DNA of 64,000 nucleotides, taken from the NCBI GenBank assembly GCA_024743175.1, contig JANSXA010000004.1, positions 124,001 through 188,000 of the forward strand, read 5' to 3'. Under the pieces are notes generated by a model. The model was not told where the DNA came from. It made no database searches and was given only the letters and a program-made list of their open reading frames with translations. Made by a program: the position numbers and the translations under genes. This stretch comes from Pseudomonadaceae bacterium (GTDB lineage: Bacteria; Pseudomonadota; Gammaproteobacteria; Pseudomonadales; Azotimanducaceae). Positions 1-64,000 of the stretch are shown here, in pieces (the first letter of the stretch is position 1; every line of letters begins with the position of its first letter).

Positions 1-248
1 ACTGGCTCTGCGTTGGGTAACTCACTTCGTTTCATGCACACTTCTGCGGCTTCTCTGCGTGCCTGTCCCCAATCGACATCTGGCTTTTCCAGATAAAGAT
101 AAGGCGCGCCCATGGTCACAATGCCAGTAGTATCGTCTACGCCGAAAACCTCAGCAGTTTTGTTGGTCGGGATGGAGACGGGTAGATTGTAGGGGGTGCA
201 CGCAGCAAGCAGGCTTGTGCAGAATAGTGCTATTGATAACCTTCTCAC
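1..248 (-). CDS. partial putative lipoprotein (C-terminus beyond window)
   Basis: Reverse-strand reading from GTG at 248 gives (V/M)RRLSIALFCTSLLAACTPYNLPVSIPTNKTAEVFGVDDTTG...; lipobox LLAAC; runs off the left edge. Confidence 0.6.
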   Translation of the reverse strand, partial: MRRLSIALFCTSLLAACTPYNLPVSIPTNKTAEVFGVDDTTGIVTMGAPYLYLEKPDVDWGQARREAAEVCMKRSELPNAEP

Positions 249-328
249 ATCCACCCTCCCCTTAGTCGTCTCACTGATACCTTACCTCTCTGGGGTGCAG
301 TGTCAATCAATCGGGTAGTAGACTGACG

Positions 329-1048
329 ATGAGCGCTGGGACCGGTATCATGTCAGATATGGAAACAGTATTAATTACCGGTGCCAATCGAGGCATCGGC
401 CTGGCGCTGGTCTCACGCTACCTGGCTGCCGGAAATCATGTTGTGGCAACCTGCCGCGAACCGGATCTGGCCGTGGATCTGAAAAACCTGCAGGAGCAGA
501 GCGCAAAGCTTGAGGTTCTGCCCCTGGAAACTACCAGTGAAGCGCAAACCCGGCAGCTGGTGAGCCGCTTGTCGGGTCGTCGAATTGATGTGCTGATCAA
601 TAACGCAGGCGTTATGGGTGGCGACCAACAAGAGTTGCAGAACATGGATTACGCTGCCTGGCTTGATGCATTTGCGGTCAACACCATGGCTCCATTCCGC
701 CTGAGCGTAGCGTTGCTGGATAACCTGTTGGCGGCAGAGCGACCCCGGATCATTACTGTTTCCAGCCAGATGGGTGCACTGGCTCGTCAGAGCAAAGGTG
801 CCCTTATATATCGCAGCAGCAAAGCGGCAGTCAACAAAACCATGCAGGTGCTGGCATTAGAACTTGAAGCGCAAGGCATAATTGTCTGTCCGGTACACCC
901 GGGATGGGTGCAGACGGATATGGGTGGCGCCCAGGCTGACATAACTCCGGCACAAAGCGCTGATGGCCTTTACCAGCTGATTGATCAGTTGGACGCGTCA
1001 AAATCAGGACGATTCTGGAGCTATGACGGCAGCGAACACCCCTGGTAG
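329..1048 (+). CDS. SDR family NAD(P)-dependent oxidoreductase
   Basis: TGANRGIG nucleotide-binding motif, NNAGVM, YRSSKAAVN catalytic motif; true start may be 350 or 359. Confidence 0.9.
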   Translation: MSAGTGIMSDMETVLITGANRGIGLALVSRYLAAGNHVVATCREPDLAVDLKNLQEQSAKLEVLPLETTSEAQTRQLVSRLSGRRIDVLINNAGVMGGDQQELQNMDYAAWLDAFAVNTMAPFRLSVALLDNLLAAERPRIITVSSQMGALARQSKGALIYRSSKAAVNKTMQVLALELEAQGIIVCPVHPGWVQTDMGGAQADITPAQSADGLYQLIDQLDASKSGRFWSYDGSEHPW

Positions 1049-1063
1049 CGATTGCGGTTCATG

Positions 1064-2371
1064 TCAGGATTGTTCTGATAATTCTGTACGTATCTGTAGA
1101 TCGCCTTCCAGAGTTTTATGCACGGGGCAGCGATCCGCGATCTGCAACAGCCTGGCGCGTTCTGCGTCGCTGAGGTTACCTGTTAGTTTAATCGAGCGGC
1201 TCAAGACGTCCAGGCGCGCAGTCTGTTCGTCGCAATCCTCACAGTCTTGATTGTGCTCACGACTATGGCTGAGCGTGATGTCGACATCCTCCAACGGTAT
1301 CTTTTTGTGGTTCGCATACATGCGGATTGTCATGGATGTGCAGGTGCCCAGCGCCGCCAGCAGGTGTTCGTAAGGGTCCGGCCCCAAATTGTCGCCCCCT
1401 ACCTTTTTAGGCTCATCCGCCACCCACGCGTGGTCATCTGTTGCCACCTGGCGTAGAAATTTCTTGTTGGCTTCGCCAACCAGGACCTGGCCTTTTGCGA
1501 GAGCCTCCTTCTGATCATCCCGGCTCGTTGGAATATAGCGTTTCGCCCAGGCAGATATAACATCCGCTACATACTCAACATCTTCGGCGCGGGAGACAAG
1601 ATGGTCAGCGCCATCTAAAGAAACAAAGCTCTTCGGGTGTTTGGCCTGCTGGAAAATTTTACCCGCCTCATCAATCGATACAACGTTATCCAGAGGCGCA
1701 TGCAGCACCAGTAATGCACGCTTTAAACGTGACAACTTGTCGCTCACCTTGGCGTCAGTCAGGTCATTCACAAATTGCTGCTGAATCGGGAAAGTTTTCT
1801 GGCCTACGGTGAGACTGTAACTCGGGGTTGCTGCAGCGGGATCGTTCTCAAGATTCTGTAATAAATGTGCAGGTGTTGCTGGTGCGCCGATGGTGCACAC
1901 GGCCTTGCACTCCGGCACCTTTTCTGCGGCGGCCAGAACTGCGGCGCCACCCAGGCTGTGGCCAATCATCATTACCGGTGCCTGGTATGAGGCGCGCAGG
2001 AAATCGGCGGCTGCCAGCAGATCTTCAACATTTGAAGAGAAGTTGGTATTGGCAAAATCACCTTCCGAGTTACCCAGGCCCGTAAAATCAAAACGCAATA
2101 CAGCAAAGCCGTGGGCAGTGAGTGCACGGCTGATGCGGGATGCTGCGGCGATATTTTTGCCGCAGGTAAAGCAGTGGGCAAACAGAACATAGCCGCGCGG
2201 TTCAGGCTGGGCTGGTAGTGACAGCGCTGCGCTGAGTTGTTCACCTTGTATGTTGGGGAATTCGATTCTGAGCTGTTGCACGTTCACCTGCGTTGATTGT
2301 TTGTAGACTTTCTGAAACGGAACCATGAACGTGAGCTGGGGTTGGACGCAAGTTTTTTTGCGTACAGGCAA
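1064..2371 (-). CDS. bifunctional alpha/beta hydrolase / OsmC family protein
   Basis: N-terminal GHSLGG hydrolase motif; C-terminal OsmC-like GPDPYEHLLAALGTCTSMTIRMYA and CPVHKTLEG; likely start 2326. Confidence 0.88.
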   Translation of the reverse strand: MPVRKKTCVQPQLTFMVPFQKVYKQSTQVNVQQLRIEFPNIQGEQLSAALSLPAQPEPRGYVLFAHCFTCGKNIAAASRISRALTAHGFAVLRFDFTGLGNSEGDFANTNFSSNVEDLLAAADFLRASYQAPVMMIGHSLGGAAVLAAAEKVPECKAVCTIGAPATPAHLLQNLENDPAAATPSYSLTVGQKTFPIQQQFVNDLTDAKVSDKLSRLKRALLVLHAPLDNVVSIDEAGKIFQQAKHPKSFVSLDGADHLVSRAEDVEYVADVISAWAKRYIPTSRDDQKEALAKGQVLVGEANKKFLRQVATDDHAWVADEPKKVGGDNLGPDPYEHLLAALGTCTSMTIRMYANHKKIPLEDVDITLSHSREHNQDCEDCDEQTARLDVLSRSIKLTGNLSDAERARLLQIADRCPVHKTLEGDLQIRTELSEQS

Positions 2372-2415
2372 TGCTTGCCGCTACCCTTGTGCCCCCTGCG
2401 TGACCGAAGAACCTG

Positions 2416-2997
2416 TTGGCTAAACTTTATTTTTATTATTCATCGATGAACGCCGGTAAATCCACCGCGCTGCTGCAATCCAGCTACAACTACCGTGAGC
2501 GGGGCATGCACACGCTGATCCTCACGCCGGAGTTTGATGATCGCTTTGGTGTAGGCCGGGTCACTTCGCGCATAGGTATTGATGCACCGGCTTCCACTTT
2601 TAAAGAGGCGGATAACCTCTTTTCCGTAGTGGAAAAGCATCATCAGCAAAAGACCCTGCACTGTGTGCTGATAGATGAAGCGCAGTTTCTCACCAAACAA
2701 CAGGTGTTTGAATTAGGCGAGGTGGTTGATCAGTTAAAGATTCCCGTGTTGGCCTATGGGTTACGCACCGACTTTCGTGGTGAACCCTTTGTTGGCAGTC
2801 AGTATCTTCTGGCCTGGGCGGATAATCTCGAAGAGATCAAGGCTATTTGTCACTGTGGTAAAAAAGCCACCATGGTGATCCGCGCAGATGATCAGGGGCG
2901 GGCGCTGAAAGACGGCTCGCAAGTGGAGATTGGTGGCAACGACCGTTATATCTCGCTGTGTCGGGCACACTTCAAGGACAGTTTTCAAAATGCATAA
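2416..2997 (+). CDS. tdk: thymidine kinase
   Basis: [25 protein letters not shown]-loop, DEAQFLT, YGLRTDF, Cys zinc motif; TTG start. Confidence 0.93.
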
Positions 2998-3066
2998 GCA
3001 TCCTGGCGTGTGCAAGCCGGCTTATTCTTCGTACACTGGTCGCTCGAAATAGTTTAAGAAAATAAA

Positions 3067-3909
3067 ATGACTGAATCCTCTAGCTATGAGCCACCAAAGG
3101 TCTGGACATGGGACACGGAGAGCGGCGGCCGGTTTGCGAATATCAATCGTCCAATCGCCGGTCCTACTCATGATCAGGCATTGCCGGTGGGCGATAATCC
3201 ACTGCAGCTCTATTCTCTGGCGACGCCAAATGGTGTGAAAGTGACAGTGTTGTTGGAAGAACTGTTGGCGCTGGGTCACAGTGGTGCGGAATACGATGCG
3301 TATACCATCAATATTGGAGAAGGCGCCCAATTCAGCAGTGGCTTTGTCGATGTTAACCCGAACTCAAAAATCCCTGCACTGTTGGATACAACCACATCGC
3401 CAGCAACCCGTGTGTTTGAGTCCGGAGCTATTCTCGTCTACCTGGCGGAAAAATTCGGCGCGTTTCTGCCGACAGATCCCAGTGCCCGTGCTGAATGTAT
3501 GTCCTGGTTGTTCTGGCAGATGGGCAGCGCCCCTTATCTCGGTGGCGGATTCGGGCACTTTTATGCCTATGCGCCCGAGAAGTATGAATATCCAATCAAC
3601 CGTTTTGCCATGGAAGTCAAACGTCAGCTTGATGTTCTGAACCGGAATCTGGCGGAACGTGAGTTCCTCTGCGGCGACGAATACAACATCTCTGATATGG
3701 CGAACTACGCCTGGTACGGCAACCTGGTGATTGGCGAGATTTATTCCGCTCAGGAGTTTCTGGATACTGCGTCCTACACTCACGTTGCAAGGTGGGCGCG
3801 ACAGATTGATGAGCGGCCTGCGGTGAAACGCGGCAAGCGTGTTAACAAAGCCTGGGGCCCGGAAGAAGAACAGGTGATCGAGCGACACAGCGCGAGCGAT
3901 CTGGATTAG
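3067..3909 (+). CDS. yghU: glutathione S-transferase, YghU-like (glutathione-dependent disulfide-bond oxidoreductase)
   Basis: Sequence resembles YghU: PLQLYSLATPNGVKVTVLLEEL, FVDVNPNSKIPALLD, GSAPYLGGGFGHFY. Confidence 0.88.
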   Translation: MTESSSYEPPKVWTWDTESGGRFANINRPIAGPTHDQALPVGDNPLQLYSLATPNGVKVTVLLEELLALGHSGAEYDAYTINIGEGAQFSSGFVDVNPNSKIPALLDTTTSPATRVFESGAILVYLAEKFGAFLPTDPSARAECMSWLFWQMGSAPYLGGGFGHFYAYAPEKYEYPINRFAMEVKRQLDVLNRNLAEREFLCGDEYNISDMANYAWYGNLVIGEIYSAQEFLDTASYTHVARWARQIDERPAVKRGKRVNKAWGPEEEQVIERHSASDLD

Positions 3910-3920
3910 CCTTCGAGCCA

Positions 3921-3948
3921 TACAGGCTGGGACTTCTCCCAGCCTGTA
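3921..3948. terminator. perfect hairpin between convergent genes, candidate bidirectional terminator
   Basis: TACAGGCTGGGA-CTTC-TCCCAGCCTGTA, 12-bp perfect stem, 4-nt loop. Confidence 0.6.
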
Positions 3949-3961
3949 AAGAACTCAGAAC

Positions 3962-6019
3962 TCAGAATTCGAAGCGAAGGCCTGCTTCGATGGTTCTGCC
4001 GGGTGCGGGGGCGAAGTCTTTGATGAAAGACGTATGGTAACGCTGTTCATCGTCGGTCAGATTTTTGCCGTTTACAAACAGGTTCAAGCTGCCGTCTGCA
4101 ACGGGGATTTCCATACCAATATAGGCACGCAGATCGTTGTAGCTGTCTGTCACAAACTCACGATCAGAAACGTCACTTTGTTTATTTACATTCAGGTAGT
4201 CCAGTGACGCTGTGATCATGCCAAAGGTGGTTTCCACGCCTAAACCATAGCGCAGAGGTGGAATGCGTGGCAGATTATCGTTGCCGGATACATCAACTTC
4301 CGCATCAACCCAATCAAACATGCCTCGCAGCATAAGTTTGCCGTTATCCCACTGTGCTACACGCGCCGAAACTTCAACATCAATACCTGTAAAGGTTGCG
4401 TCTTCCTGTTGAAATGCAAAAACAGGTAAACCATCTTCGATATCGCCGGTGGCCTGTTCATAGATGAAATCAGAAAAGCGTGTGTAGTATGCGGTTGTGG
4501 AGACGTTCCAGGCTTCAGTGCGATAGCTGAGCGTTGCGGAGAGATTGGCTGCTGTTTCGCTGTCAAGGTCCGGGTCGCCCAACTCAAATGCATTGGTCAC
4601 CAGGTGTGGTCCATTGGAGTAAAGCTCCTCCGCCACTGGTGCGCGGGAGGAATAGTCTGCAAGCACGCCCAATGCCCAACCGCCATCAAATGGAATAACC
4701 AGTCCGATGGACGAGGCAAAAGGCGTAAAGTCCTCGTCAGGACCCACACTGGGCTCATGTTTCACACGGCCAATTCGAAAGCCGGTCTCCAGATCGAAAT
4801 TGTCGAACTCGCGTTCGCCAACCCAGAAAATGCCGGTGTCTGTGGTATCAACGGGTGGTACAAAAGCTTCCTCACCAACAGCAGAGAATTCTCTGTCAGT
4901 ATGCTGCAGACCAAACGCGCCACTCCATCTATCTTTTTCGTAAGTTAACTCACCACGCAGTTCCCAGGCTTCGTTAGTGAAGACTGAGCCAACCTCGCCG
5001 CTGGGTTCAATTTCAGCATGCTCATAGTCGTTGATGCCCAGGCGCAAATTCAAACTGGTGAAGTTGGCAAAAGGGTCTTTAACAGCCAGTTCAACGTCGG
5101 TTCGGGTTTGCTCCATGTCCAGCAGGGGTGTGCCCTCTCCCTCTTCTTCTTCGCCTTCCTCCTCTTCATGAGCATGTCCGCCTGGCAAACCATATTCCGC
5201 TTCCGTGCGGCTGACAGAGGCGCCAATCAAACCCCAGTCCGCGATGTAAGCTACACCGCCGGCGTAGGACTCAGAATCAAAAGCGCTACCCGGCAAAGTG
5301 CCTCGTGCTTCTTCTTCACTCTCGCCTTCTTCTTCCTCTTCAGAAGCACGAAGCCGTGCAGACTCCGCAAAGCCGGGGATGTCGTAGTCGTCGCCATCTT
5401 TCCAGGTGCCGTCCAGATGCCAGGCGATCTGACCTATACTGCCGTTTAACTTTGCGGCGGTTGTATTGCCGTCTGTGTTGTCGTTGTAGCGGGTTTCGAT
5501 TCCACCACTGACCGGTTTATCTGACAGGTTGTGTGGAATGCGCCCTGTGTGTACATCGACAACGCCACCAATGGCGCCTGATCCGTATAACAAAGCGCTG
5601 GAGCCTTTTAATACTTCCACTCGATCAGCAATGAAAGGTTCAACTGTGACAGCGTGGTCAGCACTGGTCACAGACACGTCTAAAGTATCGATGCGGTCTT
5701 CCATGATGCGCACGCGTGGTCCGCCGAGGCCGTGGATAACCGGCCGACCAACCGCATTACCAAATTGTGCCGAATGGATGCCGGGCTCCTGAGCAAGGGT
5801 TGCACCAATATTTGTGGCCAACTTACGTTGCAGTTCCGCACCCTCCAGCACCTTGCTGGCCTGGGACAGGCCCTCACCGCTTAAGGGGTGGGCAACGACA
5901 ATAATTTCCTCTAATACTTCCGGGGATGATTTTTCAAATTCTGCCTGGCTTGCGAAGCTGGTTAAGCTGACGGCAAGCAGACTTACGCCCACGCAGGGCG
6001 CAACTACTCTAAATTTCAC
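3962..6019 (-). CDS. TonB-dependent receptor, ZnuD-like with acidic/His-containing loops
   Basis: Signal peptide, plug domain (GLGGPRVRIMEDRIDTLDVS, GSGAIGGVVDV), C-terminal GLRFEF; tracts SEEEEEGESEEEARG and GGHAHEEEEGEEEEGEG. Confidence 0.88.
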   Translation of the reverse strand: MKFRVVAPCVGVSLLAVSLTSFASQAEFEKSSPEVLEEIIVVAHPLSGEGLSQASKVLEGAELQRKLATNIGATLAQEPGIHSAQFGNAVGRPVIHGLGGPRVRIMEDRIDTLDVSVTSADHAVTVEPFIADRVEVLKGSSALLYGSGAIGGVVDVHTGRIPHNLSDKPVSGGIETRYNDNTDGNTTAAKLNGSIGQIAWHLDGTWKDGDDYDIPGFAESARLRASEEEEEGESEEEARGTLPGSAFDSESYAGGVAYIADWGLIGASVSRTEAEYGLPGGHAHEEEEGEEEEGEGTPLLDMEQTRTDVELAVKDPFANFTSLNLRLGINDYEHAEIEPSGEVGSVFTNEAWELRGELTYEKDRWSGAFGLQHTDREFSAVGEEAFVPPVDTTDTGIFWVGEREFDNFDLETGFRIGRVKHEPSVGPDEDFTPFASSIGLVIPFDGGWALGVLADYSSRAPVAEELYSNGPHLVTNAFELGDPDLDSETAANLSATLSYRTEAWNVSTTAYYTRFSDFIYEQATGDIEDGLPVFAFQQEDATFTGIDVEVSARVAQWDNGKLMLRGMFDWVDAEVDVSGNDNLPRIPPLRYGLGVETTFGMITASLDYLNVNKQSDVSDREFVTDSYNDLRAYIGMEIPVADGSLNLFVNGKNLTDDEQRYHTSFIKDFAPAPGRTIEAGLRFEF

Positions 6020-6038
6020 GTGTAACTCCTAACAAAAG

Positions 6039-6059
6039 CGCAAACGTTTTCCGTTTGCG
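6039..6059. promoter_or_regulatory. inverted repeat upstream of TonB receptor, candidate operator
   Basis: CGCAAACG-TTTTC-CGTTTGCG, 8-bp perfect arms, 20 bp upstream of the receptor start codon. Confidence 0.4.
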
Positions 6060-6088
6060 TTTAGATCAATAAATTTATGTTTTGTTTG

Positions 6089-6388
6089 TTAGGGCGAAGG
6101 TGGGGCGCGGGACTGAAATGCCGGCCAGTGATCGGAAGACTGAATGCACGTCTGGAAGCTGATGTTCCAGGTGTGCGGGTGTTTTACTGTAGGTGTTTTT
6201 GCGGCCGCGCTGTCTGCAGCCGGGCTATGGTCGCCGTGTGCACAGATGACGCAGCTATTGAGATCGTCCGCTGAGTGAAAATGCTGTTGCGCCAGGGTCT
6301 GACTGGCAACCAGAACTAACAGCGCAGCGGCCAACAGATGCCGCAATCGGCAAAGTCGGTATGAGGGCTCGCTGTGTAATAAGTTCAT
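6089..6388 (-). CDS. small secreted/membrane protein, DUF2946-like
   Basis: Signal-like N-terminus, CVICAHGDH motif, C-terminal SRAPPSP; directly upstream of TonB receptor, same strand. Confidence 0.55.
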   Translation of the reverse strand: MNLLHSEPSYRLCRLRHLLAAALLVLVASQTLAQQHFHSADDLNSCVICAHGDHSPAADSAAAKTPTVKHPHTWNISFQTCIQSSDHWPAFQSRAPPSP

Positions 6389-6467
6389 GTTCACAACCTG
6401 ATAGTCTGCCAGAATTCGCTGCAATTTGTAGATCTGAATTTACCGAAGTTGAAAGTGGGAAAAACCA

Positions 6468-7331
6468 TCACGCATTCCTGTGTCTCATAACGACCTGTTG
6501 CAGGCGCTCAATCAGCGCCGCAGGTTTACCTTCGAACGTATCAGCCAGGCCAACAATATAAACACTGCGTTGAAACACAGGTGCATTCTTGACGACATGT
6601 ATTCGTTGCTCTGCAAGATCTCTGGTAAGCATCGGGCTTGCAAGATAGGTGCTGCCGCCATGGCTCAGCAGTAGCTGGTAAGCTGACATCGGCGAGTCTG
6701 TTTTCAGCCACAGATTGGTTGCAGCTTCCGGGTCCGCTTCCTGGGCGGCGATAAACGAAGTGCCCCAGTCAACCAGGATGTAATTCGAAGTTTCATTATC
6801 GCTGTGCAGGTTTTTAGCGGTGGTAACCAGCAACAGTTCGAAATCCGTGAGCTTTATGTGGCTCAGGTCCGGGGCCTGAGGCGGTTCGTAAACAATGCCC
6901 AGGTCAAGGGAGCGATCTCGAATGCGGCGGACGATTTCCAGGCTGCCCAGAGACTCGACCTGCAAGCGTGCCCTGGGCGCAGCATCTATCCGGTGCAGAT
7001 CGATCAGCCAGTTATCCAGATAAATTTCTCGCAGACTGGGTACACAGCCCAGTGCAACAAGTGCGTCAGCGGTGCCGCTATGACGAGTAGCCAGCATCGC
7101 GCGGGACCAGGACGCCAACATCGCCTCGGCATGAGGCAGCAGTTGATGGCCAGCCAGCGTGAGCTGAATATTGTTTCGCTCGCGCGTGAACAAAGGCTGT
7201 CCCAGCAACCCTTCCAACTGCTTGATACGCGCACTGACCGCAGCCTGGGTGACACATAGATGCTCCGATGCCCGTGCAAAGTGGCGGGTTCTATGCACCT
7301 CTACGAATGTGCGTATCAGCTCGATGTCCAT
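6468..7331 (-). CDS. LysR family transcriptional regulator, HdfR-like
   Basis: MDIELIRTFVEVHRTRHFARASEHLCVTQAAVSARIKQLEGLLGQPLFTRERN winged HTH. Confidence 0.92.
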   Translation of the reverse strand: MDIELIRTFVEVHRTRHFARASEHLCVTQAAVSARIKQLEGLLGQPLFTRERNNIQLTLAGHQLLPHAEAMLASWSRAMLATRHSGTADALVALGCVPSLREIYLDNWLIDLHRIDAAPRARLQVESLGSLEIVRRIRDRSLDLGIVYEPPQAPDLSHIKLTDFELLLVTTAKNLHSDNETSNYILVDWGTSFIAAQEADPEAATNLWLKTDSPMSAYQLLLSHGGSTYLASPMLTRDLAEQRIHVVKNAPVFQRSVYIVGLADTFEGKPAALIERLQQVVMRHRNA

Positions 7332-7495
7332 AACGAAAATTTATCAAAGTGGCCGATAGATATTGATTTATTGTTTGTTTAAAAGCGATTAAAAAATTCG
7401 TCCTGCTCTGCTGCCAGTCCGCACAGAGCAGCCCTGAAAGTCCCTTGGCAGGCAGTACCTGAAAGTATCAGCCTGCCCTTTTTTGGATGTGAATT

Positions 7496-7708
7496 ATGAG
7501 CCAAGAACCCTTGATTGATGACTTCGCAGATATGGATGACGAGCTGTCAGAATCGCTGCTGGCCCAGCTGGAAAATTTTGAAGCGCGGCACGCGTTGCAG
7601 CTGGAAGTAACGGGCCGACGAAAAAACGAAAAGCTGAGAATTCGGCGTCAGATTGAAGAGTGGAGTGACCTGCGCCGCCGTCGTGAGGAAACTGACTATC
7701 TGCACTGA
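7496..7708 (+). CDS. small conserved protein, PA3496-like
   Basis: 70 aa acidic N-terminus then RRKNEKLRIRRQIEEWSDLRRRRE; divergent from LysR gene. Confidence 0.55.
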   Translation: MSQEPLIDDFADMDDELSESLLAQLENFEARHALQLEVTGRRKNEKLRIRRQIEEWSDLRRRREETDYLH

Positions 7709-7770
7709 TTGTGTGAGCGTAGTTTTCCGCCGAAATCTGCCAGGCCGAGCTATCATAGCTAACCTGATGA

Positions 7771-9003
7771 TTGGTAGGGTTAGCTTGCATGCTCATGTTT
7801 GTGCTGGGGGCAATATTTGTCCTCAATCCGGTGCTGGGTCATTTCTGCAGGCGCCTGGGGATACCTGTGTCGGTGGGCTACATCATTGCCGGGCTTCTGC
7901 TCGGCGGGGTCCTGCGCCAGTTTGAACTGCAAACCACTGAATTCGACAGCGTGTTTGCGGCTCTGGCGAGCCTTGGTGTGGTTGCCTTGCTGTTCCGTGT
8001 CGGGCTGCGCAGTCATACCAGCGCCCTTCTGGAGAAACTGCCTGCTGCCAGCGTGATTTGGTTCTGTAATGTTGCGGGTAGCCTGTCCGTAGGATTTGTT
8101 GTTGCTTATTACCTGTTGGGTTGGTCAATTGAAACCAGTCTGATTATCGGCGTGGCTTTCAGTGCCACCAGTGTCGCAGTCTCTGTTGCCGTCTGGGACG
8201 AGGCGGGAAAGCTCGCCAGTGGTGAAGGGCAGATGTTAGTTGATGTCGCCGAGCTGGACGATTTGTCAGCGGCTGTGCTGCTTGCCATTCTTATCGGTGT
8301 GCTGCCCGCGATGCTCGCTGGATATGATGATCTGTGGCTGCAGGTTGGCTCTGCATCGTTGGTGATTCTCGGCAAACTCGCGCTGTTCATAGCAGGTTGT
8401 TACCTGTTTGCGTTTTTCATCGAAAAACGCTTTACCAGTTTCAATGCGCGCCTCAGCGAATCCGAATCGATCATGACCATATCAATACTGGGTGCCGGGC
8501 TGGCCATAGCGGCACTCGCTGACGCGTTAGGTTTTTCACTCGCTATAGGTGCCCTGTTCGCTGGTCTGGCTTTCAGCCGGGACCCTGATGCTGTGCGTAC
8601 AGATGGTCGCTTCAGCTATATTTATGATCTGCTGACACCGTTTTTCTTTATTCACATTGGTATGCAGACAGATGTCGGTTCGTTGCTCACAGCTATGGAT
8701 ATCGGGCTGGTGCTTTTTCTCGCCGCCGCCGGCATAAAGCTTGTCAGCACCGCTCTTCCAGCGCTGTTGTCAATGAATCGAACCCACGCACTTATGCTGG
8801 GGCTGAGCATGGTGCCGCGTGCAGAAATTGCGCTGGTCGTGATGTACACCTGTAGAGCCATCGACCCCGGGCTGGTGCCGGATGATGTGTTTGCCAGTAT
8901 GGTTCTGGTGTCGTTAGGCACCTGTATTCTAGCGCCGGTGATATTGAGGAAAATGTTGTCTGTGCAAGGATATGGTAGTTTGTCTGGAACCAACAAACAG
9001 TAG
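7771..9003 (+). CDS. CPA2-type cation:proton antiporter (Kef-like membrane domain)
   Basis: Multiple TM helices, GAIFVLNPVLGHFCRRLGIPVSVGYIIAGLLLG, SATSVAVSVAVWDE, ALGFSLAIGALFAGLAFS. Confidence 0.88.
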   Translation: MVGLACMLMFVLGAIFVLNPVLGHFCRRLGIPVSVGYIIAGLLLGGVLRQFELQTTEFDSVFAALASLGVVALLFRVGLRSHTSALLEKLPAASVIWFCNVAGSLSVGFVVAYYLLGWSIETSLIIGVAFSATSVAVSVAVWDEAGKLASGEGQMLVDVAELDDLSAAVLLAILIGVLPAMLAGYDDLWLQVGSASLVILGKLALFIAGCYLFAFFIEKRFTSFNARLSESESIMTISILGAGLAIAALADALGFSLAIGALFAGLAFSRDPDAVRTDGRFSYIYDLLTPFFFIHIGMQTDVGSLLTAMDIGLVLFLAAAGIKLVSTALPALLSMNRTHALMLGLSMVPRAEIALVVMYTCRAIDPGLVPDDVFASMVLVSLGTCILAPVILRKMLSVQGYGSLSGTNKQ

Positions 9004-9012
9004 AGAAGCGCG

Positions 9013-9912
9013 ATGACAACCCAGGCAGCCATCGGCAAGGTGGCGGGAATCTATCGATATCCGGTTAAGTCGATGGCGGGAGAATCACTTATAGAAGCCA
9101 CGCTGACAACAGCGGGACTGCTGGGGGATCGAGCCTACGCGTTGATTGACGTTGAAACAGGCCGGGTGGTGAGTGCAAAAAGCGTTAAGCATTTTCCAGA
9201 TGTCCTGTCGTGTCAGGCAAGCTTTGTGGAACCGCCCAGCATTGTTAACCCTCGACCCCAGGTGTACATAAAATTGCCGAATGGTGAGCAAGTGTGCAGT
9301 GGCGATGAAGATTGTGATGTATCGCTCTCCAGCTATTTTGGACGGCAAGTGAGGCTTGCATCATCGGCACCTGAAGACTTCACTATCGATCACTACTATC
9401 CGGATGTCAGTGGCGCGGACCCCGCGGGGAACGCGGACACAACACTCCCCCAACCTCTGGGTGCAGCGCTGTTTAAGGCCATGGGTGCTGATTCACCGGT
9501 ATCGCCGGAATCGTTTTTTGACGTGTTCCCTTTATCCGTGATTACCACATCCACACTTGATGAGCTGAAGCAGGCCAAACCTGACAGTAACTTTGATCAA
9601 CGCCGATTTCGCATGAATGTTGTCCTGAAGACCCGCGAAACCGGTTTTATAGAAAACGACTGGATCGGCGCAGCGCTGGCGGTAGGCGATGTAGCGAGAC
9701 TTATGGTTACCATGGCGGACCCGCGCTGCGTCATGACCACACTCGCCCAGCCAGGTATCGAGCAGGATATCGATGTCCTGAAGACCCTGGTCAAAATCAA
9801 TCGAATCCAGGTGGGCGACGCCGGCTTGTATCCGGTGGCAGGGGTCTACGCAGCGGTGACGGGTGCGGGTGACATTCAAGTGGGTGATGGTGTGGTGAGC
9901 AATGCCACTTAG
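9013..9912 (+). CDS. MOSC domain-containing protein
   Basis: IYRYPVKSMAGESL and GDRAYALID (MOSC N-terminal), FRMNVVL...F.ENDWIGA, DPRCVMTT. Confidence 0.88.
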   Translation: MTTQAAIGKVAGIYRYPVKSMAGESLIEATLTTAGLLGDRAYALIDVETGRVVSAKSVKHFPDVLSCQASFVEPPSIVNPRPQVYIKLPNGEQVCSGDEDCDVSLSSYFGRQVRLASSAPEDFTIDHYYPDVSGADPAGNADTTLPQPLGAALFKAMGADSPVSPESFFDVFPLSVITTSTLDELKQAKPDSNFDQRRFRMNVVLKTRETGFIENDWIGAALAVGDVARLMVTMADPRCVMTTLAQPGIEQDIDVLKTLVKINRIQVGDAGLYPVAGVYAAVTGAGDIQVGDGVVSNAT

Positions 9913-9924
9913 TCTTTTGTAGAA

Positions 9925-12108
9925 CTAGTCTTCTTGCACGACTTTGACAGGTGCCCGGGCCAGGATGTGATGTTGGAATCCGGTGACATAACGCACCTCG
10001 TATTCACCCGGTCCAGCCTGAGTTGGGTAAGCTGAAACAGTACCAGAGCCCGTTTGCGCCTTTGTCAGGAAGCCGTAGCGTGGGGTTATATTCCACATTT
10101 TCTCAGCCGGTCTGTTTGCAGGTACCACCACAATACGATCACCTTTGTAGTTTGGGCCGTTGTATTGCACGTCGAACTCTTCTCCAACTGAGATCTGTTG
10201 GGGCGTGCTTAAGGTTGCCGGCGCCTGAGTAACTTTCAGCGGTCGGCTGGACAGGAACTGCCGCCCCGGTTCAAGGAAATAGGCTACCTCGTAGTCACCG
10301 GGCACGTTAGGCACCTGGACGCTGAAATCTGGCTGTACAACGCCACGCACGGTGCGCAGCGCCATCGCCTCGCGATTAATCTTCTGTGTCCCAACATCAA
10401 CGATAGAGATAATGTCGTTTTCAAAACCGTAAATTTCGGTTGTGTTTATTGAAATAGTCGAGCCACCCACAACTTCTTCAGGAGAAGTGATATCAACGGA
10501 CACGCTGGTCAGGGTGAGCGGCAGGCTGGTGGCAACAGTGTACTGCATGCCTTCGTACAACGTGTAACCGTTTGTCAGAATATAGCGGATCTCGTAGTCG
10601 CCTGGAGTTGCTGGCGCATTTATCGTCAACGTTTTTCCCTTGTTGACTTTGACAGTGCGCTTATTGTCATAGACCGATGAAGAGCCAGACTCTACTATCG
10701 AAACAAAGTCGTTAGGGTTGGGGTCGCCAGACCATTGTACTTCTATAGCACTGGCTACCGAAGCAGAAGACGGTGCATCCAATGAGAAGGGGCGGTCTGT
10801 TATGCTGATGGGCTGTCGCGCCAGAATGACTCTGGGTTTATCCAGCACATAACGCACCTCGTATTCTCCGCTGATTGAAGGGCCACCGATAGTCACGGCT
10901 GCCAGGTCTTCGTCGTTAAACTGCCCGTCGCCATTGGTATCCAGGCTGGCTTTATCTTCTGCGCCATTGGCAAATTCGGTTCTGGCCTTTGCTGCCGCAG
11001 ATCCGTAGATGTAATCCCGTGGGCTGTCGTCTAACGCCGTGATGTAAACGTAAGCACCCAGCGAGTCCGGACCACTCCAGGTGACTTCTACAGGTTTAGC
11101 CGCAACGCCAGATCGTGGCGCAGACAGCGTCACGTCCAGTCCCATGTCGATCGGCACGGTGATGACACGGGGTTGCTGTGCCGCCAGGGTAAATGTGAGT
11201 TGGCTGGTTAACTCCGAATTGTGCGCCCAGCCCCGCCAGGTTGCCTTGGCCGTGTATTCGCCAGGGGGCAGTTCGGTTTGCGTGATGCCACTGTCAGCGA
11301 CGGTATGCACAACCTTGTCGGTGCCAGCAACCACAACCGACCAGTCGAGCTCACTCTGCAGCAGCGGCCCTCCCGGCAGCAGCGTCGCTTTAAGTACAAC
11401 CTTGGAGGGCTTGAGTTCGGGCGTCGCAGGCGCTACGTCAGCTATCGTGGTCAAAGCCTGCGCCAGCTCTTGAGCATTTCCGGCGGTCAGAAGCTGACCT
11501 CCGGTTTCTGCAGCGATACATTGCAATCCCTGCCGTTCAGACTCTGTCACGTCAAAACCAATCACGTGAACCGTAAAGTCCAACCCCTCTTCTTCTAATG
11601 TACGGGCGAGGGCGCAAGGGTCAGCATTGCAGTTTTCCAGGCCGTCGGAGACGAGGATCACAGTAGCTGCCTGCTTGGTGTAATTCAGCGCTGTGGCAGC
11701 GTGAGAAACTGATGCTGTCAGGGGTGTTTTGCCTTTGGGAGATATTGCGCGCAGCTGTTTGACCACCTGCTGTCGTGTTGCGCCAACGTCTGAGAGGGTT
11801 TCGATATCTGTACAATCCGCTTTTTTCCGATGGCCGTAGGCGACTAATCCCAGGCGCTGATTCTCCGGTAAACCCCAGATGAGTTCTTCCATGACGTCTT
11901 TGGCAATCACAATTTTGTTGATGCCGTCGATCTGCCCCCACATTGATCCGGAAGCATCCAGGATAAACAGCGAGTCTTGAATCTCTACCTGGTCCTCAGC
12001 AACAGCGGGAATGAACAACAGACTCATTGTTAGTAACACTAGAACTTCAATTAGGACCTGCAGTTGTCTGAGCATGCCGAACCCCCTCCAGTAGCTGCGG
12101 AAATGCAT
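9925..12108 (-). CDS. VWA domain-containing exported protein
   Basis: Signal peptide, ILDASGSMWGQIDG MIDAS, repeated Ig-like/GEYEVRY modules. Confidence 0.85.
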   Translation of the reverse strand: MHFRSYWRGFGMLRQLQVLIEVLVLLTMSLLFIPAVAEDQVEIQDSLFILDASGSMWGQIDGINKIVIAKDVMEELIWGLPENQRLGLVAYGHRKKADCTDIETLSDVGATRQQVVKQLRAISPKGKTPLTASVSHAATALNYTKQAATVILVSDGLENCNADPCALARTLEEEGLDFTVHVIGFDVTESERQGLQCIAAETGGQLLTAGNAQELAQALTTIADVAPATPELKPSKVVLKATLLPGGPLLQSELDWSVVVAGTDKVVHTVADSGITQTELPPGEYTAKATWRGWAHNSELTSQLTFTLAAQQPRVITVPIDMGLDVTLSAPRSGVAAKPVEVTWSGPDSLGAYVYITALDDSPRDYIYGSAAAKARTEFANGAEDKASLDTNGDGQFNDEDLAAVTIGGPSISGEYEVRYVLDKPRVILARQPISITDRPFSLDAPSSASVASAIEVQWSGDPNPNDFVSIVESGSSSVYDNKRTVKVNKGKTLTINAPATPGDYEIRYILTNGYTLYEGMQYTVATSLPLTLTSVSVDITSPEEVVGGSTISINTTEIYGFENDIISIVDVGTQKINREAMALRTVRGVVQPDFSVQVPNVPGDYEVAYFLEPGRQFLSSRPLKVTQAPATLSTPQQISVGEEFDVQYNGPNYKGDRIVVVPANRPAEKMWNITPRYGFLTKAQTGSGTVSAYPTQAGPGEYEVRYVTGFQHHILARAPVKVVQED

Positions 12109-12185
12109 TTTCGGTTGCGTTGCAGTCTACTACAGCTGCAAAAATCGTTAACATGGTGGTTTATTTCAGATAACAAGGAACCAAC

Positions 12186-12473
12186 ATGGCAAACGAAGGC
12201 TATCATGAACCCATTGATGAACTGACTGATGAAACCCGCGACATGCATCGAGCCATCATATCCCTGATGGAAGAGCTCGAAGCGGTTGACTGGTACAACC
12301 AGCGAGTTGATGCCTGCAAAGACGAAGCGCTAAAAGCCATACTTGCGCATAACCGTGACGAAGAAAAAGAGCACGCTGCCATGGTGCTTGAATGGATCCG
12401 TCGCAAAGACCCGCGTTTTGATAAAGAACTGAAAGATTATCTTTTCACAGAGAAACCAATCGCGCACAAATAA
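12186..12473 (+). CDS. encapsulated-ferritin (EncFtn)-like protein lacking C-terminal encapsulation peptide
   Basis: HRAIISLMEELEAVDWYNQRVDA...AILAHNRDEEKEHAAMVLEWIRR closely matches the EncFtn family as remembered from Rhodospirillum rubrum; stops just after YLFTEKPIAHK. Confidence 0.85.
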   Translation: MANEGYHEPIDELTDETRDMHRAIISLMEELEAVDWYNQRVDACKDEALKAILAHNRDEEKEHAAMVLEWIRRKDPRFDKELKDYLFTEKPIAHK

Positions 12474-13552
12474 TGAACAGGCGATATGCAGCGCTTACGG
12501 TTAGCCTTTGCATCGCATTGTCAGCCTGCGCGGGTGTTGGGCCGCAGGTCTTTGAGAGTAACCGGGCCCAGTACAATATGGCCTTGCAGAATACTGATGA
12601 TCAACAGCTTCTGCTCAACATTGTGCGCTTGCGGTATCGAGATCGGCCCTACTTTCTGGAGGTGAGCAGTGTTGCCTCTCACTTTAATTTTCAGTCTCGG
12701 CTTGGTGCTCTAGCCGCACTGGGTTCGCCGCAGATTGAACAGGAAGTGCTGGCTGATGCGGGGATCGTTGTAGAAGAACAACCGACGGTCACTTACATAC
12801 CTCTGCAGGGTGCAGATTTTACTCAGCGTCTGTTAACGCCTGTATCGCTGCAGACGCTTGTGCTGCTTGCCCATTCTGGTTGGAGCATAGAACGCATTCT
12901 GAAACTGGGCGCGCAACGCATCAATCAATTGCCGAATGCCCCTACTGCAGCTGGGCCGACTCCGGATGCGGCACCCATATACAGCGACTTCCAGAACCTG
13001 GCTGAGCGGCTTCGTGAATTGCAGATTGCAGACCATTTCTTCTTTGGCTGTCGTGGTGGCGAGGAAAGTGAAGCCATCTACATATGTTTTGATCAAAGTG
13101 TGGTCGGTAGCAAAAAGTACCTGGAAATTGTCCAGCTGCTGGGTCTGCAGCCTGGCGCCACAAGTTTCCGCATTGTCCAGACCGCAACCGCGGGAAAACC
13201 TTCTATTGTGCTGCAACCCAGGTCATTTCTCGGCATGCTCTATTACTTATCACAAGGTGTTGTGCCGCCGGTGGCTGATGTAAAAGCGGGTCGCGTCACG
13301 CGAACGCGCAATGCGGACAATACAGAATTCGACTGGCTCAAGTTGATGCAGGACCTGATGGTGGTAAATACTGCTGAGCAGCGACCTGCAAATGCTTTTG
13401 TTGCTATAGCTTATCGAAACCGTTGGTTCTATATCGATGATTCGGATCTGCAATCGAAATCTACCTTTTCACTGTTAGGACAGATTTTTGCGCTGACATC
13501 CGGGTCTATTGACGGTAGCGGGCCGTTGCTGACCTTACCTATCGGTAACTGA
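12473..13552 (+). CDS. uncharacterised lipoprotein coupled to EncFtn-like gene
   Basis: Lipobox ALSACAG; TAATG overlap with upstream stop; 359 aa. Confidence 0.7.
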   Translation: MNRRYAALTVSLCIALSACAGVGPQVFESNRAQYNMALQNTDDQQLLLNIVRLRYRDRPYFLEVSSVASHFNFQSRLGALAALGSPQIEQEVLADAGIVVEEQPTVTYIPLQGADFTQRLLTPVSLQTLVLLAHSGWSIERILKLGAQRINQLPNAPTAAGPTPDAAPIYSDFQNLAERLRELQIADHFFFGCRGGEESEAIYICFDQSVVGSKKYLEIVQLLGLQPGATSFRIVQTATAGKPSIVLQPRSFLGMLYYLSQGVVPPVADVKAGRVTRTRNADNTEFDWLKLMQDLMVVNTAEQRPANAFVAIAYRNRWFYIDDSDLQSKSTFSLLGQIFALTSGSIDGSGPLLTLPIGN

Positions 13553-13560
13553 ATGAGGTG

Positions 13561-15252
13561 TTATTTGTCTGACGAAAGCGCCATATTGCCTGCTTGACTA
13601 ACGTTCTTATCTGTTTCCTGCTTCAAGGCTTCAGGTGCTGTAGCCAGACGTTCCGCCACTTTGATGCTTTGCTCTGCAATACGCAGCGCACTACGGAGCA
13701 GTTCCAGGGCGGTGTTAAGACCGCTCAAAGGGAGTTGACCAACGGTTGCCTTCTGCAGCAGATTGCTTTTCAGATCGTGCCACTGTTTGCGCAGTGATTT
13801 GTACTGTTCGTCGAGGTTTTCCGTGTTGATATCTTCTGCCTGGAGCTCACAAGCGCGCAATAACGCCAGTACACTGGTCAGGTAATTTTCACAGAATTCT
13901 CCTGCGGCACTGTCTCGGATGTGTTGCAGACTTGCCGCCTGATGCGCAATTTCTTCCGCTAACGTGTCTACCTCCGCCAGGTAATTGTTGACCCGGAGTA
14001 TTGAGGACAATTCGACGGCGGTAGCTTTACTCAGGCGCTCACGTTCGAGTTGATTGACAAACGCTTCCACGCCTTCGTTCAGCGTATTGAGGGCCAGGTG
14101 TAGATGTTCGATCTCGCTCGCATGAGCGCCTTTGATGGCTGCTATGGCATGTTGTTGGGAAAGACCTGCCATGCGTCGTAGCTCAAGTCGCAACGCATCT
14201 ATTGCAAGCGCTGGCGACACCATAACGTTCTTGTCCAGGTGCACAGGCTGTCCGAGTTGTTCAGCAACTGTCTTAAACCGGCTTAACAGAAATGTGGCAA
14301 GCCGCTGAGTGTATGCCCACATGATGGCAACCCCCAGAACATTGAACACGGTATGGAAGATTGCCAGATTGACGGCCACCATAGCCTGCAGGCCAAAGGT
14401 CTCGCTGGTCCAGGCGACGAGTTTCAGCAGAATAGGTAGCAACAGCAATGCAACCGCGCCGGTAACCACGTTGAAAATGACGTGGGCAGCGGCGACGCGT
14501 TTTGCATTTGAGGTTGCGCCGATAACTGATAATGCCGCCGTAGAGGTGGTACCCACGTTTGCGCCGATTACCATCGCGGCGGCGGCATCCAGCGCAAGAA
14601 CCCCGCCGGTGGCGGCGGTCAAAGTAATCGCGATAGCGGCGCTGGAAGACTGGGTTAACAGAGTTGCCAGAAACCCCGCCATCACGTACAGCAGGAGGCC
14701 TAGCGTCGACTCGCTCGAAAGCGAGGTCAGATCCATGCCTGCAGCAAAACCCTGAAAAGCTTCGCGCAGCACATCAATACCGATAAAAAAAAGTCCAAAA
14801 CCCGCGACGGCTTCACCCAGCGACCCGAGTCTGTTGGAAGCGCCTACAAGCCGCATTGCCATGCCGATACCAATCATCGGCAATGCGAACAGCTCAATCT
14901 TGAATTCGAAGCCGACAACGGCGACCAGCCACGCGGTCATAGTGGTGCCGATATTTGCCCCATACACAATACCCAATGCCTGCATCAGATTGAGCAAGCC
15001 CGCATTAACAAACCCGATCGTGGCGACGGTTACTGCGCTGGAAGACTGGACCAGCGAGGTCATCAGAATGCCGGAAACAACACCCCGCAGCGGTGTTCGG
15101 GTCGATCGCGTGAGAATATCTCGCAGTGCATCGCCTGCTGCGAGTTTCAAACCATCTGTGATCATCGTAACAGCGAGCAGGAACAGGCCCAGCCCACCGA
15201 GCAGGGAGCCGATGATAAACACCAGATGTAGGGTGGTCTGTTCTTCCAACAC
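13561..15252 (-). CDS. Na/Pi cotransporter family protein with PhoU-like C-terminus
   Basis: Duplicated QSSSA motifs (TSLVQSSSAVTVATIGF, TLLTQSSSAAIAITLTA), GANIGTT/GANVGTT. Confidence 0.92.
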   Translation of the reverse strand: MLEEQTTLHLVFIIGSLLGGLGLFLLAVTMITDGLKLAAGDALRDILTRSTRTPLRGVVSGILMTSLVQSSSAVTVATIGFVNAGLLNLMQALGIVYGANIGTTMTAWLVAVVGFEFKIELFALPMIGIGMAMRLVGASNRLGSLGEAVAGFGLFFIGIDVLREAFQGFAAGMDLTSLSSESTLGLLLYVMAGFLATLLTQSSSAAIAITLTAATGGVLALDAAAAMVIGANVGTTSTAALSVIGATSNAKRVAAAHVIFNVVTGAVALLLLPILLKLVAWTSETFGLQAMVAVNLAIFHTVFNVLGVAIMWAYTQRLATFLLSRFKTVAEQLGQPVHLDKNVMVSPALAIDALRLELRRMAGLSQQHAIAAIKGAHASEIEHLHLALNTLNEGVEAFVNQLERERLSKATAVELSSILRVNNYLAEVDTLAEEIAHQAASLQHIRDSAAGEFCENYLTSVLALLRACELQAEDINTENLDEQYKSLRKQWHDLKSNLLQKATVGQLPLSGLNTALELLRSALRIAEQSIKVAERLATAPEALKQETDKNVSQAGNMALSSDK

Positions 15253-15285
15253 AGCTCAACAGATTTTGGGTTGCGGCTATCCAGT

Positions 15286-15894
15286 CTAACTGTATCTGTG
15301 ATGAACCGGCAGCTTCAAGGGTTTCGAGTTCAGCAGACGGGCAATCTGGCTACGGCTGCTGAGGCGCAGAAATGCGATATCTTCATAGGCGCCAGAGTTC
15401 ATCAGATGTTCGTACTTTTTGCGCGTGGCATGGTAATGGGTGATTGACCACAAGATGATTGAGTCTTTTGCCAGAAAAGACTTCTTCAGCGACTCGCGAT
15501 TGCCGGTACCGGGCCACAACTCCTGCTTAGAAAACGATCGTTTTATGGCGCGTTGAGTAACCTGGTAGGTTGTGGTCAGGAAAGGAAGATCAATCCAGAT
15601 AAGAAGCTCGGCACGATTGAGTTTTATAGAAAGGGTTCGGGAATAATTGCCGTCCAGTATCCATTGCGGCTGTTCAACAACGTGTTCAACCTTGGGAAGA
15701 AATTCCTCATCTGTGGATTCCACCCAATCCGCTTGCCAGAACAGTTCGTCCATCTCGTAGCAGGGCAGCTGCAGCGCTGCCGCCAGGTTTTTGGCAAAAG
15801 TAGATTTTCCACTGCCCGAGGACCCGATGACATTTATCCGCTGGAACTTTGACAAGTCAGCGAGCGTACTCTTTTCTGCAGGCAGAATATTCAT
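15286..15894 (-). CDS. P-loop nucleotide kinase-like ATPase (topology-modulation/adenylate-kinase-like)
   Basis: NVIGSSGSGKSTFAKNLAAAL Walker A, DELFWQADW, WILDGNYSRT. Confidence 0.8.
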   Translation of the reverse strand: MNILPAEKSTLADLSKFQRINVIGSSGSGKSTFAKNLAAALQLPCYEMDELFWQADWVESTDEEFLPKVEHVVEQPQWILDGNYSRTLSIKLNRAELLIWIDLPFLTTTYQVTQRAIKRSFSKQELWPGTGNRESLKKSFLAKDSIILWSITHYHATRKKYEHLMNSGAYEDIAFLRLSSRSQIARLLNSKPLKLPVHHRYS

Positions 15895-15908
15895 GTTACT
15901 ACACCAGC

Positions 15909-16826
15909 TTATCCTGTTCGCTGGGCGGTAATCTGATCCGCAGCCTGCTTCACAAACAGTTCTGTACTGCTGCGTCGCGCGGCTTCATCGTCTGGGTTCA
16001 GCCCCCAGCTATGCATAGTGGCGAGTGCCGCAAAGCCGCAGTAAGCGTCCCACAGCGGTTGATCACTAAAGTCCAGTGCTGATTGTGAATGGTAGTGGTC
16101 GGTGAATAAAGTTACCGCCTGCGGTCCGTACATGGCCATGATTTCAGCGCGGCAACAGGCAATGTCTGATACTGGCGTGCCTGTGGCTGCGTCTTCCCAG
16201 TCTATGACCGCGGCTATCTGATCGTTGTGCCAGATAATGTTCCCAGGCCAGAAATCGCCGTGCAGGATGCTCGCGGGCACATCCGCGGTCTGCCAGCGGG
16301 AGATCGCCTGTCGAAGCTCAGACCATTGAGGTGTGTCTGGGATATACACCAACGCGCCTGCAACCGGATCTTCTCGTGCGGGCAAGCCCGGTACTGCCAC
16401 CCGCTCTGGATCAAGTTGATGTAAGCGCAACAGAAATTCAGCCATGCTGCGCATCGCGCTTTCGACTTTGGCATCGGGCACTTCAGTGCTGCCGTCAACC
16501 ATTTTCATCACAGCGAACGGTGTTGGTAGAGTCTTACAGGTGGTATCTAACAGAACCTGTTCGGCAACAGGCAGGCCCTCCTGAAACAGCGCCTGCTGAA
16601 GGTTGAATTCGATTTCGATGGTGTGTTCGGTCTGGTCTTTCCATTCGTGATCTCTGCTGCGTCTAACCACGAAGCGTGTTTGTTGACCATCAGGCAATTC
16701 CAGTTCCAGAGCATCTATAGATGCCGAAACACCGCCAGTCAGAGGCCAATGTCGAATAAGGGCTGCATCTTCAGCGATGCGCCTGCTGATTAACTGGAAA
16801 GCAGTGATGCGCTGGGCGTCATTCAT
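15909..16826 (-). CDS. phosphotransferase family protein (APH/ChoK-like kinase)
   Basis: SILHGDFWPGNIIWHNDQIAAVIDWEDAATGTP catalytic motifs; ORF extends to 16916 but MNDAQR at 16826 is a likelier start. Confidence 0.85.
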   Translation of the reverse strand: MNDAQRITAFQLISRRIAEDAALIRHWPLTGGVSASIDALELELPDGQQTRFVVRRSRDHEWKDQTEHTIEIEFNLQQALFQEGLPVAEQVLLDTTCKTLPTPFAVMKMVDGSTEVPDAKVESAMRSMAEFLLRLHQLDPERVAVPGLPAREDPVAGALVYIPDTPQWSELRQAISRWQTADVPASILHGDFWPGNIIWHNDQIAAVIDWEDAATGTPVSDIACCRAEIMAMYGPQAVTLFTDHYHSQSALDFSDQPLWDAYCGFAALATMHSWGLNPDDEAARRSSTELFVKQAADQITAQRTG

Positions 16827-16964
16827 TTGAGGCACATTATCTAAAAGGCTGGAAAAGTGAGCATCGTATCCCCCTTTTGCACACTGAACTACCCAAAAAC
16901 GGCAGCCTTGCGACAAACCAGGAATAGGTGGACACTGAATCCGCTCTTTCGATACCGGTGAAAC

Positions 16965-17894
16965 GTGATGGCTTCAGCATCTGCAGAACAACTTGCACAT
17001 CCGATGGATAACATCCCGGTCAGAAACCTGCGCTTTGACACCGAGACACTTCGCGGCGAAAGTGCATTGTGGAGCCACAGCAAGCCCGATTTTTCAATGT
17101 TCATCAACGCGCTTGGCATCCACGTCCCTTACTTTGAAAGGTTTTTGGTGGCGGTCTTTCGCGAGGTGCGCGCGGATATCGGCGATGCTGATCTCATGGG
17201 TGATGTCAAAGGCATTATTGGCCAGGAAGCCCATCACGCCTTCAACTTTGTCGGCTGGAACGAGGTGATGTCTGCCCGCTACCCTCGAGTCAGTGAGCTG
17301 GAAGCGGATGCAGCTCAGCATTTTGCAAACATGTCGACAAAGCGCAGCAGATTCTTTCAGGTAGGTTATGTTGCCGGATATGAAACGTTCACCTTTCTGG
17401 CGGGCGCCATTATTCTGGATCGGTATGAAGAGTTGATGGGTGATGCCGATCCGGTCATGCGTGCCTTGTGGGTATGGCACCAGGTGGAAGAAGTGGAACA
17501 CGGCGCAGTTGCCTTTGATGTCTACAAATACTTCTATGCCGAACGTGAATGGGCGCGTAAATTTTTTGTGCTGCTGGCGTTTGCACACATTACCAAGGAG
17601 ACACTGCGTGCCTATTTACACATGGGGCGCGTTGAGGGGTTCTGGCATCAGTCTGTTCGAGGTTTCAAAGCAGCTGATTTTTTTGTTCGTTTTGCCGCGG
17701 ACTTAGCGCGCTCGGCGTTGCCTGTGTTAAAGCGCGACTACCACCCGCGCAACCATCCCATCTGTAATGAAAATCAGAACAAGGCAGCGCTCGCGTGGCG
17801 ACAAAGATACGACGCCGGCTTAACAACCCTGGCTATTGAGCAAGGAGACCTGACCTGTGCCTTAGAAGGCAAAGCAGGAGGTTCCCGCCAATGA
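16965..17894 (+). CDS. metal-dependent hydrolase family protein (PF10118-type), ferritin-like diiron motifs
   Basis: GQEAHHAFNFVGWNEVM, GYETFTFLAGAIIL, WHQVEEVEHGAVAFDVYKYF. Confidence 0.75.
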   Translation: MMASASAEQLAHPMDNIPVRNLRFDTETLRGESALWSHSKPDFSMFINALGIHVPYFERFLVAVFREVRADIGDADLMGDVKGIIGQEAHHAFNFVGWNEVMSARYPRVSELEADAAQHFANMSTKRSRFFQVGYVAGYETFTFLAGAIILDRYEELMGDADPVMRALWVWHQVEEVEHGAVAFDVYKYFYAEREWARKFFVLLAFAHITKETLRAYLHMGRVEGFWHQSVRGFKAADFFVRFAADLARSALPVLKRDYHPRNHPICNENQNKAALAWRQRYDAGLTTLAIEQGDLTCALEGKAGGSRQ

Positions 17895-18373
17895 GTACAC
17901 AATCCAATGAAATGGTGCGCCGAATAATTGCTCATGCTTTGCTGGTACTGATTGTCGGTTTGATTGCTGGTGTTCTGCTGACTTTCTCGCTGCTCGGGGA
18001 GGTTGCACTATGGCCACTACCCGCAATTGACTGGCAGATTTTCGGTTCCACCCGTGGCTGGCAGGCAGCACACGTCGGCGGCATTCTGAATGCCGTCATG
18101 TTGGTGGCGCTGGCCTGGACAGTAAACTGGCTCAACGTCTCCGGGCGCGCGCTCACCTGGGCGGGCTGGGGTCTTATCTATACCGGCTGGGGCAACACGG
18201 TATTTTACTGGGCGGGCAATCTGGCCGGTAACCGGGGGTTGTCGGTAACTGACACTGTTTTTGGTCCTGGTGACCTGATGGGTGCGCTATCCTATTTTGG
18301 TGGTGCCAGCGCCATGTTTGCGACCTTTATCGCGGTTATTATTCTGGCTCGCACCGCTTTGCGCGACGGGTAA
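17891..18373 (+). CDS. styrene-oxide-isomerase (StyC)-like integral membrane protein
   Basis: GSTRGWQAAHVGGILNAVMLVAL, GWGNTVFYWAGNLAGNRGLSVTDTVFGPGDL resembles StyC pattern GSPEGWxxAHSGxxLNGMM...GWSNxxFYxxxNxxxNRGLxxxxxxFGPGD; ATGA overlap with upstream gene. Confidence 0.7.
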   Translation: MSTQSNEMVRRIIAHALLVLIVGLIAGVLLTFSLLGEVALWPLPAIDWQIFGSTRGWQAAHVGGILNAVMLVALAWTVNWLNVSGRALTWAGWGLIYTGWGNTVFYWAGNLAGNRGLSVTDTVFGPGDLMGALSYFGGASAMFATFIAVIILARTALRDG

Positions 18374-18377
18374 TTTA

Positions 18378-19019
18378 TTGTCCGCCCAGCTTCCAGTCAC
18401 GTTGTGGGGTGCCGGTACCAGTCGGACCATGCGGCCGGTGTGGGTTGCGGAAGAACTGGGGATATCCTACGAACTGAAGCCTATCGGGCCGCGCACGGGT
18501 GAAACCCAGACACCTGAATTCAGTCTGCTCAACCCTAAACAGAAAATTCCCCTGCTGGTGAGTGGCAGTCTGTGTCTGTCTGAAAGTCTGGCCATCTGCC
18601 GCTATTTAATAGCCAGCTTCCCCGATGATGCTTTATATATGCCACAAACTTCTGAGGCACGTGCCCGGGAAGATGAATGGTGTTGTTATATTTATGGGGA
18701 ACTGGATGAAACCAGCCTTTATGTGATGCGGCGCCACGGTGATCTCGGGCACATCTATGGCAATGCCCCCGAAGTAGTTGCGGCGGCGGCAGACTACGCA
18801 GCGAAACACTTTGCAGTCACTGCGCAACAACTGGGCGAGCGGCAGACTGTGCTCGCGGAAGGCTTCGGCCTTGCCGATATTATGTTGATGACCTGTCTTG
18901 ATTGGGCGATCGCTTATCATCTGTTGTTACCCGAAGGGCTCATGCGATATCGCAAACGTATTGCACAACGTCCAGCGTACCAGCGCGCAAAGGCGGCTAA
19001 TTTTGCACGCATAATCTAG
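18378..19019 (+). CDS. glutathione S-transferase family protein
   Basis: LPVTLWGAGTSRTMRPVWVAEELGISYELKPI..., LLNPKQKIPLLV, LSESLAICRYL; likely TTG start at 18378. Confidence 0.85.
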   Translation: MSAQLPVTLWGAGTSRTMRPVWVAEELGISYELKPIGPRTGETQTPEFSLLNPKQKIPLLVSGSLCLSESLAICRYLIASFPDDALYMPQTSEARAREDEWCCYIYGELDETSLYVMRRHGDLGHIYGNAPEVVAAAADYAAKHFAVTAQQLGERQTVLAEGFGLADIMLMTCLDWAIAYHLLLPEGLMRYRKRIAQRPAYQRAKAANFARII

Positions 19020-19094
19020 GCAGTTTGCTGTGCCTGCCATGGCACAATATGTAGCCAGGTCATGTAAAAGGCCGGAATAAACAAGGAGCAAGCA

Positions 19095-19859
19095 ATGAAA
19101 CCAGTCTGTCTGGTGATGGGTGCTGGTGCGGGTATTGGCGGCACAGTGGGTAAACGATTTGCGCAGGCAGGCTATCACGCCGTGTTGTGTCGACGCAGCG
19201 ACCAGGAAGGCCTGGATCGTCTGGTGAAGGCAATTCATGACGAAGGCTTCGATGCGACCGGTTTCCTGCTGAATGCCGTAACAGCAGACAGCATCGAAGA
19301 GGTTATTGCTGAAATTGAAAACAACATTGGTCCAATTGAGGTCGTCGTATTCAATCTGGGCGCGCAAATTGGCGATCGCTCATTAGCACAAACAACCAGC
19401 AAAGCTTTTGAAATGGGTTGGCGCATGGCTACCTTCAGTTTGTTCCGGTTAGCGTCAGAAGTGTGTCCGCTGATGGTTGAGCGCGGCAAAGGGACGATCC
19501 TGGTTACTTCAGCAACGGCTGCAGTACGGGGGAATGCAGGACAGCACTCGCATGCCGCGGCCATGGGCGGGCGTCGCATGTTGTGTCAGTCGTTGAACGC
19601 CGAGTTTTCCTCACAAGGTATCCACGTTTCACACATACTTGTGGATGGTATGGTTGATGCTCCAGATACCTTAGGGAAAATGTTAGGGCCGGAAAGGTTT
19701 AATGAAGTCAGGCAGGCGCGAGGGATGGAGCACGATGGCCTGATTCTGCCCGACAAGGTAGCCGACACCTATCTTCACCTGGCGCAACAGCACCGTTCCA
19801 CCTGGACTTTCGAGCTTGACCTGCGCTCATTCACAGACCGTCCCTGGTGGAACCACTGA
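19095..19859 (+). CDS. SDR family oxidoreductase
   Basis: VMGAGAGIGGTVGKRFAQAGYHAVLCRR, NLGAQ, degenerate catalytic region HAAAMGGRRML. Confidence 0.8.
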   Translation: MKPVCLVMGAGAGIGGTVGKRFAQAGYHAVLCRRSDQEGLDRLVKAIHDEGFDATGFLLNAVTADSIEEVIAEIENNIGPIEVVVFNLGAQIGDRSLAQTTSKAFEMGWRMATFSLFRLASEVCPLMVERGKGTILVTSATAAVRGNAGQHSHAAAMGGRRMLCQSLNAEFSSQGIHVSHILVDGMVDAPDTLGKMLGPERFNEVRQARGMEHDGLILPDKVADTYLHLAQQHRSTWTFELDLRSFTDRPWWNH

Positions 19860-30500: not shown

Positions 30501-30626
30501 GAACTGGGGGTTCGTTCTCTGGAGAATGAAGGTGGTGAAGAGTGGAACTTCCTGCGTACTGCTACCACAACCGACCCACGTGTCTACGGGGTGGGTTTAC
30601 GTTATAGCTTCGGGCGACAAGGTTAA
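27582..30626 (+). CDS. TonB-dependent receptor
   Basis: TonB box-like [11 protein letters not shown], plug [29 protein letters not shown], C-terminal barrel ending [14 protein letters not shown]. Confidence 0.95.
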   Translation: [1014 protein letters not shown]

Positions 30627-30633
30627 GTGAGGG

Positions 30634-30660
30634 TGCTACCGGTCATCCTGACCGGTAGCA
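30634..30660. terminator. perfect hairpin between convergent genes, candidate bidirectional terminator
   Basis: TGCTACCGGTCA-TCC-TGACCGGTAGCA, 12-bp perfect stem, 3-nt loop. Confidence 0.65.
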
Positions 30661-30681
30661 TTCGGGGCAGCAGACAGCCTT

Positions 30682-31782
30682 TCAGAAAATATAGGTGATT
30701 GCGGCAAAGCCTTTGATGACGTGATCATCATCCACAATGGGGCTGTCGGTGATCTTGTCAGGCAGAAACTCCGCTGAAATATTCAGAACGATACGCCAGG
30801 CTTCTGTCAGTTCGATGAACGATCCGAACCCAGCCTCGTAGCTGACCGAGCTACCGGTATTGTATGCAGGGCGGTTAAGAGTGGCAGAACGCGCTGAAAC
30901 ACCAAAATCGTAGTTGGTTAACTCCTCACTCAGCCAGTTAACCTGCAGTTGTGGAACAAGACGTAACCATCCCGCTTGAACACCTTTGGACAGGCGCGCT
31001 GAGGCGCTTGCCCCGCCTATCTTGTCGAGCACATCGTGCTCATAGTTCATGGCCAGATTTACGCCACCTGGGAGTTCGTAGCGAAAGCCTAATCCTGCCA
31101 TCAAGGTGCTGTCGCGATCACCCATGCCGGCAAGGGCAGGGCTGTCGTCTTCTTCATAAACGCCAATGCGATAGGATGCTGACGCGGCCAGCCGCCAGCG
31201 ACCTGTGCCAGCTAAGCCATACTGAACGTTTGGACCAAGCCATTGCAGACGTTCACCATTATAGGTAATGGCTGGAATAGGATTCAGTACTGTCGAGTCA
31301 GAGCCAACGTAAGGGCTGCTTCGACCAATAGCGCCTATACCAACGCCAAGACGCCCGCGTTTGCCAAGTACTTTGTAGATCTCGATATCAATGGCTGTTG
31401 TTTCGTTCTCAGCAAGGTTAAAGCTGGCTCGTTCGAAGGTTGGCGGTCCCTTCGGTCGGTAGTTGTTTGAAATTCCGAGCGCTTCCCTGGGAATGCCGAT
31501 AAAGTTTTTGTCGATGAGGCCATTATCGTTTTCGTCCACGTAGACCAGCACAGCCACCTCTCCTGCTGGAATATTCTCAATAACGTAGCCGGCCTTCTGA
31601 CGAACATCTGTACGCAATTCTTTTACCGGGTCGCGAAAATCGCCGAATGCGCTGGGTGAATTGTAAACCTGAAAGACAAGCGTGCCGCTGACTGGCGCGC
31701 CGTTCACGTTGACTGAAAGAGTCGTGGAGTGGGCCAGCGAGTGCCAGAATAAAAGGCAAGCGGCACTAACAATTCGCATCAT
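30682..31782 (-). CDS. DUF2141-MipA/OmpV fusion outer-membrane protein
   Basis: N-terminal DUF2141-like (GTLVFQVYNSPSAFGDF...VYVDENDNGLIDKNFIGIPREALG); C-terminal MipA/OmpV barrel; start MMRIVSAACLL at 31782 rather than 31839. Confidence 0.75.
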   Translation of the reverse strand: MMRIVSAACLLFWHSLAHSTTLSVNVNGAPVSGTLVFQVYNSPSAFGDFRDPVKELRTDVRQKAGYVIENIPAGEVAVLVYVDENDNGLIDKNFIGIPREALGISNNYRPKGPPTFERASFNLAENETTAIDIEIYKVLGKRGRLGVGIGAIGRSSPYVGSDSTVLNPIPAITYNGERLQWLGPNVQYGLAGTGRWRLAASASYRIGVYEEDDSPALAGMGDRDSTLMAGLGFRYELPGGVNLAMNYEHDVLDKIGGASASARLSKGVQAGWLRLVPQLQVNWLSEELTNYDFGVSARSATLNRPAYNTGSSVSYEAGFGSFIELTEAWRIVLNISAEFLPDKITDSPIVDDDHVIKGFAAITYIF

Positions 31783-31810
31783 GGTGAATTCAGAAAAATT
31801 ATATAGCCAC

Positions 31811-32233
31811 TTACTGCTGCATAGTTTCCAGGTGGTCAACTAACGCGGTGATTCTAGCCCGAGTTTGTTGAACCGGGTCCCGTTTGTCGTTGTCTGCATG
31901 ACTGAACTTCCAGCCCCAGACCGGCATTTCACTCGATCCGTGTACTGCACTGATGTCCCGGCCGTCAATCTGCCGCATAACTTCCATACGTGGGAACACG
32001 CCGTTATTCATCGCGCTCAGGGTGCGCAGATCTGATGGGGGACTGCTCAGATGTGGAAGCATAGGACCATTGCCCGCACCACTCTGACCGTGGCACGACG
32101 CGCAATTTTCTCGATACAGCCTGGCGCCATCAAAGCTGGGATTAGGATCACCTGCTTGAGGCGCAAGGCATCCGGTTAGTCCGATAAGTAGTGCAACTGA
32201 CAAAACCCAGGCTGTGGTGATGCGTTTTTTCAT
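31811..32233 (-). CDS. c-type cytochrome (single CxxCH)
   Basis: Lipobox GLTGC; YRENCASCHGQSGAGNGPMLPHL. Confidence 0.9.
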   Translation of the reverse strand: MKKRITTAWVLSVALLIGLTGCLAPQAGDPNPSFDGARLYRENCASCHGQSGAGNGPMLPHLSSPPSDLRTLSAMNNGVFPRMEVMRQIDGRDISAVHGSSEMPVWGWKFSHADNDKRDPVQQTRARITALVDHLETMQQ

Positions 32234-32253
32234 GGTGACTTCCTCAGTAGTTA

Positions 32254-32802
32254 TCAGGCACGTTGGTCGAGCAGTTTTTCGATACGCTCGAGCGTGGCCA
32301 GTATTTGAAGTTGCGTCTGGTCTTCAGCAGTCGCTGCGAGAGGTGTGTCTGTATGCACCGTTTTGCGTAACCTGTCCCGCTGTTGCAGCACCTGGTCTCT
32401 GAATGATTCTGCGTTGACGATACCTAACAGTTTAACCAACGGGCCTGTAGAGGATTGCCCCGCGGTTTCAACCGAAAGCTGCTTAATGCCGAGGTAGCGC
32501 ATGAGAGGTCCTTCAACGATACCCAGGTCGGTAATCTGTTCCAGCGGTACGTTTTTCTCGGTTTTCACCAGTACACCCTTGCGCACCTTGAGAAATTTTT
32601 CAGTCATTTCGCAGGAAAGTGCGTTGTAGTGCTTGTTAATCAGCCAGACAACGAAGGGTATCAGCAGGATACCAAACAGTGTTATGAAAAGAACAAAGAG
32701 AAGCTGCAGCAGCATATAGGTTTTGATTTTTGGATCGAAACTGCCGCTGAGGAGTATCGGGTCTGCAGATGAAGGCCCCGCATTCTGTTTGCTGTCTTGC
32801 AT
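32254..32802 (-). CDS. PH domain-containing membrane protein (bPH2/YdbS-like)
   Basis: Two TM helices then YNALSCEMTEKFLKVRKGVLVKTEKNVPLEQITDLGIVEGPLMRYLGIKQLSVETAG. Confidence 0.82.
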   Translation of the reverse strand: MQDSKQNAGPSSADPILLSGSFDPKIKTYMLLQLLFVLFITLFGILLIPFVVWLINKHYNALSCEMTEKFLKVRKGVLVKTEKNVPLEQITDLGIVEGPLMRYLGIKQLSVETAGQSSTGPLVKLLGIVNAESFRDQVLQQRDRLRKTVHTDTPLAATAEDQTQLQILATLERIEKLLDQRA

Positions 32803-32843
32803 AGCGCGATAGTAGTGAATAAGAAAGGGCTTGGCCAGAATCC

Positions 32844-33311
32844 TCAGGGTCGGTCCAATCGAAAAACGGCAATAGATCCTTGCGCCTCTTCTATGGACGG
32901 AAAGCCCTCTACTATCTCCGGATAGTCGGGACGGTATTTATCGACATACGCGGTAAGTACAGGCTCCCAACCTTCGCTCAGCGGGGTTGCGTAAAGGGCA
33001 TAGGTACTGTCGCCCAGGCGCATCTCCACAGGGCTTCCCTGGCCGATCATTTTCACCCAGCCGCTGTCTGAGGCACCTACAACATGCAACTCACCGCCGT
33101 GTTGAATAACCCAGATGATCACAACCCGCGGCAGAGTGCCTGGTATGCGGAGTTTGATCTCGTCGGTGTCAGCCGTGTTCATCCATTGTGCTGGTGCGGG
33201 TACCTGCTTTCCGCCGATAAAAAAACCTGGCAGAGGTCCAACCGGGGCCACTATCACCAGGATAGCGGCTATCAAGACTACAACGATCAGGACGTATTTA
33301 ACGATTTTCAT
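32844..33311 (-). CDS. uncharacterised membrane-anchored protein
   Basis: N-terminal TM anchor; 155 aa; clean ORF between same-strand neighbours. Confidence 0.65.
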   Translation of the reverse strand: MKIVKYVLIVVVLIAAILVIVAPVGPLPGFFIGGKQVPAPAQWMNTADTDEIKLRIPGTLPRVVIIWVIQHGGELHVVGASDSGWVKMIGQGSPVEMRLGDSTYALYATPLSEGWEPVLTAYVDKYRPDYPEIVEGFPSIEEAQGSIAVFRLDRP

Positions 33312-33341
33312 GATGTGATCCTCATTTCATGGGTATGTTTT

Positions 33342-34100
33342 TCAGGCTTCAGCCTGTTGCAGCTCACTTCGGCGTCGGCGTGCCTTGCGAGCCAGTATAT
33401 TCAGAAATTCCACGAGCACCGAAAATGCCATCGCAGCGTAAATGTAACCTTTTGGAAGGTGCGCGCCGAACCCCTCAGCAATCAGGGTGGTACCAATCAG
33501 GAGCAGAAACCCAAGGGCTAACATCACAACGGTAGGGTTCTGCTGGATGAATTTTGACAGGGGGTCTGCAGCCAGAAACATTGTCCCCACAGCTATAACC
33601 ACTGCGATAACCATTATCGTGATGTGATCTGTCATACCCACGGCAGTGATAATACTGTCGATCGAAAAAACTACATCCAACAGCAGTATCTGGACAACCA
33701 CCGCCATAAAGCTCGACGCGGCAACCGCGGGGTTGAGCCTGTCTGGTCCTGGGTCCGGGTCAACGTTGTGATGGATCTCTGTTGTTGCTTTCCAAACAAG
33801 GAACAGCCCGCCAGCGATTAAAATGATATCCCGCCAGGAGAACGGGTTTCCAAAGATCTCGAAAACAGGGTCAGTCAACTTCACAATAATTGCAATTGTG
33901 CCGAGTAGAGCGAGTCTCAGCACAAGGGCTGCGGCTATACCTACTCTTCTTGCCTGGGAACGCTGATGTTCAGGAAGTTTATTGGAAATGATCGATATAA
34001 ATACCAGGTTATCGATACCCAGCACTACTTCCATCAGCGTTAAAGATGCCAAAGCGATCCAGACGGTTGGATCTGAAGCCAGCGCAATAAAATATTCCAA
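33342..34100 (-). CDS. TerC family membrane protein
   Basis: [54 protein letters not shown]. Confidence 0.92.
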
Positions 34101-34204
34101 ATTGTTGGCCGGGGAACCTGGATTCCTCAGCGTTCCTCACTCTGCTGTTGTCAGCTTTAGAGTAGACACGATACATTGCGTAATAACTAGAGAGGTTTTT
34201 ATCT

Positions 34205-34792
34205 ATGGAATCAATTTGGCCAGCGATCGGCAGTTGGCTTTTGGCTAATGGCGTGCAGCTTGCGACTACGGCTGCTGTGATTATTGCCTACGTGTTGCTT
34301 GATCGATTCGGGGCACCAAGACTTGCCGCCGGAGCAGATCGAAGTGACTTCAAACCCGATACGGGCGTGAAAGCGATACGCGTTGCGCGGTTTTTAACCG
34401 GACTTGTCGGTTTTCTGCTGCTGATTGTTGTCTGGGGAGTCGATTTAACTTCCATGCTGGTGTTCTCTGTGACCTCAATTACATTTTTGGGCGTGGCGTT
34501 GTTTGCGAGCTGGTCGATGCTGTCGAATGTCACGGCGTACTTCATTTTGCTTTTGCAGCCGTCGTTCAAGCATGGGAACTTTATTCGAGTAGTTAACGCA
34601 GATAATTACATAGAGGGCTATATTGCTGAGCTGAACTTTTTTAACACAAAGTTGATGACACAAGACAAGGAAACGCTGATCTATCCTAACAACTTGTTAT
34701 TGGCGACGCCTGTGTTGGTAAATCCGCAAGGGCGTCTGGCAGGTATGGGTAAATTAGTTGCGCCGCCGCCTCCTGACACAAAACAGATCTGA
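34205..34792 (+). CDS. small mechanosensitive ion channel (MscS-like) protein
   Basis: LGVALFASWSMLSNVTAYFILLLQPSFKHGNFIRV...YIAELNFFNTKL...IYPNNLLL. Confidence 0.82.
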   Translation: MESIWPAIGSWLLANGVQLATTAAVIIAYVLLDRFGAPRLAAGADRSDFKPDTGVKAIRVARFLTGLVGFLLLIVVWGVDLTSMLVFSVTSITFLGVALFASWSMLSNVTAYFILLLQPSFKHGNFIRVVNADNYIEGYIAELNFFNTKLMTQDKETLIYPNNLLLATPVLVNPQGRLAGMGKLVAPPPPDTKQI

Positions 34793-34809
34793 CAACTGAG
34801 GATGTTGAT

Positions 34810-35301
34810 ATGACCGCTATTGATGATTTTCTTACCAATAATGCAGCTTATGCAGGTACATTTTCCAAAGGCTCATTACCTATGCCGCCTGCAAAGCAGA
34901 TTGCAGCTGTAGTGTGTATGGATGCGCGCATGGAAACGGGTGCAATGCTGGGTCTGACGGAAGGTGATGCCCATGTAATCCGCAATGCCGGTGGTGTAGT
35001 TACCGACGATGTTATTCGTTCGTTGACCATTTCACAGCGACTGCTGGGCACTCGCGAGATCATGCTTATACACCATACAGATTGCGGCATGCTCACCTTT
35101 AAAGATGCTGACCTGAAACAGGCAATTTTTGAGGATGTGGGTTTAAAGCCGCCTTTTGCCATGGAAGCCTTTGAAGACATCGATACGGATGTTCGTCAGT
35201 CGCTGGCGAGGGTTAAAGCCAGTCCGTACATTCCGCATAAAGATCAGGTGCGTGGTTTTGTCTTCGAAGTAGAGAGCGGAAAGCTTAGAGAAGTGACTTA
35301 G
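34810..35301 (+). CDS. beta-class carbonic anhydrase
   Basis: VVCMDARMETGAMLGLTEGDAHVIRNAGGVVTDDVIRSL, LIHHTDCGML. Confidence 0.9.
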   Translation: MTAIDDFLTNNAAYAGTFSKGSLPMPPAKQIAAVVCMDARMETGAMLGLTEGDAHVIRNAGGVVTDDVIRSLTISQRLLGTREIMLIHHTDCGMLTFKDADLKQAIFEDVGLKPPFAMEAFEDIDTDVRQSLARVKASPYIPHKDQVRGFVFEVESGKLREVT

Positions 35302-36559
35302 AGGTGTCGTTACCGAGCAGCACAACTGGTGCAAATCCGCCACCTGGCGTGCGAAAATTTGTTGTCTGCCCCTGGTAGACCCGTGCTGTAAGTAGCTTTA
35401 TTTCACCATCGTACGTGAAAGCTCGGACGTCGTACTTCAGCGCCTTGCCCGAAGCGTCTATCCAGCGGGAAGGTGCCTGTACCTGCTCCTGCGCAACATA
35501 ACTGCCGTCTTTGAGCTGCAATATGTCACTCCAGACGCGCCGTGTCATTTTGGCACCGCGATAAGCGCCGCGACCGGCAAAGCCATCGGCCGGTTTGAAA
35601 AACAGACCCTTCCGATTCTGCCAGAGCTCAGCAGAGTTGTCAGCAGTCACTATCCACGTTCGCGGTATTGTGCTGAGAACAGGGTCTGCGCCAGACAGAG
35701 GTTCACGCAGCAGATATGGCTGGGTAGTCAGCAATGCCAGATTACGTTTGTCAGCAAATCGAGCGTGGTGTTCCGGTGATGGGCTGACAACTACGGCATT
35801 CGATGTCCAGGCGTTGCGCAGAACCCTTTGAGCAGGTTGGGTAAAGTAGAAATCAGTGAGGCGATTGTACACCAGATCAATGACCTCACCGTCGAGCGTC
35901 AAACTGCCGTTGTGAAAATTCATTTCTGCAGGATCTGCAACATACACCTGTATGCCGTAATCTTCGAAGTATTGTTGTGCAAGAACAAAGTCCGGGTGTA
36001 GAAACTGCGTTTGAGGCGCCTCATCAACAATCGCAAGTGTCTGAGGAATGCCATGTCGTCCCGCGTGTTGCCATTCCTTTATCACCATGGTGAACATCCA
36101 AGCAGGATCTGATGCCCCGCCCCATTTCTCACCGCACACGGGCATGTCAGATAAGCTGTTATAGAGGTTGTGAACGATAAATGCGCCGCCTGCGTTAGTG
36201 TTGATTTCTATGAGTCGTGGGCCTTCGCGGGTCATATGAAAGTCATACCCCATAAACAGGCCGGGGGTGGATTCGCCCCGGCAAATAGGTTGAGCAAGCT
36301 CGCTGTGCTGGTCGTTGCAGCGGTTGAAGAGTAGTTCTTCAAAATCAGGGGTATACAGGATCTTTTCGATACTGCTCACCTGCGCCTGCATGTCTGATAG
36401 ATCTGCCGGGGATAAAAACACTGGAGAGCCGGCAAACATTACCGGGCGCTGTGCCAATGAAGTCTGCAACGCAAGCGACCCGCCAGCGATGGTAGCTGCC
36501 ACCCTGCCGGGATCAATAGGCATGCAATTGCACGTCTCGTTAAGATACTCAATATTCAT
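35285..36559 (-). CDS. uncharacterised ATP-grasp-like protein
   Basis: GYDFHMTREGPRLIEINTNAGGAFIVHN and FFKPADGFAGRGAYRGAKMTRRVWSDIL; N-terminal CNCM motif; overlaps ArsR gene by ATGA. Confidence 0.65.
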   Translation of the reverse strand: MNIEYLNETCNCMPIDPGRVAATIAGGSLALQTSLAQRPVMFAGSPVFLSPADLSDMQAQVSSIEKILYTPDFEELLFNRCNDQHSELAQPICRGESTPGLFMGYDFHMTREGPRLIEINTNAGGAFIVHNLYNSLSDMPVCGEKWGGASDPAWMFTMVIKEWQHAGRHGIPQTLAIVDEAPQTQFLHPDFVLAQQYFEDYGIQVYVADPAEMNFHNGSLTLDGEVIDLVYNRLTDFYFTQPAQRVLRNAWTSNAVVVSPSPEHHARFADKRNLALLTTQPYLLREPLSGADPVLSTIPRTWIVTADNSAELWQNRKGLFFKPADGFAGRGAYRGAKMTRRVWSDILQLKDGSYVAQEQVQAPSRWIDASGKALKYDVRAFTYDGEIKLLTARVYQGQTTNFRTPGGGFAPVVLLGNDTSKSLL

Positions 36560-36879
36560 TTCAAAGCATCCTGGAGTGGCTGGCAGATCTGTGGGTGAGA
36601 ACAGCAGCAGTCTTCCATGAGGAACCCGAGAAGCCCCGCCATTTTCTCGTAATTTGCGGAATAAATAATTTGTCTGCCACGGCGTTCAGACTGCACCAGA
36701 CCGGCGTTTTTCAGCACCAACAATTGAGCAGATGCGGTGGTGGCGCCAACGCCAGCCAGCGTGGCGAGTTCGCCTGCATTGATGCCGTCTGGGCCAGCTT
36801 GAATGAGCGAGCGCACCAATGTCAGACGGCCTTCGTGTGCCAGTGCGCTTAATGTGTCTACAGCGTTATTCAGGTCCAT
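36556..36879 (-). CDS. ArsR/SmtB family transcriptional regulator
   Basis: LSALAHEGRLTLVRSLIQAGPDGINAGELATLAGVGATTASAQLLVLKNAGLVQSERRGRQIIYSA; C-terminal EDCCCSHPQICQ. Confidence 0.92.
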   Translation of the reverse strand: MDLNNAVDTLSALAHEGRLTLVRSLIQAGPDGINAGELATLAGVGATTASAQLLVLKNAGLVQSERRGRQIIYSANYEKMAGLLGFLMEDCCCSHPQICQPLQDALK

Positions 36880-36970
36880 ATTGCATTAATACATGAAATG
36901 ATGAAGTGTTGCAAATTGGCCGGCGATCACGCTTACATCTAGTTTTGCGGCTATCAGGACAGACACAGAT

Positions 36971-37354
36971 ATGAGCAATTTGGAAAAAAATAAATCAAAC
37001 GCCAAAGCTTTCTACGATTTGATGTTTAATCAATGTAAACCTCGTGAAGCCATTGAACGTTTCGTAGGGGACGAGTACATCCAACATAATCCCGAAGTTG
37101 CGGATGGCAAAGAAGGCTTCATCGAGTATTTCGAGCGGATGGCTGTCGACTACCCTGGCAAAGAAGTACATTTCAAGCGAGCGATAGCAGAAGCGGATCT
37201 GGTTGTTTTACACTGTCATCAGCTTTGGCCCGGAACTCAGAACTATGCAGGGATTGATATTTTTCGCTTTGATACCTGGGGCAAAATTGTAGAGCACTGG
37301 GATGTTCTTCAGGTTGTTGCAACCGACTCAAAAAACGATAACGGGCTGTTTTAG
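36971..37354 (+). CDS. NTF2-like/SnoaL-like polyketide-cyclase family protein
   Basis: YIQHNPEVADGKEGFIEYFE, AEADLVVLHCHQ, DIFRFDTWGKIVEHWDVLQ. Confidence 0.85.
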   Translation: MSNLEKNKSNAKAFYDLMFNQCKPREAIERFVGDEYIQHNPEVADGKEGFIEYFERMAVDYPGKEVHFKRAIAEADLVVLHCHQLWPGTQNYAGIDIFRFDTWGKIVEHWDVLQVVATDSKNDNGLF

Positions 37355-37384
37355 GTCGGTCCTCTGAATCTTGGAGGAAACAGT

Positions 37385-37603
37385 TTGTTGGGGAAATCTT
37401 CGGGTCGCATCACTGTCTTGGTCGTTAGCTGTTTGCTTATCATTGCTGGCGCTGCCCTTATTTATCTGCGAGGTGGAATTCTGGCATGGCTCGGCCTGCT
37501 CATCGGTGTGGGTCTGCTTCTCAAGCACTGGTTACATACTTCAAATCAGGATTTGCCACCGCGTCTGACGATTTCAGTCATTTGGATGGCTGCGTGTTTA
37601 TGA
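37385..37603 (+). CDS. small two-TM membrane protein
   Basis: TTG start preceded by GGAGGAAA; two hydrophobic helices; ends with ATGA overlap to next gene. Confidence 0.55.
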   Translation: MLGKSSGRITVLVVSCLLIIAGAALIYLRGGILAWLGLLIGVGLLLKHWLHTSNQDLPPRLTISVIWMAACL

Positions 37604-37932
37604 TGATTGCGCCTGAATCCCGGTACTGGGCCGTGACTGGCGTGCCGGACAGAGGGCCCTTCAACCAGCACTTTGTGCGCGATATCGGCTTCATTTATCT
37701 GCTTGGAAGGGCAGCCTTTGTTTTTGGATCTGTCTACACCAGGCATCGACTACAGCTCTGGCTGGTGCCCACCGCCTGGTTGGCATTCCATGCGGTGTTC
37801 CACGTTTGGGAGGTTGTTGTTGGCATCTGCGGGCCGGAATCTCTAGTAGAAGACTTGGCCGGTGTTACGGTGCCCGCATTGCTGGGCCTGGGTTTGATCT
37901 ATGCCAGCTACACCGTTCAGGGTTGTGAGTAA
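37600..37932 (+). CDS. small conserved membrane protein
   Basis: MMIAPESRYWAVTGVPDRGPFNQHFVRDIGFIYLLGRAAFVFG...WLAFHAVFHVWEV; ATG at 37600 within the longer ORF 37486..37932. Confidence 0.65.
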   Translation: MMIAPESRYWAVTGVPDRGPFNQHFVRDIGFIYLLGRAAFVFGSVYTRHRLQLWLVPTAWLAFHAVFHVWEVVVGICGPESLVEDLAGVTVPALLGLGLIYASYTVQGCE

Positions 37933-38408
37933 GCCGTTTGTTGCACCTGAGTCTCGAGCGCCGGAAACCCTTGAATGGCTGGACAACCCGCGCAGCGTAG
38001 AGCGCTTCAGCCTTGAAAGTAAGAAGGGTGCTTCTGACCGATTACCTGTCTCAAAAGTCAATCGAGGAAGAAGTGTCTTATGTTTTTATATCTGTTGATC
38101 TGGAGCGGGATTCAATAAACAAAGTTTCTGAATATGTGCAGCATTTCAGCGCATTGATCCGCGGTGTAACGGGCAGGCAGGACCAGCTGCAACAGATAGC
38201 GGATAGCCTTGGTATATCCTTTGAGGTTTCGAGCGACGGTGATGCTTATGAGGTTTCGCATTCGATAACCTTTTCCATCATTGATCCTGAAGCTGTGTTT
38301 TGCGGACGCTTTAGACCCGGACTTAATGTTCCCCATCTTGCGCAGGAATTCGAAGCTCGCCTTGATTCGTTTGCGCCTACTGACAGTATGCTGTCAGGAG
38401 GCCTGTGA
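37925..38408 (+). pseudogene. SCO1/SenC family protein remnant, internal deletion plus frameshift
   Basis: Frame 1 from GTG 37925: SKPFVAPESRAPETLEWLDNPRSVERFSLES; other frame resumes EEVSYVFISVDLERDSINKVSEYVQHFSALIRGVTGRQDQLQQIADSLGISFEV...HSITFSIIDPEAVFCGRFRPGLNVPHLAQEFE; CxxxC copper motif region absent. Confidence 0.7.
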
Positions 38409-38448
38409 GATAGTTACACCTTACTTATGACTGTTAGAGGTTTGCACA

Positions 38449-39045
38449 GTGAAACACTATTACCATCCAATGAGCCGGGCAGTGACTACCCACTGGATGC
38501 TCACCGAACTTGACGCTGAACATGAGCAGGTTGTCATCGATTACACCGCCGGTGAAAACAATACACCAGAGTATCGCGCTATAAATCCTATGGGCAAGAT
38601 CCCCGCACTGGTAGACGAAGGCGTCGTCATTACGGAAACCGCTGCTATCGTAGCTTATCTGGCTGACAAGTTTGCGGACAAAGGCATGGCACCAGATGTG
38701 GGTTCAAGCCAGCGCGGTAGTTACTATCGATATCTGTTCTATCCAGGCACTACTCTGGAACCCATGTTTACCTTCAATCAGCTGGACGTCGAAAATCTAT
38801 CACCCCAATCTACCGGGTGGGGTGATCTTGAACGATGCCTGCAGACCATAGAACAGATGACGCCAGAAGTGGACTGGGCATTGGGGCCTGACTTCACAGC
38901 GGCAGATGTAGTATTCGGCGGGACACTGGACTTTGCTGTTCAATTTGGCTGGTTAACGTCTCCGAGTCCAAAGGTTGCAGCTTACGTTAAGCGCATAAAA
39001 AACAGGGATGCGTACCGCCGGAGTCATGATGAATCGTGGCACTGA
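38449..39045 (+). CDS. glutathione S-transferase family protein
   Basis: KHYYHPMSRAVTTHWMLTELDAEHEQVVIDY, NPMGKIPALVDEGVVITETAAIVAYLADKF. Confidence 0.92.
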   Translation: MKHYYHPMSRAVTTHWMLTELDAEHEQVVIDYTAGENNTPEYRAINPMGKIPALVDEGVVITETAAIVAYLADKFADKGMAPDVGSSQRGSYYRYLFYPGTTLEPMFTFNQLDVENLSPQSTGWGDLERCLQTIEQMTPEVDWALGPDFTAADVVFGGTLDFAVQFGWLTSPSPKVAAYVKRIKNRDAYRRSHDESWH

Positions 39046-39091
39046 CAGAGCAATTCAGCGATTTAGGCTCAGCCATTCATCTGCACAATAT

Positions 39092-41038
39092 TCAAGGCGT
39101 GACGATATTGAATTGCAGATTTACCGGATCCAGCGCTTCGAACAATGATTTCATCAGTCCAGTTTTGTCCTCGAGCTGCATCGCCCCGGATTGAACAAGG
39201 CTGCTTGCGGTTGCCTCACGGGTTAACAGCTTTGTGAAATCAGTTCGGCTGACCGTTACCTGCCCGCTCGCCTTTGCATCGGGTCCGGCGCGAGGGAACA
39301 TGTAACTCCTGTTCAAATCCACACTGACAACCTCTTTACGTTCGGGGAAGTTGAACTGAATGATGCCACCGTCGCCCTGCATCTTTGCCGGATTGAAGCG
39401 CGTTGCCAGGGAGTCGAACAGATCAACTGCGGGGATGTTGTTCAGCACACCAGCATTGCCTGTCGAAATTGTCGCTGTGTCAGCGTTACCCTCGCGAAGC
39501 TCTTTGGCGCCAACCAGATAGATGTTTCGCCAGGTTCCAGCCTCAGCCTGAAATCCGAGTTGCTCGTAAGTCGATGCCAGCCATTTGCGCGCCATCTCAT
39601 TTTCAGCATCCGCAAAGACTACGTGGTTGAATACCGTCGCTGCCCAGCGGTAGTCACCCTGATTGAAAGCTTCTTCACCAACAGCCAGGGCTTTGTCTGC
39701 ACCACCCATAGCCGCGACGTACTTTACGGACGCTTCCGCAGGTGGCAACTGATGATAATTGGCAGGTACGTTGTCCCACCAGCCGAAATAGCGTTGATAG
39801 ACCGCCTTTGAGTTATGGTTCAACGTGCCGTAATAATCGCGGACCCCGAAATCGGTTTTGGCGAAGTCCGGTTCGCCGATGTTCTCGGCAATTTCATGCA
39901 TCGTTGCGCCCTGATTTGCCTGTCGCATGGTCTGGTCATGGACATAACGATAAAGACCGCGTTGGTTTCTGAGGGTGGCTTCCACGTTGTCTCTACCCCA
40001 GGTCGGCCAATGGTGAGACGCAAGTAAAACATCGGACTTTGCGCCATATTCTGCGTACATGGCATCAATCACTTTGCTCCACTTGAGCGTATCGCGAATC
40101 AATGCCCCCCGCGGCGTGAGGACGTTATGAAAGGTGCGTGTCGCAACCTCGGCGCTGTGTAATGCCTTGAACTGCGGTAAGTAGAAGACAAATTCAGCAG
40201 GCGCTTCGGTTTCACTGGCATCCATGAACTCAAAAACGATGCCATCGATAGTCAGCGTTTCGCCATCTTTGCTGATGCTTCGGGTCGGCGGTATCAGAGC
40301 TACGGCGCCACGTGAGAGCGCCTGGCCTAAGCCAACGCCGACAAGAGACGTGTCTCCCGCCGGTAGTGATGTTCCAAATTGATACTGCACGCGTCGGTTC
40401 ATGGCCGTGCCGGCAACAACGCTCTCTCCAATCGACTCCCGGACAAAACCGTGTGGAGCGATGATCTGTACGCCGTTAGTGGCAAGATCCTGTTTACTCA
40501 CAACGCCGTTGGCGCCGCCATAATGGTCGCCATGGCTGTGCGTGAATAGAACCGCTTTAACCAATCGTTCACCCAGTACTTTGTTCGCCAAAGCCAACCC
40601 GGCTCTCGCCGGTGCCGGTGTGGTCAATGGATCGACAACAATCCAACCCGTCTCGCCTGTAATCAGGGTCATTTGCGCCAGATCGTAACCGCGGATCTGG
40701 TAAATGCCGGGCACAACTTCAAACAAACCGTGGATACTGTTGAGCTTTCCCTGCCGCCACAGCGAAGGGTTCACCGTATCGGGTGCGCTACCTTTCACAA
40801 ACTCAAACTGGTTTGGATCCCACGCCACCGAGCCGTCTGCGTTGAGAATTGGTTTTTCGATTTTGGCCAGAAAACCTCGATTCGCGTTCTCAAAATCTGT
40901 CTGATCTGAAATAGGTAAACGCGCGGCGAACTCAGCGTTGGCTTGTTTTGTTGCTGTGGTTGCCTCGCCTTCAGGAGGATTGGCATAAGCGTTAGTTGCA
41001 GCGCTCAGCGCCAAAAGTGAAATGATGGCTGCTTTCAT
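39092..41038 (-). CDS. alkyl/aryl-sulfatase (SdsA1-like metallo-beta-lactamase fold)
   Basis: FTHSHGDHYGGANGV metal site, YQIRGYDLAQMTLITGETGWIVVDPL, LASHHWPTWG; signal peptide start at 41038. Confidence 0.93.
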   Translation of the reverse strand: MKAAIISLLALSAATNAYANPPEGEATTATKQANAEFAARLPISDQTDFENANRGFLAKIEKPILNADGSVAWDPNQFEFVKGSAPDTVNPSLWRQGKLNSIHGLFEVVPGIYQIRGYDLAQMTLITGETGWIVVDPLTTPAPARAGLALANKVLGERLVKAVLFTHSHGDHYGGANGVVSKQDLATNGVQIIAPHGFVRESIGESVVAGTAMNRRVQYQFGTSLPAGDTSLVGVGLGQALSRGAVALIPPTRSISKDGETLTIDGIVFEFMDASETEAPAEFVFYLPQFKALHSAEVATRTFHNVLTPRGALIRDTLKWSKVIDAMYAEYGAKSDVLLASHHWPTWGRDNVEATLRNQRGLYRYVHDQTMRQANQGATMHEIAENIGEPDFAKTDFGVRDYYGTLNHNSKAVYQRYFGWWDNVPANYHQLPPAEASVKYVAAMGGADKALAVGEEAFNQGDYRWAATVFNHVVFADAENEMARKWLASTYEQLGFQAEAGTWRNIYLVGAKELREGNADTATISTGNAGVLNNIPAVDLFDSLATRFNPAKMQGDGGIIQFNFPERKEVVSVDLNRSYMFPRAGPDAKASGQVTVSRTDFTKLLTREATASSLVQSGAMQLEDKTGLMKSLFEALDPVNLQFNIVTP

Positions 41039-41305
41039 GTTGGTCCCTCTCTCTCTCAAACCCCGTTTCTCGATGCACAAGAGTCACATCAATTTGAAGG
41101 TGTATCAACGACAGAAATATCTCAGACTGAAAGATTAAGGCGATTGGCGCTATCTATAGCAGATTTCAAAAAAGGGGGTATGTCTAACGACTGTTTTCGG
41201 GCTAGCGCCTAATGTTGAAGTCTAACTTTGTTGAAGCAGGTGAGATTGCCGACCTCCTGGACGCAGCCGGCAACCTCGATTCCCACTTGAAAGGAAAGAA
41301 ATGGA

Positions 41306-41635
41306 TCAGCCCGCGTGCTGCTCCTTCACCAGCGGGGCATCGATCTTGGCTACAGCGCGACTCAGGGCATCCTCATAGCACGCCTTCCTTTCCTTCGTGG
41401 CAAGAGCGTAGAAACTGCTGGAAGATCGGTCATGGAGGCCACAGACTTTCACTGCAGCTCGTTGAAGTCGATCGTAGAGCACCTCAGCGCCTGCGGGCTT
41501 GGAAAGATCGAGTTCAGCATAGGATACGGCCACAGCCTGCATCTCGCCCTCACTCATGTCTGCGAACGCCACACTGGTGTTGAGCGCGAATGCCAGCACA
41601 CCAATTTTTCCAATATCATGTACACCAATCATCAT
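41306..41635 (-). CDS. UrcA family protein
   Basis: Signal peptide; VAVSYAELDLSKPAGAEVLYDRLQRAAVKVC...ACYEDALSRAVAKIDAPLV. Confidence 0.75.
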   Translation of the reverse strand: MMIGVHDIGKIGVLAFALNTSVAFADMSEGEMQAVAVSYAELDLSKPAGAEVLYDRLQRAAVKVCGLHDRSSSSFYALATKERKACYEDALSRAVAKIDAPLVKEQHAG

Positions 41636-42132
41636 TAATACTCCTTGATTAGGTTGTGTTCCCTTGAGAAAAGGGGACGGATCGTCGCGACCCGCGCCTG
41701 CAGAACTGCAGGCACTATGCCAACTCGTTGTAAGAGGCAGCCCTCTCAATGAAACGTCCGTGGAATGGCGCCTTAACCGCAACGGTCTCTCTGGTCTGCC
41801 ATTGAAACGAATCTAAGAAAGGTTTAAAAATTGTGCCTGCAGCAGTAAGTCGGAAGGCGTTTGCACTGTTGCAGTGCAACAAAAAATGCCGCCGAGGCTA
41901 AGCGCGCTACTCCAACACTAACGTTGTTTCTAACAGGACTAGCTGAAACAGGGTCTCTCGACTGAAGTGAACCGAAAGGTCTAGCCATTGAGTCTCGTTT
42001 CTGCGTTTTCGAAAACAGGTATTCACTCTGCCGCACCACTATTAAAAAAGTTGGCTAAAAAAGACAGGCGGTTGGAGAGTGTGCTTCCGAGCCAATGCCT
42101 CGAGTGACAACTCACACCAAAGGAATCGTTTA

Positions 42133-42345
42133 ATGACAAGTGCGTATCAGGAACCCGGTGATGCGAGGGGTACCTTTCTCGGGCATCCCAAAGGCCTGCT
42201 TGTTTTGTTTTTTGCCGAAATGTGGGAGCGCTTTTCTTATTACGGTATGCGTGCGCTGCTGATTTTCTATCTTGTGCAGCATTGGATGTTTTCCGACAGC
42301 GAGGCCGGGATTATATACGGCGCCTATACCGCGCTGGTTTACATT
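42133..42345 (+). pseudogene. POT-family peptide:H+ symporter, truncated N-terminal fragment
   Basis: [71 protein letters not shown] then interrupted. Confidence 0.85.
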
Positions 42346-42492
42346 GACCTTTCCCCCAAAAACTTGACCGTTGCGAATGAGATTTTTCCCATTAAATTGT
42401 ACGAAGGGAAAAGTCGATATGAAGCGCAAGACCTACACAGAAGAGCAGATCATCGCGATCTTGAACGAGCATGAAGCAGGACTGCCAGCCAC
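42345..42492 (+). mobile_element. IS3-family insertion sequence fragment (left end and start of transposase OrfA)
   Basis: Begins TGACCTTTCCCCCAAAAACTTGACC; ATG 42419 gives [24 protein letters not shown], an IS3-family OrfA N-terminus; similarity then stops. Right boundary approximate. Confidence 0.8.
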
Positions 42493-42529
42493 GTCAAATT
42501 ACTACCTTTGTACGATAGCTCACGAAGAT

Positions 42530-42653
42530 TGATCTATTTAAGAAGATCATAAATATCTATGATCTATTTTGATAGATATTCCAATAGAAAATATTCATAA
42601 AACGATCTATAGTAATACTTCATTTGTAAAAATGATCTACCTTGATGGATCAT
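42530..42653. promoter_or_regulatory. candidate HipB operator array
   Basis: GATCTAT at 42531, 42561, 42604 and GATCTAC at 42634; IRs TGATCT-N8-AGATCA (42530-42549), AATATCTAT-N11-ATAGATATT (42552-42580), ATGATC-N10-GATCAT (42632-42653). Confidence 0.5.
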
Positions 42654-42658
42654 GGTAG

Positions 42659-43027
42659 GTGAATAAATTGGGCATAGAAGTAGAGCATATAGGCAGTGCG
42701 ATAAAAGAGGCGAGAGAGGCCAAGAAAATATCTCAGCGCGCTCTTGCCAGAAAATCGGGGATCCCACAGAGTCACATCTCCAAGATTGAAACCAAGGGCG
42801 TCGATCTTAAGCTGACCAGTCTGCTCGCTTTAGCACGCGCCCTTGATCTTGAACCTGTGTTAGTTCCGAGGAAGCTCACCCCTGCTGTGAAGAGCTTAAT
42901 CAGGACCAGTAAGAGCGTGACAGTAACGCCTCAATCGGCTGAGCTTTCGCTAACAGGTCATCCTGCTACTGTAGCCGCACGCCCTGCCTACACCCTCGAT
43001 GAAGAAGAGGGTGACGACGATGGCTGA
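42659..43027 (+). CDS. hipB: HipB-like HTH antitoxin
   Basis: IGSAIKEAREAKKISQRALARKSGIPQSHISKIETKGVDLKLTSLLALARALDLEPVLV; overlaps hipA. Confidence 0.85.
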   Translation: MNKLGIEVEHIGSAIKEAREAKKISQRALARKSGIPQSHISKIETKGVDLKLTSLLALARALDLEPVLVPRKLTPAVKSLIRTSKSVTVTPQSAELSLTGHPATVAARPAYTLDEEEGDDDG

Positions 43028-44243
43028 CATCTCTGTACTGCATGTACTTTTGCATGATGAGGAGATCGGGACACTCACTCAACTACCAGGTGATAGGAGT
43101 ATTTTTTCGTTCACTGAGGCCTACATTGGAGATCATGAACGTGCGACTCTCAGTCTTTCATTCAAAGATCCGTATGGGAATTTAATAACCGACCACAGAA
43201 CGACCCAGACAAGAGTCCTTCCATTTTTCGCCAACCTTCTTCCGGAGGCTCACCTGCGTGACTACTTGGCTGCACGTGCTGGTGTTAAATCTGTTCGAGA
43301 CTTTCCTTTACTATGGGCCCTCGGTGAGGATTTACCTGGCGCAATCCGCATCGTATCTGCTGACGGTGAGTCCTGGCCAAAAGATGATGCGAAGGCTAAT
43401 TTAGACGTTTCTGACGAGAACACACCTTTGCGTTTTTCTCTTGCTGGTGTGCAACTAAAATTCTCAGCACTTATGGAGGCGAGCGGTGGTCTAACTATCC
43501 CAACTCGCGGAGTGGGCGGTCATTGGATTATCAAGCTCCCTTCAAATTCCTATTCTGCAGTACCTGAGAACGAATTTGCGATGATGACCCTAGCTGGCAA
43601 AGTAGGGATAGATGTCCCGGACATCAAGCTAGTTGATCTCGTAGAAATCGAAGGTCTACCAGAAGGGATTGGAAGTCTCACGGGGCAAGCTTTTGCAATT
43701 CGGCGTTTTGATCGTACTGAGGACAGTAGTGTACATATTGAAGACTTCGCGCAAATCTATGGTGTTTATCCAGATAGGAAATACGAAAAGGCGTCTTATC
43801 GAAATATTGCCGATGTTGTTTGGATTGAGACGGGTGAGGCGGGACTTGCCGAATTCATCCGCCGTCTGGTTTTCAACATTCTCATCGGCAACGCCGATAT
43901 GCATCTTAAGAATTGGTCACTCATATACCCTGATAAAGTGAACGCGCAGCTAGCGCCCGCCTATGACTTTGTCTCCACGATAGCATTTATGGAAAATGAC
44001 AAACTTGCTCTCACGTTTGGCCGTTCTAAAAAGTGGGAGGATGTCTCGGAGGATGAACTTCATTGGTTTTCGGGGAAAGCCAAACTACCCAGAAAGCTTG
44101 TCCTCGATACCGCCAGAAAAACAGTGGCAGATTTCCTGGCTGCTTGGTCGAAAGAGAAAGGACAACTAACGCTAACGAAGGATGCACGGGGCAGGATCGA
44201 CAAGCATTTAGAAAAGGTGCCTTTAGTAAGGAATCTCTCGTGA
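43020..44243 (+). CDS. hipA: HipA-like serine/threonine kinase toxin
   Basis: FFANLLPEAHLRDYLAARAG, FSLAGVQLKFSAL, GHWIIKLPS, FAIRRFDR, NILIGNADMHLKNWSLIY, PAYDFVSTI. Confidence 0.95.
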   Translation: MADISVLHVLLHDEEIGTLTQLPGDRSIFSFTEAYIGDHERATLSLSFKDPYGNLITDHRTTQTRVLPFFANLLPEAHLRDYLAARAGVKSVRDFPLLWALGEDLPGAIRIVSADGESWPKDDAKANLDVSDENTPLRFSLAGVQLKFSALMEASGGLTIPTRGVGGHWIIKLPSNSYSAVPENEFAMMTLAGKVGIDVPDIKLVDLVEIEGLPEGIGSLTGQAFAIRRFDRTEDSSVHIEDFAQIYGVYPDRKYEKASYRNIADVVWIETGEAGLAEFIRRLVFNILIGNADMHLKNWSLIYPDKVNAQLAPAYDFVSTIAFMENDKLALTFGRSKKWEDVSEDELHWFSGKAKLPRKLVLDTARKTVADFLAAWSKEKGQLTLTKDARGRIDKHLEKVPLVRNLS

Positions 44244-44273
44244 CGCGGTGATGGCGTTAAAGGCCGACACGAC

Positions 44274-44294
44274 GTTTTCCGCTTTGCGGAAAAC
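44274..44294. repeat. short perfect hairpin downstream of hipA
   Basis: GTTTTCCGC-TTT-GCGGAAAAC, 9-bp stem. Confidence 0.5.
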
Positions 44295-44319
44295 TCGCTA
44301 AATGAGCGAAGCGAATGAC

Positions 44320-44339
44320 TGGTGGCCAGAGACAGAATC
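44320..44339. repeat. 20-bp duplicate of tRNA-Phe 3' end (att-like repeat)
   Basis: TGGTGGCCAGAGACAGAATC identical to 44415-44434. Confidence 0.85.
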
Positions 44340-44414
44340 AACCGGCAACCGCGTTGGGGCGACACGGTGTCGACAGAGAGGCGTATCTGAACACAAGAAT
44401 CAAATTCGAATAGA

Positions 44415-44490
44415 TGGTGGCCAGAGACAGAATCGAACTGTCGACACGGGGATTTTCAGTCCCCTGCTCTACCAACTGAGCTATCTGGCC
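44415..44490 (-). tRNA. tRNA-Phe (GAA)
   Basis: Reverse complement GGCCAGATAGCTCAGTTGGTAGAGCAGGGGACTGAAAATCCCCGTGTCGACAGTTCGATTCTGTCTCTGGCCACCA; 7-bp acceptor stem, GAA anticodon, encoded CCA. Confidence 0.97.
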
Positions 44491-44593
44491 ATTTACCGCG
44501 TGCAATCGCACCGGTTCTGAAGAGCGGCGTATTAAAGCGGGGTGATCCGCGTGCGTCAACCGCCCTGAGGGTGGAATTTGTGAGTTCTTCTGC

Positions 44594-44869
44594 CTAACTC
44601 TTTGGCGGCGCTACATATCCTTCCGCTCGATCGACTTCCTCATTGGCAAAAAACAGCCACATCTGCTCGCTGAGATACTTGCGAGCGTCAGGGTCCAGCA
44701 GTTTCAGATGTTTTTCGTTAATCAGCATGGTTTGCAGGTTCTGCCATTCAAGCCAGGCCTTTTTGGAGACTTCGTTGAAAATACGCTCTCCCGCAGCGCC
44801 TGGTATTGGCGGCTTATCGAGACCTTCCAGTTCTTCGCCATAGCGGCTGCACAGTACGGTTCTGCTCAT
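44594..44869 (-). CDS. yggX: probable Fe(2+)-trafficking protein YggX
   Basis: [55 protein letters not shown]. Confidence 0.96.
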
Positions 44870-45939
44870 GATGTAAACGGCTCTTTTAAACTGGCCAGTA
44901 GTTTAACCGCTGGGGCGGAAAGGCCAATGGCCTGGTTTTCGCCATTGATATGCTCGGGGTTCACCCACCGCTGAGTGTCCTCACCGACATACCCGTCGGG
45001 TAATGTACTCAGGGTGATGTATACCGGTTCAATATCCAGATGGAAGTGGGTGAAAGTGTGTCGAAACACGGGCGCTACGTGTTGGCGTTCGATCTGGGCC
45101 GGACTGATCTGTAGTTCAGTAAGGAAGGTATCTGCAGACGTCGACCTGTCACGTTCGGGTGGTGTCCACAAACCGCCCCAGAGTCCATTCAAAGGCTTCT
45201 GTTCCAGAAGCGTCGCTTTGTTTGTTAAAGACAGAACAAAAAATCGCGCCTCGCGAACAGGCTTGGCTACTTTGGGTTTGCTGGCAGGATAGTCAGCGAC
45301 CGAGTTGCTGATTCTGGCTGAGCATCTGGCTGCCAGCGGGCAGGCTGGGCACTCTGGCTTGCGTCGCGTGCAGAGTGTTGCACCTAAATCCATTATCGCC
45401 TGAGTGAAATCTGCGGTGCGCTTTTTCGGCGTGTGTCTATCTGCTTGTTGCCAAAGCTGTTTGGCCACATCAGTTTTTCCAGGATAGCCGGCTACGGCAT
45501 GAAAGCGTGTAAGCACTCGCTTCACATTGCCATCGAGAATGGTAGCCTGCTGATGCATTGAAATGGCTCGTATAGCGCCGGCAGTCGAGCGGCCGATGCC
45601 GGGCAGGGCTTCAAGCTCAGGCTGGGTTTCCGGGAAGTGGCCATCGAGTTGCTCAACAATGGCTTGCGCGGTTTTGTGCAGATTACGCGCACGCGCGTAG
45701 TAGCCCAGGCCCGTCCACAGATGCAAAACGTCATCAAGCGGTGCGCGAGCTAAAGTCTCAACATCAGGGAAACGCTGCATAAAACGCTGATAGTAGTCGA
45801 TGACCGTTGCCACCTGGGTCTGCTGCAGCATGATTTCAGACACCCATACCCGATAGGGGTTGATGTCCTGCTGCCAGGGCAGGTCTTTGCGCCCGTGCTG
45901 GTCAAACCACGTCAGCAGTTGTTTTGCGAACCAATCCAT
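44866..45939 (-). CDS. mutY: A/G-specific adenine glycosylase MutY
   Basis: [50 protein letters not shown]-x6-C-x2-C-x5-C cluster. Confidence 0.97.
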
Positions 45940-45951
45940 GGGCCGTGGCGG

Positions 45952-47481
45952 CTACTCTTTGTTGTCCAGTGCACGGCCAAGAATGTCCAGCAGTCCGCGA
46001 GCGGTATCTCTGTACTCTTCCGGTACTTCTTCGTCGATTTTCTGCTCAAGCTTTTTACGCAACCCCGAATCATCGCCGCTTTGCAGCGCTTTCGCGACAA
46101 TGTTCTGCGCCGCGTTGCGATCAAGCTTGCAGGTAGGATCCGCGGCTGCACCGGTGCAGCGGATGGGTATCGGTGTGCCTTCGAGTAGTGGATTGATTGT
46201 AAACGGGTTCGTTTCAGGGGCAGCGTTAACCGTAACATTGGCCAGCATATCAATGGTGTCTGCGGCATAGTCATACTTGCCGTTGGCATCAACACTCATG
46301 TGGTCGAGGGCAAACTGCAGGCTGTGCAGGGCGCCGTCAATGTTCCAGCGACCGGTAAATTGTTCGTAGTTCCACATATCCGGCCAGGTTGCTGCGCGAT
46401 CTGTTTGCCGTGTAACGGCGGCAATCTGCATCAGCTGCGCTTTGATCTTGGAAATATTAAGTTGTCCCTGTCCACCATTGAACTGGGTAGCCGCCTTAAC
46501 CGAGGCCATAAGCTGTTGTTCAGTATTGCCGCGCAGCGTGAGTTTGGAATTCAGCGCAATAGGCGCAATCCACTGCAGGCGCTGATCTGTCCAGTCAATC
46601 AGGCGCTGACTGTCCACACCAGTTACCTCAGGTAATATGGTCCACAGTGGCATGGGCTTGGTGGCATCAATGTCGACATCGCTTACCAGGCTGCCACCCA
46701 GGAAATCATCAATATTCAGCATAACGTTCAAACGTCCGGCGGTATTGGTGATATCAAGGCGGCTGTCGGTGAAGGTTTCGCTGCCAACAACCAGTTCGGA
46801 AAGGTTGCAGTCTGCGCTGAAGTTGTAGCTTACGAGGGTTGCGAGTGGCAGCAGAGCATCGTCGCCTTCTGCGGGCAGTTTTGCTGGCGCAAGCGGATTG
46901 TCAGTGGCCTCTGCCTGACAGATGCCCGTGGCCATCTCCGAAGTGATGCGACCATCTTCTAAGATAATGCGTTGAGGTTGACCAGCGGTGGCTGGTGTAT
47001 AGGTCACAAGACCATTGAAGCGTGCCGCCAGAGGTTCTGCACCGGCTTCACTGGTATGCACAACATCTGCAAACACGGCTGCCGGCTCGCCGAAGCGGAA
47101 GTCTTTAACCTCCAGCTTGTTTAACAGTGTGCTGGCGTCATCGGCATTGTATGTGGTGTCCAGCAGGGTTAGTTCGGTAACGCGCCACTGATTGATATCG
47201 TTCCACATGGCAGAAAGATCCATGTTCAACTGTAACGTGCCTGCGTTAATGTCTTCATCCGCACGGCTGAGGTTCACGTCAGCGACATTCAAACTCAGTG
47301 GAGGAAACAGCGACCAGGAGATATCTCCATCAATGCGCGTGGTGTAACCCGTCTGCTCAGAGAGCAGGCGCTCGATCTCAGGCTTCAGTCGATTAGCGTC
47401 CTGCACATAGAAATAAGCGCCGATGGCCAGTGCCACCACCAGAGCCAGTAAAATTCCAAAGATTCGGCCTAACACACCCAT
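45952..47481 (-). CDS. AsmA family protein
   Basis: N-terminal TM; RLLSEQTGYTTRIDGDISWSLFPPLSLNVADVNLS; AsmA-type C-terminus; upstream of mutY. Confidence 0.88.
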   Translation of the reverse strand: MGVLGRIFGILLALVVALAIGAYFYVQDANRLKPEIERLLSEQTGYTTRIDGDISWSLFPPLSLNVADVNLSRADEDINAGTLQLNMDLSAMWNDINQWRVTELTLLDTTYNADDASTLLNKLEVKDFRFGEPAAVFADVVHTSEAGAEPLAARFNGLVTYTPATAGQPQRIILEDGRITSEMATGICQAEATDNPLAPAKLPAEGDDALLPLATLVSYNFSADCNLSELVVGSETFTDSRLDITNTAGRLNVMLNIDDFLGGSLVSDVDIDATKPMPLWTILPEVTGVDSQRLIDWTDQRLQWIAPIALNSKLTLRGNTEQQLMASVKAATQFNGGQGQLNISKIKAQLMQIAAVTRQTDRAATWPDMWNYEQFTGRWNIDGALHSLQFALDHMSVDANGKYDYAADTIDMLANVTVNAAPETNPFTINPLLEGTPIPIRCTGAAADPTCKLDRNAAQNIVAKALQSGDDSGLRKKLEQKIDEEVPEEYRDTARGLLDILGRALDNKE

Positions 47482-47523
47482 CGTGGGTCCATCTCAATAA
47501 AAAGGAGCGCCTAGTATAGAGGT

Positions 47524-47739
47524 TTATGGATGACGGGTAGCTGAACGACGAAAGAAACGTGGTGTTGTCAGATTGCCGGGCGAAGTTTTTCGAGACGTTC
47601 TGTGTCCGCGCCAGCTACTGACTTGCTTGCGTAGCGCGGTAGCTGCTGCTTCCTCATTCGGAAACGGTCCGGCGTCCTGGTGACCGCGTGCGCGGTAGTA
47701 CCACTGACCATCGTCCGTTTGATAAATGCGTTCGTTCAC
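47524..47739 (-). CDS. small uncharacterised protein
   Basis: VNERIYQTDDGQWYYRARGHQDAGPFPNEEAAATALRKQV; likely GTG start at 47739 inside longer ORF. Confidence 0.55.
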   Translation of the reverse strand: MNERIYQTDDGQWYYRARGHQDAGPFPNEEAAATALRKQVSSWRGHRTSRKTSPGNLTTPRFFRRSATRHP

Positions 47740-47963
47740 TTCCCCAGTCCTTCTCTTCCGGAACGCAATATTCCGGATACTACTTGATCGGCAACGGTGT
47801 TCTGCTGACACGCTCTGTGTGATTATTATTGGACCACAGGCGCTCGAATTCAGTGTATTGCCTTTGTAACGGTTATATTAAAGAGCAAATGCGTCAGGTA
47901 AATAGCGCAAATATACTAATTTCGGATAAACCGCTCACTTTTTAGGCATTCTAGGTAAGAAAT

Positions 47964-48356
47964 ATGACAGTTGATACGTTTGATCCCTCCGCGATGGCAC
48001 AACCCATCGATGCCAAATTGGCAGCTGCGCTTTGTGCCGCGGCTGAGATTTCGGCAGACAATGAGCTGGTGTTGGCGGAGCTGGATGTGAAGCGCTTTGC
48101 GCCGATGGCATCAGGCGGCGACTGGTCAACGTTGGGAGATGAGCTGAGTGATGAGCAGGTGGCTCAATTGATCCGCATTTTCACCCTGGGCGAAATGCAG
48201 TTCAGCTCCTGGACAGCGGCTGATAAATCGCCGGTGATTGCCCTGGTGCAGCTGCTGAAACAGCGCGGCGTTTATGAGCCGGAGATGACACGCTGGATCA
48301 AAAGTAACACCACAAACCGGTTTCTACCCCACGGCAATCTGCTCAACCGTCTTTAG
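47964..48356 (+). CDS. uncharacterised protein
   Basis: 130 aa ORF, no overlapping better ORF, upstream of hisB. Confidence 0.65.
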   Translation: MTVDTFDPSAMAQPIDAKLAAALCAAAEISADNELVLAELDVKRFAPMASGGDWSTLGDELSDEQVAQLIRIFTLGEMQFSSWTAADKSPVIALVQLLKQRGVYEPEMTRWIKSNTTNRFLPHGNLLNRL

Positions 48357-48459
48357 AAACTTATCCAGAAATCAGCCAGTGCGTTGATTACGCTGCATAT
48401 TTTGCGCGATCAGCGTAGAATCCGCGCTCTTTTTACAGCCATGCACACGAGAGTCAGTC

Positions 48460-49056
48460 ATGAGTGATGCGCGCACCGCTTCGGTCATCCGCGATACCAC
48501 AGAAACGCAGATCAAAGTGACCATCAACCTGGATGGCACGGGTACCAGTCATTTTGCAACCGGAGTGCCTTTTTTTGAGCACATGCTTACGCAGATTGCC
48601 CGGCACGGTCTGATTGATATGCATATTGAAGCCAATGGTGACCTGGAAATTGACGCTCACCATACGGTTGAAGACGTGGGCATTGTGCTTGGGCAGGCGT
48701 TTGCTCAGGCGCTGTCTGACAAGTCCGGCATTTATCGTTATGGACACGCCTACGTGCCGCTTGATGAAGCGCTGTCCCGGGTTGTGGTCGACTTATCCGG
48801 CCGCCCGGGTCTGTTTTATAACGTGGATTACACTCGCGCGCGCATTGGCGATTTTGATGTGGATCTGCTGCGCGAGTTCTTTCAGGGTTTTGTGAACCAT
48901 GCCATGGTGTCTCTGCATCTGGACAACCTGAAAGGTCTGAATGCTCACCATCAGGCAGAAACGCTGTTCAAAGCTTTTGGCCGCGCACTGCGCATGGCGG
49001 TGACCCCTGATCCGCGGATGAGTGGCATCGTGCCATCCACCAAAGGCAGTCTCTGA
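48460..49056 (+). CDS. hisB: imidazoleglycerol-phosphate dehydratase
   Basis: [68 protein letters not shown]. Confidence 0.98.
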
Positions 49057-49060
49057 GCCC

Positions 49061-49798
49061 ATGTTGCTGATTCCGGCGATTGATCTGAAAGAAGGGCAGT
49101 GTGTGCGGTTGCGCCAGGGTCGTATGGACGACGCCACGGTGTTTTCCAAAGATCCGGTGGCCATGGCTGCTCACTGGCGTGAACAGGGTGCTCGACGTCT
49201 GCACATTGTTGATCTTGATGGTGCGTTTGCCGGCGAGCCACGAAACCGTTCGCTGATAGAACAAATGGTTGCCGTCATGGATGGCATACCTGTGCAGGTT
49301 GGTGGTGGCATTCGCAGCATTGAGGTTGTAGAGGCTTATGTTGCAGCGGGTGTGAGCGGGGTGATTGTTGGCACAAAAGCCATCCAGGAGCCAGAGTTTC
49401 TGATGCAGGCCGCGAAGACTTTCCCGGCAAAAATCTGGTTTGGCCTGGATGCGCGCAACGGTCTTGTGGCAACCGAAGGTTGGGATCAGACCTCATCGTT
49501 AAAAGCTGTGGACCTTGCTCAGCAGGCTGCGCAGTGGCCGGTGGCTGGCGTGGTTTATACGGACATTGAGCGCGATGGCATGATGTCCGGGCTTAATATT
49601 GAAGCCACCCTCACGCTGGCGCTTGCCAGCAATCTGCCGGTCGTGGCATCCGGTGGGGTGACCACCCTGTCTGACCTTGAAGCGTTGAAACAGGCGTTCA
49701 CCGGACACGAATCATTATTGTTTGGCGCGATTACTGGCCGGGCGATATATGAGGGGACGCTAGACGTGGCGGCTGGGCAAGCATTGCTGGACGGCTGA
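49061..49798 (+). CDS. hisA: HisA, phosphoribosylformimino-5-aminoimidazole carboxamide ribotide isomerase
   Basis: MLLIPAIDLKEGQCVRLRQG, LHIVDLDGAFAG, VQVGGGIRS, YTDIERDGMMSGLN. Confidence 0.97.
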   Translation: MLLIPAIDLKEGQCVRLRQGRMDDATVFSKDPVAMAAHWREQGARRLHIVDLDGAFAGEPRNRSLIEQMVAVMDGIPVQVGGGIRSIEVVEAYVAAGVSGVIVGTKAIQEPEFLMQAAKTFPAKIWFGLDARNGLVATEGWDQTSSLKAVDLAQQAAQWPVAGVVYTDIERDGMMSGLNIEATLTLALASNLPVVASGGVTTLSDLEALKQAFTGHESLLFGAITGRAIYEGTLDVAAGQALLDG

Positions 49799-50507
49799 AT
49801 TGAGTCTGCCGTCGTGCAACCTCAGCAACCGAAACCAGCTTTATGTCCGCCGGTAATTCAGCCAGGCGGGCTTCTAGATAATCCAGACTGATGTCATAAG
49901 GATGCCCGATCAAAACGGCCCGGCCGTTACGGCGCGCAATGTGCAGCGCGCGTTCAAACGCCAGGTGGATGGCCTGCGGTGATGGGTCATGGTCGAGAAA
50001 AACATCACGTCTTACGGCGGGTACACCCTGCTCGCGTGCTACATCCAGAGCGACTGTGGCGGCGGTTGTGCGGGAGTCGAGGAAAAACAGGTCGCGCTGG
50101 CGCAACAGCGTCATCAGCTGCTGCATGGGTGCGCGATGTGCGGTGAGCAGGCTGCCGGTATGGTTGGACAGGCCGATTCGGCCGGGCACAGCATCCAGGG
50201 CGGCCACGGTCATATGGGCAAACTCCTGCTCGTGCATGTTTAACATCAGGGTGCGTCGTTCGCGTGAAGCGTGTGCAGAAGGGTGTGCCTGCATCGGCTG
50301 ATGCACAATGATGTCTTTGCCGCTGCGACTCGCCTGGCGAACCAGATAGGTGGTGTGTGGTGCGTGGGGCAGAACGGCTATCGTCACCGGCCCCGGCAGT
50401 GCAATGGCGCGCATGCCTCGATGCTGATGATATCCGATATCGTCTATCACTATTGCCAGTTCAGCGGCGTTTGCCCCCCAGGGCGAAAACAACGGTGCTG
50501 TCAGCAA
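49731..50507 (-). CDS. divergent polysaccharide deacetylase family protein (YibQ-like)
   Basis: AELAIVIDDIGYHQHRGMRAIALPGPVTIAVLPHAPHT, GLSNHTGSLLTAH, FFLDSRTTA. Confidence 0.9.
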   Translation of the reverse strand: MLTAPLFSPWGANAAELAIVIDDIGYHQHRGMRAIALPGPVTIAVLPHAPHTTYLVRQASRSGKDIIVHQPMQAHPSAHASRERRTLMLNMHEQEFAHMTVAALDAVPGRIGLSNHTGSLLTAHRAPMQQLMTLLRQRDLFFLDSRTTAATVALDVAREQGVPAVRRDVFLDHDPSPQAIHLAFERALHIARRNGRAVLIGHPYDISLDYLEARLAELPADIKLVSVAEVARRQTQFSRPAMLAQPPRLASPHISPGQ

Positions 50508-50645
50508 CAGTGAAAGGTAAATCTGCAGCCGTGTCAGTGCGCTGCTCCCTTATCAGAATTGTTATTGTTTTTTAGTGGTCTGACTCTGCAGGTCAGTAGC
50601 GCTCAGTGTAAGTTGCGCCAGGGGGGAAGTAAACGAATGAGTGGT

Positions 50646-51824
50646 TTACAGACTAGCGCGCAGGCTGCCTGATTCCTGTGCCTTCAACACCGCAATCGCT
50701 TCAGCCAGCATCGTTTCATCATCGCCTTCAAAGACAATGTCCGGGTCGATGCCTTTCTGGTGTATCGAACGCCCATTGGGGGTGAAATAGTAAGCCGTCG
50801 TGATTTTCAGCGCCTGATCGTGGTCCAGTGGTAACACCGACTGAACCGAGCCTTTGCCATAACTGGTGCTGCCCATCAGCTGGGCTCGACCGTGGTCCTG
50901 TAGCGCACCGGCAACTATTTCCGAGGCGGAAGCTGAGCCGCTGTTTATAAGCACCACAATAGGCAGACCCGCCAGCAGATCACCCTGGGTTGCTCGATAT
51001 TTGGCATAGCTGGATTTGAGGCGTCCTTCGGTGTAGACGATAAGCCCCTGATCAAGGAAGTGGTCAGCCACTTCAACAGAAGACTGCAGAGTGCCCCCGG
51101 GGTTGTTGCGTAAGTCGACAACCAGACCCTCCAGTGGCGTTGTGGTTTCTGCTGTCAGCTCTGCCAGGGCATCGTAAACGTCATCGCCGGTGCGGTTCTG
51201 AAAGGCTGAAATACGTATGTAGGCGATACCCGGCTCCAGCAGGCGCGAGCGCACGCTGGCAAATTCAATATCCGCGCGGGTCAGATCAAATTCCAGATTC
51301 TGGATGATCTTGTCGTTGTCGGTTGCGCGTTGCACCCCCAGCTTCACGCTGGTGCCGGGCGCTCCGCGCAGGTCATCGATGATGTCGGTCAGTAACATGC
51401 CTTTGACCCACTCACCATTGAGTTTTGTGATGCGGTCTCCAGACTGCAGCCCGGCCTCTGCCGCGGGTGTGCCATCGATGGGCGCAATTACTGTGAAAAA
51501 ACCGTCCTGCAACCCCAGTTCAATGCCAATACCACCAAAATGGCCTTCGGTATTTTCTTTCAGATAGGAAAACGCACTTCGATCGAGATAATCTGAGTGG
51601 TCATCCAGGCGGCGCATCATGCCGTCAATAGCGTGGCTGAGCAGCTCTTCTTCACTGATTTCTTCGACGTAGTTCTCACTCACCTGCTTCATAGCAGCCG
51701 ACAGCGTTACTGTGGTGTCCGCAGACGCATTGTCCCGGGTCATCAGGTGGGTGAGCACACCCAGCGCGATACCGGTGACAATCGACAGAATGATGCCGAT
51801 GAGTGTTAAGGGGCGAAGAACCAT
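50646..51824 (-). CDS. ctpA: S41 family C-terminal processing peptidase
   Basis: PDZ domain; GLVVDLRNNPGGTL, VVLINSGSASASEIVAGALQDHGRA catalytic Ser, GKGSVQSV catalytic Lys. Confidence 0.95.
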   Translation of the reverse strand: MVLRPLTLIGIILSIVTGIALGVLTHLMTRDNASADTTVTLSAAMKQVSENYVEEISEEELLSHAIDGMMRRLDDHSDYLDRSAFSYLKENTEGHFGGIGIELGLQDGFFTVIAPIDGTPAAEAGLQSGDRITKLNGEWVKGMLLTDIIDDLRGAPGTSVKLGVQRATDNDKIIQNLEFDLTRADIEFASVRSRLLEPGIAYIRISAFQNRTGDDVYDALAELTAETTTPLEGLVVDLRNNPGGTLQSSVEVADHFLDQGLIVYTEGRLKSSYAKYRATQGDLLAGLPIVVLINSGSASASEIVAGALQDHGRAQLMGSTSYGKGSVQSVLPLDHDQALKITTAYYFTPNGRSIHQKGIDPDIVFEGDDETMLAEAIAVLKAQESGSLRASL

Positions 51825-51886
51825 TTAAAGAGTTTCTCAGTTTGCCATGGGTTTTGACAGCAGACGAATACAATAGTGTTAAGCAG

Positions 51887-53371
51887 TTAGCGTACCGGAG
51901 GTGCATTACCCATTTGTTGGCTGTCCACTGCGCGTGCCGGGACAAAACGCGTAGTCGGCTCTAAGTGATGTATCTGCTCCAGCCAGATTAACCCATCGTA
52001 AGGTTCGCTGTTACCGCGGGTGCCGACAAAGTCCAGATCGCCATCTTTATCCAGGTCGAGGGCAAGCCATTTGTCATACATGCCGCGTTTGCGACGCACA
52101 ATATCGTGCTGCGGCCAGGGCTGTGTGTTGCCCTCTATACCCGGGTTTTCGAACCAGGTGATGCGGCCGAGGGCATCCCCGGCAGTTATTTCCTCGCCAT
52201 CCTGGCCGCGTGGACCGCGACTGTATGAACCGGTAAACGCATCCAGATCGCCATCATTGTCAATGTCTGCAAGTCTTACGGAAACCAGCTGGTCTGGCGC
52301 GAAATCACCAATAAGGCTAGTCGGCCAGGCGCTGTCAGCCTCAGCTGGACGTTGCAGCCACAATAGATAGCTGGGCCAGGCGGTGGAAATGACATCGGTA
52401 CGGCCATCTGTATTGAGGTCTGCGTAATCCATATTGAAACCGGTCAATGCTGCGTTGGAAAGCTTGTTTTCCACTGCCGGGTTGATGATGTGGTTGGTAA
52501 ATCTGAAGTCACCGAGATTTTCAAGCCACAGGATGCGGCCTTCACCACGGGATCCAGCAATGACATCCAGATCACCATCGGCGTCGATATCCACAGGCTC
52601 AGAATTGATCGGGATGCGCACCTGAGCAATCACCTGCTCGCGCCATAATTCGCCGTCGAGAGGCTGGTCCGGCAGGTGAAAAATCGAAATATTCAGGGGC
52701 TTCTGCTGCTGTGTGACATCAGGATTCTGTTCACCTTTATTAGGAGCGACGACTTCGGGCTTGCCGTCATTGTCAAAATCAGCAAAAAACACCCGGATGT
52801 AAGACCCTCTGTTTTGTGTGATGGCCGGAATTGTCCGCGGCCAGTTTTGCGTACGTGCAGTTTTACCTGGGTTTTCGAAGTAAATCAGATGCGCCAGTTC
52901 CGCAGCCACGACAATATCCGGATAGCCGTCGTTGTTGGCGTCCGCGATGGAAACGTCTTCCGCCGCCGCAGCCTCGGTGCCGGATGCCAGCGTTGTCAGG
53001 TGCCACTGCTGCGGGTTGCTGCTGCCCCAGGCGATACGCACATGGCCGATGGGTTTGCCGTCATAGATGGTGTCAGATTCATGTACGGAAACAATGTCCG
53101 GCCAGCCATCAAGATCCAGGTCGGCCATGGCCAGCCCGTCGCTGCCGCTTAAGTCCATCTGCGCAAGTTCGGGGTCGTCAATAATATGTTCGCGCCAGCT
53201 GATGTACTGACCGTTGCTGTGCTTTGCCTGAGTGGGTCTTTCGCCGATAGGGATATCTGCGTCCGTGCCTGCTCTGGCCTGGGCTGGCAGCCAACCTGCA
53301 CAGAACACGCAGACCAACAACGAGGCTGTCAGGTCAGCGCGCCACCCAGTTGATCGGATCTTTGGCATCAC
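51887..53371 (-). CDS. VCBS/FG-GAP repeat-containing exported protein
   Basis: Signal peptide; repeats like DLDLDGWPDIVSV, DANNDGYPDIVVA, DFDNDGKPEVVA, DIDADGDLDVIAG, DIDNDGDLDAFTG, DLDKDGDLDFVG. Confidence 0.9.
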   Translation of the reverse strand: MMPKIRSTGWRADLTASLLVCVFCAGWLPAQARAGTDADIPIGERPTQAKHSNGQYISWREHIIDDPELAQMDLSGSDGLAMADLDLDGWPDIVSVHESDTIYDGKPIGHVRIAWGSSNPQQWHLTTLASGTEAAAAEDVSIADANNDGYPDIVVAAELAHLIYFENPGKTARTQNWPRTIPAITQNRGSYIRVFFADFDNDGKPEVVAPNKGEQNPDVTQQQKPLNISIFHLPDQPLDGELWREQVIAQVRIPINSEPVDIDADGDLDVIAGSRGEGRILWLENLGDFRFTNHIINPAVENKLSNAALTGFNMDYADLNTDGRTDVISTAWPSYLLWLQRPAEADSAWPTSLIGDFAPDQLVSVRLADIDNDGDLDAFTGSYSRGPRGQDGEEITAGDALGRITWFENPGIEGNTQPWPQHDIVRRKRGMYDKWLALDLDKDGDLDFVGTRGNSEPYDGLIWLEQIHHLEPTTRFVPARAVDSQQMGNAPPVR

Positions 53372-54503
53372 CTTTGTGTCTCACTTCAAAGTAAATTCCA
53401 GTGTCCTGGGTGCCGCCACTATTGCCAGCACCGGCAATGACCTCGCCGCTCTCCACCCAGTCACCTACCTTCTTATACAGGACGTCAGCGTGCCCATACA
53501 GCGTCATGTAATCGCTACCGTGATCAACAATGGTCAAAAGCCCAAAGCCGCGCAGCCAGTCTGAAAAAATGATTCGCCCACGAAATACAGAGGTCACGGG
53601 TGAGCCTTGTTCTGCAGCGATATCAATACCATGCCAGCGTAGCCGCCCACCTGCGCGAGAGGCACCAAACGCGTGACGGATACGGCCTTCTGCGGGCATC
53701 GGCAAAGTGCCTTTTGCAGCAGTGAACGCACTGCCGTCCAATTCGGTATCGCGGCGACGCAGCTCAACCAGCAACTGCTCCAATCGATTGCGGTCCTTTT
53801 TAAGCTGTTCGTAATCGAGGGTTTTTGATTCGGTTTCCGCATCAAGTTGATCTATCAGGGCGGAGCGTTTGTCACGCTCGGTTGCCAGCACCTGCTGTTC
53901 GCCAACAAGTTGCTTCTGCTGGCTGCTCTGGGTCGCCTGCTGTGCGATCAATTCCCGATTATTGGCCTCGAGTTCAGCAAGGTTCGCCTGATACTGCGCC
54001 ATGACTTCCAGGCGTGATTCGCTGAAGTGCCGGTGATAGCGGATCATGCGCGCAAAGGTATCCGGCGATTCCTGGTTCAGCAGTTGTTTCAGAAAGTCCT
54101 GCCCGGTGAGGCGATAAGCTGCGCCGACGTGTTCGGCGATCAGTTTTGCCTGGGTGCGGCGTTGTTCGTTGAGCGCCTCCTGGTGTTTCTGCAGGTCCTG
54201 TAACGCGTTGGAGGTTTCCTTTACCTGGCTGCGAATGTCCGCCACCTGAAGATTGACCGCAGCAATCTCGCGGTCCTGGCGCTGCAGTTCAACCAGCCAT
54301 ATCGCGCGCTGCTGTTCAGCTTCACTGAACCACTGGTCCAGTGCATTGAGACGTTCAACGGTAGACTTGAGTTCAGCCGCGGTGGTTTCCGAGTCGGCTT
54401 GTGCGGCGTAACCGGGTTGGCTATTCGCGCAAAAAAAACCGATGCCAAAAAGGATCAGGCCAACCAGCCAGAAATCTTCAACTCTTTTGATCCCTCGCTG
54501 CAT
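53334..54503 (-). CDS. envC: murein hydrolase activator EnvC (M23 domain)
   Basis: Coiled-coil plus LysM-less M23: GRIRHAFGASRAGGRLRWHGIDIAAEQGSPVTSVFRGRIIFSDWLRGFGLLTIVDHGSDYMTLYGH. Confidence 0.93.
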   Translation of the reverse strand: MQRGIKRVEDFWLVGLILFGIGFFCANSQPGYAAQADSETTAAELKSTVERLNALDQWFSEAEQQRAIWLVELQRQDREIAAVNLQVADIRSQVKETSNALQDLQKHQEALNEQRRTQAKLIAEHVGAAYRLTGQDFLKQLLNQESPDTFARMIRYHRHFSESRLEVMAQYQANLAELEANNRELIAQQATQSSQQKQLVGEQQVLATERDKRSALIDQLDAETESKTLDYEQLKKDRNRLEQLLVELRRRDTELDGSAFTAAKGTLPMPAEGRIRHAFGASRAGGRLRWHGIDIAAEQGSPVTSVFRGRIIFSDWLRGFGLLTIVDHGSDYMTLYGHADVLYKKVGDWVESGEVIAGAGNSGGTQDTGIYFEVRHKGDAKDPINWVAR

Positions 54504-54517
54504 AGACAGTGTTAAGG

Positions 54518-56071
54518 CTAAGCGCTGCGCTGGGTTTTTATTTTTGCCAGCGAGTGGCCTGTCATTTCAGCGGGAATATCAATGTGCATCAGGTCCAGCA
54601 GTGTTGGTGCAACGTCGGACAGAGTGCCGTTTTCGCTGAATTCCAGTGATTGCTGACCAACGTACACCAGAGGCACGACATTCTGTGTATGGGCAGTGTG
54701 TTCCTGCTGGCTGGTGGTGTCTTTCATCTGTTCAACATTGCCGTGATCGGCGGTTATCAGCATCTGTCCGCCGCTGGTATTAATGGCATCGGTGAGCCTG
54801 GCCAGACACGCGTCCAGAGTTTCTACCGCTTTTTTGGCGGGTTCCAGCTGGCCGGTGTGCCCGACCATGTCACCATTGGCGTAGTTACAGATGATCACGT
54901 CGTAACTGCCGGATTCTATGGCTGCTACCAGCTTATCGGTGACTTCAGCGGCGCTCATTTCAGGTTGCAGATCGTAGGTGGCGACGTCCGGGGAAGGAAT
55001 CAATATTCGGTCTTCTCCCTCGTATGGCGTCTCGACACCACCCGAGAAGAAAAAGGTCACATGGGCGTATTTTTCAGTTTCTGCAATGCGTAGCTGGGTT
55101 TTGCCAAGTCTGGCCAGATACTCGCCGAGGGTGTTGCTGAAGTGCTGCTGGTCGAATGCGCAGGGCACGGTGATGTCGTCTGCGTAACGGGTGAGGGTGA
55201 CAAACTCGGTAACCGGCACAAAACTGCGCCGCTTGAAGGCATCAAAATCCGGGTCAGTCATGGCACGCGTGAGTTGTCGCGCCCGATCAGAACGGAAGTT
55301 CATGAAAATCACCGCATCTTCAGGCTTCAGCGCAATGGGCATTTCGTCTGCGTTGTGAATGGCGGTGGGCTGGATGAATTCGTCGTTTTCATCTCTTTTA
55401 TAGCCCTGTTTCAGACCAACAAGCGCGTCGCTGGCGTGAAAAGGCGCTTCGCCGCGGACAATCAGGTTGTAAGCCTGCTCCTGTCGATCCCAGCGATTGT
55501 CTCGATCCATAGCGTAGTAGCGGCCGACAAGGCTGGCGATCTGACCAACCCCCAGCGTTTTGAACAGTTTCTGGGCAGCTCTAATGGAGGGTTCAGCGCT
55601 GCGTGGCGGGGTATCACGACCGTCTAGAAAGGCGTGCAGGTAAATTCTTGTGATGCCGCGCTCTGCCGCACCCTTTATTAACGCGAAAATCTGGTCTTCG
55701 TGGCTGTGGACACCGCCAGGAGACAGCAGGCCCATGACATGCAGCGCACCGCCGGATTGATCAAGCTTCTTGAACGCAGCATTAATACTGCGATTTTTCA
55801 CAAACTCGCCCTGTTCAATGGCTCGATTGATACGGGTGAAATCCTGATAGACCACGCGTCCAGCGCCCAGATTCATGTGGCCAACCTCTGAATTGCCCAT
55901 CTGACCGGCGGGTAAACCCACATCTTCGCCGGAACCGGAAATCAGGGTATGTGGCTGATCTGCCCACAAGGCATCCCATGTGGGCGTGTCTGCCAGGGCA
56001 ATGGCGTTGTGCTCGGTGGCTTCGTTGTAACCAAATCCGTCAAGAACTACGAGTAAATTCACTTGGCGCAT
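54518..56071 (-). CDS. gpmI: 2,3-bisphosphoglycerate-independent phosphoglycerate mutase
   Basis: [63 protein letters not shown]. Confidence 0.98.
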
Positions 56072-56175
56072 AATTCAACTGGTGTCATTTTTGACGCGCA
56101 ATTCTAACAAATATCCCCTGCTACGGTGTGTATAATCGCGCCCGTCAAAATATTGCTTATACCTGGAATTCTCGC

Positions 56176-56592
56176 ATGGAGCAGCTGTTTGCGTTCATCA
56201 GCAATCATCCTTTTCTTGTTGGTACCTTTGCGGTGCTGCTGGCGTTGTTTATACGCAATGAAATGAGTCGCGGTGGTGCCGCCGTCAGTGCCCAGGAGCT
56301 GGTGCAACTGGTTAATAATCAGGGCGCCGTGGTGGTGGATCTACGCGACAAGGCTGAATTTGAAGCCGGCCATATTGTCGATGCGATCAACATTCCCTTT
56401 GCGGCGATCGAGACGCGGATGGACGAGTTAAACCCGCATAAAGATAAACCGATAGTACTGGCCTGCAAAATGGGCCAGCACTCGGGTTCAGCGGGAACCC
56501 AATTGCGCAAAGCCGGGTTTGAACAGGTGAGCCGCCTGCGCGGTGGTATTGCTGACTGGCGTGCGCAGAACCTGCCGGTAGTTAAAAAATGA
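56176..56592 (+). CDS. rhodanese-like domain protein (YibN-like)
   Basis: TM then VVVDLRDKAEFEAGHIVDAINIPFAAIETRM, VLACKMGQHSGSAGTQLRKAGF; start 56176 within longer ORF. Confidence 0.93.
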   Translation: MEQLFAFISNHPFLVGTFAVLLALFIRNEMSRGGAAVSAQELVQLVNNQGAVVVDLRDKAEFEAGHIVDAINIPFAAIETRMDELNPHKDKPIVLACKMGQHSGSAGTQLRKAGFEQVSRLRGGIADWRAQNLPVVKK

Positions 56593-57068
56593 GCGAGACA
56601 ACCAACGAAGAGACAGCACAACAGCCACAATTGCGTATTGAGCGTCTGTATTTAAAAGACGCTTCTTTTGAATCCCCCGGTGCGCCCGGCATTTTCAGCG
56701 AACAGTGGCGTCCTGAAACACAGGTCGATATCAATACCACTGTGAACAATCTCGGTGACAACCGACACGAAGTGGTGCTGGCAGTGACTGTCACTTCCAA
56801 ACGCGAGGGTGATCGAGTGGCCTTTGTCGCCGAAGTGCACTACGCGGGCATATTTGTGATCAACGGTCTCGAAGCACAGCAACTGCATCAGGTGATTGGT
56901 ATCGCCTGCCCGAACACGCTGTTTCCCTATGTGCGGGAAAACCTGGACAGCCTGGTGGTACGTGGCGGCTTCCCTGCCATGCAGCTGGCCCAGGTGAATT
57001 TTGAAGCGCTGTATGCGCAAGCCATGCAGAAAGCCAATAAATCTGATTCTGCACCGGTCCAGCACTAA
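56589..57068 (+). CDS. secB: protein-export chaperone SecB
   Basis: IERLYLKDASFESPGAPGIFSEQWRPETQVDINT, IACPNTLFPYVRENLDSLVVRGGFPAMQLAQVNFEALYAQ. Confidence 0.98.
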   Translation: MSETTNEETAQQPQLRIERLYLKDASFESPGAPGIFSEQWRPETQVDINTTVNNLGDNRHEVVLAVTVTSKREGDRVAFVAEVHYAGIFVINGLEAQQLHQVIGIACPNTLFPYVRENLDSLVVRGGFPAMQLAQVNFEALYAQAMQKANKSDSAPVQH

Positions 57069-57099
57069 CCTGCTTTATTTGCGAGCGCCCAGGCCTCCT

Positions 57100-57567
57100 T
57101 CAGGCGCCGCCGCTGAAATCCACCTGGCGCCAGGCTTCATACAGAATAATTGACACGGCGTTAGCAAGGTTCAACGAACGGGATCCCTTCTGCATGGGAA
57201 TTCTGATCTTCTTTTCTGCGTCAATTCCGTCGAGAACGGCGTCAGGTAATCCTCGGGTTTCCGGTCCAAACATCAAGGCATCGCCAGCACGATAGTCCGG
57301 TTGGGTATGCAGGGTCTGACCTTTGGTTGTGCAGGCAAACAGGCGCTGGGGCGCGGCCGCCGCAAGAAAGGCCGGGTAGTGTTCATGGAGCGTCACCTGG
57401 GTCAGTTCGTGGTAGTCGAGGCCCGCACGCCGCAGGCGACGGTCATCCCATTCAAAGCCAAGGGGTTTGATCAGATGCAGCCGCGCTCCTGCATTTGCGC
57501 AGAGGCGGATGATATTGCCGGTATTCGGTGGGATTTCGGGTTCAAACAGGACAACGTCAAAAGGCAT
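57100..57567 (-). CDS. trmL: tRNA (cytidine(34)-2'-O)-methyltransferase
   Basis: [74 protein letters not shown]. Confidence 0.97.
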
Positions 57568-57649
57568 GACGGCATTGTACGAGAGCCTTTCCCCGCGCGC
57601 CTGCGAAATGTGAAAACCTTTCTATACTAATTTCACGACATTCCATTTT

Positions 57650-58708
57650 TTGCCGGAGACGTCTGTGAATTCAGCAGTTGCATGGATGCAACAACTTAAA
57701 TCCCGCTTCTCCCAGGCGGTTGCCACGCACCCTGTTGGGGACGAGCAGATTGCTGTTTATCTATCCGGGCGCGGTGTTGCAACTGCCTGTGGCCGCGTTG
57801 ACGGGCAGATGTCTGTAGCACTGCGGTCAGACCCGATCGCCCAACTCAGCGATATTTCTTCGATGCTCGCCCAACAAATCACCTCGCTGGATTTACAGCG
57901 CAGTCCTGCCCGAAAACACGTCAACCTGGTGTTGGCGCCGGAGTTGTACAACGTTTCCCTGATTGATCGTCCGGAGGTTGATGACGCAGAGCTGAAAGAT
58001 GCGGTGCGATGGGCGATTCAGGAGCATGTGGATTATCCGGTTGAAAACGCCACGCTGGATGTTTTTGAGTTGCCGCTCAGTGCCTCGCGCGAACGCCCGA
58101 TGGTTTTTGTGGTGTCGCTGAAAACTGAAGTACTGAAAACACTGCAATCTCAGGTGCTGGCTGCTGGTTTGCAACCTGCGAGCATTGACGCCGCTGAGCT
58201 GTGTTTGAGAAACCTTGCCTGGCAATGTTACCCGCATGCGGACCAGAGCATTGCGATGTTACGCCTGACCCGCAACAGCGGGCTGATCAATATCTCACGA
58301 GGGGACGAATTATATCTGGCGCGCCGTGTTTCCGGTCTGCCGGATGAGTTTTCCGAGCCGAAGTGGGCTGACTTTCGCGAACGCATGGTGCTGCAGGTGC
58401 AGCGCTCGATCGATTACTACGAAAGCGCTATGAATCAGCCACATTGCAACATGCTGGTGGTGGCCTGCACCCATGACTGGTCCGAACGCGTGACTGAGTA
58501 TCTGACTGAGATGTTGCCGATTCCAGTGCGCTCCATCGCCGAGGTGTTGGCGGGAGAGGTAACCCTGCAGTTACATAACCCCGATGTGCACTCGATAGAC
58601 TGGCGCTCGCTTGAACCAGCACAGGTGAACGCCATCGCAGCTGGCTTGCCGGCTCTGGGCGGAATATTACGCCATCACATCGCTCACAGTGTTGAGCAGG
58701 CGGCCTGA
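57650..58708 (+). CDS. mshI: MSHA biogenesis protein MshI-like (PilM-like)
   Basis: PilM-like actin-fold protein first in a gene run ending in secretin, GspE-type ATPase and PilC-type protein; likely GTG start 57665. Confidence 0.78.
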   Translation: MPETSVNSAVAWMQQLKSRFSQAVATHPVGDEQIAVYLSGRGVATACGRVDGQMSVALRSDPIAQLSDISSMLAQQITSLDLQRSPARKHVNLVLAPELYNVSLIDRPEVDDAELKDAVRWAIQEHVDYPVENATLDVFELPLSASRERPMVFVVSLKTEVLKTLQSQVLAAGLQPASIDAAELCLRNLAWQCYPHADQSIAMLRLTRNSGLINISRGDELYLARRVSGLPDEFSEPKWADFRERMVLQVQRSIDYYESAMNQPHCNMLVVACTHDWSERVTEYLTEMLPIPVRSIAEVLAGEVTLQLHNPDVHSIDWRSLEPAQVNAIAAGLPALGGILRHHIAHSVEQAA

Positions 58709-59296
58709 ATGCAACAGGTTAACCTTCTGGATGAAAGCCTTGCCCCGAACAGAAACAGGCTCGGTGCGAATCAGCTGGTCATGTCCTGGGCTGGCTTCAC
58801 AGCATTCCTGGTGCTGATCAGCATCTGGCAGAGTGCCTCTCTGTGGTGGCTGCAGGACGAAGAAATGATGACCCGTGCAGAAGTGGAACGGGTCCGCGAA
58901 GCGAATGCCTTACATCGTGCAAATACTGCATCGCCGGTTGCTTTAGAGGCGCAGGTAGCAGAGTTGTTGATGCAACAGGACCAGCAGGCTCTGTTGGTCA
59001 CCTTGTTAAGACAACAGCAGAGTCTGAGTTTTTCACCCTATCTGTCTGCGCTCAGCGAGGCGCGTGTTGATAATTTGTGGTTGAGTGAAATTTCAATCTC
59101 CCACGGCGTACAGCGTGAAATTAATCTGAAAGGTGCTACCTCCGATGCCGCCCTTGTACCGGTCATGTTGCGGAACCTTTCCGAACAGGATCAGTTTCGC
59201 GGACAGCGTTTTAAACATGTCGAAATCACCCGGTTGCCAGGTGAGTCCCTGTCTGAATTTGTCATTGTCAGTCCTGACGGAGCCGTATCCGGATGA
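58709..59296 (+). CDS. PilN-like pilus assembly protein
   Basis: N-terminal VNLLDESLAP... TM helix, coiled coil; position after PilM-like gene. Confidence 0.8.
   Translation: MQQVNLLDESLAPNRNRLGANQLVMSWAGFTAFLVLISIWQSASLWWLQDEEMMTRAEVERVREANALHRANTASPVALEAQVAELLMQQDQQALLVTLLRQQQSLSFSPYLSALSEARVDNLWLSEISISHGVQREINLKGATSDAALVPVMLRNLSEQDQFRGQRFKHVEITRLPGESLSEFVIVSPDGAVSG

Positions 59297-64000: not shown

Follow-up and report, generated by a model that had tools for sequence, protein, structure and literature searches.

The window, the whole stretch of 64,000 nucleotides that we analyzed, carries at positions 12186–12473 (plus strand) a gene for a short EncFtn-family ferritin-like protein (s-FLP) of 95 amino acids without an encapsulin targeting peptide, assigned on its matches to PF22277 and TIGR04535 and on its alignment with PDB 3k6c. 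It is followed on the same strand by a gene for an uncharacterized lipoprotein of 359 amino acids with the lipobox LSAC (12473–13552), and the stop of the first gene and the start of the second share one base in the sequence TAATG. These two overlapping reading frames had been described beforehand in a sequence-only reading, and both were found as described. Convergent with the lipoprotein gene lies a gene for a Na/Pi-cotransporter-like protein, named by inspection (13561–15252, minus strand). On the other side, a gene for a VWA-domain protein (9925–12108, minus strand; PF13519, 1.3e-12) is divergent from the FLP gene across an intergenic region of 77 bp. A promoter and terminator scan found no promoter, and terminators only at chance level. 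Fur-box-like sites upstream of FLPs gave no signal (mean best score of 10.3, against 9.9 in shuffled sequences), and the k-mers enriched upstream of FLPs could be traced to ribosome-binding sites and to the coding end of a CCG-domain Fe-S oxidoreductase gene (RFO).

The 95-amino-acid protein matched the EncFtn-like profile PF22277 with an E-value of 5.4e-45 and 151.5 bits (cut-off 27), over profile positions 2–85 of 85. Its alignment with the EncFtn of Rhodospirillum rubrum was ungapped, with an offset of 2, and the residues E29, E30, E32, W36, Y37, E60 and H63 were all present. The R. rubrum residues E32, Y39, E62 and H65, and the entry-site residues E31 and E34, correspond to E30, Y37, E60, H63, and E29 and E32, respectively. 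On this alignment, the motif EELEAVDWY (residues 29–37, plus strand 12270–12296; E29, E30, E32, W36 and Y37) is the ferroxidase and entry-site motif of helix 1, and HNRDEEKEH (residues 55–63, plus strand 12348–12374; E60 and H63) is the ferroxidase motif of helix 2. The ferroxidase residues were conserved at about 99–100% among 172 short homologues, E60 and H63 at 100%. Both the profile match and the residues place the protein in the EncFtn-like superfamily, and the retention of the ferroxidase motifs, as first proposed from the letters of the DNA, is confirmed.

The end of the protein sets it apart from encapsulin cargo. Its match to NCBIfam TIGR04535 (138.7 bits, cut-off 125) covers profile positions 1–88 of 114 only, therefore the targeting-peptide tail is absent, again in agreement with the sequence-only reading. 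No C-terminal motif of the LGIGSLK type was present in the protein. A comparison of homologues showed that the last eight residues, TEKPIAHK (residues 88–95, plus strand 12447–12470), are kept in short FLPs, with K90 conserved at 87%, I92 at 90% and H94 at 80%, and that long FLPs carry a linker and a targeting peptide beyond the point where the short ones end. With 95 residues, the terminus PIAHK and no targeting peptide, the protein is of the type called s-FLP or Non-EncFtn.

The closest solved structure is that of Nitrosomonas europaea NE0167 (PDB 3k6c), also of 95 amino acids, which aligned from 1–95 to 1–95 with an E-value of 5e-50; a count on this alignment gave 80 identical residues (84%). 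The differences are small: W36 is replaced by Leu in NE0167, which ends in PIAHE instead of PIAHK, and neither protein has a targeting peptide. The earlier statement that characterized EncFtn proteins carry a tail thus holds for R. rubrum Rru_A0973 but not for 3k6c. The latter was used as a search model by He et al. (2016), who grouped relatives "lacking the encapsulin sequence" as "Non-EncFtn" (PMC5012862), and a 2024 review names it an s-FLP that forms a decamer and has no targeting peptide (PMC11202242). The R. rubrum EncFtn (an FLP with targeting peptide, Rru_A0973, PDB 5da5) has the helical core and the ferroxidase residues in common with the window protein, but it also has a C-terminal targeting-peptide tail and a shell gene, and the window protein has neither. 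The FLP core is shared, with a weak match (E-value 0.005), by the FLP-encapsulin fusion of Pyrococcus furiosus (PDB 5n5e), in which, unlike in the window protein, the FLP is fused to the shell. The window gene is therefore a further example of a known protein type (PDB 3k6c; PMC5012862; PMC11202242).

The same review leaves open whether the short C-terminus of s-FLPs holds an undefined binding sequence, and hence whether these proteins are encapsulated (PMC11202242). The s-FLP could then still be an encapsulin cargo, loaded into an unrecognized shell through its short C-terminus (KPIAHx), and the conservation of K90, I92 and H94 would agree with this. We looked for the shell itself. The genome of the window (4.7 Mb, 98% complete) contained a single EncFtn gene and no match to the encapsulin shell profile PF04454, adjoining the FLP gene or elsewhere, while the same search was positive in three control genomes. 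The profile of family 2 shells (PF19307) also had no match in this genome, but its control likewise matched nowhere. Among 54 other genomes with FLPs related to that of the window, mostly 95-amino-acid forms, 52 had no shell gene. The two exceptions were a Thiohalocapsa genome, with its own long, targeting-peptide-bearing FLP near the shell gene (G068), and a genome in which the FLP was broken and the shell present as a fragment (G087).

The separation of short FLPs from shells extended over the whole class. Our sample consisted of 370 evenly drawn genomes, 110 with an FLP above the cut-off and 21 with a shell, and full-length FLPs were read in 105 of them, besides the genome of the window. 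It contained 88 short FLPs (94–103 amino acids), of which 82 were in genomes without a shell. The 6 others always stood at a separate locus from the shell, which had its own long targeting-peptide-bearing FLP or fused FLP. Conversely, all 20 long FLPs of the shell genomes adjoined the shell gene and carried a C-terminal motif like a targeting peptide, four variants (STIGPLK, STIGSLK and FTVGK types) being counted as such by eye in addition to those found by the regular expression. The association of FLP length with shell presence in this sample was strong when shared ancestry is ignored (Fisher p = 3e-15). A phylum-wide sample, judged by adjacency, gave 2 long FLPs beside shells and 18 short ones (94–105 amino acids) without. 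On the FLP tree, the tail type was strongly structured and changed just 6 times, against 22 times in shuffled labels (minimum 17), therefore few independent events lie behind the counts of length and shell presence. As the shell search detected a shell beside every long targeting-peptide-bearing FLP, it was sensitive for FLP shells. Given this, the absence of PF04454 from the genome of the window and from 52 of the 54 related genomes, and the separate loci in the 6 genomes with both, encapsulation of the s-FLP in an unrecognized shell appears very improbable. The genomic survey points to s-FLPs not being encapsulated. The first description of the window protein as an orphan that should act without a shell is thus supported, both by its shell-less genome and by the segregation across the class, of which we found no earlier report in the literature searched.

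Several particular FLPs were seen during this survey. Residue C44 (window 12315–12317) was conserved at 98% in short FLPs against 30% in long, mostly shell-associated FLPs, and this cysteine is a possible redox or assembly feature of the shell-free form. Two FLPs of 118 and 122 amino acids, in shell-less genomes (L152 in G446 and L182 in G171), had tails rich in Lys, Pro and Ala and no targeting peptide; these tails might bind DNA or membranes. At L210 (G281:C227, about 5531–6205), a tail-less FLP stood in one open frame with the C-terminal part of an encapsulin (profile positions 116–252), the result of a deletion or else an unusual fusion. One genome had two FLP-shell loci with identical scores (G324:C2:313995–315122 and 3483208–3484335), an apparent duplication of the encapsulin locus.

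The downstream gene had been read as coding for a lipoprotein, and this was borne out: the cysteine of its lipobox (C19) was invariant in 14 homologues. The protein matched no Pfam, NCBIfam or PHROG family, and its AlphaFold model (mean pLDDT 76.9) had no fold match in the PDB with an E-value below 0.001. The family (window 12473–13552; L088, L215–L231) shows the conserved motifs PT.TY.PL and WF.IDD.DL.SK.TFSLL, and a long beta-hairpin, partly of low confidence, is predicted at residues 61–111. The one-base overlap on the same strand, together with the lipobox, had led to the proposal of a functional pairing between FLP and lipoprotein at or near the cell envelope. We searched for this partnership in 58 relatives, in the 370 class genomes and at the 80 FLP loci nearest to that of the window, and it did not recur. 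The lipoprotein was beside none of these 80 nearest loci nor of 5 related ones, and over all the sets searched for it, a homologue was a neighbor of the FLP at 0 of about 190 other FLP loci. The lipoprotein had homologues in 22 of the 370 class genomes, and besides the genome of the window only three of these also had an FLP (G226, G307 and G340), and there the FLP and lipoprotein genes were distant from each other or on separate contigs. In a genome of the same genus that had no FLP (G006), the lipoprotein gene again stood tail-to-tail with the Na/Pi-cotransporter-like gene known from the window, the two showing identities of 59% and 47%, and an FLP was found in none of 36 genomes of this genus. 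On inspection of its start (MANEGYHEP...), the FLP also showed no signal peptide, so action at the envelope is unsupported. A lack of conservation of the pair in relatives had been named beforehand as an outcome that would refute the proposal. We therefore rejected the partnership, and a functional pair at the envelope can hardly be credited. The lipoprotein is judged to be a positional neighbor with no functional link to the FLP. The one-base overlap may couple translation of the lipoprotein to that of the FLP, but it has no conserved functional meaning. Most simply, the FLP would have arrived later, next to a lipoprotein-transporter pair that was already in place; the lower GC content of the FLP gene (0.47, against 0.53 for the window) fits this reading and does not prove it.

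Another neighborhood did recur. In 22 of the 88 short FLPs of the class, from 16 families, the gene was located between RFO and a DUF3501 gene, and two further ones had a DUF3501 gene in the vicinity, in one case with an AhpC-type peroxiredoxin standing in between. The same placement was found at one of the 80 FLP loci nearest to that of the window (L054) and in a genome of another class (L276). A rubrerythrin gene (RBR) precedes in several longer stretches, giving the order RBR-RFO-FLP-DUF3501 at L256, L258 and L262. None of the 18 shell loci had such a placement. The RBR-RFO-DUF3501 triad is the aerobic-type rubrerythrin cluster of Cardenas et al. (2016) (PMC5114695). A term search of the text of that paper gave no occurrence of encapsulin, and in the passages retrieved "ferritin" referred to the superfamily. 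We found no earlier report, in the literature searched, of a recurrent s-FLP placement in this cluster.

The triad is present in the genome of the window (G000:C4, around 347191–349644), but without the FLP, which lies on another contig (C11) and adjoins none of RBR, RFO and DUF3501. In this respect, it differs from the cluster-embedded s-FLPs of its relatives. The s-FLPs most similar to it are almost all standalone, and a clustering of the ORFs flanking the 80 nearest FLPs revealed nothing beyond small blocks of the same lineage. On the tree of FLPs, based on 92 residues, embedding in the operon was scattered (20 changes, against 24 in shuffled labels with a minimum of 20), so repeated insertion and loss are not separable. 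DUF3501 occurred in 72% of the s-FLP genomes and in 37% of the others (p = 1e-8, phylogeny ignored), a co-occurrence that could partly reflect shared lineage.

These placements suggest an alternative role, in which the s-FLP would belong to the aerobic rubrerythrin system as a peroxidase or iron chaperone subunit, supplying iron to rubrerythrin or the Fe-S oxidoreductase or removing it, and not a general ferroxidase. The embedding between RFO and DUF3501 in 22 genomes of 16 families and in one of another class, and the complete order with RBR at three loci, are in its favor. However, most s-FLPs are standalone, that of the window included, DUF3501 is missing from 25 of the 89 s-FLP genomes, and the triad usually occurs without an FLP. 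We thus regard a role of this kind as rather unlikely. Somewhat less doubtful, though still tentative, is the wider idea that this system often has a shell-free s-FLP as its fourth component, an open ring ferroxidase or peroxidase that would work together with the three members of the triad.

For the window protein, we consider it probable that it is a cytosolic ring ferroxidase working without a shell in the defence against iron and peroxide. This reading is based on its family, its active-site residues, the missing tail, the absence of a shell gene from the genome, the separation of short FLPs and shells, and the placement of relatives in the rubrerythrin cluster. It is weakened by the genome of the window itself, whose rubrerythrin cluster stands on a different contig from the FLP, and by the mostly standalone position of the most similar s-FLPs (1 of 80 in the cluster). 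We hypothesize that the protein folds as two antiparallel helices and pairs, so that a di-iron ferroxidase site would form at the dimer interface, and that the pairs would assemble into an annular decamer by analogy with PDB 3k6c. Its ferroxidase activity is predicted from the residues. In the cytosol, its presumed location, it may oxidize Fe2+ with O2 or H2O2 and so limit Fenton chemistry under iron or peroxide stress. Because the ring has no storage cavity or shell, the Fe3+ product would have to be handed off, to another sink such as the bacterioferritin of the cell, or be sequestered elsewhere. When loaded with iron outside its shell, the R. rubrum EncFtn aggregates (PMC5012862), so that an unenclosed ring would depend on a sink or a partner. 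Bacterioferritin-like and Dps-like proteins, named by inspection, are encoded in the genome of the window. Another ferritin-family gene in this genome may be broken, as a single in-frame TAG breaks up its PF00210 ferritin-domain match (L092, G000:C9:384954–385370).

The NCBI model labels such proteins "encapsulin-associated", and yet the shell-free form was about 4 times commoner in the class sampled (88 against 20). In this class, it was nearly always found in cells without a shell gene, which brings genomic evidence to the question left open by the 2024 review. Also, the insertion among RBR, RFO and DUF3501 gives a testable set of partners for two uncharacterized families, s-FLP and DUF3501. 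If s-FLPs are indeed a fourth component of the rubrerythrin system, the encapsulated form would be the specialized and rarer version in proteobacteria.
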